Below, piece by piece: positions 1 through 64,000 of a DNA stretch of 64,000 bases. This DNA is from an uncultured Bacteroidales bacterium (GTDB lineage Bacteria; Bacteroidota; Bacteroidia; Bacteroidales; Paludibacteraceae). Numbering within the stretch: position 1 is the first letter of the stretch; the number at the start of each line of letters is the position of its first letter. Made by a program: the position numbers and the translations under genes. Location: positions 42,032 to 106,031 of the forward strand of contig CAMOUL010000006.1 of the NCBI GenBank assembly GCA_946626605.1, read 5' to 3'. The notes beneath the pieces are model-generated. The model was not told where the DNA came from and ran no database searches. It was given only the letters and a program-made list of their open reading frames with translations.

Positions 1-832
1 TCGGCGCCATACCATTGAGGAAGTCCATCAAACGACGAACACCCATATCTTTCAGACCCGAGCAGCAGAGCACAGGATACATCGAACCATCAGCATAAAC
101 GCCCTTGAGGCCCTGCATGATCTCTTCGTCCGTCAGGCCTTCGCCTAAGAATTTATCAAGCAGCGTCTCATCTGCTTCGGCAGCTGCCTCGGAGAGTTGC
201 GAACGCATTTCCTCTACGCGGTCTGCGTACTCAGCCGGGATGTCCTTGAGCTCCGGAGCACCACCTTCTGCTTTCCAAACGAGCATCTTACCCTTGAGAA
301 CGTCAATCACGGCGTTGAAACCTGCACCGGCATTTACCGGGAACTGGATCAACGTACATTTATTACCGAAGTTCTCCTTGAGTTGGTTGAACGTGCGCTC
401 GAAGTCAGCTGCCTCATGGTCGCATTTATTGATCACGAATGCCAGCGGTTTGTGCGCTTTCTCTACGAGGCGGAAGTTATTCTGGGTTCCTACCTCTACT
501 CCACCGTTCGCGCTCAGCACTATAAGGGCAGAACCGCACATTTGGAGAGCAGCAACCGTACCGCCGCAGAAGTCATCACTACCTGCGCAGTCGATGATAT
601 TCAGTTTCTTGTTCTCGAACTCGATGTTACATACCGTGGAGAAAACAGAGTAACCGTACTCCTTCTCAACCGGGAAATAATCGCACACGGTGGATTGCGC
701 TTCAATCGAACCGCGGCGCTTGATCACCCCGCACTCGAACAACATCGACTCCATGAGAGTAGTCTTACCGGATCCCGAGCCGCCCAACATAGCGACATTC
801 TTGATCTCATTTGCTTGATAAACTTTAGCCAT
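1..832 (-). CDS. Elongation factor G-like GTPase (N-terminal part, truncated by window edge)
   Basis: Reverse-strand frame from ATG at 832 reads MAKVYQANEIKNVAMLGGSGSGKTTLMESMLFECGVIKRRGSIEAQSTVCDYFPVEKEYG...IIDCAGSDDF...NKCD; P-loop, DxxG and NKxD motifs; runs off the left edge. Confidence 0.85.
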   Translation of the reverse strand, partial: MAKVYQANEIKNVAMLGGSGSGKTTLMESMLFECGVIKRRGSIEAQSTVCDYFPVEKEYGYSVFSTVCNIEFENKKLNIIDCAGSDDFCGGTVAALQMCGSALIVLSANGGVEVGTQNNFRLVEKAHKPLAFVINKCDHEAADFERTFNQLKENFGNKCTLIQFPVNAGAGFNAVIDVLKGKMLVWKAEGGAPELKDIPAEYADRVEEMRSQLSEAAAEADETLLDKFLGEGLTDEEIMQGLKGVYADGSMYPVLCCSGLKDMGVRRLMDFLNGMAP

Positions 833-907
833 AAGTAATAGATTTAATATTTAAGATTTATGATTTCAAATTAGTGATTTTGTAAAGTCCACTTTGCAAA
901 CCGGCTG

Positions 908-955
908 CAAAGGTACGAAAATATTTGCATATATGCAAGTTTTTTTGTAATTTTG
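908..955. promoter_or_regulatory. Divergent Bacteroidetes-type promoters sharing the palindrome TTGCATATATGCAA
   Basis: Minus strand: TTG(936-938)-N20-TACCTTTG(908-915). Plus strand: TTTG(924-927)-N20-TAATTTTG(948-955). Confidence 0.75.
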
Positions 956-965
956 TCGCCGATTT

Positions 966-2294
966 ATGAAGATTTCGTTTACCACATTAGGTTGCAAGCT
1001 CAATTTTGCGGAGAGCAGTGCGTTGGCCAAAGCCCTTTTGGAGCGGGGGCATACCCGTGCCGGGAAGGGTGAAACGGCCGATATATGCATCATCAACACC
1101 TGCTCTGTCACCGATGCGGCTGATCATAAGGACCGGCAGATGATTCATCGTATTCGTCGTCAAAACCCGAATGCTATTCTTATTGTCACGGGATGTTATG
1201 CCCAACTCAAACCGCAGGAGATCAGCCATATCGACGGTGTGGATTATGTGCTGGGGCAAGACCAGAAATTCCATCTCACAGAGTTTATTGAGCAACTCGA
1301 AAATCACCAATCGACAATCACCAATCACCAATCAAATATCTACCTCTCTCCCATTCGTGAGGTGGATGATTTCCATCACGCGTATAGCAAGGACGATCGC
1401 ACGCGCTGTTTTTTGAAGGTGCAGGACGGATGTAACTATTTCTGCTCGTATTGCACTATTCCGTTGGCGCGCGGTAAGAGTCGTAACCCGTCTATCGCTT
1501 CGCTGGTGACTAAAGCGCAGGAAGCCATTGACGGAGGAGCAAAAGAAATCATTCTTTCGGGTGTAAATATCGGAGATTTCGGTCGAAGCACCAACGAGCA
1601 TTTCATTGATCTCCTACGGGCGCTGGATGGGTTACAAGGCGATTATCGCATTCGTATCTCGAGTTGCGAACCGAACCTGCTGAGCGATGAGATCATCGAA
1701 ATGGTGGCCCATAGCCGTCATTTCGCGCCGCATTTTCATATTCCGCTGCAATCCGGCAGCAATACGGTGCTCAAGATCATGGGACGTCGTTATACGCGCG
1801 AACTGTTTGCAGAACGCGTAGCGCATATCAAATCCGTCATGCCGCATGCGTTCATCGGCGTGGATTGTATGGTGGGTGTACGCGGGGAGACGGCCGAGTG
1901 TTGGGCAGATTACGTCGATTTCATCGAGTCTTTACCGGTTTCGCAACTGCATGTCTTCACCTATTCCGAACGCGCGAACACCCGAATGCTCGAGATGGAT
2001 CTGGACATTGTTCCGCTCAAAGAGCGGGAGCGGCGCAGCAAACAGTTGCACGAGATTTCTGCCCGCAAGACGGAGACCTTCTATAAAGAACACGAAGGCT
2101 ATCTGGCAACCGTTCTCTGGGAATCAAAAATCAAAAATCAAAAATCGGAAATCGAGCAACCGCTTATGTACGGTTTCACCGAGAATTACATCAAAGTGTC
2201 TTGTCCGTACGACAAGGCGAAGGTGAACACGTTTGAGCGCATAGTTGTGCCGCGTCAAGATTCGGCAGACATTCCAACAGATACACAGGACTAA
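966..2294 (+). CDS. mtaB: tRNA (N(6)-L-threonylcarbamoyladenosine(37)-C(2))-methylthiotransferase MtaB
   Basis: Radical-SAM methylthiotransferase architecture: TLGCKLNFAES, INTCSVTDAAD, VTGCYAQ, VQDGCNYFCSYCTIPLARG, GVNIGDFG. Confidence 0.93.
   Translation: MKISFTTLGCKLNFAESSALAKALLERGHTRAGKGETADICIINTCSVTDAADHKDRQMIHRIRRQNPNAILIVTGCYAQLKPQEISHIDGVDYVLGQDQKFHLTEFIEQLENHQSTITNHQSNIYLSPIREVDDFHHAYSKDDRTRCFLKVQDGCNYFCSYCTIPLARGKSRNPSIASLVTKAQEAIDGGAKEIILSGVNIGDFGRSTNEHFIDLLRALDGLQGDYRIRISSCEPNLLSDEIIEMVAHSRHFAPHFHIPLQSGSNTVLKIMGRRYTRELFAERVAHIKSVMPHAFIGVDCMVGVRGETAECWADYVDFIESLPVSQLHVFTYSERANTRMLEMDLDIVPLKERERRSKQLHEISARKTETFYKEHEGYLATVLWESKIKNQKSEIEQPLMYGFTENYIKVSCPYDKAKVNTFERIVVPRQDSADIPTDTQD
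1302..1337 (-). repeat. In-frame short-word repeat array inside mtaB (GATTGGT-type words on minus strand)
   Basis: aaatcaccaatcgacaatcaccaatcaccaatcaaat; encodes NHQSTITNHQSN. Confidence 0.8.
2122..2153 (-). repeat. In-frame short-word repeat array inside mtaB (GATTTTT words on minus strand)
   Basis: aatcaaaaatcaaaaatcaaaaatcggaaatc; encodes ESKIKNQKSEIE. Confidence 0.8.
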
Positions 2295-3087
2295 GTTCCA
2301 GCAACTGCGCGATGGATTCGTAAATCTGATCCATCATTTCCGGCAGCACTTTTAACCCGCTCACAGACGCCAGCACGTACGGATAGGCTTGCGTCATCTT
2401 CAGCCTTTTTATCTCATTATGAGGTGCTTGTGCCAATTGCACCAAAGCAGCCACCGGGGCTTCTTCATTGTGATAACAAGGGGTCTTGCCGCTCCAGGGC
2501 GAACCGTACACGCGTACTTCCCCACCTTCGCAGATACGCACCGCCGGGTTGTCGTCGTTCAGCAGCACCGCATCGTCGAACGCCGCTAACCATTGACGGG
2601 AATGCGTACTCTTGCCCGTTCCCGAATGGCCTAAGAAGAGGTAACCCACTCCCTTCCGGACAATCACGGAGGAATGGAAGAGTAAGGTCTGGTTCTCCAG
2701 TGTAGCAAACGCAAAGACCAGCATGGCGGCATTATCGATGGCGAACCGTTCATAGCCGGACAGCAGCGATACATGCACTTCCCGCCAATTACGCGAACAG
2801 CGCATAGCGCTGACGATCTCGCCTTCTTTGGTCGTAGAAACACGGAAGAGCCACTCTTCAGCTCGTTGATACAACTCAATCCGAGGCATGTCCTCATCCG
2901 AGGTATCTGTATAGACGTTCTGCCATCCTTCTGCCGATGAAATCGGACCTTCTTCGACGACTATCGTAAAACGAACCGCCTCATCTTCCGCCACTTCAAA
3001 GGGCGCATAGTTATCCAGCAGCGCAAACGTTGCCTCCGCTGCCTCAATCCCAAAAACCTGTTCTGCTACTTTATAATATTTTTTCAT
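2191..3087 (-). CDS. HPr-kinase-like P-loop protein
   Basis: YLFLGHSGTGKSTHSRQWLAAFDDAVLLNDDNPAVR...VYGSPWSGKT: HprK-like Walker A and following motifs; ATG at 3087. Confidence 0.75.
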   Translation of the reverse strand: MKKYYKVAEQVFGIEAAEATFALLDNYAPFEVAEDEAVRFTIVVEEGPISSAEGWQNVYTDTSDEDMPRIELYQRAEEWLFRVSTTKEGEIVSAMRCSRNWREVHVSLLSGYERFAIDNAAMLVFAFATLENQTLLFHSSVIVRKGVGYLFLGHSGTGKSTHSRQWLAAFDDAVLLNDDNPAVRICEGGEVRVYGSPWSGKTPCYHNEEAPVAALVQLAQAPHNEIKRLKMTQAYPYVLASVSGLKVLPEMMDQIYESIAQLLELSPVYLLECLPNLDAAQLCAQTCSPSPCRTDKTL

Positions 3088-3118
3088 CCTTTCACCTTTC
3101 AACTATCAACTTTCACCT
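3088..3118 (-). repeat. Short-word repeat array at the AddB-like / HprK-like junction
   Basis: Minus strand GGTGAAAGTTGATAGTTGAAAGGTGAAAGG; supplies the C-terminal codons and stop of the upstream gene. Confidence 0.65.
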
Positions 3119-5894
3119 TCCTCCCGCATGTCATAAAGAACGGACAGTATTTCGGACATTTATCCTCTTCGCAGGGCGGGAACTCTCGAACAGTCAGCAC
3201 TTCCTGTGCTTTTTGCGTTAATTTCTCCATGAATACCCCATCTACGTCCCGATAATCCGTCAGCGCTTTGTTGTTAAACGACAGCGTCGTACGACTGCCC
3301 GGTAATGGCCTACTGCAGAAATACAGGTTCGGCTCGATCACCATCGTTTCTTTCTCCGTTTCCATCAAGGCATGGCTGTAGATAAACGTCTGGCGGATAT
3401 AACCTTTCTCCGGTTTGTCCATCAGCACCTCTACGCCCTCGCGCACCGATAACTTAGATGTATCGAATTTACCGGATTTATAATCAATGATTCGCATCTT
3501 CTGCGCACCCGGTCCACCAACTATATCTACGCGATCGATTCGTCCACCCATCTTAATTTGCCCTACCTCCGGCACCTCTACATCTACATATCGATCGGCC
3601 TCCAGCAGGTATATCTGCAGTCCCAGCGCCGCATCCGCCCGGTCGCGCTCTAAGATATTTTGGATATAGGTGCGTATGGTCGATTGTTCCGAACGGTGTT
3701 CCGCCGCTTTATAATGCTCCTGCTCACCCGGATGATGGACTTCCCACTGCTTATTGGCCTTCGCATACGCATGGATCATCGCCTCGTCTACCTTCTTCTC
3801 GTCCTGCAAGATCCGGTCGATGTCATCGGGAGAAATGGTCACTTTCTTGTCATTGGAGCAGCCTAAATGCGTCTCATACAGATACTGCATCGCGTTATGC
3901 ACAAACGTACCGATGGTCGCAGCCCCGAAGATCTTCTCGTCCTCGTCCGGTTGACGCACACCCTGGATATACGTGAAGCAGAAGAGCCGCGGACAAGTCA
4001 GATACGTATTGAGCGCACTGGGCGATAAGCTATACGGTTTATCGTTCGCACCCATCACTCGGCCTTTCGCCACATGCAGCGTATCCAGCAGCGAAGTACC
4101 CGAAGTGTTCAATCTCGCCTCATCAATCGGTTCGATTGCACTCTGTTCTTTAAGTTGACCTTTGGTCACTTGGAAACGATCGGACACCAACATCTGCATG
4201 ATGAATCGCGACATACCCTTGCTGTTCGCTGCATCGGTGGAGGTGAAGAGCAAGGTCGAATGGCCGGCACGACTCAGCAGACGGAAGAAGTTATACGCAT
4301 ATACCGTCGCGCGTTCATCCGACGTCTGCATCGAATAGGCTTTACGTAAGTAATACGGGATGAAACTACTGTCCGCTTGCGTTTGCGGCACCACGCCTTC
4401 TTCTACATTCAGCAGCAGCAATCGATCGAAGTCCAACAAGCGCGTCTCCAGCACACCCATCACCTGGATATCCGTCACCGGTTCGCCATGGAAAGGCATC
4501 GTGATATTCTCCATGATACGCCGTATCAGCAGGCGTAGCAACTTCAAGCTAAATGGAATATCGCCTAATCCTTGACGAACTAACTGCCTCATCTGGTTCA
4601 GCACCTTTCGCACCTGGTATTCGGATTCTAAGATCAGCAACTCCTGCCAGGTCATCGTCTCCTGGTTATCATCATTCACCATTGACCATTCACCATTCAC
4701 CAATGACTGTTCCAAATCGTCAATGATTTGAGCAGTTACATCCTGCTCCGCATCGCCGCGTTTGCGATCGTATAACCAACTCAACACGCGAGCATAGACA
4801 TCCGTATGGCGCAGCGGAAAACCCTTCGTAATATTAATCGGTTCCGGTTGGTCTTCTCCCTCTAAGGTAATAGCCGGCAGCGTATAGATCACGGACTCCA
4901 GCATCGTCTCATCGCATATCACTACCCCCACTTTCTGTCCCTTCTGCGTGTAGTTCTCCTGTAACCATCGATGTACGTACTGCGCTTGCGCCTCTTTCGA
5001 TACGCAGGAGAGCAACGTGATAGGTTTGGGGAATGTCGGTTGCGCACTCTGGCTATCATCCTGACGGCCCAGTATCTGACTGTTCTGTTGCGCGAACGAG
5101 AAGGCCTTTGTATTTGTCTCAAAATCCGGTACGAAATCCCAGAAGAACAACGCTTGCCCTGCATCGCGCAGTAGCGTCATCAACTCCCGCTCTACCGGCA
5201 GCAGGTAGTTAAATCCGACGAACACATACGTGCGACCGGCTATCTGTTCCTGAATATACGGTTCCTCCCATCGCTCAATCACGGCCCGCTGACGCATACC
5301 AGGATAACCCTTCTGCTCCGCCTCCATCTCGCTCCGCAAAGCCGTGTAGAACGTATGGATATTGCGCCATAATACTTCGTATTGCGCCTTGATACTCTCT
5401 TTCTCCGCCGCATTAATCTGGGTGCTAAACAAGGATCGAAGTCGCTCCTCCACTTCCGGCTCCAACTCCCAGGTACTCAGTTCATGCGCCGCGATCGTAT
5501 TATCGAAGAAATTATCTACCTCCGAGGCATGCATCGACGCATCTACGTTCGTGAAATCGGCAATCATCTGTCGTCCCCAGGTATAGAACTGATCGAACGA
5601 CAACAGTTCATTCGATTCATCCGGATTATTCCGATAAATTCGGTATAATCGCACGATGGTCATCAGTTCATCCTCGGTATACAACGGACTCAATGCGTCC
5701 TGTAACTGCTGCAGCGTCTTCACATCCGGTGCCCAGATAGCTTTCTGATTCTGGTCGCGTTGTAACTGTAGCAACTCGTTCTTCAACACCAATCCGGCAC
5801 GGTGGGAAGGTAACACAAGCGTCGTACGGCTTAACTGCTGCCAGTTCAGTCGCTTAATGATTTCTTTCGCCGTATGTCTCAAGAAACTATCCAT
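3099..5894 (-). CDS. AddB-like PD-(D/E)XK nuclease / helicase-nuclease subunit
   Basis: C-terminal IIDYKSGK PD-(D/E)XK motif and CPKYCPFFMTCGR cysteine motif; overlaps the adjacent AddA-like gene. Confidence 0.85.
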   Translation of the reverse strand: MDSFLRHTAKEIIKRLNWQQLSRTTLVLPSHRAGLVLKNELLQLQRDQNQKAIWAPDVKTLQQLQDALSPLYTEDELMTIVRLYRIYRNNPDESNELLSFDQFYTWGRQMIADFTNVDASMHASEVDNFFDNTIAAHELSTWELEPEVEERLRSLFSTQINAAEKESIKAQYEVLWRNIHTFYTALRSEMEAEQKGYPGMRQRAVIERWEEPYIQEQIAGRTYVFVGFNYLLPVERELMTLLRDAGQALFFWDFVPDFETNTKAFSFAQQNSQILGRQDDSQSAQPTFPKPITLLSCVSKEAQAQYVHRWLQENYTQKGQKVGVVICDETMLESVIYTLPAITLEGEDQPEPINITKGFPLRHTDVYARVLSWLYDRKRGDAEQDVTAQIIDDLEQSLVNGEWSMVNDDNQETMTWQELLILESEYQVRKVLNQMRQLVRQGLGDIPFSLKLLRLLIRRIMENITMPFHGEPVTDIQVMGVLETRLLDFDRLLLLNVEEGVVPQTQADSSFIPYYLRKAYSMQTSDERATVYAYNFFRLLSRAGHSTLLFTSTDAANSKGMSRFIMQMLVSDRFQVTKGQLKEQSAIEPIDEARLNTSGTSLLDTLHVAKGRVMGANDKPYSLSPSALNTYLTCPRLFCFTYIQGVRQPDEDEKIFGAATIGTFVHNAMQYLYETHLGCSNDKKVTISPDDIDRILQDEKKVDEAMIHAYAKANKQWEVHHPGEQEHYKAAEHRSEQSTIRTYIQNILERDRADAALGLQIYLLEADRYVDVEVPEVGQIKMGGRIDRVDIVGGPGAQKMRIIDYKSGKFDTSKLSVREGVEVLMDKPEKGYIRQTFIYSHALMETEKETMVIEPNLYFCSRPLPGSRTTLSFNNKALTDYRDVDGVFMEKLTQKAQEVLTVREFPPCEEDKCPKYCPFFMTCGRKVKVDS
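4671..4708 (-). repeat. In-frame short-word repeat array inside the addB-like gene (GGTGAAT words)
   Basis: Minus strand GGTGAATGGTGAATGGTCAATGGTGAATGAT; encodes SLVNGEWSMVNDD. Confidence 0.8.
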
Positions 5895-8800
5895 TCTTTA
5901 CCTCCACTAATCTATTCTCTCGCGCGAACCATAGATATCCGCGTACGGGAGCGTAATCCAATTCACGCAACGCATGCATATAACCCCGCACCTGATCGAT
6001 ATACGCTTTCTCCCAATGACCGAACTTATAATCCAGCACAATGGCCTCTTTCGTATTCGGATTAATCATCACGCGATCAGGTCGTAATTCCTTCTCTTCG
6101 ATATAAATCGGTTCCTCTAAGTGCAATTGCCAGGGTGCCGTAAACCAATCCCGCATCTCGGCGCTGCCTTCCCATGCCGATGAAATCAGCGTTTTTATCT
6201 CTTCCCGTTGTGCCGTATCGCGAATCAAACCCCTACTCTCGAAATCATCCAATACCCCTTCTAACTCATCCGCTTTGCGCAGGTGCGCAAAGATATCGTG
6301 GCATAAGATACCTTCTTCCATACGCGCCGTACGACGATAAGCCTCATTGCCATACTCCGTATAAAGCGCTCCTTCTTGGGATTGAACAAACCGCACCTGA
6401 TTGCTATTCGTCCATAGTTCGGCTTCTTCAACAATCTCCGTATCATCAAACGCAAAGGGCTTGGTCTCTTCTTTTTTTACCTTCTTGCCTCCGGAGGCTA
6501 TCCGAATCGCACCGGTCTCGTAGTTCTCTGCTCCCGGTGCCATCTCTTCGATATAATCGGTGATAAACCGTCCCACATGTTTCTCGATCGGTTTATCCGT
6601 ATAGATAAAGAGGTTATCCTCCGCGCGCGTCAACGCCACATACAGCATGTTCAGACTATCCACCCTTGCGCTCTTCAGCTCCTCCTCATAGGCCGCTTTA
6701 TAGGCCGAATCTGCCATCGCACTGCCGCAACTGATCGGAATATAATCCTCTCCCTGCGCTAACTCCTCTGCGATCGGGCACCAGATATGATCCTCCGGAC
6801 TCTCGATCGCCCAGTCGCAGAACGGGATGAACACCGACTGCGCTTGCAAACCCTTGCTCTTATGAATCGACATAATCCGAATGGCACCTGCCGAAGAAGA
6901 CGGAATACTCTGTTCCTTGAGTGTATCGTCCCAGTACTCCAGAAAATCATCAATCCGGCTGCCGTAAGCATGTACGAACTCACGCGTGCTATCTAATAGG
7001 CAATTGATATACGCCGTCTGCGAACCCTCGTAACATCCTTCTTCATTCGTCAGCAGCAGCGAGATCAGTTCGCTCACCGCCTCATACAGCGGCGTGTCTT
7101 TGCGTATACGTTCCCGAATTTGTCCGATGATATCGGGTTTATCTATAAATCGCTCTATCTGATGTTTAGCTACTTCATCCGCCGCATCATGGATCCATCT
7201 TAGCGCCGCGATAACTACCGTCACGGCGGTGGAAGAACCCAGCAGGAAACTGCTCTCCGATACCATCGGCACCTTTGTTAACTGAGGAAACTCCGCTGGA
7301 TCCAACTCCTGATGCATGCGGGTGATCAGCGGAATAACCGTCTTGGCGCGAAGCAGAATCAGCATATCCGACGGATTCATACCGCGATGCAGCAGGTCCT
7401 CCATCGTGCGGAACATCTCCATCGTCATCATCTCCTGCGTATCCGCCTTGCGTTCACCCGGCTCAAACGTGCGGAAACAAACATACCCGCCCTTTTTTTT
7501 ATCGGATTGGTAGAAAGAGTCGATTTGATCGGGTGTAAACCCTTCACCATAGATACGCGCAACGAGTTGTTGCTCCTCCTCATCCGCATCCGATATCACC
7601 TGCGGATAACTGTCGATGATATGTTGGAAAAGCGATAGGTTAAAGCGCACCACCTCTTCGCTGCTGCGGAAGTTCTTGGTTAGCGAGGTAAACTGCTCAT
7701 TGATGCGTTCCTTCGTCAATTCCTTACTCAAGCCGTCCATGATATGCCAATCTCCGTTTCGCCAACGGTAAATCGACTGCTTGATATCGCCTACAATCAG
7801 TAACGTATTGCCTTCGCTCGCCAGCACATCCATCAGCAGTCGCTTGATCACCTCCCATTGCAAGCGACTCGTATCTTGGAATTCATCCATCAATATATGA
7901 TGGTATCGGATGCCTGCTTTCTCCAAGATAAAATCGGCATCGCCTTCTTTCAGGGCCTGACTCAGCACACTCGCAGTTTTCGCCAATAAACCCCGGTTGG
8001 ATTCGGTTAAATTTCGCTGAATGATATGCTGCAGCGGAGCCATCAACTCCATGTCATGGCTTCGTTCATTGGTCAGCGATAAGGTATTGTAGAGCGTCTT
8101 GCTTTGCCGAATCAGACGCGTCGCCTCCATGATCATCTCTTGCGCGGCTTCCGGCACTTCTTTCCATTTCCCCTCTTCGATGGCCGTGATCTGATTATCC
8201 GTCAATCCGCGGAAACGATCGCTGCTCTTGTCGATGGCTCGAGGGTTCTCGATTGATGTGCGGATGTTCTTGATTGCATTGACGATAGCCGAACCGTTCT
8301 TCACCGTCAGGTCGAAACCTTCTATGCGACTCATCAACTCCTCTATCCGCTTTACATCCGGACTCTTCCGCCAGATTGCCTCTATCGCTTTACGGCGCTG
8401 CGCAATGAAAGCTGCATTGAAATTGATCTTCTTCTCGTTGTCCAAAAGTTGCGCTTTCTCGTCATACAGGTTTTCCGCCAAACGGCGCACATCCTTACGG
8501 ATGTCCCACGAAGTGGCCTGCGTGTATTTATAATGGCTGTATTGCTCAATGATATGCAATATCTCGTCCGTCAGGTCGTCTGTCAGCAATTGATCCACCG
8601 CCTCTTTCACCACGTGTTTCACATCCAACTCCGTACTCGTTCCCGCACTCGTCTGCAAGATTCCGGCTAAACCGCTCAAGAGCGATTGTAGGAATGCATC
8701 AATCGTCATCACATGGACGTTGTCGAAATCAATCAGCATTCGCTCGAAGCATACCCCTGCTCGACGGGCCAACTCCGCATCCGGTAGGTCCGCATCGCGC

Positions 8801-9051
8801 AGCATAAAAGCCCGGGCGCGATCTAAAAACGCCTTCTCTTCTCCCTTCGATAGCGCATAGAGATAGGTCAATATACGTTCATTCATCTCTGCCGTAGCTT
8901 TGTTGGTGAACGTAATAGCCAGTATCGAGCGATAATCCTCGCCCGACAACAGCAGCCCTACATAATAAGCCGCTAAGGTATACGTCTTCCCCGTTCCGGC
9001 AGAAGCTTTACATACCGTCACCGGCCGCTCTATATCTATCAATCGTTGCAT
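5887..9051 (-). CDS. UvrD/AddA-type ATP-dependent helicase-nuclease
   Basis: KASAGTGKTYTLAAYY, LAITFTNKATAEMNERI, HILMDEFQDTSRLQWEVI, VGDIKQSIYRWRNGD, MSIHKSKGL, VLDYKFG. Confidence 0.93.
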   Translation of the reverse strand: MQRLIDIERPVTVCKASAGTGKTYTLAAYYVGLLLSGEDYRSILAITFTNKATAEMNERILTYLYALSKGEEKAFLDRARAFMLRDADLPDAELARRAGVCFERMLIDFDNVHVMTIDAFLQSLLSGLAGILQTSAGTSTELDVKHVVKEAVDQLLTDDLTDEILHIIEQYSHYKYTQATSWDIRKDVRRLAENLYDEKAQLLDNEKKINFNAAFIAQRRKAIEAIWRKSPDVKRIEELMSRIEGFDLTVKNGSAIVNAIKNIRTSIENPRAIDKSSDRFRGLTDNQITAIEEGKWKEVPEAAQEMIMEATRLIRQSKTLYNTLSLTNERSHDMELMAPLQHIIQRNLTESNRGLLAKTASVLSQALKEGDADFILEKAGIRYHHILMDEFQDTSRLQWEVIKRLLMDVLASEGNTLLIVGDIKQSIYRWRNGDWHIMDGLSKELTKERINEQFTSLTKNFRSSEEVVRFNLSLFQHIIDSYPQVISDADEEEQQLVARIYGEGFTPDQIDSFYQSDKKKGGYVCFRTFEPGERKADTQEMMTMEMFRTMEDLLHRGMNPSDMLILLRAKTVIPLITRMHQELDPAEFPQLTKVPMVSESSFLLGSSTAVTVVIAALRWIHDAADEVAKHQIERFIDKPDIIGQIRERIRKDTPLYEAVSELISLLLTNEEGCYEGSQTAYINCLLDSTREFVHAYGSRIDDFLEYWDDTLKEQSIPSSSAGAIRIMSIHKSKGLQAQSVFIPFCDWAIESPEDHIWCPIAEELAQGEDYIPISCGSAMADSAYKAAYEEELKSARVDSLNMLYVALTRAEDNLFIYTDKPIEKHVGRFITDYIEEMAPGAENYETGAIRIASGGKKVKKEETKPFAFDDTEIVEEAELWTNSNQVRFVQSQEGALYTEYGNEAYRRTARMEEGILCHDIFAHLRKADELEGVLDDFESRGLIRDTAQREEIKTLISSAWEGSAEMRDWFTAPWQLHLEEPIYIEEKELRPDRVMINPNTKEAIVLDYKFGHWEKAYIDQVRGYMHALRELDYAPVRGYLWFARENRLVEVKNG

Positions 9052-9071
9052 CTACTCTTCTTTTGCGGCTA

Positions 9072-9102
9072 CAAAATTACTACAAAAATTTGGAATATAC
9101 AA
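9072..9102 (-). promoter_or_regulatory. Bacteroidetes-type promoter for the addA-like operon
   Basis: Minus strand TTG(9100-9102)-N20-TAATTTTG(9072-9079). Confidence 0.6.
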
Positions 9103-9257
9103 GGATTTAACAGTTAAAATTAAATTTATTTAAATTTTTAGTGGGAAATACTTGTTGTTCGCACAAGGATGCGACCGTAAATTCGGAGGGAACCCACCCC
9201 TTTAGGGGAAGGGGCGTGCCGAAGTTACAGAAATTTTACAAAATTTTGCAAATAAAA

Positions 9258-9289
9258 TTTGTATATTTCAAAAAAAAGTTGTACTTTTG
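9258..9289 (+). promoter_or_regulatory. Bacteroidetes-type promoter for rho
   Basis: TTTG(9258-9261)-N20-TACTTTTG(9282-9289). Confidence 0.75.
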
Positions 9290-9354
9290 CACCGGATTTG
9301 AAAAAAGATGTCTTCTTTTTTTACAATTTTCCTGGTAAATCATTTATTTTATTT

Positions 9355-11085
9355 ATGCAATACGAATTACAAAAACTCGAGCGTATGTCGCTCGAAGATG
9401 TACGCGCGATCGCTGTTAGCATGGGCCTCAATCCCCGTCGGAGTCAGTCGATTCGCGAGATTAGTTATGCCATCTTGGATGCCCAGGCGGATAACCGTGC
9501 CGCTGCAGTGCAGGCCAAAGAAGAAGCACGTGCAGCTGCCGGACTGCCTGCAAAGCGGGAACGCACGCGCGGTGTAAAACGGGAGGCAACGAAAGTGAAG
9601 GTGGCGGAGAAACCTATCTTAGCTACCGTCGGATCGGAGAAAGAGCAGATGAACGAGATGCAGGAGCATATCGAGGCGAATAACCATAAGCCGAATAAGA
9701 CGGTGAAGGCGGTCAAACCGCTTGAAACGGCTCCGCTCCCTGAAGAAAAACCGGCCGCACAGGAGGCAAAAGTAGAACCTAAAGAGCCGGAGGCACCGAA
9801 GACAAAGAAACGTGGAAGGCCGAAGAAAGAGGCAAAAGTGGAGAATCCTGAGTCGAAACCGGAGAGAATAGCTCCTGCTAAAGCAGAAGAACCGACAATA
9901 GTCCCGCCTGCTGAGCCACAAGAACCCGAAGAGAGCGCTTCGGATTTCACGATGCCGAATCTGGGCGAGAACGTCATCGCTATGGGTACGCTTGAGTGCG
10001 CGCCCGACGGATACGGTTTCCTGCGTTCTGCCGATTATAACTATCTCTCCAGTCCGGATGATATCTACGTCAGCAAAGAGCAGGTGCGTCAATATGGCCT
10101 CAAACCCGGTGACACCGTGGAATGCTCCATTCGCGTCAATCCCCAACCGGATAAGTTCTTTCCTATGGAGAAAGTGATCCGTATCAACGGTTTGGATCCG
10201 GAGTTAGCGAAGAAACGTATCGCGTTTGAAAACCTCATCCCGCTCTTCCCGGACCAGAAATTCAAACTTTGCACCGGTCATAACGACTCGCTCAGCGTGC
10301 GTATGATCGATCTCTTCTCCCCGATCGGCAAGGGTCAACGAGGACTGATTGTAGCCCAACCGAAAACCGGTAAGACGGTGCTGCTCAAGGAGTTAGCGAA
10401 CGCCATCCTGAAGAACAACCCCGAGGTATATATGATCATCCTGCTGATTGACGAACGTCCGGAGGAGGTAACCGATATGAGTCGCAGCGTCAATGCAGAA
10501 GTCATTGCTTCTACTTTCGATGAACCCGCCGAGAACCATGTCAAAGTAGCCAATATCGTGCATGAGAAAGCGAAACGACTCGTGGAGAGCGGACATGATG
10601 TAGTGATTCTACTCGACTCCATTACCCGTCTGGCGCGTGCGTACAACACCGTCGCTCCGTCCAGCGGTAAAGTGCTGTCCGGTGGTGTCGAAGCACAAGC
10701 GCTGCATAAACCCAAGCGTTTCTTTGGTGCCGCACGTAATATCGAAAACGGCGGTAGCCTTACCATCATTGCTACGGCGCTCACCGAGACCGGTTCGAAG
10801 ATGGATGATCTGATCTTCGAGGAGTTCAAAGGCACCGGTAACATGGAGTTGCAACTCGATCGCAAACTGGCGAACAAACGTATCTTCCCGGCTGTCGATA
10901 TCCCTGCTTCCAGCACACGGCGTGATGACCTGCTGCTGCCGGCCGATGTACTGAGCCGTATGTGGCAAATCCGTAAGATGCTCTCCGATATGAACGGACA
11001 GGAAGCGATGGAGAAACTCAAATCGTATATGGAGCGCACCGAAGATAACGATGAGTTCCTGCTTGCCGTCAACGGTGCAAGGTGA
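9355..11085 (+). CDS. rho: Transcription termination factor Rho with disordered N-terminal insertion
   Basis: [56 protein letters not shown]; charged/proline-rich insertion with KKRGRPKKE. Start chosen at 9355 ([25 protein letters not shown]), not the upstream 9259. Confidence 0.95.
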
Positions 11086-11165
11086 AAAGTGAAAGATTCA
11101 CTGGATGAAGATTTAAAAGAAATCATCGCAATTTTGGTTTCTATTGTAAAAAAGCTCAAAGAGAA
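11083..11165 (+). pseudogene. Possible C-terminal remnant of a four-helix-bundle (S23/IVP-like) gene between repeat arrays
   Basis: After GGTGAAAAGTGAAAG the + strand reads DSLDEDLKEIIAILVSIVKKLKEK*, resembling the C-terminus of the intact protein at 20701-21054 (EELMKDAEEIHRVLTSSVKTLKEQK*). Confidence 0.45.
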
Positions 11166-11205
11166 ATGAACCTTTCAACTTTCAATTTTCAATTTTCAAT
11201 TTTAA
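11166..11205 (-). repeat. Short-word repeat array forming the 5' end of aroQ
   Basis: atgaacctttcaactttcaattttcaattttcaattttaa; encodes MNLSTFNFQFSIL before the conserved NGPNLN. Confidence 0.8.
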
Positions 11206-11681
11206 TACTCAACGGCCCGAATCTGAACCGTCTTGGTGTGCGTAAACCCGAAATATACGGTAATCGCACGATGGCACAGATTTTGTTAGACATCCAGCAA
11301 CGCTGGCCGGATATCCATTTCATCTATCGTCAGTCGAACCACGAAGGCGATCTCATTGATTGGATTCAAGAAGTGAATGACAAATCACCAATGACCAAAA
11401 ACGGAGTTAATCGCGCCCTTGCGGCAGAGAATGACCAATGCCACGGCATCGTGCTGAACGCCGGAGGCTATACGCATACCAGCGTGGCGTTGCGCGATGC
11501 CGTCGAGGATAGCGAAATACCTGTGATAGAAGTACATATCAGCGATATCGCGAAGCGAGAACCATTCCGTCACACGAGTCTCCTGACAGACGTATGTGCG
11601 CATTCCATCATAGGTCATGGCGTAGAAGGATACGCAGAAGCCGTACAATGGTTGCTTACTCAAAATAATACACAAGGATGA
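11166..11681 (+). CDS. aroQ: Type II 3-dehydroquinate dehydratase
   Basis: ILNGPNLNRLGVRKPEIYG, QSNHEGDLIDWIQ, LNAGGYTHTSVALRDA, VIEVHISDIAKREPFRHTS. Confidence 0.93.
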   Translation: MNLSTFNFQFSILILNGPNLNRLGVRKPEIYGNRTMAQILLDIQQRWPDIHFIYRQSNHEGDLIDWIQEVNDKSPMTKNGVNRALAAENDQCHGIVLNAGGYTHTSVALRDAVEDSEIPVIEVHISDIAKREPFRHTSLLTDVCAHSIIGHGVEGYAEAVQWLLTQNNTQG

Positions 11682-14245
11682 AAAAGATTGTTTACACACT
11701 CCTGTTCCTGGCCTGCACCATCAGCACCTTCGCGGCGCAACTGACCGGAAAAGTGATTGATGCCGGTTCGAAACAGCCGATCGACTTTGCGAACGTCAGT
11801 ATCATGCAAGGTGATAACCTCATCACTGGTACGATTACCGATGAAAAGGGCAATTTTAGCATCGAGGTAGCCGACGGACAATATACGCTCGTCGTCTCGT
11901 TCATGGGATATAGTGAGCAACGAAAAGACATCACCGTCGCCGGCAAACCTCTGGCTGTCGGACGAATTTCCCTCAAGGAGGATACGCAAGTGCTGCGAGA
12001 TGTAGAAGTGGTAGCACAAGGTAGTTCCATGCGGTTTGAACTCGATAAGAAAGTATTTACCGTGGACCAGAATATCGCTTCTGCCGGCGCTTCGGTTACC
12101 GATGTGCTGGAGAATATCCCGTCTGTCGATGTGGATCAGGAGGGAAATATCTCGCTCCGTAATTCCGAAGATGTAGAGATTTGGATCAACGGCAAACCGG
12201 CCGGACTGAACTCCGAAAACCGCGGACAGGTGCTCCAGCAGATGCCGGCAGGAACGATTGAAAAAATCGAACTCATCACGAATCCATCGGCAAAATTTAG
12301 CCCCGAGGGTTCCGCCGGTATCATCAATCTCGTCATGAAGAAAGATCGTGCGGCCGGATTCTACGGATCCATCCAAGCCGGTATCGATTATGCTTTGGCT
12401 AAACCCTGGACAACGCCTCCTGGAGCCAATGCAGGTCTGAACATCAATTTCAATGCCGGACCCGTGGATGGCTATTTCAACGTCGGTTATCGATATCATT
12501 CCAGCAACGGAGGTAGCACTACCGATCGCTATAACTTGAATGGAACAGGTAGTGAGAAGTTAGACTCCAGCCTGATTGCCAGCCACTTGACCCAGGAAGG
12601 TCTGCAGACCCACGGTGGTGGCGGTATGTTCGCGCGTGCCGGTTTGAACTTTCGTCTGGCCGAAGGCCATACCCTCGGAGTATCCGGATTCGGTATGATC
12701 AGTACGCGGGATAAAGGACTGGGCATGGCGAACTCGAATCATCGTACTTACCTGCTTACCGATCCGCTCGGTAACGTGATGCGCGATTTCACGCGTGATC
12801 AAAAAGGTGTAGGCTCCCACCCCGGTGGAAACGCGACACTCGATTATACCTTCGAACTGGATAACCATAAACTCAATGTCAGCGGTACCTATAATAACTT
12901 CGGTTTTAATATGGATACCTACTACGAGCAGCAGGATCTGGACCTGATCACCCAAGATACCATCTTCAGTTATCAGGACCAAGCGAGCTGGAGCAAGGAG
13001 CAAGGTATTGATATCAAAGCGGATTACGAGTGGAAACCGACGCAGCAGAGTCGTCTCGAAGCCGGATATAACTACACGCGCAGTTGGAGCAAGAGTTTCG
13101 CGGACGCCCATAATAGAGATGCGGACGGCACCGTGCTCGAAGAACTCTATCCCTATTATGCCGATTTCAACGGCCGTACCCAGAACCATGCGCTCTATAT
13201 CACCTACGGTAACCGTTTCTTCAATAAACTGTCTATTCAGGTCGGTCTACGCGGGGAGTATTACATGCGTCATCTCGAGTCGTTCTATAAGGATGAAACG
13301 GGTGCAATCGTAGACTCGTATGCCGGCATGGAGCATAAGAAAGACACCGCCTATTTCCAGATTTATCCTTCGGCTTATATCGGTTATGATTTCGGAAACG
13401 GACATGAGTTGCAACTAAACTACACGCGTCGCGTACGTCGTCCGTGGGGGCACCAAATCAATCCCCGTATGGACCTATCGGATTCGACCAACATCAGTTA
13501 TGGTAATGTGGACCTGCTCCCGGCTTATTCCAACAACCTCGAGTTGAACTACCTTAAGACATGGGAGCGTCATACCCTCTCGGCCGGTGTGTTCTGGAAA
13601 TATAACGAGGGTGCTATCCAGAATGTCAAGTACATGGATGGCAACGTGATGAAGAATACTTACCTCAATATCACGACTCGTCAGGAGTTAGGTATCGAGA
13701 TCGTAGCGAAAAACCGTCTCTTCGGTGAACTGCTGCAACTCACCACCAGTGCCAATTTCTATTGGAATAACATCGCGGCTGTGCATGATACCATCATTCA
13801 TCAAGGCGATGTAATCCCCGTTAACTTAGATAAGCAAAATATCTTCGCCGGCTCGGTACGCCTCACTGCACAGTTTATGTTCACTAAGGATTTCAGTGGA
13901 CAGATCCGTGCGAACTATCGATCGCCGCGTGTCGTAGCGCAAGGAACCACCAGTCATAGCTATTCCATTGACTTAGGCTTGCGTTACACCCTGCTCAACA
14001 AACAGTTGGCGCTCGCGTTGAACGTACGTGACCTGTTGGACAGCCGTGCGCGCCGGAACACCACCTGGGGGGACGGATTCTGGCAGTTCAGTGAGAACCG
14101 TTGGCATAGCCGTTCCATCAGCTTTACCATCACCTATAACTTCGGTAACCAGCAGCCGCGTCGTCGTCAGGGCAAGAACGATGGAGACATGAGCAGTGGC
14201 AGCGATGACTTCGATGACAGCGGAAACAGCAACATGGATTATTAA
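11678..14245 (+). CDS. Outer-membrane beta-barrel / TonB-dependent receptor-like protein with N-terminal CarboxypepD_reg-like domain
   Basis: Signal peptide; GKVIDAGSKQPIDFANVSI...GNFSIEVADGQYTLVVSFMGY; plug-like VTDVLENIPSVDVDQEGNISLRN; barrel-type C-terminus. Overlaps aroQ stop. Confidence 0.85.
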   Translation: MKKIVYTLLFLACTISTFAAQLTGKVIDAGSKQPIDFANVSIMQGDNLITGTITDEKGNFSIEVADGQYTLVVSFMGYSEQRKDITVAGKPLAVGRISLKEDTQVLRDVEVVAQGSSMRFELDKKVFTVDQNIASAGASVTDVLENIPSVDVDQEGNISLRNSEDVEIWINGKPAGLNSENRGQVLQQMPAGTIEKIELITNPSAKFSPEGSAGIINLVMKKDRAAGFYGSIQAGIDYALAKPWTTPPGANAGLNINFNAGPVDGYFNVGYRYHSSNGGSTTDRYNLNGTGSEKLDSSLIASHLTQEGLQTHGGGGMFARAGLNFRLAEGHTLGVSGFGMISTRDKGLGMANSNHRTYLLTDPLGNVMRDFTRDQKGVGSHPGGNATLDYTFELDNHKLNVSGTYNNFGFNMDTYYEQQDLDLITQDTIFSYQDQASWSKEQGIDIKADYEWKPTQQSRLEAGYNYTRSWSKSFADAHNRDADGTVLEELYPYYADFNGRTQNHALYITYGNRFFNKLSIQVGLRGEYYMRHLESFYKDETGAIVDSYAGMEHKKDTAYFQIYPSAYIGYDFGNGHELQLNYTRRVRRPWGHQINPRMDLSDSTNISYGNVDLLPAYSNNLELNYLKTWERHTLSAGVFWKYNEGAIQNVKYMDGNVMKNTYLNITTRQELGIEIVAKNRLFGELLQLTTSANFYWNNIAAVHDTIIHQGDVIPVNLDKQNIFAGSVRLTAQFMFTKDFSGQIRANYRSPRVVAQGTTSHSYSIDLGLRYTLLNKQLALALNVRDLLDSRARRNTTWGDGFWQFSENRWHSRSISFTITYNFGNQQPRRRQGKNDGDMSSGSDDFDDSGNSNMDY

Positions 14246-14985
14246 TGCATAATAAACGATTCATATTAATCTTTGCGCTTTGTTCGTTACTCTTTGCTCC
14301 GATCTCGGCGCAACGTGCGATGAACCGCCCCTATGTGGATGATAAACTCTTCCATTTCGGTTTCCAACTGGGTGTGAACTTCTCTACCTTCCATGTGGCG
14401 GATAGTGAACTCGAACTCGCGCCCGATCCCTTGCATCCGGATCAAAAGGAGGTTTTCCATGCGCGCGTCAGTTCGCTCTTGCCCGGTTTTCATGTCGGTT
14501 TCATCAGCGATCTGAGGCTTTGTAAGTTCCTCAACCTGCGTTTCTGCCCCGGAATGATGTTCACCAGCCGAACCATCTCCTATAAAACCGAATCCGGCCG
14601 ACCGGTACCTGATAAAGGCGCACATATCGATGTGTTGGCTATGCCCGTTTATCTTCCCTTGTATCTGAAATGGAGTGCAGAGCGGGAAGGCAACTATCGT
14701 CCTTATGTCATCGCCGGAGGAGGAGCCAGTTTTAATGTCAGTCGCGACCGGGAGAAACCGATTCTGCTCAACCTCATGGATTATTTCTGTGAAGTAGGAT
14801 TTGGTGTGGACCTGTATTTCCGCTGGTTTAAGTTCTGTCCGGAGATTACCTATCGCATCGGGTTTGCTAACCAATTGGCACCCGCGCAGGGACGAATGGA
14901 ACTGCCGCCTTACGAGACCTTCTATACCGATGCTATCTCGCGTCTGACGAGCCATAGCGTCTGTCTGACTTTTAACTTTGAGTAA
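14245..14985 (+). CDS. PorT-like outer-membrane beta-barrel protein
   Basis: Signal peptide, DKLFHFGFQLGVNFSTFHV, FHVGFISDLRLCKFLNLRFCPGMMFTSRTISY, YVIAGGGASFN; pattern of the type IX secretion PorT family. Confidence 0.65.
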   Translation: MHNKRFILIFALCSLLFAPISAQRAMNRPYVDDKLFHFGFQLGVNFSTFHVADSELELAPDPLHPDQKEVFHARVSSLLPGFHVGFISDLRLCKFLNLRFCPGMMFTSRTISYKTESGRPVPDKGAHIDVLAMPVYLPLYLKWSAEREGNYRPYVIAGGGASFNVSRDREKPILLNLMDYFCEVGFGVDLYFRWFKFCPEITYRIGFANQLAPAQGRMELPPYETFYTDAISRLTSHSVCLTFNFE

Positions 14986-16442
14986 TGAAAGTGAAAGGGG
15001 TTCGGTACATAGTATACGTGGTTCTCTTGTTCCTTCTGGTGGCTTGCAAAGAATATCACCCAAGTGACGATCCATCGCTGCGTCTGTCTTTCTCTACCGA
15101 TACCCTTTCCTTCGATACCGTCATCACCGAGCAAGGTAGTGCGACGCTGCAACTCAAGGTTTATAATCGCAATGCCTCTGCCCTGGTCATCGAGCGTATC
15201 TGGCTGGAAGACGGCGAAGCGTTTGCTATTAACATCGATGGCGAAGCGGATATCGCGCGCATGACCAATATGACCATCTACGGCGGAGACAGCCTCTTTG
15301 TCTTTGTGCGCGTGACAAATTTCGGTCCCATGAGTGAAGATACACCCGTTCGATTCGAGGATATTCTCCATTTTCATCTGGCTTCCGGAGTTACCCAGGA
15401 TGTGCTTCTCGAGGCCTATGGCCAGAATGTCACTCGCATCGGTAAATCCGGATGCGGACGAACCGAGATACCCGGAGATCTCACGCTAACGGCCGCCAAA
15501 CCCTATCTCCTCTTCGATACCATCATTGTAGGGGGAAAACTGACCATCGAACCCGGCGCCACCCTCTTCATGCATCGCGGAGCATGTATCTTCGCCTTGT
15601 CCGATGTAGATGCCCTCGGTACACTCGATGCACCCATCATCATCCGCGGCGATCGACTCGATCATCTCTTTGACTCCGTGCCCTATCTATATGCCGGCGG
15701 TGCGTGGGATGGTATCTATCTCCAGTCCGAGAATCCTTGCGCGTACCGCTTCTCCTATGTCGATATTTTATCCGGTAAAATCGGCTTGTATTGCCTAAGC
15801 ACCTGTATTGCTCCGCTGCCTACCCTCCGCATGGACGGATGCCGCATTCATAACCATGCCCTTTATGGCCTGGTGCTCTCTAATATCGATGCCCTTATCA
15901 CCAATACCGAAATCAGTAATTGCGCTTCCTATTGCGTCTATTGCTCCGGAGGAACGCACTCGTTCGTTCATTCCACCATCGCTTCTTATTTCGGATTCAC
16001 CAATATCCGTATCCAGTCCGTGGCGAAAGAAGACGCAGCAGCCGTCTACATCGATAATCTGAGCAAAACCGAACCCTTTACCACCACCTCTTTCATCAAT
16101 TCGATCATCACCGGCTATCTGCCGAACCAATTGGTGGTAGCTACGCCGTTCGATCAATATTACCCCGGTTCATTTATTGGGAATTATCTCAAGACCGATT
16201 CGCTCGTTATCCCGCATGCGGCAGCGAATGTATACTATCATTCTACGGACACCGCGAAGGTATTCGTCAATGATTTCTATAAGTATAAGGAATATATCTA
16301 TTATGACTTCCATCTCGATAGCATCAGTCCGGCTATCGGCATCGGCGATAGCATCGCGGCGCTGCCCTATCCTATGGATCGAGATGGTTTCTCTCGAGCA
16401 GATCTTATCCCAGATGCAGGCTGCTATCAACATCAGCCTTGA
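14985..16442 (+). CDS. Lipoprotein, probably right-handed beta-helix
   Basis: Lipobox LLFLLVACKE; repetitive beta-rich body (GGKLTIEPGATLFMHRGACIFALSDVDALGTLDAPIIIRG). Confidence 0.7.
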   Translation: MKVKGVRYIVYVVLLFLLVACKEYHPSDDPSLRLSFSTDTLSFDTVITEQGSATLQLKVYNRNASALVIERIWLEDGEAFAINIDGEADIARMTNMTIYGGDSLFVFVRVTNFGPMSEDTPVRFEDILHFHLASGVTQDVLLEAYGQNVTRIGKSGCGRTEIPGDLTLTAAKPYLLFDTIIVGGKLTIEPGATLFMHRGACIFALSDVDALGTLDAPIIIRGDRLDHLFDSVPYLYAGGAWDGIYLQSENPCAYRFSYVDILSGKIGLYCLSTCIAPLPTLRMDGCRIHNHALYGLVLSNIDALITNTEISNCASYCVYCSGGTHSFVHSTIASYFGFTNIRIQSVAKEDAAAVYIDNLSKTEPFTTTSFINSIITGYLPNQLVVATPFDQYYPGSFIGNYLKTDSLVIPHAAANVYYHSTDTAKVFVNDFYKYKEYIYYDFHLDSISPAIGIGDSIAALPYPMDRDGFSRADLIPDAGCYQHQP

Positions 16443-17301
16443 TCTGCTGTTGCAGTTCGTCTAAAGAATGAAACTGCCGCTCATTGCGAATAAACTGCAT
16501 AAACTGTATAGTCAGATTCTGACCATACAAATTACCTTTATAGCCTAAGAGATGCACCTCTATGACGCCCTGCGAATCGATATTGCACATTCCTCTAACC
16601 CCTAATCCGCTAACTCGCTCATTCGCTAACTCGTTCACTCCTTCATCCTTTAACCTTTCACCTTTCACCTTTACTTCGTACACTCCTGCCATCGGGATGA
16701 TCTTATTGGGTTCCTTCGGCTGTATATTCGCCGTCGGGAAGCCGATCGTGCGGCCTAATCCTTTGCCATGCACCACCTTGCCAAACAGCGCATAAGGCCG
16801 ACCTAATAACTCTTTCGCCCGTTCTACGTCACCTTTCTCCAAAGCCGTACGTATCTCGGTGGAACTCACATGCTGCGTGCCGTCTTGATATTCTTCCATC
16901 CTCAGCACCTCTATCCCTTGCTTCGATCCTACACGGCAATAGTCTTCCGGATTACGCAAACCGTCAGATCCGAACCGATGGTCATATCCCATCAGTAGCA
17001 CCTCCACCCCATATTCCTCCTTCAGACGTATCATAAACTGCTCCGCCGTCAAATCCCGTATCGTGCTGAAACGCAGCATCACTACCTCGCCATAAGCACT
17101 TAATAGCGCTTTGCGCTCTTCTTTCGTCGACAATAACTTCGGTATATAATCGCTCTGCAACACCGTCCTCGGATGTTCCTCAAACGTCACAATCAACGGC
17201 CTCAATCCCCGCGCAGCCGCTTCCTCATTCAATTGCTTGAACAAGTACCGGTGCCCCTTATGCACCCCGTCAAAAAATCCTATGGTAGCGATTTGTCCCA
17301 T
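16405..17301 (-). CDS. ribF: Bifunctional riboflavin kinase / FAD synthetase RibF
   Basis: ATIGFFDGVHKGHRYLF, VLLMGYDHRFG, SSTEIRTALEKGDVERAKELLGRPYALFGKVVHGKGLGRTIGFPTANI. Confidence 0.93.
   Translation of the reverse strand: MGQIATIGFFDGVHKGHRYLFKQLNEEAAARGLRPLIVTFEEHPRTVLQSDYIPKLLSTKEERKALLSAYGEVVMLRFSTIRDLTAEQFMIRLKEEYGVEVLLMGYDHRFGSDGLRNPEDYCRVGSKQGIEVLRMEEYQDGTQHVSSTEIRTALEKGDVERAKELLGRPYALFGKVVHGKGLGRTIGFPTANIQPKEPNKIIPMAGVYEVKVKGERLKDEGVNELANERVSGLGVRGMCNIDSQGVIEVHLLGYKGNLYGQNLTIQFMQFIRNERQFHSLDELQQQIKADVDSSLHLG
16594..16674 (-). repeat. Large in-frame short-word repeat array inside ribF
   Basis: Minus strand GGTGAAAGGTGAAAGGTTAAAGGATGAAGGAGTGAACGAGTTAGCGAATGAGCGAGTTAGCGGATTAGGGGTTAGAGG; encodes VKGERLKDEGVNELANERVSGLGVRG in the riboflavin-kinase domain. 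Confidence 0.85.
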
Positions 17302-17365
17302 TCTTCGTTAATCGGTGTATAATGTTTATTGTACTTACGTACGTTTATAAGTATATGGTGTAAAA

Positions 17366-17643
17366 GGAATCGACACCTCCAGTGTTTTCTTCGGTTTCGC
17401 AGAAACCGGGTTTTTGACTTCGAAATAGCTGGCTGGTTATAGCGGAATTATTAGCAACTATCGTTGCTGCGGATTTGGATAGTAAGGCGCGCTGCAAGCT
17501 CGCTTGTGAGCGCGGATTAGTAGACAAGTACGCTCAAGGCCGCGTAGGCCTAAATTCCGATAGAACCAAGAGCTATGTAGAAGATGTTTTTTAGAGGGCG
17601 TAGCCCGAGTTTTCGATTACCTGATTAAACAGCCGTCGATTCC
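17366..17643 (+). ncRNA. Candidate structured RNA / repeat element, copy A
   Basis: 278 nt bounded by a perfect 9-bp inverted repeat GGAATCGAC/GTCGATTCC; internal hairpins CGGTTTC-gca-GAAACCG, AGCAAC-tatc-GTTGCT, GGCC-gcgta-GGCC, GGGC-gta-GCCC; followed by GGTTTTTT. Nearly identical to copy B. Strand uncertain; + preferred because of the T-tract. Confidence 0.6.
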
Positions 17644-17659
17644 GGTTTTTTCTAATTAA

Positions 17660-18022
17660 CTATTCTTCGTAATACCCTTTCTCAATGCCGTACTGCAACT
17701 CCGCATCCTGTATCAACTGTACCTGCACCGACGTGATTGACCTGCCTTCTTCGCGCACCGCCTTCAGGATATAATCCAACTGCTCCGTCTCATCTACATC
17801 GCCGTCCAGATACTCCATCTCTCCCGTCTTCGGATCTTCACGCAGTAAGCCTTTCTCCTCCAGGTAGTCGTCCATCAAATCCAGCACAAACAGCACATCA
17901 TCCGCGGACAACATCTCACCATTTTCACCATTCTCATCATTAATCATTTTCATGATGTACTCCACCATCTCTCTTTCTTCCGGCTCCATCAGCGCCATCT
18001 CTATACTCTCATTCATATCCAT
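17660..18022 (-). CDS. Conserved-looking acidic hypothetical protein, 120 aa
   Basis: Intact ORF MDMNESIEMALMEPEEREMVEYIMKMI...; lies between structured copies A and B. Confidence 0.7.
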   Translation of the reverse strand: MDMNESIEMALMEPEEREMVEYIMKMINDENGENGEMLSADDVLFVLDLMDDYLEEKGLLREDPKTGEMEYLDGDVDETEQLDYILKAVREEGRSITSVQVQLIQDAELQYGIEKGYYEE

Positions 18023-18094
18023 AATCGTTAATTCTTTAACTATATAAAGTTTATTGTACTATCGTACGTTTATAGAGTTTATAAGGTGTAAAAA

Positions 18095-18372
18095 GGAATC
18101 GACACCTCCAGTGTTTTCTTAGGTTTCGCAGAAACCGGGTTTTTGACTTCGAAATAGATGGCAGGTTATAGCGGAATTATTAGCAACTATCGTTGCTGCG
18201 GATTTGGATAGTAAGGCGCGCTGCAAGCTCGCTTGTGAGCGCGGATTAGTAGACAAGTACGCTCAAGGCCGCGTAGGCCTAAATTCCGATAGAACCAAGA
18301 GCTATGTAGAAGATGTTTTTTAGAGGGCAAAGCCCGAGTTTTCGATTACCTAATTAAACAACCGTCGATTCC
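18095..18372 (+). ncRNA. Candidate structured RNA / repeat element, copy B
   Basis: 278 nt, same 9-bp terminal inverted repeat, about 7 mismatches to copy A by eye; followed by TGTGTTTTTATTGTTTTTTT. Confidence 0.6.
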
Positions 18373-18406
18373 TGTGTTTTTATTGTTTTTTTCTTTTTAA
18401 TATCTT

Positions 18407-18973
18407 CTAACTTACTTTTTTACGAACACATGCTGCGATAAACTCTGCTATTTCTTTAGGCTCCAGTCCGGCTACATTCAGCACCAGGTCGTAGTTACGC
18501 GCATCGTAACGACTCTTCCCGCTAAAGGTATTCGTGAAGTTCTCACGAGCCTCATCTACTTTGTTAATCAACAGGTCTGCACTCCCTTCATTGATATTCA
18601 ATCGCCGCGCAACCTTATCACGACGATACGCCATGTCGGCAATCAAGAATACCTTAAATGCATTGGGATGATCGCGGAAGATATGAAAACCGGTACGGCC
18701 TAAGATCACGCACGACTCTTTCTCTGCCAGCGAGCGAACGATAAACTCCTCATCGTTGTACAGGTCTTGCGAAATAGTCTCAAACCACCAACTCTTCTTC
18801 ATGCCCTTGAGTTTGTCTATCTCCTCCTGGGTAAGGTTATAGCGATCTTCCAGCTGCTTCAGCAAGCCTTTGTCGTATAACTCTACTCCTAAGATCTTTG
18901 CCAATTCAACGGCAATCTGTCGTCCACCGGTTCCGAACTCTCGTCCGATAGTCACTACAAATTTCTTTTCCAT
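18407..18973 (-). CDS. Cytidylate kinase-like family protein
   Basis: VVTIGREFGTGGRQIAVELAKILGVELYDKGLL, VILGRTGFHIFRDHPNAFKVFLIA. Confidence 0.85.
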   Translation of the reverse strand: MEKKFVVTIGREFGTGGRQIAVELAKILGVELYDKGLLKQLEDRYNLTQEEIDKLKGMKKSWWFETISQDLYNDEEFIVRSLAEKESCVILGRTGFHIFRDHPNAFKVFLIADMAYRRDKVARRLNINEGSADLLINKVDEARENFTNTFSGKSRYDARNYDLVLNVAGLEPKEIAEFIAACVRKKVS

Positions 18974-19003
18974 AAGTGTAAGAAAAAATTTTTATGTTTT
19001 AGC

Positions 19004-19298
19004 ATTGATAGAAGCACTTGTTTTCGACCGTTGAATCCGAAACCATCGGATTCCCAAAGCCACAGTCGGTAGCAAGCAGGTATGTAGCGCTGGATGGTAC
19101 ATCCGTTGCACTGCGGAAACAGCATAAGGAGCGTCTAGGAGCTCGCTCATAAGCGCGCATTAGGATGTTTACGCTAAGGCCGCGTGGGCCAAAGGCATAG
19201 CGGACACATACCGATGCTAACGATTGGGGCGCGTTTTCTTGTAAGCGAAGCGCGTTTTCGATTATAGCAAAGCGGTAAAATAACCTGCTTCTATCAAT
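19004..19298 (+). ncRNA. Candidate structured RNA / repeat element, divergent copy C
   Basis: 295 nt bounded by a perfect 13-bp inverted repeat ATTGATAGAAGCA/TGCTTCTATCAAT; shares islands with A/B (AGCTCGCT..AGCGCG.ATTAG, TACGCT(C)AAGGCCGCGTrGGCC, TTTTCGATTA) while terminal and hairpin sequences differ; followed by GGTGTTTTTATTGTTTTTTTT as in B. Confidence 0.6.
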
Positions 19299-19462
19299 GG
19301 TGTTTTTATTGTTTTTTTTTCTTCTGTTGGGGTCCCCGGAAATCTGCCGATTTTGGGGGAGAGCGGAGGCATAAGTCGCCTTTACCAATTAGCGGAGTGG
19401 TTTGGTCCCTGCGATCTTATTGCCGAACGCGATTTTATCTCCCGAAGGGTTTTTATTTCCTT

Positions 19463-20626
19463 TTATTTACCATCAAACGCGTTTACGCATTCGACTACGT
19501 ATGCTACCTGCTCCTTCGTCATACACGGACTAATCGGCAGACTCAACTCGCAATCCGCAATCATCTCCGTAATCGGCAGCCTCAACTGCGGTACGTTCCA
19601 TGCCTCTTTCGCATAGCACTCCTGCTTATGTGGCGCAATCGGATAATGTATCACCGTCCCGATCCCCTTCTCCGCCAAATAATCATGCAACCGATCCCGT
19701 ACACCGTACACCTTACACTGTACACCAACTAAAATTGGAAACAAATGATACACGTTCTGTGCATCCGGCAGCCGTTCCGGCAACTCTACCAAAGGATTAT
19801 TGATGTGGTCATAGTAATACGCCGCCACCTCCTGCCGTTTCGCCACATCCTCGTCTAAATACTTGAGTTTCACATCCAGTATCGCTGCCTGAATCTCATC
19901 CAAACGGCTGTTCCGCCCTGTGTATTGGAATACATATTTCCGCTGACTTCCGTAGTTCGCCAGTGCCCGAATAGCCTTCGCCAGCGCCTCATCATTCGTC
20001 GTCACAGCTCCTGCATCACCCAGCGCACCTAAGTTCTTTCCCGGATAAAAACTATGTCCCGCCGCATCACCCAGCGAACCCGTACGCTTGCCGTTAAACC
20101 GACAAGCATGCGCCTGGGCATTATCCTCCACGAGTTTCAACCCATGGCGACGACAAATCTCCGCAATCCGTTCCGTCATCGCGCACCGCCCATATAGATG
20201 CACGATGCATATTGCCTTCGTCCGCTCCGTGATAGCTGCCTCGATGAGCGTATCATCTATCTCCAGCGTCCGCGGATTCGGCTCCACGCACACCGGCACC
20301 AACCCGTTCTCCGTGATACCCAGATGGGTCGCGATATACGTGTTGGCCGGCAATATCACCTCATCGCCCGGCTGCATCACGCCCAACTCGATGTACGCAC
20401 GCCATATCCATATCAGCGCATCCAATCCGTTGGCGCACCCGATGCAGTATTTGGTACCTATATACTCGGCATAATGCTGCTCAAACGCCTCATTCTCCTT
20501 GCCTTGCAGATACCATCCGCTGTCAATCACTCTTCTCGCCGCCTCTTTTATTTCATCGGCATGTAATCCAGTTACGTCTTTTAGAGATAAAAATGGAACT
20601 ATCATACTTTTCAAATCAAAAATCAA
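19463..20626 (-). CDS. DegT/DnrJ/EryC1/StrS-family sugar aminotransferase
   Basis: [80 protein letters not shown]. Confidence 0.92.
19697..19735 (-). repeat. In-frame short-word repeat array inside the aminotransferase gene
   Basis: Minus strand GGTGTACAGTGTAAGGTGTACGGTGTACGG; encodes [11 protein letters not shown]. Confidence 0.7.
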
Positions 20627-20700
20627 AATTCAAAAATCAAAATTCAAAAATCAAATAGCTTTTTGCTTTGAATCAAAAATCAAGAATCAAAAATCAAAAA
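20606..20700 (-). repeat. Short-word repeat array flanking the four-helix-bundle gene (3' side)
   Basis: tcaaatcaaaaatcaaaattcaaaaatcaaaattcaaaaatcaaat...gaatcaaaaatcaagaatcaaaaatcaaaaa. Confidence 0.85.
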
Positions 20701-21054
20701 TTACTTCTGCTCCTTCAAAGTCTTAACACTAGACGTGAGAACCCTATGTATTTCCTCCGCGTCTTTCATTAGTTCCTCGTACTGCTCTTTTTTAATCAAC
20801 TCCGATCCGTACAGCACTTTCAGCCAGTACATAGTCTCGTGAGCCTCTTTCTGTGCAATAGCGAGTTTGTTGATGAAGTCTGCCTTGCTTATTGCGTCAC
20901 ATGCTTCGCTATAGTTCGCACCTATACTCGTACCTGCTCTCTGTATTTGGTCGGAGTTATTGTACTCATGCTGCTTTTCCCGCAAGTACTTGCGTAGTTT
21001 ATTGATCTTTATCGAAAATGCTATGCACTTATCCAAAAATTCTTGCCGTGTCAT
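20701..21054 (-). CDS. Four-helix-bundle protein (S23 / 23S rRNA IVS-type family)
   Basis: FLDKCIAFSIKINKLRKYLREK...QIQRAGTSIGANYSEACDAISKADFINKLAIAQKEAHETMYWLKVL. Confidence 0.88.
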   Translation of the reverse strand: MTRQEFLDKCIAFSIKINKLRKYLREKQHEYNNSDQIQRAGTSIGANYSEACDAISKADFINKLAIAQKEAHETMYWLKVLYGSELIKKEQYEELMKDAEEIHRVLTSSVKTLKEQK

Positions 21055-21058
21055 ATTA

Positions 21059-21125
21059 AATCAAAAATCAAAATTCAAAAATCATTATTACCTCCAAATC
21101 AAAAATCAAATATCAAAAATCAAAA
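21059..21125 (-). repeat. Short-word repeat array flanking the four-helix-bundle gene (5' side)
   Basis: aaatcaaaaatcaaaattcaaaaatcattattacctccaaatcaaaaatcaaatatcaaaaatcaaaagtc. Confidence 0.85.
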
Positions 21126-21240
21126 GTCATATAACTCTTCTCCGTGCATATTGGTTACATCCTTCAAACTCAAAAACGGTACATTCATATCTTTTGCAAT
21201 TTTTCTGTATTTTTCTTCTTTTAGTCTACTACCTGCGGTG

Positions 21241-22368
21241 CTATTTAAATCTCTTCCAAAATGTAGCATCGGCTTTGCGCGCTTCAGCGACGGAGGAAGG
21301 GTAATGTTCTATGAAATAGGTCAAAAACCCGGTACAATCGATTTTCGAAGCCAACCATTCCTTATGCCGTTGAGCATAGGCAGCCGAATCAAACTTTGCA
21401 TCGGCTATTTCTTCGGCTTTTTCAATACACTCCTCCACTCCTCCGCTTATCCATGACGGCTCATCGGATTTCATTGCGCTTCTATTAGGAACAGGTCGAT
21501 ACATCCAAAGCAACCCCTCACGCGCTTCTTCATCCGTATAACCTCGTCCTACTTCATCTATATATATTGCCGGAGTCCCCAGCACCACCGATTCGGATGC
21601 CATGGTCGCCGACTCTCCCACGAATAGCGCCGCAGCCGCCTGCACGTCATGCATTCGCTCTATCGGAATATGTATTCGATACGGTTCGAGATCAGCCGGC
21701 AGTTCCGATTCAGAGGAGATAAACACCCGCAGATGCTTGCTCAGCCGTTTAATCAGTTCCCGCTTCTGATCTAACGTAAATCCCCCGACAAGCTGCGTAT
21801 CATGCCATGCATCCCATTTCACAAATCGCACGATAGCAAACCGTGTCCCTTCCTCTATGCCCAACAAGTCCCACACCGAAGTCGGACAAAACCTCTTCGG
21901 ATGCAGATAATGCAGTTCGATATTCCCTGGAAAACGAATCTCATCTTTTCGCAACTGAAACCAGAAGCACTCCGGCAACAATATCGCATCGGCTCTATTA
22001 GATAGCACTTTCACTTGCTCTGCGGCATGTTCGGTATCATCGATAATGATATGCTTCACACCGCATAACTTGGCCGCAATCGTTGTGTACGGACAGGTAC
22101 GGGTAATCGCTACCTCAATCTTATTCCGCCGCAAGTACCGCATCTCCCATAGCACATTGCGCAGCAACGTCCATGCTTTGGATACCATCCCTTTGTTCGG
22201 TTTATGCAGCACCTCGTACGGGATGCCATACACATCCAATAGGTTGGTCGCAATATCCTTCGGCGTCGTAAGCCAAAAGACTTTGTGTCCATGTTTGATG
22301 AGTTCCGCTCTTACATTGCGGAAGTTATGAACTTGGGCGGGATGCCCTGAAACAAAAAGTATGTTCAT
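21241..22368 (-). CDS. DUF354-type glycosyltransferase-like protein
   Basis: MNILFVSGHPAQVHNFRNVRAELIKHGHKVFWLTTPKD...HIIIDDTEHAAEQ...FVGESATMASESVVLGTPAIYID. Confidence 0.75.
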   Translation of the reverse strand: MNILFVSGHPAQVHNFRNVRAELIKHGHKVFWLTTPKDIATNLLDVYGIPYEVLHKPNKGMVSKAWTLLRNVLWEMRYLRRNKIEVAITRTCPYTTIAAKLCGVKHIIIDDTEHAAEQVKVLSNRADAILLPECFWFQLRKDEIRFPGNIELHYLHPKRFCPTSVWDLLGIEEGTRFAIVRFVKWDAWHDTQLVGGFTLDQKRELIKRLSKHLRVFISSESELPADLEPYRIHIPIERMHDVQAAAALFVGESATMASESVVLGTPAIYIDEVGRGYTDEEAREGLLWMYRPVPNRSAMKSDEPSWISGGVEECIEKAEEIADAKFDSAAYAQRHKEWLASKIDCTGFLTYFIEHYPSSVAEARKADATFWKRFK

Positions 22369-23447
22369 ATTTTTGTGTATGTCGGTATCATTAATAATTT
22401 CGTAGTTAACTCTTCTGCACATGGACAAGATCCTTCAACGTAGCCGAATTGCTTTGCCCACTCTATAGCATGCTTAAAATGCGTTGCTGTTTCTACTCCT
22501 TGTTTAGCGAACCATTCTTTTAATGCTTCCGGATTTTGCGTCCTTGCTACCAGCATAAATGCATTTTCACCCAATATACACTCATTCCCTAATTCTTTCA
22601 TTCTCTCACTCATTATCGCAGCATTTTGCTGCTGGACCGCAATAGCATCCTCAGCATAGGGCAACCATGCACGATAAATCCTACTCACTCCCGGCGCCAT
22701 CTTCCGCATCACCACTTTCTCCCTAATTCTCTCACTCCCTAATTCTCTCATTCCTTTAACCTTCATCGTCAGCCAGTACATACATCTGCTATACGCAATC
22801 GCCTTTACCAGCATTGAGCAAAACAACTGCACCTGTCCCATAAATCCGTATGAGGGCAACGCAGCATACATCTCGTCTATGGTGGGATTATTCGTTTTTG
22901 ATTTACTATCGTTTTCTTTTATGTTTTCTTCAGCGCAAGCTGTGTTTTCTTTGTTATTGTTTTCCTTTATATTAACACAAAGAATGCCACCGCAACCCAG
23001 CGCCGGAAACTTCCCTTGATTGATACTATAGATCGTAAAATCGCCTTCAGCAGGTAAACCATACCCATGTGCATTATCCACAATGATAATCGCTTTGGGG
23101 CAACGCTTACGTATAGCCATTATATCATTCCGTATTCCAAACAGGTTCGTCACCACTATCGCATCCAGATTCACAGGCACGGACTCCACATTGATTGTCA
23201 ATCTCTCCGTCAGATCCACAAACACCGGCACGCATCCTGCATTTACCACCGCATTCGCCACCGTATGGCAGTTATATGCCACCACACCCACTCGGCTTCC
23301 TTCCGGCACACTTGCCTTCAGCGCCAAAACAATACCCGATCGTGCATGGTTCAGCAAATACTCGCCCTGCTTGGGTTCATATAGTTTGCCGAACCAATAC
23401 TGCCATTGGCGGCAAAACGGGAATTGTATATCTAATCGCGGTATCAT
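22365..23447 (-). CDS. DegT-like PLP-dependent aminotransferase-like protein
   Basis: LNHARSGIVLALKASVPEGSRVGVVAYNCHTVANAVVNAGCVPVFVDLT...IIIVDNAHGYG...INQGKFPALGCGGILCVN; contains repeat-derived insertions. Confidence 0.65.
   Translation of the reverse strand: MIPRLDIQFPFCRQWQYWFGKLYEPKQGEYLLNHARSGIVLALKASVPEGSRVGVVAYNCHTVANAVVNAGCVPVFVDLTERLTINVESVPVNLDAIVVTNLFGIRNDIMAIRKRCPKAIIIVDNAHGYGLPAEGDFTIYSINQGKFPALGCGGILCVNIKENNNKENTACAEENIKENDSKSKTNNPTIDEMYAALPSYGFMGQVQLFCSMLVKAIAYSRCMYWLTMKVKGMRELGSERIREKVVMRKMAPGVSRIYRAWLPYAEDAIAVQQQNAAIMSERMKELGNECILGENAFMLVARTQNPEALKEWFAKQGVETATHFKHAIEWAKQFGYVEGSCPCAEELTTKLLMIPTYTKI
22711..22765 (-). repeat. In-frame short-word repeat array (GAGTGAGAGAATTAGG words)
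   Basis: tctccctaattctctcactccctaattctctcattcctttaacc; encodes KVKGMRELGSERIREK. A shorter array is near 22591-22615. Confidence 0.75.
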
Positions 23448-24508
23448 TTCAGTTTCTTCAATATTTTCACGCCCAATATTCCTATCTTATAGAGTAGCGG
23501 TTTCGTAATACAAAGGAATCGTCCGTGTTCTACTTCTTTGCCACCGAACTTAGCTTTAAAATCCCGTACTCCATATGCTTCATCCGGCTTTCCTGCACCC
23601 ATCATATCGAATCGCGCACACCCTTGCTCCGCGGCATATCGTATTCCCGCATAGGTAGCATAACAAGATGGAAATACATGAGGATATACCCCATCCTCTC
23701 CGCAAGCGAACCATTCATACAAACATTTACCTTCTTGTGCAACGCATACGGTACCGCCAACGATCTTACCATTTAGTTCGGTCAATAAGAACCGCGCGTC
23801 TTTATGTTTACTCAACTCAAGGAAGAACTCCACTGGAAACAGCGGTGTCTTCACCTTTGTCTTGTATAGATTTTCGAGAATAGCATAGAATTCTCGAATC
23901 TTCTGCTCCCTCTCCAAATCTCCAATCTCCAATTTCAAATCTCCAATTGGAACGACAGATACTCCTTCCCGTATCGTCGTTCGTATATCTCTTTTGCGGC
24001 TCTTCCCCAAGTTGGCTTCTACGATATCAACGGATGATGTATCGACATGAAAATTCAGATGCGGCTTGTAATCGAATCCCGCAGCAGTGAATGCATCTTT
24101 CCAACGAGAATAGTCGTTGAAATTGCGTGATTCGATGTAGATGGGAGCATTCGCTCCAGTTGATAGTTGCTGTCGCAACGTTGATAGAAGAAGTTGAACT
24201 TCTTCGTTTATGCAATCATCGGCTAAACATGGGCCACCGATGATGATCGCACGACGAGTTAAGAACTGCTTAAATGCCGATTTCTCCACCGTCACATACC
24301 CCACACAAACACCGCGCAGCTGTTGACTTTTAACTTTTAACTCTTCACTTTTAACTGCTACTACGAAAGGCCGGAACAGCTCCGGCATACTTTCGTAGAA
24401 GCAATACGCCTCCGGCGTCTGGAACCACGTCCCCGTCGCACTGGCTTTCACCAATGCGTTCCACTCTTCGCGATCAATATCCTTATATGTCAGTACCCTC
24501 ATTATCAA
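23444..24508 (-). CDS. FemAB/GNAT-type aminoacyl/acetyltransferase
   Basis: GIRYAAEQGCARFDMMGAGKPDEAYGVRDFKAKFGGKEVEHGRFL; FemAB-like C-terminal pattern. Confidence 0.75.
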   Translation of the reverse strand: MIMRVLTYKDIDREEWNALVKASATGTWFQTPEAYCFYESMPELFRPFVVAVKSEELKVKSQQLRGVCVGYVTVEKSAFKQFLTRRAIIIGGPCLADDCINEEVQLLLSTLRQQLSTGANAPIYIESRNFNDYSRWKDAFTAAGFDYKPHLNFHVDTSSVDIVEANLGKSRKRDIRTTIREGVSVVPIGDLKLEIGDLEREQKIREFYAILENLYKTKVKTPLFPVEFFLELSKHKDARFLLTELNGKIVGGTVCVAQEGKCLYEWFACGEDGVYPHVFPSCYATYAGIRYAAEQGCARFDMMGAGKPDEAYGVRDFKAKFGGKEVEHGRFLCITKPLLYKIGILGVKILKKLK

Positions 24509-24598
24509 TTACTCCACACTTTCATCCGTCACATCCTCAAACGGCAATTTCTCCACCTCTTTCTTCGGCTGCTCCGGCAGTTGCCGATTTAGTTTCAT
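24509..24598 (-). CDS. Possible small protein, 29 aa
   Basis: ATG at 24598 reads MKLNRQLPEQPKKEVEKLPFEDVTDESVE*; below the 60-aa cutoff of the supplied track. Confidence 0.3.
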   Translation of the reverse strand: MKLNRQLPEQPKKEVEKLPFEDVTDESVE

Positions 24599-24605
24599 AT
24601 ATTTT

Positions 24606-24650
24606 AACTCAATCTTCAATTTTCAATCTTCAATCTTCAATTTTCAATGC
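24606..24650 (-). repeat. Intergenic short-word repeat array (GAAGATT/GAAAATT words)
   Basis: ttaactcaatcttcaattttcaatcttcaatcttcaattttcaatg. Confidence 0.8.
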
Positions 24651-24669
24651 ATGTTTAATCGCCGCGCGA

Positions 24670-26214
24670 TTAAATCATGCCCCTTCCCTTCAATTTAAAC
24701 CAGTTCCATGCTATCGCTGCCACAAACATCAGCACGCACCAATACGCAAACCATCGCTTATACTTCGGCTTCGTCACCGCTATGCTCAACCCGTACGCTG
24801 CAAACATAATCTCAAATGGCATCACCGGTTGATGGAATCGCTCCGACTGCGCAAAAACACTCACCGTCAATACCACCAAATATCCCAGCATAAACGACAA
24901 TGGCAGCAAATGATCTCGCCATTTGCCGGATAACAGGAGCATCACCAATGCAAATATAGTAAAACACGATAAAATATTTTTCACAAAGTTGCCACCATTC
25001 AACAACTGTTGTACTTCCTGCCCTTCAAACGGGCGAGCCATCGTAGGGAATGGGATTGTAAATATCATTGGAGCAAACACAGCCGTTCCGGCATATTTAG
25101 CGAAACTATTACCATGTTCACGCTCACCTCTCCATTCCATATTCTTCTCTTGCTGTCCGCCTTCCACTTGCTCCATAAGCCCCTTTGCTTGTTCCTCTAT
25201 TCGGTTGCCAGCAACAATTCCAATTAGTGCAATCGTCAAAAAACCAACTATGATACGTTTCCCCCATGACACAACTTTCGCAGATGATATGGCTACCGAA
25301 AACACCAATGATAATAAAGCTACCAAACCCAAAGGCGTTCTAAAAGCGAACATCACAGCCGCTATCAATAAGATTGGTATTACCTTCCATGCCGTAAACT
25401 GTTTGGCTCTTAACATCTGATCGGCTTGCTCCACAAACAACACAGATAAGAACACCATCTCCGTTTCCTTTAAATGCACCGCACAATAGTACCAAAAATT
25501 AGGCCAAAGAGCCACAAAAATGGCAGCCATACGTGCTGTTTGTTCACCAAAATTTCGTTTCGCCAACCGATAGATCAGCACTACAGTCAATGCGGACAAT
25601 ATACATTTAAGCAATCGAACCAAAATGATACTATCCCCTGCCAGCCAATAGATAAACCCCACATAAGTAGCATAGCCCATATCGGAGATGTCTATTTTCT
25701 CACTCGTTTTTCTCCATACATCGGTAAAGTGTCCATTCTCAAGACCATTTGCAAAGTCCTCTCCCAACTGATGATAAAAATCAGCATCCATATTTTCGAA
25801 TCCGAATGCGTCACCATAGTTCTCCAAGAACACCCAATATATGAGCAAAGTAAATACAACACGCGGGATGAAGGCGACCAAAAAGATACGTTTCTCGAAT
25901 GATTTCTGTCTTCGCATTTTCAACTCTGAGGTATCTTTTATAGCTTTGCTTCCGTATAAAAAGAACGTCAACACTGCCACCACTCCGGATAGCATATAGT
26001 ACCACGGCAGACTATGCGCTGAGTACATGAATGTCACAATAGCCAACGCCGCAATATATACCGCAATGGAATATTGTGTCAACCATTTAGGAAACGCATC
26101 CGACATCTTAACCACCCTATTCCTCACTCTCTGCCACATCGGAACCGGTGACTGCAGTGGCACCATCGGATCTTGCAATTCTTGATTATTTATTTGGTCA
26201 TTCTCTATTTGCAT
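24670..26214 (-). CDS. Polytopic membrane protein of the glycan locus (glycosyltransferase/ligase-like)
   Basis: Multiple hydrophobic segments; position between glycosyltransferases. Confidence 0.6.
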   Translation of the reverse strand: MQIENDQINNQELQDPMVPLQSPVPMWQRVRNRVVKMSDAFPKWLTQYSIAVYIAALAIVTFMYSAHSLPWYYMLSGVVAVLTFFLYGSKAIKDTSELKMRRQKSFEKRIFLVAFIPRVVFTLLIYWVFLENYGDAFGFENMDADFYHQLGEDFANGLENGHFTDVWRKTSEKIDISDMGYATYVGFIYWLAGDSIILVRLLKCILSALTVVLIYRLAKRNFGEQTARMAAIFVALWPNFWYYCAVHLKETEMVFLSVLFVEQADQMLRAKQFTAWKVIPILLIAAVMFAFRTPLGLVALLSLVFSVAISSAKVVSWGKRIIVGFLTIALIGIVAGNRIEEQAKGLMEQVEGGQQEKNMEWRGEREHGNSFAKYAGTAVFAPMIFTIPFPTMARPFEGQEVQQLLNGGNFVKNILSCFTIFALVMLLLSGKWRDHLLPLSFMLGYLVVLTVSVFAQSERFHQPVMPFEIMFAAYGLSIAVTKPKYKRWFAYWCVLMFVAAIAWNWFKLKGRGMI

Positions 26215-26236
26215 TTTACCTATTACCTTTTACTTA

Positions 26237-27289
26237 TCAGTTCTTATCCCGACTATAGGTTCCGTCATTTTTTCTCAACCATCCCTTCACGGCCGCTAAC
26301 CCCAGCAAAGCCTTTACTATTATCCGATACATCCAATACGGAATCATCCGGTACATCTGTATCCATATCGTTTGCAGTTGCGGATTATTCTCTCGAGCCC
26401 ATTCGTCCCACTCAGCAGCAATCCATTTCCCGTCCGCATATGAAAAACTCACACTCTGCCTATAATACATATTATATGTCCTTGGCAGTCGATATCGTAT
26501 ATAAGCCGCTTTCGTGGAATTCTCAGCTACCTGATGCTCCTCATAAAATCGCACGACGTGTTGATATGCTTTCATGTGCGCCCTTACCTGCTTATTCATT
26601 GCCTCGCGGGATATACTTTGCCCCGGTCGATTCATCAGATAGTTATACAGCGGAAAATCAAATGCTTCAATCGACTTCGCTCCAATCATCGCTGCTGGCC
26701 ACAGCACCACATCGTCATACGGCTGTTTCTCTAAGAACAGCTCCGGCATATACTGTCCCAGCACTCCTCGCTTATAGCAGCAGCAGTGATGCAGCAGATA
26801 GTTATGCGTCCTGTTCCCCACCCAATCAAACGTATCCGCATCATATATCTTGTAGAACTCCATATCCAATATCTCCTGACGCCAAATTTCATCGTGCTCG
26901 CAGTGGCAGCGCGTCGGTGTCAGCACTAGATCTGCATCCGTATGCCGCAGCGCCTCTACAAATTTCCCAAAGTTCTGGAACCAATCGTCAGAGTCCAGGA
27001 ACTTCACATACTTTCCCTTCGCTTCCTGCACGCCCATATTCCATACCGAGCCATGTCCGCCATTCTCCTTGTCTATCTGCCGGAAATATTTCGGATAACG
27101 CTTCGCATACTCTCGCGACATATCTGCCGACTTGTCCGGTGTCCCATCGTTGATAATCAGCACGTCAATCAACTCCATTAACTCTTCATCCAACTTCCCG
27201 TCCTTATAGATCAAACACGAATCCAAACATTTGTTGATGTACGGCTCTACTTTATATACCGGTACGACTATTGTTAAAATTTTTTCCAT
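26237..27289 (-). CDS. Glycosyltransferase family 2
   Basis: LTIVVPVYKVEPYINKCLDSCL...VLIINDGTPDKSADMSREYAKRYP...VKFLDSDDWF. Confidence 0.92.
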   Translation of the reverse strand: MEKILTIVVPVYKVEPYINKCLDSCLIYKDGKLDEELMELIDVLIINDGTPDKSADMSREYAKRYPKYFRQIDKENGGHGSVWNMGVQEAKGKYVKFLDSDDWFQNFGKFVEALRHTDADLVLTPTRCHCEHDEIWRQEILDMEFYKIYDADTFDWVGNRTHNYLLHHCCCYKRGVLGQYMPELFLEKQPYDDVVLWPAAMIGAKSIEAFDFPLYNYLMNRPGQSISREAMNKQVRAHMKAYQHVVRFYEEHQVAENSTKAAYIRYRLPRTYNMYYRQSVSFSYADGKWIAAEWDEWARENNPQLQTIWIQMYRMIPYWMYRIIVKALLGLAAVKGWLRKNDGTYSRDKN

Positions 27290-27299
27290 ATCAGGGGCA

Positions 27300-28220
27300 T
27301 TATTTTATTCCTATTACTTGCTTGATTTTGCTAAACGCATATTTCGGATTCCAATACACAAACAGGCAAAAATCCCGTATAAACTTAAACGGATTCCGCT
27401 GTTTCTTCATTCGTCCGTAGTACGCTGAAGATATATTCCATGTGATATCATCCTTATTGAGTTCCGGGAAATTCATATACAGACTTCGGAAATGATTCGG
27501 CAGTCTGAATATCTCCTTTCCTCTAATCTTAGGGTCGTGTGATATACTATGCGGTTGCATCCTATATACCGACATTTGTTCCTTGAAACCCCATACCCGT
27601 CCTACATGTGCGCAGGTTAGCACAAGTGAAATATCGCTCCTACATATCCACTCGGGATGAACTAATTTAAATTTATGCACCGGCTCTATACGATATACGA
27701 TAGATGCCGTAGGCACAATCCAACTCGCGAACATATCGTTTGTCTTATACTCCCTCGTTTCTAACTTCTCACATTTAACCCCGGTTGTCACGCCTTCATC
27801 TACTCCCTCCAATTTAATTTTCGCGGCATGGAAACACATTGAATAATCCGGATGAGCTTCCAAAAAATCCACCTGTTTTTGCAATTTCAACGGATCCGTC
27901 CAGTAATCATCCCCCTCACACTCTGCCCAATAGGTCGCTTTGTCGATATACTCCTGAAAATACGGACGTTTATCTTCCTTCGTTTGATAGAAGTTATGCG
28001 GCAGATAGATTCCCTTTATCTTATCCGGATACTGCGTCTCATAGCGTCTAATAATATTTGCCGTTTTATCCGTCGAGCAATCATCAATCACAACAGCCAG
28101 GAACGGAAAGTCCGTCTTCTGCATAGCAAACCCTTTGAGCGCATCCTCAATAAACGGCTCGTGGTTGTATGTGATACAACGCACAAAAACGAATGGGCGA
28201 TCTTTCTTATTCTCTTTCAT
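27300..28220 (-). CDS. Glycosyltransferase family 2
   Basis: CITYNHEPFIEDALKGFAMQ...AVVIDDCSTDKTANIIRRYE...WAECEGDDYWTDPLKLQKQVDFLEAHPDYSMCF. Confidence 0.92.
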   Translation of the reverse strand: MKENKKDRPFVFVRCITYNHEPFIEDALKGFAMQKTDFPFLAVVIDDCSTDKTANIIRRYETQYPDKIKGIYLPHNFYQTKEDKRPYFQEYIDKATYWAECEGDDYWTDPLKLQKQVDFLEAHPDYSMCFHAAKIKLEGVDEGVTTGVKCEKLETREYKTNDMFASWIVPTASIVYRIEPVHKFKLVHPEWICRSDISLVLTCAHVGRVWGFKEQMSVYRMQPHSISHDPKIRGKEIFRLPNHFRSLYMNFPELNKDDITWNISSAYYGRMKKQRNPFKFIRDFCLFVYWNPKYAFSKIKQVIGIK

Positions 28221-30420
28221 TATTCAAACGATTATCAATATTCAGTTGATTTATTATACTATTCTTTTCCGCATAACTCTCAAATCGTATCAAGTCTGCC
28301 CTACCCAATGTCGAATATAGCAAATAGTTGGGCAGGATATTCTCATAATTTGCCCTTCTACGCTTTGCGAACTCACCTTTGATGATATTCTTATATATTT
28401 CTTTCCGCTTCCGGTATATCATTAGGTTGGCAGCCGTCAGAGTCAAGAAATTTCGATCTTGATCCGTAAGAGGATCTTTACTTTGCCATATAGGCTCCTG
28501 CACATAGGACGTCCTCATTATATGCGATACAAACGACAGCCAATTACAATGTACTCCATTCTTTACTGCCACATTAAGCATATTTAGCAGCCGTATATAC
28601 AGAATCGTTGAATCGGGAATTGGTATTGGTAAATAGGATGTCGTTACACTATACGCTCCTGCTTCAAAGAAAGCATTCGCTATCGTAGAAACCGTATTAA
28701 ATGTCGGGAATGTACAGCATGCCGATAAGAATACCAACTTAGCTGCGATTTGATGCTTCACCACATAATCTCCGTCTAATTTTTCATCGCCAAATACCAA
28801 ATAGGTGTGCCTCGTTGCATCATCTATTCCGCCATGCGTATCCACAATCAGCAAATCCGGTTGTACCTCTTTTACCGCATCCTCAAACTCCTTTACGCTC
28901 AAACATGTACGGATTGTAAATCCCAATACCTTTTGTAACTCAATTACGTTTATTTGCTCTTTTTTAAATGCCTCTTCCTCGCATCCGAATACCACCAAAG
29001 TCTTTTTGAGTATATCTCGTGGGATGAAGTAATTCATTGCAAATCGAGATTCCATATACTGTGCCAACATCGATGTTAGCGGTAATTCCGGTAAGCGGCA
29101 CACATCGTGCGTAAATGCCAAAGGCACACCATCAAACATCATCCATTCCACCGGCAAATCGGATAACGCAACTATCTGCGAGCCTCGATCATCAATTGCA
29201 GAAGCTAATTCTTCTAAAAGAGACAAATCCACTAACTTCCGACCTATCTTCTCTATTACTTGTTTGACGGATTTACCTGTCGATAATTTTGACATATTGT
29301 TTTTCCCTACGAACGACAACTCCATACTGATGTTATTTCCCAACGTAGGAAGTCGCAAATACGGACTGAATCGTACCGAAGCATGCAACATCGCCACAAA
29401 ATCCGTAAACGAATAACGAGGTTGAATATAACTTGTAAGCAGCTTTCCAAATAGGAGGACCTCCTCTGGTTCCTTCATTTCGATTTTTGCACCAATGGTA
29501 TAGTTCCTCGTATGTTCGTAATCGAATAATGTCGTTATGATATCCTTTCTTGCAAGCAGGTATTCCGGAATTTTCACATCCTTCACAATTTTCCTAATCT
29601 CTCTGCTATTATAAGGCATAGCCAATATCAATGAGGGATGGAAACTGTCTTCTACATCGCGAATCTCCTTAATTTGCTCAGCAACAAGTCTTTCTACATA
29701 TTGGAATCCTTTTAATTGTTCCAACAACATTTGCTGTCGCGCAAACGTATCGCACTGTTGACAAGCCATAACACCATCGTAATCAAGAGTCTTTTCATCA
29801 AGTTTTAAATGCGAAAACCAATTCCCCGCTATACTATTAAGCATCAAGCGATTGGGACGAGTCGCAGAGAAACCATATTCCTTTGAAACCAACTCTTTAG
29901 CATACATAGGTACGCTCACATGCGTGTCTTGTACGTAATAACGATAGAAACGCTCTATCAACCAATCCCACAATCCTTTTTCGTCTCTGACGATATTACC
30001 TTTCAGATGCCACTGAACTTGTCGCGTCTCAGCGAGCATCCACAGAGAATCTTCTGTTGCACATCGATCCATCATCTTCTGAATACGAGCTTCCAATGAC
30101 AAGTCCTCTGTGCATAAGAGATATATAAATATATCTCCTTTATCCCATAAATGTAAGTCAAATGTATCGAATGAATCTGCATAGACGATAGTAACGTCGT
30201 ATCCAAATAGAAGATGATTCTCTAAGGTATGACCGTAGAAGTCTATCCCCATCGCAAAATGAAGCAAACTTTGGGGCAAGTGTCCAAAAAATCGCAAAAA
30301 CGGATGAGAGAATTCTGCAGGGGGAACCATAGGCAAGCCCATAGCCCCCCTTTCACCGAAAACGATAATATAATGTATCGGTTGAGACACTTTCACGTAT
30401 GTACTCAATTTGTCATCCAT
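28207..30420 (-). CDS. CHAT (caspase-like) domain-containing protein, 737 aa
   Basis: C-terminal PDLLIVDTHGGIDDATRHTYLVFGDEKL...AKLVFLSACCTFPTFNTVSTIANAFFEAGAYSVTTSYLPIPI: His and Cys motifs of the caspase-like CHAT fold. Confidence 0.7.
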   Translation of the reverse strand: MDDKLSTYVKVSQPIHYIIVFGERGAMGLPMVPPAEFSHPFLRFFGHLPQSLLHFAMGIDFYGHTLENHLLFGYDVTIVYADSFDTFDLHLWDKGDIFIYLLCTEDLSLEARIQKMMDRCATEDSLWMLAETRQVQWHLKGNIVRDEKGLWDWLIERFYRYYVQDTHVSVPMYAKELVSKEYGFSATRPNRLMLNSIAGNWFSHLKLDEKTLDYDGVMACQQCDTFARQQMLLEQLKGFQYVERLVAEQIKEIRDVEDSFHPSLILAMPYNSREIRKIVKDVKIPEYLLARKDIITTLFDYEHTRNYTIGAKIEMKEPEEVLLFGKLLTSYIQPRYSFTDFVAMLHASVRFSPYLRLPTLGNNISMELSFVGKNNMSKLSTGKSVKQVIEKIGRKLVDLSLLEELASAIDDRGSQIVALSDLPVEWMMFDGVPLAFTHDVCRLPELPLTSMLAQYMESRFAMNYFIPRDILKKTLVVFGCEEEAFKKEQINVIELQKVLGFTIRTCLSVKEFEDAVKEVQPDLLIVDTHGGIDDATRHTYLVFGDEKLDGDYVVKHQIAAKLVFLSACCTFPTFNTVSTIANAFFEAGAYSVTTSYLPIPIPDSTILYIRLLNMLNVAVKNGVHCNWLSFVSHIMRTSYVQEPIWQSKDPLTDQDRNFLTLTAANLMIYRKRKEIYKNIIKGEFAKRRRANYENILPNYLLYSTLGRADLIRFESYAEKNSIINQLNIDNRLNNERE

Positions 30421-30446
30421 TCAGTTTGCTTCATTAACAAGACATA

Positions 30447-31481
30447 TTACCGATTCCTAAATTTCTTATACATTTCCTCTACATAGGGACGCTTGCAGGT
30501 CGTCTTCATCTCATATGGTATCGTCTGGATGAATTTCATGAAGTCCGATGCCATATCTTCCGGCTTACAAGAGGTATCCTTTCTTGCATTCTCCAAGAAG
30601 AATGTTGCATAATTGGCATGCATATAGTAAATTGCTGTCATATAATAGAAGAAGTTCGGTCCCCATGAGTATTTATCCTTTAATGGAGCAATATATCTCG
30701 CAATTGTCTCATTAATCACGTCCAGATCATAACTACCACCAAGCGTTGTATTATAAGCCTTCACCAGATGCTCAGTATGCAAGTTTCCTGCGCATTTTCC
30801 TATTCCCATCAATGATGCGTCTATAACAAAATCATGGTCACGCACATTCGATAAAATATACTGCGCTACGGTAAGCGATTGGTTGGTATTATTATGCGAA
30901 TGGAAGAACATCAACGTTTCCGGTGCTAATAACTCACTAAGAATAGAATAGTAGAACTGGAACATCTTGATATCCATATACCCGAAGCTATCCACAATAG
31001 AGAATCCTTCCGGTTTAAGATGCAGGAATTTTTTGCACATTGTTACAAATTCATCCTCTCGATACGAACCGGTTACCATCGGTTGAATATAGATCTTATA
31101 GCCATTGTTCTTAAACACTTCTGCTGTTTTAACGGCATCCTCTATCTGATGCTTATAAAACGCCACGCGGACTCCATCTATATACTCTGTCCTGCGAGGT
31201 TTGATTTCGTTAAGATTAAATTTTCCCACATCGCACATAGCTACGAAGTGAATGCCCTTTCTATCCTTCGGGATAATATTCTCCATTTCCTCTATATGGT
31301 TATACACCACATAGTCTTCTGTGCGCTTAACTGCGGAATCAAGATAGCCCAACTCAATATAGTCTACATTGGCCCTATATAAACCTTCTATAATAGACTG
31401 TATAACCGACTTACCATAATAGAAATCCGTTACAATACCTCCGTCTCGAAGGGTACAATCTAATATTTTTATCGTATTCAT
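30447..31481 (-). CDS. HMGL-like / DRE-TIM aldolase-family protein
   Basis: IKILDCTLRDGGIVTDFYYGKSVIQSIIEGLYRANVDYIELGYLD...FFHSHNNTNQSLTVAQYIL. Confidence 0.88.
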   Translation of the reverse strand: MNTIKILDCTLRDGGIVTDFYYGKSVIQSIIEGLYRANVDYIELGYLDSAVKRTEDYVVYNHIEEMENIIPKDRKGIHFVAMCDVGKFNLNEIKPRRTEYIDGVRVAFYKHQIEDAVKTAEVFKNNGYKIYIQPMVTGSYREDEFVTMCKKFLHLKPEGFSIVDSFGYMDIKMFQFYYSILSELLAPETLMFFHSHNNTNQSLTVAQYILSNVRDHDFVIDASLMGIGKCAGNLHTEHLVKAYNTTLGGSYDLDVINETIARYIAPLKDKYSWGPNFFYYMTAIYYMHANYATFFLENARKDTSCKPEDMASDFMKFIQTIPYEMKTTCKRPYVEEMYKKFRNR

Positions 31482-31485
31482 ATAA

Positions 31486-32130
31486 TTATAAATTTACATT
31501 CAACATTGCTTCAGCCAAACTAAAATCTTCCGGATTATTAATATCAATAGCCTCTTTAAATGAAGCCTCATGAATATGCGGATTTACACCTATACGTCGA
31601 TGATACTTTTCAAATACCTCTTTCGTGAACACATACACTCCGGATGTTTCTCTGTATATTGGTTTTATATCTTGGCTTCGAGGCAGGTTAGACGGATCAA
31701 AGTTCAACGGCTGTCCATCCTGCCATAAGAAATCCTGTATCTTCGTTGCGCAGAATGCAGAATCATGTTCTCCGGAAAGAACAGCATTCAAGCATTCCTC
31801 AATTGTCACTACTGTCACAAATGGAGCCGTAGCATGGTCGAATACATATATCTCCGCATCTACTTGTTTCATAAACGAAGTAAAAATCTGCGAGAAATTA
31901 GATGTCGGCAAATCTAACACTTTATCTCGCTTGAGGAATTGTACTCCTTTCGGGAGAACGGAAGTCAAACTCTCGTCACTGCAATAAACATACACATCAT
32001 TTATCTCCTTCACTTGAAGCAAATTATTTAACTGATAATTCAGTAAAGGAGTTTCGCCTAACAAGCGTGTATTCTTGCCCGGACAGCGCTCATTCTGCAA
32101 CTTAATTGGCATTAATGCTACTATTCTCAT
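31486..32130 (-). CDS. Acylneuraminate cytidylyltransferase-like protein
   Basis: RIVALMPIKLQNERCPGKNTRLLGETPLLNYQLNNLL...YVFDHATAPFVTVVTIEECLNAVLSGEHDSAFCATKIQDFLW. Confidence 0.85.
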   Translation of the reverse strand: MRIVALMPIKLQNERCPGKNTRLLGETPLLNYQLNNLLQVKEINDVYVYCSDESLTSVLPKGVQFLKRDKVLDLPTSNFSQIFTSFMKQVDAEIYVFDHATAPFVTVVTIEECLNAVLSGEHDSAFCATKIQDFLWQDGQPLNFDPSNLPRSQDIKPIYRETSGVYVFTKEVFEKYHRRIGVNPHIHEASFKEAIDINNPEDFSLAEAMLNVNL

Positions 32131-32133
32131 AAT

Positions 32134-33228
32134 TTACAAAATTCTATTTTCACACATTTTTTCATATTCTGGTTGATATATATATTGACTATTGTATATA
32201 TTTATCCAATCTTGAAATCGAAACGCTTTGTATGAATCGTTTTGATTCCGATTTTCGTAAAAATCATTTATCGTTTGATTTCTCAATTTATCATATTTAG
32301 GCCAAAACATATTTATATCTTCCGGATCAATAGTAATAAATAATTCCTTTATGTTCGACCAATGATTCTCTAAAGTCAGTTCTTCTTTTTTGTATTTTGA
32401 TATAAACTGCAAGGTTAGATACACTTCTGGCGGCAATATAGAGCAAATGGCTTTCCCGTTATGATTTGGGCCTAACTTACCTATAGCATAACCTATTCTG
32501 TCATCGATTTGACGTTCATCTAATGGTGACGAGAAAAAATTAATGATATCGTCCGTATATCCGAAATACAGGAAGTCTTGAAGCCAATATGGCATACAGA
32601 AATTTGCTCGTCCTCCTCCACCTGTTAATATTCTTCCTTTTAAATGAAAGATATTATCCTGTTGTACTGGAAATAATTGAAGCAAACTTTTCATGTATTC
32701 CAGTGCATGCTCACTATAAATACGACAATCTGTTCTGGACTTTATCGTATATACAGCACCGATTTCCTTAGCTTTGTTTGCACCTGCTAATGATGTCGTA
32801 ATTTGATAATTTACATTACCAAAACCATTTGGCTGAAATATTTTGTTGATTACTACATGCGCCCCTAATTTATTTAATTCTTTCAATATATCTTTAGGAG
32901 CATCCTCCCATGTACTTACTATAATAGACGCTAAAGGAAAAATGGCTCTATACAATCTTACTGTCTCTAAAGTAAAGTTATCTTTTGTTACAATAGGACC
33001 TTGCATTACAATAGCGAATTCCCCTTGCTCTGTACAAGTCTGTATTACTGAAGGGGTAAAGGCTGTGGTTTCCTTTGGATACAACTTATAGCACACATAA
33101 TTAGGAGAATTATTTTCATAATGCTGCAATATTTTACTAAGATATTTATCTCCATAAGAATCTCTTTTTGCACATCGCTTAATGAGATTCTCAAGTATTA
33201 TATTTGCAATTTTTTTGACTATTTTCAT
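32134..33228 (-). CDS. WavE-like polysaccharide synthesis protein
   Basis: FAIVMQGPIVTKDNFTLETVRLYRAIFPLASIIVSTWEDAP...TIKSRTDCRIY. Confidence 0.7.
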   Translation of the reverse strand: MKIVKKIANIILENLIKRCAKRDSYGDKYLSKILQHYENNSPNYVCYKLYPKETTAFTPSVIQTCTEQGEFAIVMQGPIVTKDNFTLETVRLYRAIFPLASIIVSTWEDAPKDILKELNKLGAHVVINKIFQPNGFGNVNYQITTSLAGANKAKEIGAVYTIKSRTDCRIYSEHALEYMKSLLQLFPVQQDNIFHLKGRILTGGGGRANFCMPYWLQDFLYFGYTDDIINFFSSPLDERQIDDRIGYAIGKLGPNHNGKAICSILPPEVYLTLQFISKYKKEELTLENHWSNIKELFITIDPEDINMFWPKYDKLRNQTINDFYENRNQNDSYKAFRFQDWINIYNSQYIYQPEYEKMCENRIL

Positions 33229-33229
33229 A

Positions 33230-33559
33230 TCACCCCTCTACCAAATATTTATCATTATTCGCTCCAGGATGTTTCACCACCACATTCTGTGTCCAGTCCT
33301 CAAGCGCTTCAAAATCGGTTGACTCAAACGGCTCAATGACGATGATATCTCCCTCGCCATACTCTACTCCGTTCATGCGCACCCTGCCACGTGTAATAAC
33401 TGTGATCTCCGTAGCAATCTTGTGGTAGTGACGCTGCTCATAGTCGCCCTTATTGTACGATTTCACAGCCACCTCCACGTCATTTGTACGCAGTAGCGTT
33501 GGCTCGAAGTTACCCACGAACCAACCCTTCACCATATCTGCTAATTGTGCCGTTTTCAT
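33230..33559 (-). CDS. Cupin-domain protein
   Basis: YEQRHYHKIATEITVITRGRVRMNGVEYGEGDIIVIEPFEST. Confidence 0.8.
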   Translation of the reverse strand: MKTAQLADMVKGWFVGNFEPTLLRTNDVEVAVKSYNKGDYEQRHYHKIATEITVITRGRVRMNGVEYGEGDIIVIEPFESTDFEALEDWTQNVVVKHPGANNDKYLVEG

Positions 33560-34278
33560 TTGATCAAAGCTATATATTTGTCCAAATCTTCCGGAGTACC
33601 GGTGCCGTGCATCTCGCTCATGTCGATATTGTAAATACCGAACTTCTTACCTTCCGCAATCGCGTAGTTATACACCGGTGCCACATAGAACTCATTGTTC
33701 ACACGCTCATTGCGCACAATCATATCCAGAGCATTCTCCACAAACGTACATCCCTCATGGAAGTAGTAAATGCCGACAGTTGCATTCTCAGAGATAACCA
33801 CCTTCTCGCGAATCTCGGTAATCATACCCTTCTCGTCCGTCTTGGCATAGCTCCATTTGGTATCGTTGTCATGGAAACACAGCACCGAACCATCCAGTTT
33901 CCGATCTTCCGAATCCTTGATGAAATCAGCAATCTTTATATCCACAATCTGATCGGAGTTAGCAATCAACATCGGCTCGCTATTGTTAATCAACTTGCGT
34001 GCATGCAGCACCGTACAAGCCGCACCTTCCGTCAGTTTATCTATAAGTACCCATTGCACAGGATAATGTGCTTCAATCCATTTCACGGTCTCTTGCTCTG
34101 CCTCAAAATGCTCTCGTCTCGCCAATAAAATGAATTTCGCATCCTGCATATTCAAATTGTCCAACACATGGCAAATCATCGGTTTGCCAAGCACGTCAAT
34201 AAACGGTTTCGGCTTCGCGTACCCGGCTTTCGCGAAACGGCTACCGGCTCCAGCCATAGGAATAACAATGATTATCAT
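33556..34278 (-). CDS. Sugar nucleotidyltransferase
   Basis: MIIIVIPMAGAGSRFAKAGYAKPKPFIDVLGKPMICHVLDNL; likely start at 34278. Confidence 0.85.
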   Translation of the reverse strand: MIIIVIPMAGAGSRFAKAGYAKPKPFIDVLGKPMICHVLDNLNMQDAKFILLARREHFEAEQETVKWIEAHYPVQWVLIDKLTEGAACTVLHARKLINNSEPMLIANSDQIVDIKIADFIKDSEDRKLDGSVLCFHDNDTKWSYAKTDEKGMITEIREKVVISENATVGIYYFHEGCTFVENALDMIVRNERVNNEFYVAPVYNYAIAEGKKFGIYNIDMSEMHGTGTPEDLDKYIALIK

Positions 34279-34279
34279 A

Positions 34280-34993
34280 TCACTTGATTTTATTTTCTTC
34301 ATACAATTGCGGTGTGGCGAACGACAAATACTTCTCTGTCGGGATCTCAAACACACCCACTTTCTGTTGCTTTAGTATCAACTCATTATAGGTCGAGCAG
34401 ATATAGTAATTGCCACCAAAGTTCTCATCCTTGCGGATAATGTTATATGCTGCTTCCACGAAATCTTTTCCGTGTTTAAAGTAATAACATCCTGCCGTAG
34501 CCAAGTCCGAAATAGGACGTTTCTCGCTGGTCTCACAAACCATTCCTTGCTCATCCAATGCCACGAAGCTCCATCTCGGCAGCAACGAACGGAACACTAC
34601 GATGCCTCCTTCGTATGCCTTTGTACGGAAATCAGCAATGGACTCCACCAATCCCTGCGTCAGCAGTTGGTCGCCATTGATGATCAGCAACTCATCATCG
34701 TTATTGATGCTGTCTATTGCAAACAAAGCTGAGCACACAGCTCCCTTGGTCAGCTTATTCACCTTGTACACATGTGCTTCCGGTGCAAGAATCTGCAAGG
34801 TTGAAGCTATAAACGCCTTGTCGTCGTCCTCTTTTAGAATCACGAACGACAAATCTGCATTCAGTGGTTTTAAAGACTCTACTACGTGCTGCACAATAGG
34901 CTTACCCTTATAATCCAACAAGTACTTCGGATACATGTATCCCTTCTCCGCAAAGTTCTGGCTCGCTCCGGCCATCAAAACAACCACTTTCAT
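34280..34993 (-). CDS. Sugar nucleotidyltransferase-like protein
   Basis: MKVVVLMAGASQNFAEKGYMYPKYLLDYKGKPIVQHVVESL. Confidence 0.8.
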   Translation of the reverse strand: MKVVVLMAGASQNFAEKGYMYPKYLLDYKGKPIVQHVVESLKPLNADLSFVILKEDDDKAFIASTLQILAPEAHVYKVNKLTKGAVCSALFAIDSINNDDELLIINGDQLLTQGLVESIADFRTKAYEGGIVVFRSLLPRWSFVALDEQGMVCETSEKRPISDLATAGCYYFKHGKDFVEAAYNIIRKDENFGGNYYICSTYNELILKQQKVGVFEIPTEKYLSFATPQLYEENKIK

Positions 34994-35625
34994 CCTTTGC
35001 CTCCTTTCTCGATTTCTTCGATACGACGTTTGATGTTCGCATACGTCACATCATTTACCGTATCCACCTTAAACAGATGTGCACCACTTGCCAACGCTGC
35101 TTGAATGCCGTTCTGATTATCCTCGCAAATCAAACACTCCTCTGGCAACACCCCCCCCAGTTTTGCGAATGCCTTCAAGTAGATTTCGGGGTTTGGCTTC
35201 GCTGTTGTTACATCCTGATTACTTAACATGCATTCCATATATTCCGTTAAGCATGCTTTATCCATCATCAACTCCACCGTCTTTCGAATCGAGTTACTTG
35301 CAAGTGCCAATCTGTAACCGTCAGCCTTCAATCTTGACAACGCATACTGATGTACGAACCGCGGTTTGCAGCAGGTATACACATAGTCCATCGTGTAACG
35401 TTGCTTCATCTCATTGATGAACCCATGCAGACTAGGCGGTAAACCACGCTCTACCGTTAACATTTCCAACTTACGGCTCGTAGGAAGTCCGTCATATGTC
35501 ACCAGATGGTCATACCGCGAAATCTCAAATCCAAACAGAGATAACGCCTTGTTCAGTGCTTCATAGTGCCAGTCTTTCGCCTCTATGAGCACACCATCCA
35601 TGTCAAAAATAATTGCTTTTATCAT
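34990..35625 (-). CDS. HAD-family phosphatase
   Basis: IIFDMDGVLIEAKDWHYEALNKAL...LALASNSIRKTVELMM...CLICEDNQNGIQAALASGA. Confidence 0.92.
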   Translation of the reverse strand: MIKAIIFDMDGVLIEAKDWHYEALNKALSLFGFEISRYDHLVTYDGLPTSRKLEMLTVERGLPPSLHGFINEMKQRYTMDYVYTCCKPRFVHQYALSRLKADGYRLALASNSIRKTVELMMDKACLTEYMECMLSNQDVTTAKPNPEIYLKAFAKLGGVLPEECLICEDNQNGIQAALASGAHLFKVDTVNDVTYANIKRRIEEIEKGGKG

Positions 35626-36242
35626 TTGTTAAAGTATTCCTCAGCCTTGTCCGGCACATCCGTACAAAGCATTACGTTCGTCAATCCGTTATCTTTCAGC
35701 ATCTGCCACATCGCCTCATAAGGCAACTTATGCAATTCCGGTGATACGATGCATGGCATCTTACCGTCCGTGATGTACTTGCGCACCTCGTCCACGATGT
35801 TTGTCCGTCCGTCAAAGTAATCCACCCATACCACTTCGCTATCTTTGTAGAACGGCAAGTACGGTTCAAACTCCGAACTGCGAGAAGCAAATTTCAACTC
35901 CTGCTCCACATACAATATCGTGTCGCACACCGACATATCAAAGAAGAAATAGTTCTTCACTCCGTACTTCTCCAATATCGGCTTCAACATCTCCTGCAAT
36001 CCGTCAGCTTTGATGTTCAATGCCAATGTCGCAGTACTACCTATCTCTTGATAGATCCAGAGCACCTCTTCCAGTGTCGGTTCATCCCCCTTCGGAGGAT
36101 TATGCGAAATCAACGACTGTCCCGCACAATCTCGGATATCCGTCTCGAATCCGTATCCGTTCTCCAAAGCACGTCTCAGTGCCACTAACGAGTTCTTCTC
36201 TTCACTCGTCTTCCAAAAACCTCTATGTGCTATTATTTGCAT
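35622..36242 (-). CDS. Glycerophosphodiester phosphodiesterase-like protein
   Basis: MQIIAHRGFWKTSEEKNSLVALRRALENGYGFETDIRD. Confidence 0.8.
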   Translation of the reverse strand: MQIIAHRGFWKTSEEKNSLVALRRALENGYGFETDIRDCAGQSLISHNPPKGDEPTLEEVLWIYQEIGSTATLALNIKADGLQEMLKPILEKYGVKNYFFFDMSVCDTILYVEQELKFASRSSEFEPYLPFYKDSEVVWVDYFDGRTNIVDEVRKYITDGKMPCIVSPELHKLPYEAMWQMLKDNGLTNVMLCTDVPDKAEEYFNK

Positions 36243-36250
36243 AACTTATC

Positions 36251-37894
36251 TTAAGAGCAACATTGATTTAAATACTCATTATTTGACATATAGTCCCACG
36301 CTATCTCTATCGATAATTTCCCATTTTGTGATTTCACTGGAAGAGTATAATGCCCATTTACCTTCGGCATATACTTGTAATTTAAATATTCAGAGACATC
36401 AATCTGTTTTCCATTGACTGAAACGCCAACCAACCTTGCACAACCGGCTACGTCATCCAACGGATAGAAATCTATCATATCTGCTGATTCATCTAATTCT
36501 ATATGGAAATGCCGGGTCCCGTTTTCTATCTTGTTAATACGCCAATGCGGTTGCCCATTCACTACGATACGTGAAGATGCCGTGTTATAATCCACATCAA
36601 AATCCTGATTATCTTCTAACAACAGATTCACTAATTCCTCATCGCAGCCACGACTTTCAAGCAATGCTTTAAAGCGTTTAGGCTCTTTTTTTTCTTCGAA
36701 GATTGATTGCGGTAAACCTAACTGTTTCTGGTAGAATGCAAGATGATATTTGTATATATCAGACTCTTTCGGATTAGTCATGCGCCACTCCCAATACTCC
36801 TTGGAGAACATCAAGTCTGCCGGAATAAGATATCCTATGATATAGTAATTTACAGCCTTTATATCAGCTACTTCTGTCGCATCATAATCTTTCTCGCACA
36901 TGAATGAGAAAGCGTGCGTATTTTTACGATTAATACCGGTACGCCCCCATAATAGCACTTTAAGCATAATCTGAGATCTAACTGCTGCAAGGCGCTTACA
37001 TCCCAATATAAATGGTGCAGGATCATTATGAACCACCGTTCTATCTACCTGTATCTTATCCAACTGCATTGCATGTGAACGTACTACAATCTCATTAGGT
37101 GCATATAATTCACTACATTCGTAGAAAATATCATCATCTGAATATACTGCTCCTGAGAAGAATTGCGGAATGACCTCATAGCATTCACAGCATACGCCCA
37201 TCTCATATTGCGGTTTATGATGCATCAGTTGAATCAAGGGCAATGTGCGTGTTTTTCCTATCAACGCAACCAATTCGCGATTAGAGAACACCGGAATATC
37301 CGCATAATCTTCTTTTAAGTATGCTTGATAGCGTTCTTCGCATTCGGTTGAATTATATAGATAGCCCTTCAAGTTTGCATAATACAATGTCTGCCTATAT
37401 CCGTGTGGTATCTTAAAAGCGGAGAAGCAATACGGTATCAACGGAATGTTATATTCCGCGCAAACGTTTCGAAATGGTTGGCATGTCTCGGCACAATAGA
37501 ACATTCCCTCTATTGGTTCATTTGGATGCTTAATCTTAATTTCCTCTATTATACCACGAAGGCAATCCTCCAAAGCCGGAAAACTTTGCTCTGTCAAATA
37601 GAATAGCATCTCCGTTCGAGACCCAAACTCACGCTCTTTATCCTCAAAGATTGCATCCGGAATGCAGTACTGCTCTATTGAATTAAATTCTTCCGGTGTA
37701 AAACGTTTCATTTCAAATTCTTTTATGAAACGCTCCTGCACCTTATCTTGGATTTCGAAGAAATGCTTATAGATATACTCATTCGTAATGACAACCCAAT
37801 TATTCTCAAGCGCATGTGTCAGATTCTTCATGTAGAAGTTATCTCGATATGCGTAATGGGTGAACTCCGATTTTATAACCGTTGAGATAAACAT
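36251..37894 (-). CDS. Hypothetical protein of the glycan locus, 547 aa
   Basis: Intact ORF in the same-strand operon; no family recognised. Confidence 0.6.
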   Translation of the reverse strand: MFISTVIKSEFTHYAYRDNFYMKNLTHALENNWVVITNEYIYKHFFEIQDKVQERFIKEFEMKRFTPEEFNSIEQYCIPDAIFEDKEREFGSRTEMLFYLTEQSFPALEDCLRGIIEEIKIKHPNEPIEGMFYCAETCQPFRNVCAEYNIPLIPYCFSAFKIPHGYRQTLYYANLKGYLYNSTECEERYQAYLKEDYADIPVFSNRELVALIGKTRTLPLIQLMHHKPQYEMGVCCECYEVIPQFFSGAVYSDDDIFYECSELYAPNEIVVRSHAMQLDKIQVDRTVVHNDPAPFILGCKRLAAVRSQIMLKVLLWGRTGINRKNTHAFSFMCEKDYDATEVADIKAVNYYIIGYLIPADLMFSKEYWEWRMTNPKESDIYKYHLAFYQKQLGLPQSIFEEKKEPKRFKALLESRGCDEELVNLLLEDNQDFDVDYNTASSRIVVNGQPHWRINKIENGTRHFHIELDESADMIDFYPLDDVAGCARLVGVSVNGKQIDVSEYLNYKYMPKVNGHYTLPVKSQNGKLSIEIAWDYMSNNEYLNQCCS

Positions 37895-37897
37895 AAC

Positions 37898-39046
37898 TTA
37901 TCTTGCAATTTTGTTTCTTTTAATTTTTTCTTCATCCGATAGGCTTTCTGCTTGCTCTATTTTCTGAGCAAAGTATGCTTTCAACCGCTCATCCTTAAAG
38001 AACGGACGGAAGATCTGCATATACTTGATTCCCGCATGAGAATTGATTTCCATACATTTGAACCCGTTCTCGGTAACTCCAATATCAAATCCCAACCACT
38101 CCAATGTGTTAAACCGCTGAGCCACTCCAAGAACCATCTTTTTCAGTTTATCGAAGTTCTCGATATATCCATCTATCACAGCACCTGTATCCGGATGAAT
38201 AGATGTCGACTCTACCTTATTCACAAATGTCTTCTTAGCATTACCAAACCAGCCGGTCACAGGGTCTAATTCAACAAATAAATTAAACCGATCTATATCC
38301 ATTTCTCCCAATACGGAATAGTTCGCTTCACCATTATTCTTATTTGGGAAACGTAAATAGCCACCGGCAATAATGGGATTATCTCCGCGTGAATTGAGCG
38401 TTACGATTCGCAATGTATGAATTTGGTCACTATACTTTTTTAGATATTGTGCCGGACGAATGTACTCTGTGAAAATATAGTTTGGATGTTCGCTGATAAT
38501 TTGCGCGAATTTTAATTCTTCTACTTCCTCCTCATTGAAATAGAACTTTCCATCTCTATATGACAAGGCAAAGAAACCTATGGCTGTTGTTCCATTGCAA
38601 GGCTTGCATGCAAACGTTCCGACATTCTTAAGTGTTTGTACGAAATTAGCCACCGTTCCTTCTTTATTCGGATTGTCCATAAGAGCCAACAAGCCATGTT
38701 GTGCTGTATAGAAATAATACTTCGGCATCAGTTCTCCGTACTCCGAACCATCCAACAATTGCTTAAGTGTCAACTTATCGTTAATCCATATACGCGTCCA
38801 ACCATTCAATGGCCATACCTTATAATAATCGTAATCGCTGAGGTAGTCTCCCAAGTTATCCTCATTCAGCTCATACGAACATGCACTCTCTGCATAAAAA
38901 CCATGATCATGTGCCCATTTGGCATAGTCCTGGTCATAGCACGACATCGTAAGTTCCTTCTCAACTTGAGTCAAATAGCGCTTGGCAAAACGCTGCGTGT
39001 ACCCCTCCTGGAGCATCACGTTTATATCTGTAGTGTACTTTTTCAT
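37898..39046 (-). CDS. ATP-grasp-type (sugar-transfer-associated) protein
   Basis: FACKPCNGTTAIGFFALSYRDGKFYFN...HTLRIVTLNSRG...WLGFDIGVTENGFKCMEINSHAGI. Confidence 0.7.
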   Translation of the reverse strand: MKKYTTDINVMLQEGYTQRFAKRYLTQVEKELTMSCYDQDYAKWAHDHGFYAESACSYELNEDNLGDYLSDYDYYKVWPLNGWTRIWINDKLTLKQLLDGSEYGELMPKYYFYTAQHGLLALMDNPNKEGTVANFVQTLKNVGTFACKPCNGTTAIGFFALSYRDGKFYFNEEEVEELKFAQIISEHPNYIFTEYIRPAQYLKKYSDQIHTLRIVTLNSRGDNPIIAGGYLRFPNKNNGEANYSVLGEMDIDRFNLFVELDPVTGWFGNAKKTFVNKVESTSIHPDTGAVIDGYIENFDKLKKMVLGVAQRFNTLEWLGFDIGVTENGFKCMEINSHAGIKYMQIFRPFFKDERLKAYFAQKIEQAESLSDEEKIKRNKIAR

Positions 39047-39047
39047 A

Positions 39048-39698
39048 TCACTTCTCCTTCAAATAATTTTTCAAACATACGATTTCGAATGTATTCTCTT
39101 TATAATGATCCAGTCGGTTGAACCAGATGTCCTCCTGTTCCTCAATCTTCACTAATTTCTGATAGAACTCCTCCGTATGACATTCCTTCGGGATAATAAC
39201 TACACCGCAGTCGTCACATACAGCAATCGCACCGTCATACATCGTTTGATGTTTCGTTTTAATCTCTGCATCCAAATCGTGTTCCGGTTTAGTATTGAAG
39301 CAACCTACTGGAGTGAATCCTTTACACCAAATAGGATAATTCTCACGGATCAAAGCAGCAGCGTCGCGGAACGGAGCATTGCAGATGATAGCCGATGCCT
39401 GACGATATAGTAAGATATACTTGCTTACCAACTCACCTATGATAGCACGTTTGCTGCAATCGAAGGCTTCAATAAAAACTACATCATTCTCTTGGGTGGA
39501 AATGATTTGCTCATGCACATCCCAGTTCGACTCATTGTACGCATACACCCATTTCACATTCCCCACCTTGAAATGTCCACGATTGATAGGCATCACTCCT
39601 TCCAATGCTCCTGCCTTGCCCAAACAGTCAGCCACTTCCGTCGTGCATACACGATTGCGACGGATGAAGTCAATAATTTTTGATTTTATATCTTCCAT
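39048..39698 (-). CDS. RraA-like family protein
   Basis: MEDIKSKIIDFIRRNRVCTTEVADCLGKAGALEGVMPIN...FNTKPEHDL...GAIAVCDDCGVVIIP; start chosen at 39698. Confidence 0.75.
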   Translation of the reverse strand: MEDIKSKIIDFIRRNRVCTTEVADCLGKAGALEGVMPINRGHFKVGNVKWVYAYNESNWDVHEQIISTQENDVVFIEAFDCSKRAIIGELVSKYILLYRQASAIICNAPFRDAAALIRENYPIWCKGFTPVGCFNTKPEHDLDAEIKTKHQTMYDGAIAVCDDCGVVIIPKECHTEEFYQKLVKIEEQEDIWFNRLDHYKENTFEIVCLKNYLKEK

Positions 39699-39700
39699 GA

Positions 39701-40912
39701 TTATATGATAAATTTCACTTTCTCTTTTATTGTTTGCATCAGTTGCTTCAATTCCTCGCGCGAATCTGCATAAGCGATATAGAAACCAATACGTGCCGTA
39801 TCGCAAACAGCTTGCTGAATCGTATCACCAACATTGAAGTTGAACTTATACGACAGCACGTTCGGATTATTCTTCAGCTGTTCCTCCCCTTCAATCGCCT
39901 TCACTACACCACCCTTACCCGGAGCATCAAAGAACTCCAGCACCGCACAACGAGTCTTCAATTCTGGTGCGATTGTCGGCTCCTTTATATCCTTCTCACC
40001 AAGTGCCATCTTAATCAGCGCTTCGTAGTTGTCATATCCGGACATGCAAGGCACAATCTCTGCTGAAATAAGGTTTCCTCCCCCGCGCGCACCAATCTCT
40101 ATCAGATAGAATTGTCCGTCTTGGAACTTATATTCCGCATGCGTCAAACCAAACGGCAGTCCACTGAGATTCACATACTGATCATTTGTTCTACGCAACA
40201 AGTCATAATCGAAGTTCGGATTATCGTGTGAGAAAAACAACTCATACGCGATATTCTCGTTATATGCATAATGCTTTTTCTCTGAGATAGCCAAACACGT
40301 ATGCCCATGCGGTGTCTTAATACCATCAATCGTAAACTCCGTACCATTGATATACTGCTCACAGATTACAGCCTTATCTTCACGCGAGAATGATTGTGCT
40401 TCATCAAAATGCTCCTTTAGTTCATCCTCGTTATGAATCGTGAATACGCCATGACTACTATTGCTATCAATCGGCTTAATGATCATCTGCTTATTCAGAT
40501 TACGATAGAAAGTCAATGCTTCATCCAAACTATGACAAATCTGGAATGCCGGACACGGCAGATTATGGTCTTGCAAAAACTCACGCATCCGCACTTTGTT
40601 GGTATAGAGTTCCGCCATATCTTGTCCTTGTGATGGCAGATGTAACTCGTCTGCCAATTCCGCAATCAGTTTAGTGGCGATATCGCATTCATCCGACAAC
40701 ACGGCATTAACCTGCATCTTTCTTATATCTTCCAAATAATTCTGTTTGGCAAAGATATCTGACTGTATCGTCTTATCAGCATACTTAAACGCAGGAGAGT
40801 CAACCGCAGGATTCACCACTATGGATTCATAACCCATCTCCCCTATCTTCTTCACAATCGGTACTTGCCATATCGCACCGGGAAGAACAACTATTTTCTT
40901 TTTGTTACTCAT
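39701..40912 (-). CDS. ATP-grasp carboxylate-amine ligase-like protein
   Basis: MIIKPIDSNSSHGVFTIHNEDELKEHF...VICEQYINGTEFTIDGI...LIEIGARGGGNLIS. Confidence 0.88.
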   Translation of the reverse strand: MSNKKKIVVLPGAIWQVPIVKKIGEMGYESIVVNPAVDSPAFKYADKTIQSDIFAKQNYLEDIRKMQVNAVLSDECDIATKLIAELADELHLPSQGQDMAELYTNKVRMREFLQDHNLPCPAFQICHSLDEALTFYRNLNKQMIIKPIDSNSSHGVFTIHNEDELKEHFDEAQSFSREDKAVICEQYINGTEFTIDGIKTPHGHTCLAISEKKHYAYNENIAYELFFSHDNPNFDYDLLRRTNDQYVNLSGLPFGLTHAEYKFQDGQFYLIEIGARGGGNLISAEIVPCMSGYDNYEALIKMALGEKDIKEPTIAPELKTRCAVLEFFDAPGKGGVVKAIEGEEQLKNNPNVLSYKFNFNVGDTIQQAVCDTARIGFYIAYADSREELKQLMQTIKEKVKFII

Positions 40913-42096
40913 TATTTCAATTGAAGCAATGCTTCTTTAATTCTCTTTACTCCTTCTCTGATATTCGCCTCGTTGGTCGCAAACGACAACCGGATGCATG
41001 TATCTTCTCCGTATGCCGAACCGGCAACGCATGCTACATGTGCTTCGCCCAACAAGTAATTCACCATATCATCCGAATTGGTTATCGTCTTGACACCAAA
41101 TCGTTTGCCATAATACTTCGACACATCTGGGAAGACATAGAATGCACCCTTTGGTTCTACATATGTGATGTCTGGTATCTCATCCAGTAACGACAAGATC
41201 AGTTCTCTGCGCTTTGCATACTCTTTCCGCATTTCTTCTACACATTCCTGTAAACCGGTCAATGCAGCCTCAGCAGCTTTCTGAGCAACCATACAAGCAC
41301 ATGTCAGATACTGTCCTTGCAACGTATCACACGCATTAATCACTTCTTTATTGTGACATGCCATCCATCCGATTCGGTAACCTGTCATCGCATATGTCTT
41401 ACTCACTCCGTTGATAGCGATGATGCGCTCCCCTAACTCACTCATGCTCTCACTCGTTAACTCATTAGCTCCTTCAAAGACGATAGCCGAATATACTTCA
41501 TCAACTATCACAAAGATATTCGGATATTCTTTCAGTACCTCAACTAATTCCACTATCTCCTCCTTCGTATAGACCGAACCTGTAGGATTATTCGGAGAAC
41601 AAAGTATCAGCAATTTCGTTCGTTCTGTGATAGCTGCACACAACTGCGCTGCCGTGAGTTTATATTCCGCATCAGCCGTAGTCTTTACAAACACATTCGT
41701 TCCTCCGGCTAATTTTACCATCTCGCTGTAACTAACCCAACATGGAGTTGGCACTATCACCTCATCTCCTTCATCCACCAGCGCCATCACCGCATTACAT
41801 ATCGCTTGCTTAGCTCCCACCGACACAATAATCTCATCCGGCATATAACCCGGCATCTGGTTACAAATAGCCTCACGCAAAGACAGAATTCCCTTCACCG
41901 GACCATAGTGCGAATAGTTATCCGCAATAGCCTGTTGTGCCGCTTGCTGGATATGCTTCGGAGTGTCAAAATCCGGCTCGCCCAATGTCAAACTAACCAC
42001 ATCCACGCCATCGCGCTTCAACTGCATCACGCGCTGCGCCATCGCAAAACTCTGCGATTCTGCCAATGCTGCAATATGTCTCGAAACAACTGCCAT
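40912..42096 (-). CDS. Class I/II pyridoxal-phosphate aminotransferase
   Basis: VVSLTLGEPDFDTPKHIQQAAQQAI, LCSPNNPTGSVYTKEEI, AINGVSKTYAMTGYRIGWM. Confidence 0.93.
   Translation of the reverse strand: MAVVSRHIAALAESQSFAMAQRVMQLKRDGVDVVSLTLGEPDFDTPKHIQQAAQQAIADNYSHYGPVKGILSLREAICNQMPGYMPDEIIVSVGAKQAICNAVMALVDEGDEVIVPTPCWVSYSEMVKLAGGTNVFVKTTADAEYKLTAAQLCAAITERTKLLILCSPNNPTGSVYTKEEIVELVEVLKEYPNIFVIVDEVYSAIVFEGANELTSESMSELGERIIAINGVSKTYAMTGYRIGWMACHNKEVINACDTLQGQYLTCACMVAQKAAEAALTGLQECVEEMRKEYAKRRELILSLLDEIPDITYVEPKGAFYVFPDVSKYYGKRFGVKTITNSDDMVNYLLGEAHVACVAGSAYGEDTCIRLSFATNEANIREGVKRIKEALLQLK
41430..41470 (-). repeat. In-frame short-word repeat array inside the class I/II aminotransferase gene
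   Basis: Minus strand GGAGCTAATGAGTTAACGAGTGAGAGCATGAGTGAGTTAGGGGAGC; encodes ANELTSESMSELGE just before the PLP-lysine motif. Confidence 0.7.
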
Positions 42097-42099
42097 TGT

Positions 42100-43221
42100 T
42101 TATCTATTATCAATGACGCTAATAATGCGCTTCACATCATCGTCACTCAACGCATGGTGCATAGGGAGACATAGAACCTGATTAGCCATGCGTGTTGCAA
42201 CCGGTAAATTAACTGCAGTTGCTGAAGAATAAGTATTATAGGGCATGAATGTACTAATCAACGGATAGAAATACCTTCTGCCAAAGATGTTATGTTCCTT
42301 CAACTTAGCAAACAATGCATCCCTACTCATGCCATACTTGGCCTCATCAATGAAGATTGGGAAATAGCCATAATTATACCTAACACCATCCTGTTCCTCC
42401 AAATATGACAGTCCTTCGATTTGGTCTATCACTTCTCTATAGCGCTTCGCTACCGCATGACGTTTGTCTATAGCCGCATCTACCTGCTTCAAGTTCAGCA
42501 AACCAAACGCAGCTCGTACCTCATCCATCTTTCCGTTAATACCAGGAGCAACCACCGTCACATCATCCTCGAAGCCAAAGTTCTTCAGGTGATCGATCTT
42601 TTCCTTCATCTCCTTTGTTCGACATACTAATGCGCCTCCTTCAATCGTACCAAATACTTTTGTTGCATGGAAACTCAGCGTACTCATATCACCCCATTTC
42701 AAAACACTCTCCCCATTCTTTTTCACTCCAAATGCATGCGCGGCATCGTAGATTACCTTCAATCCATGCTTCTTCGCTATCGCATCTATCCGCTCATTAT
42801 CGCATGGTTGACCATATACATGCACCGGCATAATCGCTACCGTATTTTCCGTTATCGCTGCCTCTATTTTCTCCGGATCAATATTGCCCGTGCTCGGTTC
42901 AACGTCTACAAAGACCGGTGTCAATTGGTTCCACCATATAGAGTGTGTCGTTGCCACGAACGAATACGGAGTGGTTATCACTTCACCTTTCGTCAATCCC
43001 AATGCTTGCAATGCAGTAATCAATGGCAACGTTCCATTCGTGAACACAGAGATATACTCCACTCCTAAGTACTCAGCCAAAGCCTTTTCTAACTGTTTAT
43101 GGAACGAACCATTATTCGTGATCCACTTACTCTCCCATATCTGCTCCAGACACCGATTGAACTCCTTCAAATCCGGCAGCAGCGGAGAGGTTACTAATAT
43201 TCTTTCATTCATATTTGTCAT
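42100..43221 (-). CDS. DegT/DnrJ/EryC1/StrS-family aminotransferase
   Basis: FTNGTLPLITALQALGLTKGEVITTPYSFVATTHSI...VIYDAAHAFGVKKNGES...LSFHATKVFGTIEGGALVC. Confidence 0.93.
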   Translation of the reverse strand: MTNMNERILVTSPLLPDLKEFNRCLEQIWESKWITNNGSFHKQLEKALAEYLGVEYISVFTNGTLPLITALQALGLTKGEVITTPYSFVATTHSIWWNQLTPVFVDVEPSTGNIDPEKIEAAITENTVAIMPVHVYGQPCDNERIDAIAKKHGLKVIYDAAHAFGVKKNGESVLKWGDMSTLSFHATKVFGTIEGGALVCRTKEMKEKIDHLKNFGFEDDVTVVAPGINGKMDEVRAAFGLLNLKQVDAAIDKRHAVAKRYREVIDQIEGLSYLEEQDGVRYNYGYFPIFIDEAKYGMSRDALFAKLKEHNIFGRRYFYPLISTFMPYNTYSSATAVNLPVATRMANQVLCLPMHHALSDDDVKRIISVIDNR

Positions 43222-43284
43222 TTATTGTCTCATCACATACGCTTGTGTACGCGCTTACACACATGCGCACAATGATTGCGACTG

Positions 43285-43324
43285 CAAAGGTACAAAAAAA
43301 AAATGACATATACAAACGTATATG
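43285..43324 (-). promoter_or_regulatory. Promoter with palindromic operator-like site CATATAC-AAAC-GTATATG
   Basis: Minus strand TTTG(43313-43316)-N20-TACCTTTG(43285-43292); palindrome 43307-43324. Confidence 0.7.
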
Positions 43325-43356
43325 CCAAATTCTTTCATTTTTTTTGATTTTTGTAA

Positions 43357-44481
43357 TCAATTTGCAGCAAATTGAGCCATTGCACGCTCAATTACCGGTG
43401 CCATATCATAATACTTATACTCTGCCAACCGTCCACCAAAAATAACATTCTCCTCTTTCGCTGCCAACTCCCGATATTGTTCAGCCAACGCATTATTCCG
43501 CTCATCATTCACAGGATAATACGGTTCCATTCCCGGCTTGTACTCTGTGCTATACTCCTCGCTCACCACCGTCTTCGGCACATCATATACCGCTTGACCG
43601 AACATCTCAAAATGCTTATGCTCGATAACACGCGTATACGGCACCTCATGCGACGTATAGTTCACCACCGCATTCCCCTGATAATTCGGCACATCCTCCA
43701 CTTTTGTCTTGAATGACACCGTCCTCCAATCCAATCGTCCCAACCGATAATCAAAGTACTCATCCAATTGTCCCGTATATACCAAGGCATCGGCAATTTC
43801 GCGCCAGTTATCCTTGTATTCCTTGAAGAAATCGCAGTTCGTCTTCACTTCCGAACCTTCCAGCAACTTCTCAATCAGTTCATTGTATCCGCCAATCGGA
43901 ATACCTTGATACTGATCATTGAAATAGTTGTTGTCGAACACAAATCGTACCGGCAGACGCTTGATGATAAACGCAGGAAGTTCCTTGCAATCGCGTCCCC
44001 ATTGCTTTTCCGTATACTCTTTGATAAGTTTATAGAAGATATCCTTACCTACCAGGCACAACGCTTGCTTCTCCAAGTTCTCTGGTTCACGTCCGTTGAG
44101 CGCAGTTATCGCCTCTGAACGTTGCTCCTCAATCTTCGCTTTTGCTTGCTCCGGAGTGAGAACACCCCATAACTGAGAGAAGGTATTCATGTTAAACGGG
44201 AGATTGTATAATTCACCATGGTAATTCGCCACAGGACAATTGGTGTACCGATTGAAGGGTACAAGGTTGTTGACAAAATCCCATACTTCTTTGTTAGATG
44301 TATGAAAGATGTGTGCGCCGTATTTATGAACGTTGATGCCTTCCATTTGCTCACAATAAACATTTCCTCCTAAATGCGGACGTTTGTCGATGACGAGACA
44401 CTTCTTTCCCGCTTGCGTTGCTTTATATGCAAACGTCGCTCCGAACAACCCGGAACCAATTATGAGATAGTCGTATTTCAT
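43357..44481 (-). CDS. glf: UDP-galactopyranose mutase
   Basis: YDYLIIGSGLFGATFAYKATQAGKKCLVIDKRPHLGGNVYCEQMEGINVHKYGAHIFHTSNKEVWDFVNNL. Confidence 0.95.
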   Translation of the reverse strand: MKYDYLIIGSGLFGATFAYKATQAGKKCLVIDKRPHLGGNVYCEQMEGINVHKYGAHIFHTSNKEVWDFVNNLVPFNRYTNCPVANYHGELYNLPFNMNTFSQLWGVLTPEQAKAKIEEQRSEAITALNGREPENLEKQALCLVGKDIFYKLIKEYTEKQWGRDCKELPAFIIKRLPVRFVFDNNYFNDQYQGIPIGGYNELIEKLLEGSEVKTNCDFFKEYKDNWREIADALVYTGQLDEYFDYRLGRLDWRTVSFKTKVEDVPNYQGNAVVNYTSHEVPYTRVIEHKHFEMFGQAVYDVPKTVVSEEYSTEYKPGMEPYYPVNDERNNALAEQYRELAAKEENVIFGGRLAEYKYYDMAPVIERAMAQFAAN

Positions 44482-44562
44482 TTTTTTACCATTTATGCTT
44501 TCCGCATCTCATTTGCGAGAGACATACTATGATGCGAATAATGCATTTATCACCCTCATTTA

Positions 44563-45432
44563 TTATTTAGCAACTGGAGACACTCCCTCATTGATTATTT
44601 GTGGCACTAGATACGAATACCATACAATGCCTAATCCAAAACTTTCTTCTTCTCCTTTCGAATTAGTATGTGTGTATTCTCCAGAATATATTCCAAGGAA
44701 CGTATATTGTTTATCTTTAGAAGTCATCACATTACCATTAATAACGGCTAAATCAAGTGGCTTACTAATTACCAACCCTCCGGATGAACCATGAAATAAT
44801 TTTGCATCAATCAAGAAATGCGGACTTCCATTGAAATTAGCACCCCAATAAGATGCTATGATACCAGATTTGATAATCGGGAATTTATTCTCTTGATCAT
44901 AAAATCCATAAGGATACGAGCACACTACTATGTCTGATGTAGCTTCTATTGTAGGCTGTTTGTTTGAAGGTAGATTATCATTTGTCAGATGAATACCACC
45001 TACAAATTGTTTATCGGGGTTATCCCTTACAATTTTTACTTGCAAATCATCGACCTGAATAGCTGCCACATCTATAGAGGCATCCGGATGCAACTTTGTT
45101 CGCTTGAGCAATTCGTCTCTTGACAACTCTATTGGAACCCACTCTACTTTCCCATTCCGCACCTCACGCATGGCGAACATAAATACATCAGGTATTGTCT
45201 CTATTGTAGAACCATCGGCTTGTTTCACTTTGGGAAACACGACATGCCTATTAGTAACAAGCCATGTACCTTCTATCTTTCGCCATCTCGGCGCCATGGT
45301 ATCTACTTTCTGTGGATCTTCCTTCTCTAATTCCGCATAGAAGAACCCTGTTCCCTGAGATACGTAATTATAGGTCTTTGACTTACACTCTATAATCGTT
45401 GTCATCCCTAATATTTTCGAATCTATAGTCAT
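44563..45432 (-). CDS. Trypsin-like serine protease-domain protein
   Basis: GTGFFY...WLVTNRHVVFPK (His), DASIDVAAIQV (Asp), KLFHGSSGGLVIS (Ser). Confidence 0.75.
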   Translation of the reverse strand: MTIDSKILGMTTIIECKSKTYNYVSQGTGFFYAELEKEDPQKVDTMAPRWRKIEGTWLVTNRHVVFPKVKQADGSTIETIPDVFMFAMREVRNGKVEWVPIELSRDELLKRTKLHPDASIDVAAIQVDDLQVKIVRDNPDKQFVGGIHLTNDNLPSNKQPTIEATSDIVVCSYPYGFYDQENKFPIIKSGIIASYWGANFNGSPHFLIDAKLFHGSSGGLVISKPLDLAVINGNVMTSKDKQYTFLGIYSGEYTHTNSKGEEESFGLGIVWYSYLVPQIINEGVSPVAK

Positions 45433-45444
45433 TTTTATTGGGGT

Positions 45445-48400
45445 TTAATTTGGGGTAATCGAGATTTTTCTCTTACTGATAAACTTCACGCAATTTTTTA
45501 TATATCCGATTTTCATCAAATAGCGACCAAAAACGTACGCTCCCGGACTATATGGAATTTGATGTCTTAATCGACCATTCGAAATATATGCCGTTTCAAA
45601 TGTGTCGATCATATAATCCAACTCATCAAAGCCTTCCTCGTCGTATATCGGATACTTATTAAACAATATGATACGAGTTAATGTTGAGACATTTTCAAGA
45701 CAAAGCAGCATATCGATCACATTAAATATGCCCTCTTTTTCTGTGTCTGCATTAACATCCGGCTGCATTAAGAAATTAATCAGTTCGTTAGCATTGTATT
45801 CCGTCACACTCTTGTCTGCTTCTATACACTCCAATATGCGCAACTTTTGCTCAACACTCAAGTCATATTCTTCAAGGAACAACTGATCTACATCATGTTC
45901 GTTAAACTTCAAGTCTGGTATAACAGCCTTGTAACTCTCATAATGCTTCACAAAGAACCTCAGCGCCATATCCGGGTTTACACCATGTAGAACTTCATAC
46001 TCATAAATACCTCTTGCTATCCGTCCTTTCTCCATTAATAACCTAAGCAGTTTCTCACTACAGTTCATAATAGTTACCTGGTCAAATGCAATAGTAAAAC
46101 AATCTATCAACTGTTTTACTACGGTTTCCAAATTCGGATTCGCAACAATCGCATTCTGCATTTCCTCCCATTTCTCCTTTATATTACCTTCGAAATCTGG
46201 AGTTCCTAATTCTTTCAATGCACGTAGAACACTTTCTTGCTGTATATATTGGACGAAGGTATCCTCATCCAAACCATACAGATAAAGCACATTCTCCCAT
46301 GTTACTTCCACGCGATTGTGTCTATAAAGCATCAGTTCAACCTCTTTTGAATGTTTGTCCCATCTATCGACAGCCTCCCATTGAATGCCTCCTCGCCTAA
46401 TCAATTCCTCTCGCAATGAATCCGTCAGCTTATCGCTTACCAACAAATGACTTTCATATTTCGGCTCTTCCTGCGTATTCATCGGCAAATTCAACAATAC
46501 ATACTGCACATAATCTCTCATGTTGCTCTCAATATATGCCAACATACCTTCTTGATCTGTGCTCCGCAACAAAGTATAATTGGATATATTATAACGCTCA
46601 TCCTGTGCTATCTCCTTTGGCAACAGACGTCTAAATAACTCTGGATTAATATTGTATAGATTATTTGCATACACAAAGCGCTCATCTTCCTCGCTCGTTC
46701 CTGTTAACAAAGCATAGAACTTCAGATCCAACTCTTTAGCCACAAATTGCAATCTTTCTCTATCTTCGTTCCAAATAAAGAAATCGGCTTGTACAGACAA
46801 ATACTCGCTGTTACCTTTGAAGTTCTCAATAACATCCTCCTTGTCAGCAAAAGCAACGATACCCTTTGCTATACTTAATTTCTTACTATCCGGCAATTTA
46901 GAGTTTTGTACCGCTTCCCAAAGCAAATTATCTTTGTCTGCACACAATCGACGCACCAATAATCTTGCATTGCCCTTTTGCTCTAAATAGGACGCCAAGA
47001 ACCCTAAACTTGCGTCAGAATAGTCCTTTATTTGCCGTATAAAATTAGCATACTTCTCATTGAACGTAAAATCCGCAACTAATGTATCGACGACGGAATA
47101 ATTCAAAATTTCCGACTGTAAGAAACACAACGGATCCAACTTTTCAATTATTCTTCGCGTATTGTACACTCTGGAATCCGGAGACATAGACTCTTTTCCT
47201 CGTACGCTGCGTATGAACCGGTAATCGTCCACATGCATACTGCCGGGATGGAAGAAAGAGATATAATCAGCATAATCCTCAGTAATATATCCTCCCCTCA
47301 GCATATCGATCACTAACTCGCGCTGCTTCTCATTATCTGCTTTTTCATACGAACCCCAATCTATCTTCAACTCTTTTGTTTGTACCAGCTGCTGCAGAGT
47401 CTTGCTCTTTAACTTAAGCTTCTTTTCCTCTAATTCTTGAATCTCATTTCTCGCTTCCGTATCATCTGCTTTGATATTTACCAACTTCAAACGCTCATCG
47501 TACGACATTTCTCCATATACATTCTTTGCCATTTCGTTGAATGGAGTTCCATTAAATGTACGATATCCGTTATTATCTGATATCGCGTATGTACGAGCAT
47601 TTTTCAATAATTTAAATTTATCCTCATTTGCTAATTCTGTTATACCGAATGTTTGCCCGTTACAAATGATGGAGCGATACATAATACTACCACCCGAATG
47701 ATCCATCGCTTGTTTTAACACTTCTGCCATTATAAGCATACGCAATTCACGAGCATCTTTTGTATATTCAGTTCCCGCCTTCTTGATTTGTTTTTCTATC
47801 TCTGCGATTTTTGCATCATAGGACTCTGTTCCTTTCTCTACCAATCTTGATCTTGATTTTAGTGCATGTGCTAATAATCCGGTGTTCTCTGTTCGGAGTA
47901 GTTCGAAGTCTTCCGGATAGAGGTTCTTATATACTATTAAAGCCAACAACTGATCATCTCCCTTATCATCTTTTCGGAATTGCTGGTGCTTATAAATATT
48001 GAACTCATTAGCTATGTTGTTCAGCATCCGAGTATCATTTAGGTATATCGCAACTGCATCTACTACATCGGCCAAATAACTTGGCACCAAATTATGCAAC
48101 ATGTCTCCAGCATTCGATATATCTACTCTCGGAATAATTGGTATAATAAAATCGAAGAACTTGGTTCTCTCACCATCCCGGAACATCTCATCCCGCAATG
48201 CATAGATAAAACGTACAGGTTGCTTAACCTCTTCTGAATTATTAATCAGATAATTGATTTCACGGAGTTTTACAAAGATATTCTGTTGCTTAAACCGATC
48301 CAAATCCTCCAACAGCACCACATTATATCCCGTTACATTAAAGAAATAGATAATCTCATCAATGTGCGCATTCAGTATTGATTTCTCTCGTTTACTTGCT

Positions 48401-49272
48401 ATCTCTATGTTTGCCGAATTGACACTTAAAGAACGCACCACTAACTGCATGATTACTCTAACTAATTTGGATAATATCCATCCACAAACAACTAGTGCCA
48501 CAGAAACAGCCAGCCAGTGCCAGATAGTGCGACACGACGAAATATCCCATGGTAGTTCCTCTAATCGCAATGTCGAAGTCCAATACCCTGGCCATATAAG
48601 GTGAATGCACGACAGTATGTAAACTATCAAGCATACCGTATAAAACGCCAACTTCCCCTTCCCGATTTTCTTTATCTTTGTAAATTGAGAGTCAGCTAAA
48701 GATCCAGCTTGTTCATGGAAGAATAGTTGATGAAGTATACTTAGTTCTACCTCTTGTCTTGTTATCGGATTTTCATCACCCTTGCTATCCGTTTGTTTCT
48801 CTCCACTCTTAACTGCTAAATCAGCAAGAGAGATAGAGATTACTTTGTTTTTCTTTGCGCCAAACGGCCAAAAACTCGGGTTCTCCTTAAAGTATGTCCG
48901 CAAGAAACTGCTCTTACCAGAACCGTAAGCTCCGGCTACTGCAATATTTAGAACACTCTTGTCTTGCAGAGCTTGTGATAATGCCTCCTCATAAATATCA
49001 ATTCTCTCCGCATTTTCCGTCGGAGCAAGAGACTTGAATCTTGGCACTCCTTTGGGCATATGCGGCCAAAACCACTTGCCGATGCTTTGCGCTCCGTGGC
49101 GCAATTCCTCTAGTATGGCATTATAATGTATGACTGGTATAGATAGCAATCTCTTATAAAATTCTTTCCGCTCTCGTTTCCTTCTTTCTCTACGTTTCTT
49201 ACACACAAAACGACGACACTTTCGTATCATCTTCTTCGAATGTTGTTTCTTATTTTGCTTCGTCGTTTCCAC
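45445..49272 (-). CDS. YobI/KAP-like membrane-anchored P-loop NTPase, 1275 aa
   Basis: Walker A VAGAYGSGKSSFLRTYF, Walker B NVVLLEDLDRF, hydrophobic segments LAFYTVCLIVYILSCIHLIW and WLAVSVALVVCGWIL between them; long C-terminal region. Confidence 0.75.
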   Translation of the reverse strand: METTKQNKKQHSKKMIRKCRRFVCKKRRERRKRERKEFYKRLLSIPVIHYNAILEELRHGAQSIGKWFWPHMPKGVPRFKSLAPTENAERIDIYEEALSQALQDKSVLNIAVAGAYGSGKSSFLRTYFKENPSFWPFGAKKNKVISISLADLAVKSGEKQTDSKGDENPITRQEVELSILHQLFFHEQAGSLADSQFTKIKKIGKGKLAFYTVCLIVYILSCIHLIWPGYWTSTLRLEELPWDISSCRTIWHWLAVSVALVVCGWILSKLVRVIMQLVVRSLSVNSANIEIASKREKSILNAHIDEIIYFFNVTGYNVVLLEDLDRFKQQNIFVKLREINYLINNSEEVKQPVRFIYALRDEMFRDGERTKFFDFIIPIIPRVDISNAGDMLHNLVPSYLADVVDAVAIYLNDTRMLNNIANEFNIYKHQQFRKDDKGDDQLLALIVYKNLYPEDFELLRTENTGLLAHALKSRSRLVEKGTESYDAKIAEIEKQIKKAGTEYTKDARELRMLIMAEVLKQAMDHSGGSIMYRSIICNGQTFGITELANEDKFKLLKNARTYAISDNNGYRTFNGTPFNEMAKNVYGEMSYDERLKLVNIKADDTEARNEIQELEEKKLKLKSKTLQQLVQTKELKIDWGSYEKADNEKQRELVIDMLRGGYITEDYADYISFFHPGSMHVDDYRFIRSVRGKESMSPDSRVYNTRRIIEKLDPLCFLQSEILNYSVVDTLVADFTFNEKYANFIRQIKDYSDASLGFLASYLEQKGNARLLVRRLCADKDNLLWEAVQNSKLPDSKKLSIAKGIVAFADKEDVIENFKGNSEYLSVQADFFIWNEDRERLQFVAKELDLKFYALLTGTSEEDERFVYANNLYNINPELFRRLLPKEIAQDERYNISNYTLLRSTDQEGMLAYIESNMRDYVQYVLLNLPMNTQEEPKYESHLLVSDKLTDSLREELIRRGGIQWEAVDRWDKHSKEVELMLYRHNRVEVTWENVLYLYGLDEDTFVQYIQQESVLRALKELGTPDFEGNIKEKWEEMQNAIVANPNLETVVKQLIDCFTIAFDQVTIMNCSEKLLRLLMEKGRIARGIYEYEVLHGVNPDMALRFFVKHYESYKAVIPDLKFNEHDVDQLFLEEYDLSVEQKLRILECIEADKSVTEYNANELINFLMQPDVNADTEKEGIFNVIDMLLCLENVSTLTRIILFNKYPIYDEEGFDELDYMIDTFETAYISNGRLRHQIPYSPGAYVFGRYLMKIGYIKNCVKFISKRKISITPN

Positions 49273-49301
49273 TCTAATATAAAATATTTCATTTCAGCGC
49301 G

Positions 49302-49340
49302 CAAAGTTACAAAAAAAAATCCAAATATGAAAATATTTGG
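49302..49340 (-). promoter_or_regulatory. Promoter region with palindrome CCAAATAT-GAAA-ATATTTGG upstream of the YobI-like gene
   Basis: TAACTTTG on the minus strand at 49302-49309; palindrome 49321-49340. Confidence 0.5.
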
Positions 49341-49386
49341 ACTTAAAAATGATTTTTTTTTCATTTTGCATTCTTTTTAAGCTTTT

Positions 49387-50712
49387 TTACTGCTCTTCTA
49401 GTACATTTTCGCTCTTTGTTCCAACTAAAATTGCTTCCGGCATTACCAAACCCATTTGATCAAAAGTACCCTTCAACATCGAATACCTATCCGGCATTTC
49501 TCTCAAATATTCACGAAAATCGTTAGCCACCAAATACGGGTGATATGTATGGGCAAACACATCGTGAATTCTTTGTGCATTTTCCTGCTTACTAAAATCC
49601 ACGCATGCCAAGTTGGTTACATAAAATCTACACTTGGAATTTAACTTCTGTGTCTGCCCGTATCTACTGGTAAACGCCGAATCCATATAATGTTCCATAA
49701 AGACGTCAAAGTACTTGATTTGCTGTAAGATACCTATTTGTACTTGTGTTAGTTCTGCCGCACCTGCATTCACACTGAATTTTTGTTCTAATATGTGTTT
49801 CGGCATTTCTTCATAATCGTTTTTATCAATCTTATCAGCCACCAACAATTCGCACAACACAGCTTCCCCATGTTCCATTTTAGGTATATATTTATACCAC
49901 AACTCATGAATCTCATCAGGTTGGTACAAGTCCAATACCGCACGAGGACACATATCTACAAACTGCCATTTTATTCCCTCATTTTTACGCAAATAGTTCA
50001 TCAGTATCGTTTTCAACTCAGCATTAAACAGCCACATATCCCGCATTAATTCTTCCGCTTCTACTATACGATACCTCGAATCAAGATGATATAACAACTT
50101 CTCCACAAATTTGTCTCGCTCCGACGGAATAATCACTGTGCAAATTTTTTGCAACAACGGCTGAATCGGCGTAGAGGCTCTATTTACCTTGGATGGGGTA
50201 TAATAATCCTGAAATTCATTCATTAACTTCGCAAAGCCACCTTCCACCGTCATGGATAATAGATTCTGCTGGATGAACGCATATAGCGTCAACGTATGAG
50301 CTTTCGTGAATATAGAATCCTTGTAATGAGCACACGTATTACGTAAATCACGCCAATACTTAAATGCCTCCCTAACGGACTCTTGAACCTGAACAACAGG
50401 AGGTTCTTTTACTCCCCCTCTATCGACTTCTTTCTTTTGAATAGCGTCAAATGTTACCTCGTCCCATTTCTCGACCCTTGCCAACTCTCCTATCATCGCG
50501 TTCCACCTGCCCTCGGGAAAGTCCGCGGGCCGACTACTATTTAAAATGTTACTGCGTACTTGCATCAGCATTCCTTGATACGCCAACAGGAAAGAAGGCC
50601 TGTCAATGTCGTTCTTGAAACATTTCAACGAATCTCTAAACAAGCCTAACGTATCACCATTCAGCGCGCGCTCATTTGCACTCAACCATATTTCAAAATC
50701 TTTAGTCATCAA
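49387..50712 (-). CDS. HEPN-like hypothetical protein, 441 aa
   Basis: FKYWRDLRNTCAHYKDSIF contains an RxxxxH motif (RNTCAH) of HEPN type. Confidence 0.55.
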   Translation of the reverse strand: MMTKDFEIWLSANERALNGDTLGLFRDSLKCFKNDIDRPSFLLAYQGMLMQVRSNILNSSRPADFPEGRWNAMIGELARVEKWDEVTFDAIQKKEVDRGGVKEPPVVQVQESVREAFKYWRDLRNTCAHYKDSIFTKAHTLTLYAFIQQNLLSMTVEGGFAKLMNEFQDYYTPSKVNRASTPIQPLLQKICTVIIPSERDKFVEKLLYHLDSRYRIVEAEELMRDMWLFNAELKTILMNYLRKNEGIKWQFVDMCPRAVLDLYQPDEIHELWYKYIPKMEHGEAVLCELLVADKIDKNDYEEMPKHILEQKFSVNAGAAELTQVQIGILQQIKYFDVFMEHYMDSAFTSRYGQTQKLNSKCRFYVTNLACVDFSKQENAQRIHDVFAHTYHPYLVANDFREYLREMPDRYSMLKGTFDQMGLVMPEAILVGTKSENVLEEQ

Positions 50713-50718
50713 TTCAAC

Positions 50719-51135
50719 CTATTGCTTCTTATACTCCAAAAACGCCTCATAATCCCGGATATAATCCTCTTCCTTGTAATGCTCTGATGCCAAGCACAGC
50801 AACACTGCACCACTCGAAAAATCATCCAGATCACGCCATATTCCAGGAACGACCAACAATCCATAGTACGACCTATTCAAATTGAATGACTTTTTGTTCT
50901 TGCCATCATCCAATGTTACCGTAAAACTCCCACTTGCCGCGATAATCAATTGGTATAACTCCTTATGCGCATGCGCCCCACGACTCTCACCACCAGGCAC
51001 ATCATACAAGTAATACACCCGCTTGATATCAAACGGTACATCCATTCCACCCTCTATCGGCGTCAAATTCCCCCTCGGGTCACTTATCTTCCGCAGATCT
51101 ATGATGCTGCAATCATTTATTGTTGTTTGTTTCAT
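50719..51135 (-). CDS. FdtA/QdtA-like cupin
   Basis: IIDLRKISDPRGNLTPIEGGMDVPFDIKRVYYLYDVPGGESRGAHAHKELYQLIIAASGSFTVTLDDG; start chosen at 51135. Confidence 0.88.
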   Translation of the reverse strand: MKQTTINDCSIIDLRKISDPRGNLTPIEGGMDVPFDIKRVYYLYDVPGGESRGAHAHKELYQLIIAASGSFTVTLDDGKNKKSFNLNRSYYGLLVVPGIWRDLDDFSSGAVLLCLASEHYKEEDYIRDYEAFLEYKKQ

Positions 51136-51145
51136 ATCTTCTGAT

Positions 51146-52498
51146 TCACACTTTTGTACCGTATAGCCTATCAAATTCGTTATACGCATACTGATCTGTC
51201 ATTCCCCCTATATAATCCACGATACATCTCCGCAACACATTCTCGTTTGTATCATCTTTTTTATCGCGTCTTCCATGAATTTCCTCTAACACTTCAGCTC
51301 TTTCATGCGTATTGATTCCTGTCAAACGTGCATATGAGAATATGGAGGTATCCGGTAATTGATATGGGTTATCCCGTAAAGCATCATATAACTTTCTTAT
51401 GATATATTCTGCCTTACCGTCCATAGCCTGCGCCTGATACGACATTAAAATTCTTGTTTTCAAAAATTTTTGGAACTCCACATCTAATGTGTGCAATTTT
51501 GGAGAAAGTGCTACACAATCTTCATAATCCGACCTATGCAATGTTGGTCGAATCTCTTGAAAATTCATTTGAGTATTTATTTCATATTTATCCTCAAATT
51601 GCTTAAAGTTGCTTTTTGTGTTATTAACCACATCGGTTATGTACATGTTTATGACTAGGCGAGAAAACAATGAATTAAACACAGGCTCTTCAAGTATCTT
51701 TTGCTCTTTTTTTAGCCTAGTAAAACATGCCTTTTCTTCCAAGCCAAAGCACGGCAGGAATTTTTCTATCTGGGCTAGTAGTTCCTCTCGATTTATCATG
51801 CCATATCTCAAACCATCTTCTATATCATGATGTCTCTGTGCAATTTCATCTGCCAGTCCTACAATATATCCTTCGAATGACCAATAATCCTTTATTGCAT
51901 TGAGATACGCATCGTATATCGGATGATCTGTTTCTAAAGGTTGTACCGGATTACCTGTGGCATCTACTTTGTAATTTATTGACGAATGATGAGCGATACC
52001 CCAAAGAGTGTACTTCGTTAAATTCAACCCATCATATTGGGGAAAATCGGCTCCTTTCTCCAAGGTACAAAACAAACGCAACGCTTGTAGATTATGTTTA
52101 AATCCTTTTTCCCCATCAGGTATTTTTATATCATCACTTATCAACTTCTTCAGTTCTCTCTCTCCGACATGTCCAAACGGAGTATGCCCGACATCATGCC
52201 CCAACGCGATTGCCTCCACCAAATCCATATTCTGTCCCAAAGCAGAAGCGATTGATTTTGCTAATTGGTTCACCTCCAGACTATGCGTCAAACGAGTACG
52301 TATGTAGTCATTTCTTTGGAGCATAAAGACTTGTGTCTTTCCTCGTAAACGCAAGAACGACTTCGAATACAATATTCGATCCCTATCTTTGGAGAAAGGA
52401 TTACGATGCAACTGCGACTTCTCGTCGTGCCCCCACCTTAAATTAGTAAGCTGCAACTTATTATTTGGTGTAGATACAAAGTTTGAATTGAATGCCAT
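51146..52498 (-). CDS. Deoxyguanosinetriphosphate triphosphohydrolase-like HD protein
   Basis: RNPFSKDRDRILYSKSFLRLRGKTQVF, RTRLTHSLEVNQLAKSIA, AIALGHDVGHTPFGHVGE, WGIAHHSSIN. Confidence 0.9.
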   Translation of the reverse strand: MAFNSNFVSTPNNKLQLTNLRWGHDEKSQLHRNPFSKDRDRILYSKSFLRLRGKTQVFMLQRNDYIRTRLTHSLEVNQLAKSIASALGQNMDLVEAIALGHDVGHTPFGHVGERELKKLISDDIKIPDGEKGFKHNLQALRLFCTLEKGADFPQYDGLNLTKYTLWGIAHHSSINYKVDATGNPVQPLETDHPIYDAYLNAIKDYWSFEGYIVGLADEIAQRHHDIEDGLRYGMINREELLAQIEKFLPCFGLEEKACFTRLKKEQKILEEPVFNSLFSRLVINMYITDVVNNTKSNFKQFEDKYEINTQMNFQEIRPTLHRSDYEDCVALSPKLHTLDVEFQKFLKTRILMSYQAQAMDGKAEYIIRKLYDALRDNPYQLPDTSIFSYARLTGINTHERAEVLEEIHGRRDKKDDTNENVLRRCIVDYIGGMTDQYAYNEFDRLYGTKV

Positions 52499-52535
52499 TA
52501 TATTTCCCTTTTATATACGTTCTACAAAAACCGCA

Positions 52536-52575
52536 CAAAATTACAAAAAAGAAATGACATATACAAATGTATATG
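52536..52575 (-). promoter_or_regulatory. Promoter with palindromic operator-like site CATATAC-AAAT-GTATATG upstream of the dGTPase-like gene
   Basis: Minus strand TTTG(52564-52567)-N20-TAATTTTG(52536-52543); palindrome 52558-52575. Confidence 0.7.
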
Positions 52576-52616
52576 CCATTTTTTGCAAAATATTTTGTTT
52601 TTGTAATAAAATCTGC

Positions 52617-53513
52617 TTATTTATGCATAAAAATCGGAAAATCTTGAACTTTTCTTATCCCGGTTTTTTCATATAACACAGAATCTGTTATCGGATCTTT
52701 ATTTATCAAATGATGATTTATATCATACCCCTTATCTATCCATACGAGTGTTTTGTCTCTATTGCGGAAATGAGTCTGGTCTATCACTCGCCATAACCTC
52801 AGTTTTTGATCTGCCACTATAGGTTTTATTGCGACATTCAGCCCTAAGTCTCCCCTGGCCTTAACAGATGGATAGACAACGGCATCGAAATCTTTGCCAA
52901 AATCATATAGCATATCATGTACTAATGTGGCTGTAATAAGGTAATCGCGATTATCTTCAACATCCTTACAAAATTCTCTATCTATTACACGTCCTGCTCT
53001 ACGCTCCACATCACCCACATTTTTATATTTATCCCTATATAACCGAATGAAATTCTTCACTTGTTCACTCAAATTTTTTACTCCTTTATATGTTTGGTCG
53101 GTGATAAAAGAGACCACATGGATTGGAGAAAGCACTTCCCATACTGATGCTGTTACATATTCACGTCCGAATCCCTCCATATCGCGCACTAATTTCGAGC
53201 ATTCCATCAATCCCAATGCCCTGCCATTTTCCAAATGGCTTTGATCATCTGCTAAGCAACCATAAAAAACACTTTCATAAGGTAACGATGCTCTTTGCAT
53301 AGAAGTACAGAATCTCGGATTTTTATAGGATAACTCTCTTGGTGCGTAATACCCACGTCCCATACGCGTCCTATGTATGCAAGTTCCTGTTTTCAACGTT
53401 GCAGTTATGACTGGAATGTATTCTACTGTCTCGAATAGACTTCTTACTTCTTCCACTGAGCTATTCCTCACATCCAACTTTTCTAATCTTTCGCAAGCTT
53501 CCTCTCTTGTCAT
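52617..53513 (-). CDS. RES-domain-like protein
   Basis: CIHRTRMGRGYYAPRELSYKNPRFCTSMQRASLPYESVFYG...VVYPSVKARGDLGLNVAI: R, E and S positions with RES-like spacing. Confidence 0.5.
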   Translation of the reverse strand: MTREEACERLEKLDVRNSSVEEVRSLFETVEYIPVITATLKTGTCIHRTRMGRGYYAPRELSYKNPRFCTSMQRASLPYESVFYGCLADDQSHLENGRALGLMECSKLVRDMEGFGREYVTASVWEVLSPIHVVSFITDQTYKGVKNLSEQVKNFIRLYRDKYKNVGDVERRAGRVIDREFCKDVEDNRDYLITATLVHDMLYDFGKDFDAVVYPSVKARGDLGLNVAIKPIVADQKLRLWRVIDQTHFRNRDKTLVWIDKGYDINHHLINKDPITDSVLYEKTGIRKVQDFPIFMHK

Positions 53514-53572
53514 ATTTTCGATTTCAAATTCCTATTAAATCGTCGCAAAGTAAAGGTATGATATTGAGATTT

Positions 53573-54649
53573 TTACTCCCCTTTGGATTTTGGCATCGGC
53601 AACTGATGACAAATTGTCCGTTCTGTTACTAAATTCACCCAGCTATTCTTCTTTCGCATACTTTCCGCGTATTGCGATAATAGTTTTTCAAAAACTCCAA
53701 GACCTACTCCTGCAATACCTAACTGTGTTTTTCCGGCTAATCCGGCTATGGTAAGTCCTACTGAAGCACACGTAACCAAAGGCTTCCATTTATCATACTC
53801 ACGAAATGCTCTCCGCATTTTCTGCTGCTTTGCATAAGCAATCTCTTCAATTTGCTTTTTATATAATTCTATATCCTTCATTGTCGCAGTAGAATAGTCC
53901 TTATCAATTACCTCATCTATCATTTCGCAAAGTTGACGAACTTCATCTCGTTCCCGATAAAGAATAACTTGTTTTATTTGTTGTTCTATTCGACTTAAAT
54001 AATTTGTTTTACAATCCTTTTCCTTCGCACATATCCCGCATTCTTTATGGGACGATTCATACAGAAAGTGATGACCTAGCTCTATCTCCGGCAAATAGGA
54101 TTTCAGCAACTCTCCCATAAAAATATTTTTCCCCGCCTTCGATTTCGCATTGTACTTCAACGCAAACAAACTTCGAAAATAATCCGACTCCATTGAGTCA
54201 AGCGAAATTGTTGTACCTAATTTAAACGACAAACATATACCTGCATACAATGCCTGAAGTGCCGGTTGGCAATAGTGATGATTCTGGTATAAAAAAGTAT
54301 GTTCCTCTCCTTCTAAATATTCAGGACATATCAGTCCTATATCATCTACAACTTGTTGCTTTATATTCTTAACATCTGATTCTGTTATAATACTATCATC
54401 TATTATTTGTATCGTCCCCGATTGGTTCAAATATTGAAAAATCAGCCATACTGCTTTATCGTATGGTTTTTTTGAGTGTTCATAGGCGTCTATAATCTCT
54501 TTTTCTCTCCGCGTCACCACAACATTGTCTACCCATAGCAAATCCTGTGGATTAGAAAAAAGCCACTCTGTATGTAAGTTTGAACAAGGACACAATCCCG
54601 AGTCGTTACCCAATGCCAAACCAGTTAATAATATACTCTTCCTCGCCAT
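53573..54649 (-). CDS. Hypothetical protein, 358 aa, with Cys cluster and C-terminal hydrophobic segment
   Basis: HKECGICAKEKDCKTNY; LVTCASVGLTIAGLAGKTQLGIAGVGLGVFEKLL. Confidence 0.6.
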   Translation of the reverse strand: MARKSILLTGLALGNDSGLCPCSNLHTEWLFSNPQDLLWVDNVVVTRREKEIIDAYEHSKKPYDKAVWLIFQYLNQSGTIQIIDDSIITESDVKNIKQQVVDDIGLICPEYLEGEEHTFLYQNHHYCQPALQALYAGICLSFKLGTTISLDSMESDYFRSLFALKYNAKSKAGKNIFMGELLKSYLPEIELGHHFLYESSHKECGICAKEKDCKTNYLSRIEQQIKQVILYRERDEVRQLCEMIDEVIDKDYSTATMKDIELYKKQIEEIAYAKQQKMRRAFREYDKWKPLVTCASVGLTIAGLAGKTQLGIAGVGLGVFEKLLSQYAESMRKKNSWVNLVTERTICHQLPMPKSKGE

Positions 54650-54855
54650 TTGTTAATTATGTAGATACATCTTTCTTAATTAGTTTTATCAGCACACATT
54701 GCCTCCGCAACAATCTATTTTATTCGTTATGGTTATCATCTTCGACTATTTATCATTTGTTTCGGAGTTCATCCTTCTTTCAAGAACCGACTTTCTTCCC
54801 CTGCCTTTGGCATTATTATATGTAGTGATCTTTGCATTTATGCTCTTAACTTCTT

Positions 54856-54899
54856 TACGCGTCACTTACGAGTGACATACGAGACAGATACGTGAAGCG
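54856..54899. repeat. Degenerate 11-nt tandem repeat (4 units)
   Basis: TACGCGTCACT TACGAGTGACA TACGAGACAGA TACGTGAAGCG. Confidence 0.6.
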
Positions 54900-55121
54900 A
54901 TTTAGAAGCGCCAAGTAATATCCAGTGGATATTCGAAAGAGAAGTGCTCCGCGCGAGTTCGCCTTGCGAACCAGAACTCCTTAAACCCGAGGATATGATG
55001 CTTAATTTCTTTCTCGTCATCATGTCGAGCAATATGTCTAGAATCTATATCTTTTATTCATTTTCATGCTATTTACCTGCCAACTACGAGGCATTTACAA
55101 GACAATCTTTGACTTTACTTC

Positions 55122-55232
55122 TTATCCTCTCGTGATCATATCGTGACCATTATAAACGTCACAGTAGAATATCTTCTCTTCTTCCGTCCGCAAGTCTATA
55201 ATCTTGCAATCTTCTATAGTTGTTTGTTTCAT
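55122..55232 (-). pseudogene. Short ORF with an FdtA-like N-terminus (36 aa), probable gene remnant
   Basis: MKQTTIEDCKIIDLRTEEEKIFYCDVYNGHDMITRG*; first 15 residues match the nearby cupin (MKQTTINDCSIIDLR). Confidence 0.55.
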
Positions 55233-55242
55233 AATCATTAAA

Positions 55243-56268
55243 TTATAGTGGCGTAGCAGGAGTATATCCGTCTCGCGCTCCAAATCCGTTGTTATACCTC
55301 AAATTCCCGTTAGACATAGTGCAATATACCTGAGAACCCTTTCTCTTGAGCGCATTTTTTACATATGGACTGAAGTATTTTTCCGGACTCTTAGCTGAAA
55401 CTATTGCTATTTGAGGATTGATAAAGTTTATCATAGTGCTATCCATATTGTATTTACTCCCATGATGAGGCACTTTTAAGATAAAGGCATCTTTTGTTTT
55501 ATCTCTGTCACCAGGCAACATCGCATTGTACGCAGCACGCCCAGCATCCCCCATAAATACAAACTTATCAACGATATTTGGCTTAAAAAGCACAATAACG
55601 CTAGATTGATTATGTGTAGATGGATCATCATTTGTGGCATCCAAACTGGGACTGATGCATTTCCCATATTCAAGACGAGTATCATCCTCGTTACCCTCCG
55701 TCGTATCGTACGGTTCTAAATTATGTCTTAATTCCGGTGCTAACTGTGAATAATAACTCTTTGTAGGACCAATAATTTCAATGAGTCCACCAAATAAGTT
55801 GTAATTATCTCCTCCCCATGAAAATGCATCGCGAATAGGTATTTTTGCTGTTCTCGCTATATCTAATAAATTCTTATCACCATCTGATAATGTGTACACT
55901 GTTCGGGCTTCAGCTTTCACATTCGCATCGTTCTTATAATACTTCACGTCCGAAGCATTAACGAATTTACCTGGGTCATTGATGCATAATTCACGAATTT
56001 GGATTCCTGCATATGGGTATTGCATTTGCTCTTCAATCATTTTGATAAAACCACCGTAATGGTCATCATCGCAATGAGTACAAATTGCCAGATCAATGAC
56101 TTTGCGATTGTAATACTTTTTTACAAAAGAAGATACTGCTTCCCCATCGCTATATCGTCCTGCATCAATAGCAACTACGTATTCCTTGTCATGTTCATCA
56201 ACAAAGTGTATTAGGATAGCATCCGCATCCTCAACATCCAAAATATCTATTTCGTATTTTTTTAGCAT
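55243..56268 (-). CDS. ComEC-type metallo-beta-lactamase-fold hydrolase
   Basis: LAICTHCDDDHYGGF, VFMGDAGRAAYNAML, LKVPHHGSKYNM. Confidence 0.85.
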   Translation of the reverse strand: MLKKYEIDILDVEDADAILIHFVDEHDKEYVVAIDAGRYSDGEAVSSFVKKYYNRKVIDLAICTHCDDDHYGGFIKMIEEQMQYPYAGIQIRELCINDPGKFVNASDVKYYKNDANVKAEARTVYTLSDGDKNLLDIARTAKIPIRDAFSWGGDNYNLFGGLIEIIGPTKSYYSQLAPELRHNLEPYDTTEGNEDDTRLEYGKCISPSLDATNDDPSTHNQSSVIVLFKPNIVDKFVFMGDAGRAAYNAMLPGDRDKTKDAFILKVPHHGSKYNMDSTMINFINPQIAIVSAKSPEKYFSPYVKNALKRKGSQVYCTMSNGNLRYNNGFGARDGYTPATPL

Positions 56269-56278
56269 AATTTCTCTT

Positions 56279-57607
56279 TTATCCGTTACACAAATGCGGC
56301 AAATGCAAACGAACCTGTAATGTCGTTTGCCACTCTGCTAATGTAGACAATGCATCGATTGTCGAATTACTCAATCCATCAAGATTCGTCTCTACCGACA
56401 TAGATCGTCTCCATGCTGTCAATATTCTTTCTTGCTGTTTATGTAACTCATCCCAACGAACGTGCGATTTTATGGTTTCAATGCAAACCTGCTTTTCTTC
56501 CTTCGTCATTTGACCTTCCTGCAAAAGTAGAACTTGTTCTTTCGTAAGTCCATTTGCCTCATACACATATTGAGGAATCTTCTTATCTCGAATATTGTCC
56601 ATGTATCTTTCAAAAACCGTATCCAGAGGATTCCAACGCAAAGCCACATATGCACAATGACCATCTTCGTCCGTTCGTTGGTATAATATCCTTTGGGTTT
56701 GCATCTTTTCTATGCGGTTCATCAGCAGATCAATAGAGGTGCTTAATACATGATATACATTATCCACCTTCTCCGAATCTGGCTCCGCATTACCGGCATT
56801 ACTCACAATTGCGTAATCCGTATAGTAAGAACTCCTTTTCTCATTCAATTTATGCAATCCTTGATTGTCATATATTCCTCCATCAATCAAAACCGGCTGT
56901 TCTCCTGTAAACTTATTTTCTGCAAAGTAATCACTCGGTATAGTCATCGGACTAAATAACGGATATGCCGATGATGCCATAACTGCTAACGAAATAGGAA
57001 TCTCGTCTGGAATAATTGTTCCTTTCTTATACTTCTCGCCACATGCCACTTTTTGTTTAGAGAACGTCATTAATTGATTCTGTGATATTTCAGTGGAATT
57101 GATAGCAAATATCGGACTGTTTGGAAGATCTTTTAATTTCTTTTCATGAAAGAATTGCTTATCATAATACTTTTGAACAATCTCGCTGGATCGAAAATAT
57201 TTGTTGTGATTTTTTATTAACACCCAGATGCCTATAATGCTAACGCCTATCAATATCCATTTCACACAAGAACACACATTAAAATAGTGTAAAACACAGA
57301 AAACTCCGCACAGAACAGAAACAATACCTAACATCGACAATATTAGACACCATTTCACTTTAGAATATGGTCCTTTGCGCAACTCATTACGGAAAGTTTT
57401 TTCAAAATCTTCAAATTTCTCATACTTATCCTTATTGAGAGCATAATATGCAGCAATAATAGAGCCTCCTGAAATAGATGAAATCACATCCACCTTATCC
57501 AAGATCCCTAACCGAGACAATGCCTTCAGCGTACCTATATGATACGCTGCTGCTCTATACCCTCCTCCGGATAAAGCCAATCCTATTCTCTTTCCATCGT
57601 TATTCAT
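56279..57607 (-). CDS. Patatin-like phospholipase
   Basis: RIGLALSGGGYRAAAYHIGTLKAL, DVISSISGGSIIAAYYAL, VLIDGGIYDNQGL. Confidence 0.9.
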   Translation of the reverse strand: MNNDGKRIGLALSGGGYRAAAYHIGTLKALSRLGILDKVDVISSISGGSIIAAYYALNKDKYEKFEDFEKTFRNELRKGPYSKVKWCLILSMLGIVSVLCGVFCVLHYFNVCSCVKWILIGVSIIGIWVLIKNHNKYFRSSEIVQKYYDKQFFHEKKLKDLPNSPIFAINSTEISQNQLMTFSKQKVACGEKYKKGTIIPDEIPISLAVMASSAYPLFSPMTIPSDYFAENKFTGEQPVLIDGGIYDNQGLHKLNEKRSSYYTDYAIVSNAGNAEPDSEKVDNVYHVLSTSIDLLMNRIEKMQTQRILYQRTDEDGHCAYVALRWNPLDTVFERYMDNIRDKKIPQYVYEANGLTKEQVLLLQEGQMTKEEKQVCIETIKSHVRWDELHKQQERILTAWRRSMSVETNLDGLSNSTIDALSTLAEWQTTLQVRLHLPHLCNG

Positions 57608-58623
57608 ATTGAGTTAACGTATTCGTATGCATTTCCGCCCCATTCTGCCGCCACGGAATCATCAAATAGGCTCCAGCTCAACCTCACCCCACCATACTTA
57701 TATAGTTTTGATGGGGCAGAATGGATATGTGGACCTGTACAATACACCCTCCCCTTCTTTCTGTATAATTTCAAAATTTGATCTTGAGGCAATTTATACT
57801 CATCAGCCAATTTATGGTATATAGTTGTAACAGAAGTGATATCAGCGGAAGTACATCCAAAGAGCATGGCTGGCAATGCTATACAATCCGGCGAGCCGTG
57901 ATGCGGAATTTTAACAAACCTTACATTATACAAATAGTTTTCGTCAATATACTTAACGCCATCACCTGGCATATCTGCACAATAAAGATAATTTTTGTTA
58001 TTATAATATATAGAGTATACTAAACTCAAATCATTATGAGAAGAGCCATTTTTTCGATACAAATTATGATCAGCAAGGTATAAATCATCCGGAGCCAATT
58101 GAACCAACTGCATTAATGATGATTCATGCAACATAGAATTGAACTCTATTTCGAGCATTATCTTACTTCGTATCTGAGTCTTAGATTGCAGATGTAACGT
58201 ACCATTTTTTTTGTAACCGGACCATATTTCTCGAAAAGGGCGTAAAATTTGATCTTCTGAAATTTTCACCACAGCATACATCTGACTGTGGATAAACAAT
58301 AAAGAAGAATAAGAAGGATCCATTAGTCGAACCAAATAATCCACCCCCATACAGTGATCCACGTCAGGATGCGTGAATATTATAGTATCGAAATGAGAAA
58401 CTCCTATCTTTTTACACCATCTGGCAAATACGTTTGCATGTCGGATAGACCTTAAATAGCAATCTGTCAAGATGCTATATTTCACCTCATCTCCGTCCAA
58501 TAATACTGTCACAATCATCTCACCCTGACATGGACAGCCAAGAACATAAACTGCCATCTGCAGATTTTCATAAGAACTAATCCGTAGTGGCACTCGTGGC
58601 ACTTGAGAACATTCTGCTATCAC
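57604..58623 (-). CDS. ComEC-type metallo-beta-lactamase-fold hydrolase
   Basis: FDTIIFTHPDVDHCMGVDYL, YLYCADMPGDG, VKIPHHGSPDCI; GTG start overlaps the preceding ORF's stop. Confidence 0.85.
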   Translation of the reverse strand: MIAECSQVPRVPLRISSYENLQMAVYVLGCPCQGEMIVTVLLDGDEVKYSILTDCYLRSIRHANVFARWCKKIGVSHFDTIIFTHPDVDHCMGVDYLVRLMDPSYSSLLFIHSQMYAVVKISEDQILRPFREIWSGYKKNGTLHLQSKTQIRSKIMLEIEFNSMLHESSLMQLVQLAPDDLYLADHNLYRKNGSSHNDLSLVYSIYYNNKNYLYCADMPGDGVKYIDENYLYNVRFVKIPHHGSPDCIALPAMLFGCTSADITSVTTIYHKLADEYKLPQDQILKLYRKKGRVYCTGPHIHSAPSKLYKYGGVRLSWSLFDDSVAAEWGGNAYEYVNSI

Positions 58624-58778
58624 CTTTGTGTATAGGGCACAATCTTGCTTAAAGGAGAATTCAAGCGCACATTGTTGGAACGCGTTACTCCGCTCACAAA
58701 AGGATTCATCACCTCATATGAATTTTTTGAGGTTCTGCTGTCAACACTCTCTAATAATGGATTAGGACTATTTAGCAT
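58620..58778 (-). CDS. Small ORF, 52 aa
   Basis: MLNSPNPLLESVDSRTSKNSYEVMNPFVSGVTRSNNVRLNSPLSKIVPYTQR*; overlaps both neighbours (GTGA junction with the MBL gene). Confidence 0.5.
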   Translation of the reverse strand: MLNSPNPLLESVDSRTSKNSYEVMNPFVSGVTRSNNVRLNSPLSKIVPYTQR

Positions 58779-59508
58779 AATAACGAGTATTTTCTAGCAA
58801 TGCCATCTTCATTAACGGCTCATACGAATTTTGAAAATTATCAACCGTCAAGTTTTTATAAAAGGACACTCCGGTAATATCAAGTTTATACACTTCCTGA
58901 TTGTTAGTACTGCGACTAATAATACGTTTAGACTCCAATCTAAAATCACCGTCTTCTCTAGTATCTGTATATTGAGTTTGAGACACATTATTCTCACTCA
59001 AATCAGAGGTTACAATAGGCTCAGTAACCTCAACTAAAGCCGTCAGTTTATCTTCCATAATTGTGTGAACGGCACATGACATCTTTTGTATATTTAATTT
59101 GTCTGTCTCAACAAAATAATCTAACAAAAAAAGCATATCATCTAACATGGGAAAATTCGCGTCAGCAATATCTACTTTTTTGAAAATAACTTGAGTATAA
59201 AATCGACCTACGTATATTTCTTGCGCATACCGTCCTTCTGAGTCTACGCGTTTGAGGCAAGAGAGAGTTTCGTTATTGAACACATCGATTGTAAGATGCA
59301 GATCGTGCGCCAAATTATCAATATCAAACCTATTAAATTCAGTTGGAGTAATGGTATTCATCGTCAACCTCATCTGGGGAAGCTTTTCTTGCACAAGCTC
59401 TACTATTTCTTCGAGAGCCTGGTTAACACTATAATACGCAAAACGGAAAGCCACATAATCCGTATGACGCCATACAGATGGAATTAATTGAGATTTGGGT
59501 TTGCACAT
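58768..59508 (-). CDS. Hypothetical protein, 246 aa (possibly TIGR04255-like)
   Basis: Intact ORF, same-strand tight spacing; general pattern only. Confidence 0.55.
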   Translation of the reverse strand: MCKPKSQLIPSVWRHTDYVAFRFAYYSVNQALEEIVELVQEKLPQMRLTMNTITPTEFNRFDIDNLAHDLHLTIDVFNNETLSCLKRVDSEGRYAQEIYVGRFYTQVIFKKVDIADANFPMLDDMLFLLDYFVETDKLNIQKMSCAVHTIMEDKLTALVEVTEPIVTSDLSENNVSQTQYTDTREDGDFRLESKRIISRSTNNQEVYKLDITGVSFYKNLTVDNFQNSYEPLMKMALLENTRYYAK

Positions 59509-59521
59509 AATAATAATATAA

Positions 59522-59701
59522 TTAGTAGTACGTAAACTGAATCACGCTGGCATGCTTGCAAGCGTCTTCACTATACTTTTCGCTATCTCTGATAGCTTGC
59601 CGAATGTAGTCCGCATACGCATCAATTCTATCAATGCGTAATACCTCGTGCTCATCGGTACAAATTCGATCGTAAGAATCGATTGATCTGAACTGCTCCA
59701 T
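59522..59701 (-). CDS. Small ORF, 59 aa
   Basis: MEQFRSIDSYDRICTDEHEVLRIDRIDAYADYIRQAIRDSEKYSEDACKHASVIQFTYY*; fits exactly between neighbours. Confidence 0.55.
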   Translation of the reverse strand: MEQFRSIDSYDRICTDEHEVLRIDRIDAYADYIRQAIRDSEKYSEDACKHASVIQFTYY

Positions 59702-59709
59702 TGTTCCAA

Positions 59710-61188
59710 TTATTTTAAATTACCCCCAAATCGTTTAAACTGTTGAGGAAAATTCGTATTATGAGTCACATATTGACCCGATTTCTCATCTATTATCACG
59801 CTATTGCCATTATTAATAGCCATAATCAAGTTATTGTATATCAATCCACTCCGAGTATTACAGGTCGCGTCCAATATAAATACTCCTTGTGCCATTCTCT
59901 TCGACGCACTCCCTGCGTCGAAATACTCCGATATCCATACAAACTTCGGCATATCCAATCGAAGTAAAGCTTGTTTGTTTTCTATAGATAGCGTATCGTT
60001 GTTCACAATATAGCGCCTATAGGAACGGCTTGTCGTCAAAAAAGTTCGAACGCAACAATCATTTATTGAGAGCAGATCAACTAATGCATTCGTTGTTTGA
60101 ATTGCCAACTCTGCTGGCATGTATATCTCCTCATGCATAGGAACTATAAAACTGGTGATTATTGCATCATCCGCATGGTCATACCCTTCTGCCGGTTTGT
60201 TATAATCAATTATTCGATACGATGGGAAATTGTCATCATTAACCACAAACGTATGAATATTGCGGTTCCATAAACATAAATGGTGCTTATTCCCCAAGAT
60301 GTCCACTTCTTCAAAACTGCTATCTGAGATTTCTGGCTCCGTAGTCCGTCCAATACATACTACCGCATGTCCAAATTCTTTTCCTTCTATACACGTAATC
60401 AGCGGCAATCCACTCTCAATATAACAAGTGAACAATTCTTTAAAGTTCGGATTCTTGACGTTATATATTTTAGTTTCAAACCCGCGTTTCTTAAGTAAGA
60501 TAGAAATCTGGTTGTACGTTAAACCAGTCGTCGGAATAGTGCGCTCATCCTTATAGTCTCGTAGTGTATTCAGTATCTCGGACGGAAGTATCGGATCATA
60601 TATCGCATATTTATTCCCGAAATACTCCAATAATGCCCATATCGAATTCTCAGCGCAACTCATATGCTCGGCGTCTTGCGATGCATGAGGAAATGCCTTT
60701 ACACTCAGCTTATGTCCAATGCACGTAGATTTGATGGTTGCTTTGCAAATAGCCACCTTATCCCAAGGATCCTTCTTTGCTTTAACATCTATTGCATTCC
60801 TGCCTATACACTTGTACAGCGGACGTATAACCAAGAAACCTAAATACTTACCCTCATTTTGGATAAATTCTGTCTTATACTGCAAAAATTCTTCTATTGA
60901 AGAGCAAAAGGGTTCAAAGAATGACAATCGGACACAATGCCTAGGATACGTCCTTAATTTATTGGCGTACAAACTACGGTAACTGTCGCCATACACTGGA
61001 TCATCGTAGTTCGTCTCAACAAACACCAACAATTCTTCTCGCAGAGTCAACAAGAAGTCTCTAAGCTTTTTCTTTTGGATATCGGCAATTCTTAAAGCAG
61101 GACGTCCTTCATTTAGAACATCTACCACCTGAGACGGTATTGCGTCATCCGCCAACCAGTTCCTTACTGTTGTAAAGAAAATACGCAT
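59710..61188 (-). CDS. Papain-like/C39-like cysteine-protease-fold protein, 492 aa
   Basis: SCAENSIWALLEYFG (Cys), GKEFGHAVVCIG (His), FVVNDDNFPSYRIIDY (Asn/Asp). Confidence 0.6.
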   Translation of the reverse strand: MRIFFTTVRNWLADDAIPSQVVDVLNEGRPALRIADIQKKKLRDFLLTLREELLVFVETNYDDPVYGDSYRSLYANKLRTYPRHCVRLSFFEPFCSSIEEFLQYKTEFIQNEGKYLGFLVIRPLYKCIGRNAIDVKAKKDPWDKVAICKATIKSTCIGHKLSVKAFPHASQDAEHMSCAENSIWALLEYFGNKYAIYDPILPSEILNTLRDYKDERTIPTTGLTYNQISILLKKRGFETKIYNVKNPNFKELFTCYIESGLPLITCIEGKEFGHAVVCIGRTTEPEISDSSFEEVDILGNKHHLCLWNRNIHTFVVNDDNFPSYRIIDYNKPAEGYDHADDAIITSFIVPMHEEIYMPAELAIQTTNALVDLLSINDCCVRTFLTTSRSYRRYIVNNDTLSIENKQALLRLDMPKFVWISEYFDAGSASKRMAQGVFILDATCNTRSGLIYNNLIMAINNGNSVIIDEKSGQYVTHNTNFPQQFKRFGGNLK

Positions 61189-61298
61189 TTATTCTACCAC
61201 TCTTCCCTTTGTGTATGCCACAAAAAGTGTGCCAACATTTCTATATATATTATATATATAGACATGTATACTTCATATCTCGTATCCTTTTCAGGCTG

Positions 61299-61330
61299 CA
61301 AAATTACAAAAAAAATCCTATATATGCAAG
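61299..61330 (-). promoter_or_regulatory. Bacteroidetes-type promoter for the cysteine-protease operon
   Basis: Minus strand CTTG(61327-61330)-N20-TAATTTTG(61299-61306). Confidence 0.65.
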
Positions 61331-61416
61331 AGGCAAGTAGTTTTTTTTGCATTTTTCATCAAAATCATGCAACAAAATTGAGAAAAATAAAAAGGAGACC
61401 CGAAGGTCTCCCTCTT

Positions 61417-61800
61417 TTACCCCTGATGCTGCGCGTCATACTCGTCGCCGCACACTTTCCACAAATACGCCTTCATGGTCTTTTTGCCACCGGCGGTGTC
61501 CTTCTGCGCCTTGAAGTCGATCTGGTCCTGGGTGATCTTCATCAGGTCGGACTTACGAGCCTTGACAGCCGCTGCCACGGCGCTGAAGCGTGCGCGTGCA
61601 TCGAGTTCGTTGGACGTGAGCGCGGTGCTGCGTTTCACTTTCTTACGCAGGTACACGCGGTTACAATTCGGGTTCTCCGTGGCTGCTACACGGTGGGTAC
61701 CAAGCAGCATCTTTGCGCAAGAGTGTTGACCGTTCTTGCCCGGTTTGCTGAGTGCGCCGGATACGCTGTCAATACCGGCACTCCATTCTACATGAGCCAT
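61417..61800 (-). CDS. Small paralogous-family protein 1, 127 aa
   Basis: NRVYLRKKVKRSTALTSNELDARARFSAVAAAVKAR; shares a motif with three neighbours. Confidence 0.6.
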   Translation of the reverse strand: MAHVEWSAGIDSVSGALSKPGKNGQHSCAKMLLGTHRVAATENPNCNRVYLRKKVKRSTALTSNELDARARFSAVAAAVKARKSDLMKITQDQIDFKAQKDTAGGKKTMKAYLWKVCGDEYDAQHQG

Positions 61801-61836
61801 AATAGTTAAAATTTTGGTTTAATTGGTTAATAAAAG

Positions 61837-62046
61837 TTAATTTTTCTTGACGCCCGTATACTCCTCGACAGTTTTGGTCGAAATAGTCGTCGTCACCTTG
61901 CTGGAGTCACCAACCTGCGTGTAGGTGGCGGTGGTGCTGAGGGTGCGCCAAGCCTTACAACTCGTCATACCCAGCGCTACGGCGCAGCACGTGAGCAGCG
62001 CGAGCACGATGGTCTCGATGATCTTAAAGATTTGTTCCTTACTCAT
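61837..62046 (-). CDS. Smalltalk-like small membrane peptide, 69 aa
   Basis: MSKEQIFKIIETIVLALLTCCAVALGMTSCKAWRTLSTT; hydrophobic N-terminus with TSC. Confidence 0.5.
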   Translation of the reverse strand: MSKEQIFKIIETIVLALLTCCAVALGMTSCKAWRTLSTTATYTQVGDSSKVTTTISTKTVEEYTGVKKN

Positions 62047-62401
62047 AACTCTTTAATTCATAATTTAGTTACTTGTTTCCCAATAGCCGATAAGCGATAA
62101 GAGAAACATATTTTTGGTATTTTTCGCTGATTATTGATTTTTTTGAAATTTTTTATTTATGTTTATCGGTATAATTATTAATTGACTCTCTTGGAGTCGA
62201 AACTTCGGACAAGCAAGTTATTGAAAATTTATTTATGAATAAGTTGATTGTACAAAGGTTAAATGATACATAGTACCATAGTTAATAATTATACATTTTT
62301 TTTGTTTTTTTATATACCATAATCTAAATCAATAATCAGTATTTTTTATGTTTTTTTCTTTATGTCCTTATATTTACGCTTGGTTATTGTCAGTCCAACT
62401 C

Positions 62402-62743
62402 TTAGCCACCGATCGGATCACCGTTTTGGTCGTAGTTCCCGTTCAGCTTGTGCATCGCATAGCCAAACAACGAGCCGTACTTCGTCTGGCTCTTGTACTC
62501 AGCTACCAACTGAGTCTTCTGCTCACTCGATCCTGCAAGAATCGCACGAACTGCGGTGGTTACTTTCGCGAAGCGAGCCTTAGCTGCAGTCTGTGCTGCT
62601 GACGGTTCCTTCGTGGACGGGTTACACAACTTACCGGTATACACCTTGCCGGTACGTTTGTTGGTGCGGAAGTACACATCGCTGTGCTCGCACACTTTCT
62701 TTTTCATGCTCTCGATGAGAGCCATGGGCTTGATTTCTGCCAT
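62402..62743 (-). CDS. Small paralogous-family protein 2, 113 aa
   Basis: DVYFRTNKRTGKVYTGKLCNPSTKEPSAAQTAAKARFAKVTTAVRA. Confidence 0.6.
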   Translation of the reverse strand: MAEIKPMALIESMKKKVCEHSDVYFRTNKRTGKVYTGKLCNPSTKEPSAAQTAAKARFAKVTTAVRAILAGSSEQKTQLVAEYKSQTKYGSLFGYAMHKLNGNYDQNGDPIGG

Positions 62744-62777
62744 AAATAGTTAGGGTTTAGGTTAATAATGTTATTTG

Positions 62778-63149
62778 TTATGCATCGCAAATCTCAAGGC
62801 GGATCTCCTCATGAGATGTTTGCTCAGCCAACCATCTGGAGGTTAATTCTTGCTCCATGGATGGTGGCACAAGGATACAGCCTTTACTGTGCTCAGGGCG
62901 AGTGCCGCGATGAAATCGGATGCCTGTTCTGCCGGGTACTTGTCGAACGATGGGAAGCGACCGTTTGAACTTAGGTGATTGCGTCACGCCTATTCCGTAT
63001 ATTAACGCAGGTATGAGATAATCCGCGTTCTCCATCGTGTCGCATATCGGCACTAACTCCTCCTCAAACCGCGTCTCTCTTACCTCGTACAATCTCCCTC
63101 GCACAGCCTTCCCATTCGCCGGCATTCTAATCAATTTGTAATATGCCAT
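62778..63149 (-). CDS. DUF5675-like protein
   Basis: SPKFKRSLPIVRQVPGRTGIRFHRGTRPEHSKGCILVP. Confidence 0.75.
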   Translation of the reverse strand: MAYYKLIRMPANGKAVRGRLYEVRETRFEEELVPICDTMENADYLIPALIYGIGVTQSPKFKRSLPIVRQVPGRTGIRFHRGTRPEHSKGCILVPPSMEQELTSRWLAEQTSHEEIRLEICDA

Positions 63150-63177
63150 AATTTCGTCATTTTCTCGTTTACCGGTG

Positions 63178-63208
63178 CAAAATTACATCTTAAAAGAGCA
63201 AAATGCAA
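63178..63208 (-). promoter_or_regulatory. Bacteroidetes-type promoter for the DUF5675-like gene
   Basis: Minus strand TTG(63206-63208)-N20-TAATTTTG(63178-63185). Confidence 0.6.
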
Positions 63209-63209
63209 G

Positions 63210-63245
63210 AAAATCCCCGACTTTTGGAAACATAGCCGGGGACTT
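63210..63245 (-). terminator. Terminator-like hairpin downstream of the 63255-63464 ORF, containing a direct repeat
   Basis: Minus strand CCCCGGCTATGTTTCCAAAAGTCGGGGATTTTCTT; GACTTTTGGAAACAT occurs twice. Confidence 0.45.
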
Positions 63246-63254
63246 TTGGAAACA

Positions 63255-63464
63255 TCATCGCATCGAGTAGCCTAACCACTCTTCGAGTGCTGCGACTTGC
63301 GATGAACTGAGTGTCTTTTGCTGTATGAGTTGGGTGGACTTGTTTTTGCATTCACAGAACCATCGGATCCATTTCGCAAATTCCACTTTGCTCACTTCTT
63401 GTTTCATGTTCTCCTGCAATTTCTCTCGCAGAACACTTTTATAATATCGTTTTTCCCCATACAT
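63255..63464 (-). CDS. Small hypothetical protein, 69 aa
   Basis: Intact ORF in the small-gene cluster. Confidence 0.45.
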   Translation of the reverse strand: MYGEKRYYKSVLREKLQENMKQEVSKVEFAKWIRWFCECKNKSTQLIQQKTLSSSQVAALEEWLGYSMR

Positions 63465-63484
63465 TATACACTATACATTATACA

Positions 63485-63742
63485 TTAAACCACCTGCTCC
63501 GCTATCTTCCAAAGTTCTTTTATCGTCCGCTTTGCCCCTTCCTGACGCATTGCTCTTACTAATCGTGCTTTGCGTGCAAACCGTTCGCGAGCCTCAATCT
63601 CACTCGCTTGCAGTTTTGTCGTTCGTTTACTCGGCATACTGGACATATACGTCCTACCTGTTGCTTTCATCGTGCGGAAACATACATCCCCCACTCTTCC
63701 GGAGACTCTCTCAATCCCCATTGGAAACGTTACTCTTGCCAT
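63485..63742 (-). CDS. Small paralogous-family protein 3, 85 aa
   Basis: DVCFRTMKATGRTYMSSMPSKRTTKLQASEIEARERFARKARLVRA. Confidence 0.6.
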   Translation of the reverse strand: MARVTFPMGIERVSGRVGDVCFRTMKATGRTYMSSMPSKRTTKLQASEIEARERFARKARLVRAMRQEGAKRTIKELWKIAEQVV

Positions 63743-63744
63743 AA

Positions 63745-63785
63745 CTCATTAAACATTAAACATTAAACATTAAACATTAATTCAT
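63745..63785 (-). repeat. Intergenic short-word repeat array (GTTTAAT words)
   Basis: ctcattaaacattaaacattaaacattaaacattaattc. Confidence 0.85.
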
Positions 63786-63788
63786 TTA

Positions 63789-63986
63789 CTATCTTAACCT
63801 ATGTTTACCAGCATACTGCTGTGCAAATCGCTTTTGATTCGCCGCCTCTGCCTCTGTCTTGACATGTTTCGACCGATCCGGACATCGCTGCACGACCTGT
63901 ACGCCTTTGTACATCCGGAAGTAGTACCCGTCTTCCCGTAATTTTCCCCTCAACGCATCAATCGGAATGATTAACTCAGCCTTCAT
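63789..63986 (-). CDS. Small paralogous-family protein 4, 65 aa
   Basis: GYYFRMYKGVQVVQRCPDRSKHVKTEAEAANQKRFAQQYAGKHRLR. Confidence 0.55.
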   Translation of the reverse strand: MKAELIIPIDALRGKLREDGYYFRMYKGVQVVQRCPDRSKHVKTEAEAANQKRFAQQYAGKHRLR

Positions 63987-64000
63987 ACTCCGGTGCGGTG

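Follow-up and report, generated by a model that had tools for sequence, protein, structure and literature searches.

A genus-restricted family of nested, hairpin-forming MITE-like repeats in Bacteroidales

Three elements, designated A, B, and C, in the window (the whole 64,000-nt stretch of DNA that was analysed) are members of a hitherto undescribed family of mobile repeats, which are small, lack genes, form hairpins, and are nested and dispersed through the genomes of one genus of gut bacteria. This is a new, strongly structured, nested family of MITE-like repeats. Its copies are dispersed and end sharply, their occupants differ between relatives at one and the same site, and their conserved fold is polarised to one strand.

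Results

Copies A and B are each 278 nt in length and differ by seven mismatches (97% identity), as the first-pass annotation of this DNA had reported. The similarity is longer than that annotation stated, extending over 290 nt plus a 32-nt piece on the left that is 91% identical. Copy C is diverged, and conserved islands had been noted in it; it does share AAGGCCGCGTrGGCC and CGnGTTTTCGATTA with A and B in the same order. The perfect terminal inverted repeat ascribed to C is 14 nt long (19003-19016 and 19286-19299). Whichever strand is folded, A and C far surpass their dinucleotide-shuffled versions, with z from -4.2 to -4.9. T-rich tracts stand after the structure in the window copies, and single genes sit between A, B, and C. 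One of these is a cytidylate kinase-like gene between B and C (18407-18973, minus strand), whose neighbourhood changes from one inspected genus relative to the next, even where the protein is still 89% identical. A gene near the cluster (20701-21054, minus strand) encodes a four-helix bundle/23S rRNA-intervening-sequence protein (PF05635, TIGR02436). The first-pass annotation overlooked a fourth structured repeat, element D (GGGGTCCCCGGAAATCTGCCGATTTTTGGGG...), which represents a second structured family with copies inside other elements (L249, L206, and L232 in addition to the window); the window copy of D has no match in Rfam. Coordinates are collected in Table 1.

Table 1. Positions of the repeats and their parts within the window.
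Feature	Position	Strand	Description	Remarks
Copy A	17366..17643	+	Shell GGAATCGAC...GTCGATTCC enclosing inner core element	Core 97.8 bits
A shell, left half	17366..17389	+	Terminates in GTTTTC (17384-17389)	Recurs round a different insert at G156 site B
A core	17470..17555	+	Stem P3 and hairpin P4 (GGCCgcgtaGGCC)	Covariance-model match, covariation
A shell, right half	17609..17643	+	Starts GTTTTCGATTA	
Copy B	18095..18372	+	Shell and core type as in A, 7 mismatches	Other insert in G156
B core	18199..18284	+		97.8 bits
Flank piece beside A	17318..17349	.		91% identity to 18043-18074
Flank piece beside B	18043..18074	.		91% identity to 17318-17349
Copy C	19003..19299	+	Shell CATTGATAGAAGCA...TGCTTCTATCAATG plus inserts	
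C, first GTTTTC delimiter	19020..19025	+		Once in empty shell G000:C1:270074-270143, three times in C
C core	19114..19195	+		61.7 bits
C, small hairpin unit TTGTAAGCGAAGCGC	19233..19259	+	Flanked by GTTTTC at 19233-19238 and 19254-19259	Like grammar in G171, G156
Element D, second structured repeat	19327..19441 (ends approximate)	+		In C-type shells (G156:C33, G106:C7) and in core element near G000:C1:10.2 kb

A BLAST search with copy A recovered more core pieces on five other contigs of the same genome and in eight of 36 genus relatives, and 19 copies yielded a clean alignment of the core. The covariance model of the core shared by the copies, designated R1, scores 97.8 bits for A and B (E 2e-23) and 61.7 bits for C (E 1e-13); copies A and C were themselves among the sequences used to make the model, so these scores are not independent, whereas the other copies are. 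The covariance-model search of Bacteroidales that the first-pass annotation had proposed as a check found R1 in 73 of the 178 genomes of the window's genus and not in the other 105. Copy number ranges from 0 to 23 among the relatives, with 13 copies in the window's genome. Across a sample of the order that comprised 295 genomes from 183 genera, matches were limited to the window's genus. An exact 23-nt pattern, searched in one genome per species for 85,462 species, matched only uncultured Bacteroidales and Paludibacteraceae, several of them labelled as sheep or roe deer gut. Searches of viral contigs, phages, and plasmids returned no match to the elements. The earlier annotation had recognised no named family; Rfam likewise contains no matching family at gathering or relaxed thresholds, and the family is not described in the literature searched.

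Nearly all copies (77 of 79) are intergenic. They sit on many contigs and point either way with respect to genes, with no consistent neighbour orientation or gene end; a bias toward the 3' ends of genes, which was an impression from single loci, disappeared on counting (74 versus 67 neighbouring gene ends). The elements are short, gene-less, dispersed, and mostly intergenic, as are MITEs. The shell ends of A, B, and C provide the terminal inverted repeats of that class, and single inner units end in a stem plus a T-rich motif.

The predicted folds contain a long stem (P3) and a hairpin (P4) that are preceded by a second hairpin (P2) and surrounded by an outer stem (P1), generating a four-way junction. 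Among 78 distinct sequences, 92% of cells pair and 21 of the 26 core pairs carry changes in both partners. None of 500 shuffles reaches the observed covariation values and sliding the partners abolishes the signal; covariation with added homologues had been set as a check by the first-pass annotation. The alignment of 78 sequences was fitted to the model; an unfitted alignment of 19 shows a like picture. Non-Watson-Crick cells on the plus strand comprise 61 G-T and 7 A-C (p 3e-10 for bias; p 0.001 in the unfitted alignment). Composition does not account for this bias, since the corresponding counts in slid pairs are 1835 and 1589. The tolerance of G-T but not A-C identifies the plus strand as the folding strand, which acts as RNA or single-stranded DNA, two forms that the G-T/A-C comparison does not separate. 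Covariation together with strand-specific wobble is the behaviour of a structured RNA or single-stranded DNA element, and the folded shape is clearly under selection. An unanchored wobble count for the P1 arms was too noisy and was dropped. The sequence TACGC just before P4 complements the P4 loop GCGTA (for example, within 17470-17555 of the window), and three copies have TACAC/GTGTA instead. This candidate extra helix is mostly invariant with three compensatory cases, and an alternative pairing or a tertiary contact is possible.

Comparison with relatives revealed that the elements are composite. G156, a close relative with 90-95% identity to the region around the window, carries elements as in the window at sites A and C; at site B, the B shell is kept and encloses a different inner element. 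The C-type shell occurs without an insert at G000:C1:270074-270143, where it reads AGAAGCTCT GTTTTC GATTATAGC. In window copy C, GTTTTC appears at 19020, 19233, and 19254 and brackets both the core element and a hairpin unit of 15 nt. Shells of the C type in G191, G171, and G156 are filled with other units, again with GTTTTC between them. A C-type shell also encloses element D at G156:C33 and at G106:C7, and near G000:C1:10.2 kb a copy of D splits a core element. The same shell with another insert, the empty and filled shells, and the nesting of D establish that the differing terminal repeats are the ends of separate nested shells, which belong to different elements. The first-pass annotation had read these repeats as compensatory change of one helix, which does not hold given site B of G156 and the empty and filled C-type shells. 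Its view that the copies are not simply a duplication but a mobile repeat of RNA-like character, with a fold that is conserved, is borne out by the genus-wide family, strong covariation, and strand-biased wobble, with the amendment that A and B are true duplicates of each other including their flanks. Core elements probably entered the shells, which are separate palindromes, at T-rich motifs of the GTTTTC type.

The ends of the units are sharp. When 13 loci of one subfamily were aligned, conservation ran from TATTTTCTTTATTTTTG to GCATTTTCGATTTA and not past either, and a hairpin unit (GAGGGCTGTAAGCCC) between two ATTTTYG motifs was absent from two subfamily copies. T-rich motifs (GTTTTC, RTTTTYG, or GTTTAT) are found at unit ends and between units. 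The delimiter varies between loci, and its types agree across the two sides of a copy (0.56 versus 0.22 permuted), a value inflated by subfamily relatedness and obtained with a test that was chosen after seeing the data and that replaced a wide-window flank-repeat test (p 0.03). Between LptG and tgt, G156 has an occupant, whereas in the window's genome, G000, this intergenic region is short or empty. One GTTTTC in the empty shell against three in C would fit a duplication of the target, but the empty and filled C-type shells come from separate loci, and around LptG-tgt the flanking sequence has diverged too far for the exact junction to be read. In two loci with the same flanks, G030:C64 (L207) and G000:C1 (L234), the former is without the right half of a C-type shell and the break falls within T-rich tracts. 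In G000, the DUF58-MoxR region contains a different occupant, whose ends are similar and whose core is unrelated, which indicates a superfamily wider than R1. Like ends around an unrelated core are also seen at G000:C16 (L255), G163:C34 (L174), and G128:C28 near 138 kb (L175), as in a wider superfamily beyond R1.

Discussion

We consider it probable (roughly 78%) that A, B, and C are stacks of MITE-like, non-autonomous mobile repeats that are moved in trans and whose inserts are replaced by recombination. An enzyme supplied in trans would recognise the folded single strand, as RNA or single-stranded DNA, and insertion of that strand beside a T-rich motif would leave the motif repeated. Recombination between copies may then swap one insert for another, as at site B. 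Most likely, the elements persist as genomic parasites and not as regulators of one gene.

As a counterpoint to this mobile-repeat reading, a cellular function as RNA could also account for the strong conservation specific to one strand. The copies would then be a duplicated family of structured non-coding RNAs, such as trans-acting RNAs, terminators, or attenuators, consistent with the strong covariation and plus-strand polarity, the intergenic position of 77 of 79 copies, and the T-rich tracts after the structure. We regard this explanation as unlikely because copy number varies from 0 to 23 among relatives, with absence from 105 of 178 genomes, no neighbour or gene end is consistent, elements nest, and a single site can hold different occupants. 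The dispersal of the copies, the sharp ends of the units, the filled/empty site, and nesting favour a mobile repeat over a dedicated regulatory RNA, and covariation by itself is no proof of a host regulatory RNA.

Integron attC sites work as a folded single strand and contain a short exchange motif that is repeated. The elements resemble them in that one strand folds, a short GTTTTC-type motif is repeated between units, and A, B, and C are separated by single genes, as if attC-like sites delimited gene cassettes. Dispersal over many contigs, the presence of both orientations with respect to genes, and a delimiter that differs from locus to locus make an integron-like recombination system very unlikely, and the four-way junction also sets the elements apart from attC sites. 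REP and IS200/IS605 hairpins stand next to a short motif and are recognised on one of the two DNA strands, and hairpins next to a fixed short motif with single-strand polarity would suit movement by a Y1 transposase. The transposase search across the genus, which was for Y1 (PF01797), found no match in G000 (80% complete) and mostly weak partial matches in 68 of 178 genomes, the seven best hits being in genomes without an R1 match. Y1 is therefore a misfit as the agent, and this explanation is highly improbable. The elements are also much larger than REP or IS200/IS605 hairpins, with a four-way junction and no association with a Y1 transposase. A coding palindromic element like those of Rickettsia is scarcely credible: a frame with an ATG encodes a 41-aa, Ala-rich peptide ending in YAQAA at L017, L019, L020, and L023, but the start is lost elsewhere, just 14 of 73 copies keep the 41-aa frame open across the core, A and B have no usable start, C contains stops, and the intergenic position of 77 of 79 copies differs from the frequent in-frame insertion into protein genes of the Rickettsia type.

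Bacterial MITEs such as QMITE2 of Coxiella and BrickBuilt of Porphyromonas gingivalis are short, gene-less, intergenic, and dispersed, with terminal inverted repeats, stable transcript folds, and short direct end repeats (PMC10969869, PMC5771137). The mobile repeats described here share their small size, gene-less and intergenic nature, dispersal, and terminal inverted repeats. They differ from QMITE2 and BrickBuilt in that selection acts on one folded strand, as covariation and strand polarity reveal, in that units nest into arrays with T-rich delimiters, and in being without a known parent insertion sequence. ERIC, RUP, Correia, and RPE are likewise small, structured, intergenic repeats restricted to particular lineages (PMC2229807), as the present elements are to theirs, but the latter are unrelated in sequence (by Rfam and database searches) and are distinguished by modular nesting and a four-way junction. 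Strand-polarised covariation in genus-restricted nested repeats means that selection sees a single folded strand. This raises the testable question of whether small bacterial repeats can be mobilised through RNA or single-stranded DNA without a classical transposase.

Clustering of neighbouring ORFs yielded one recurrent family, TIGR04256/PF13366 GxxExxY (PDDEXK_3), at 26 loci. PDDEXK_3 genes adjoin elements far more often than chance: in nine element-bearing genomes, which have 1-3 such genes each, 12 of 19 are no more than 300 nt away from an element. The independent cases number fewer than 12, because several look like one locus in different species (e.g. beside a RecQ-like or ABC-transporter gene). 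Element-free genomes also carry a PDDEXK_3 gene. The link is a lead, not a mechanism, and it offers a starting point for work on a widespread family of proteins whose function is unknown. It is tempting to speculate, and we do so with considerable doubt, that the repeats represent a new class of selfish element. Its mobile form would be a single folded strand, either RNA that is copied back or single-stranded DNA, which inserts beside T-rich motifs, stacks in nested arrays, and is aided by the neighbouring PDDEXK_3 nuclease through cleavage and the use of other copies as templates. GxxExxY genes lie directly beside elements at L017, L021, L030, L099, L104, L106, L108, L109, L112, L113, L115, L123, L145, L149, and L151. 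Small genes with no family match over the cut-off (SCNVTRTITT...TIETYDASKKL type and SAGIDTVSGALSK type) also recur beside elements, at L014, L015, L032, L146, L239, L265, and L143.
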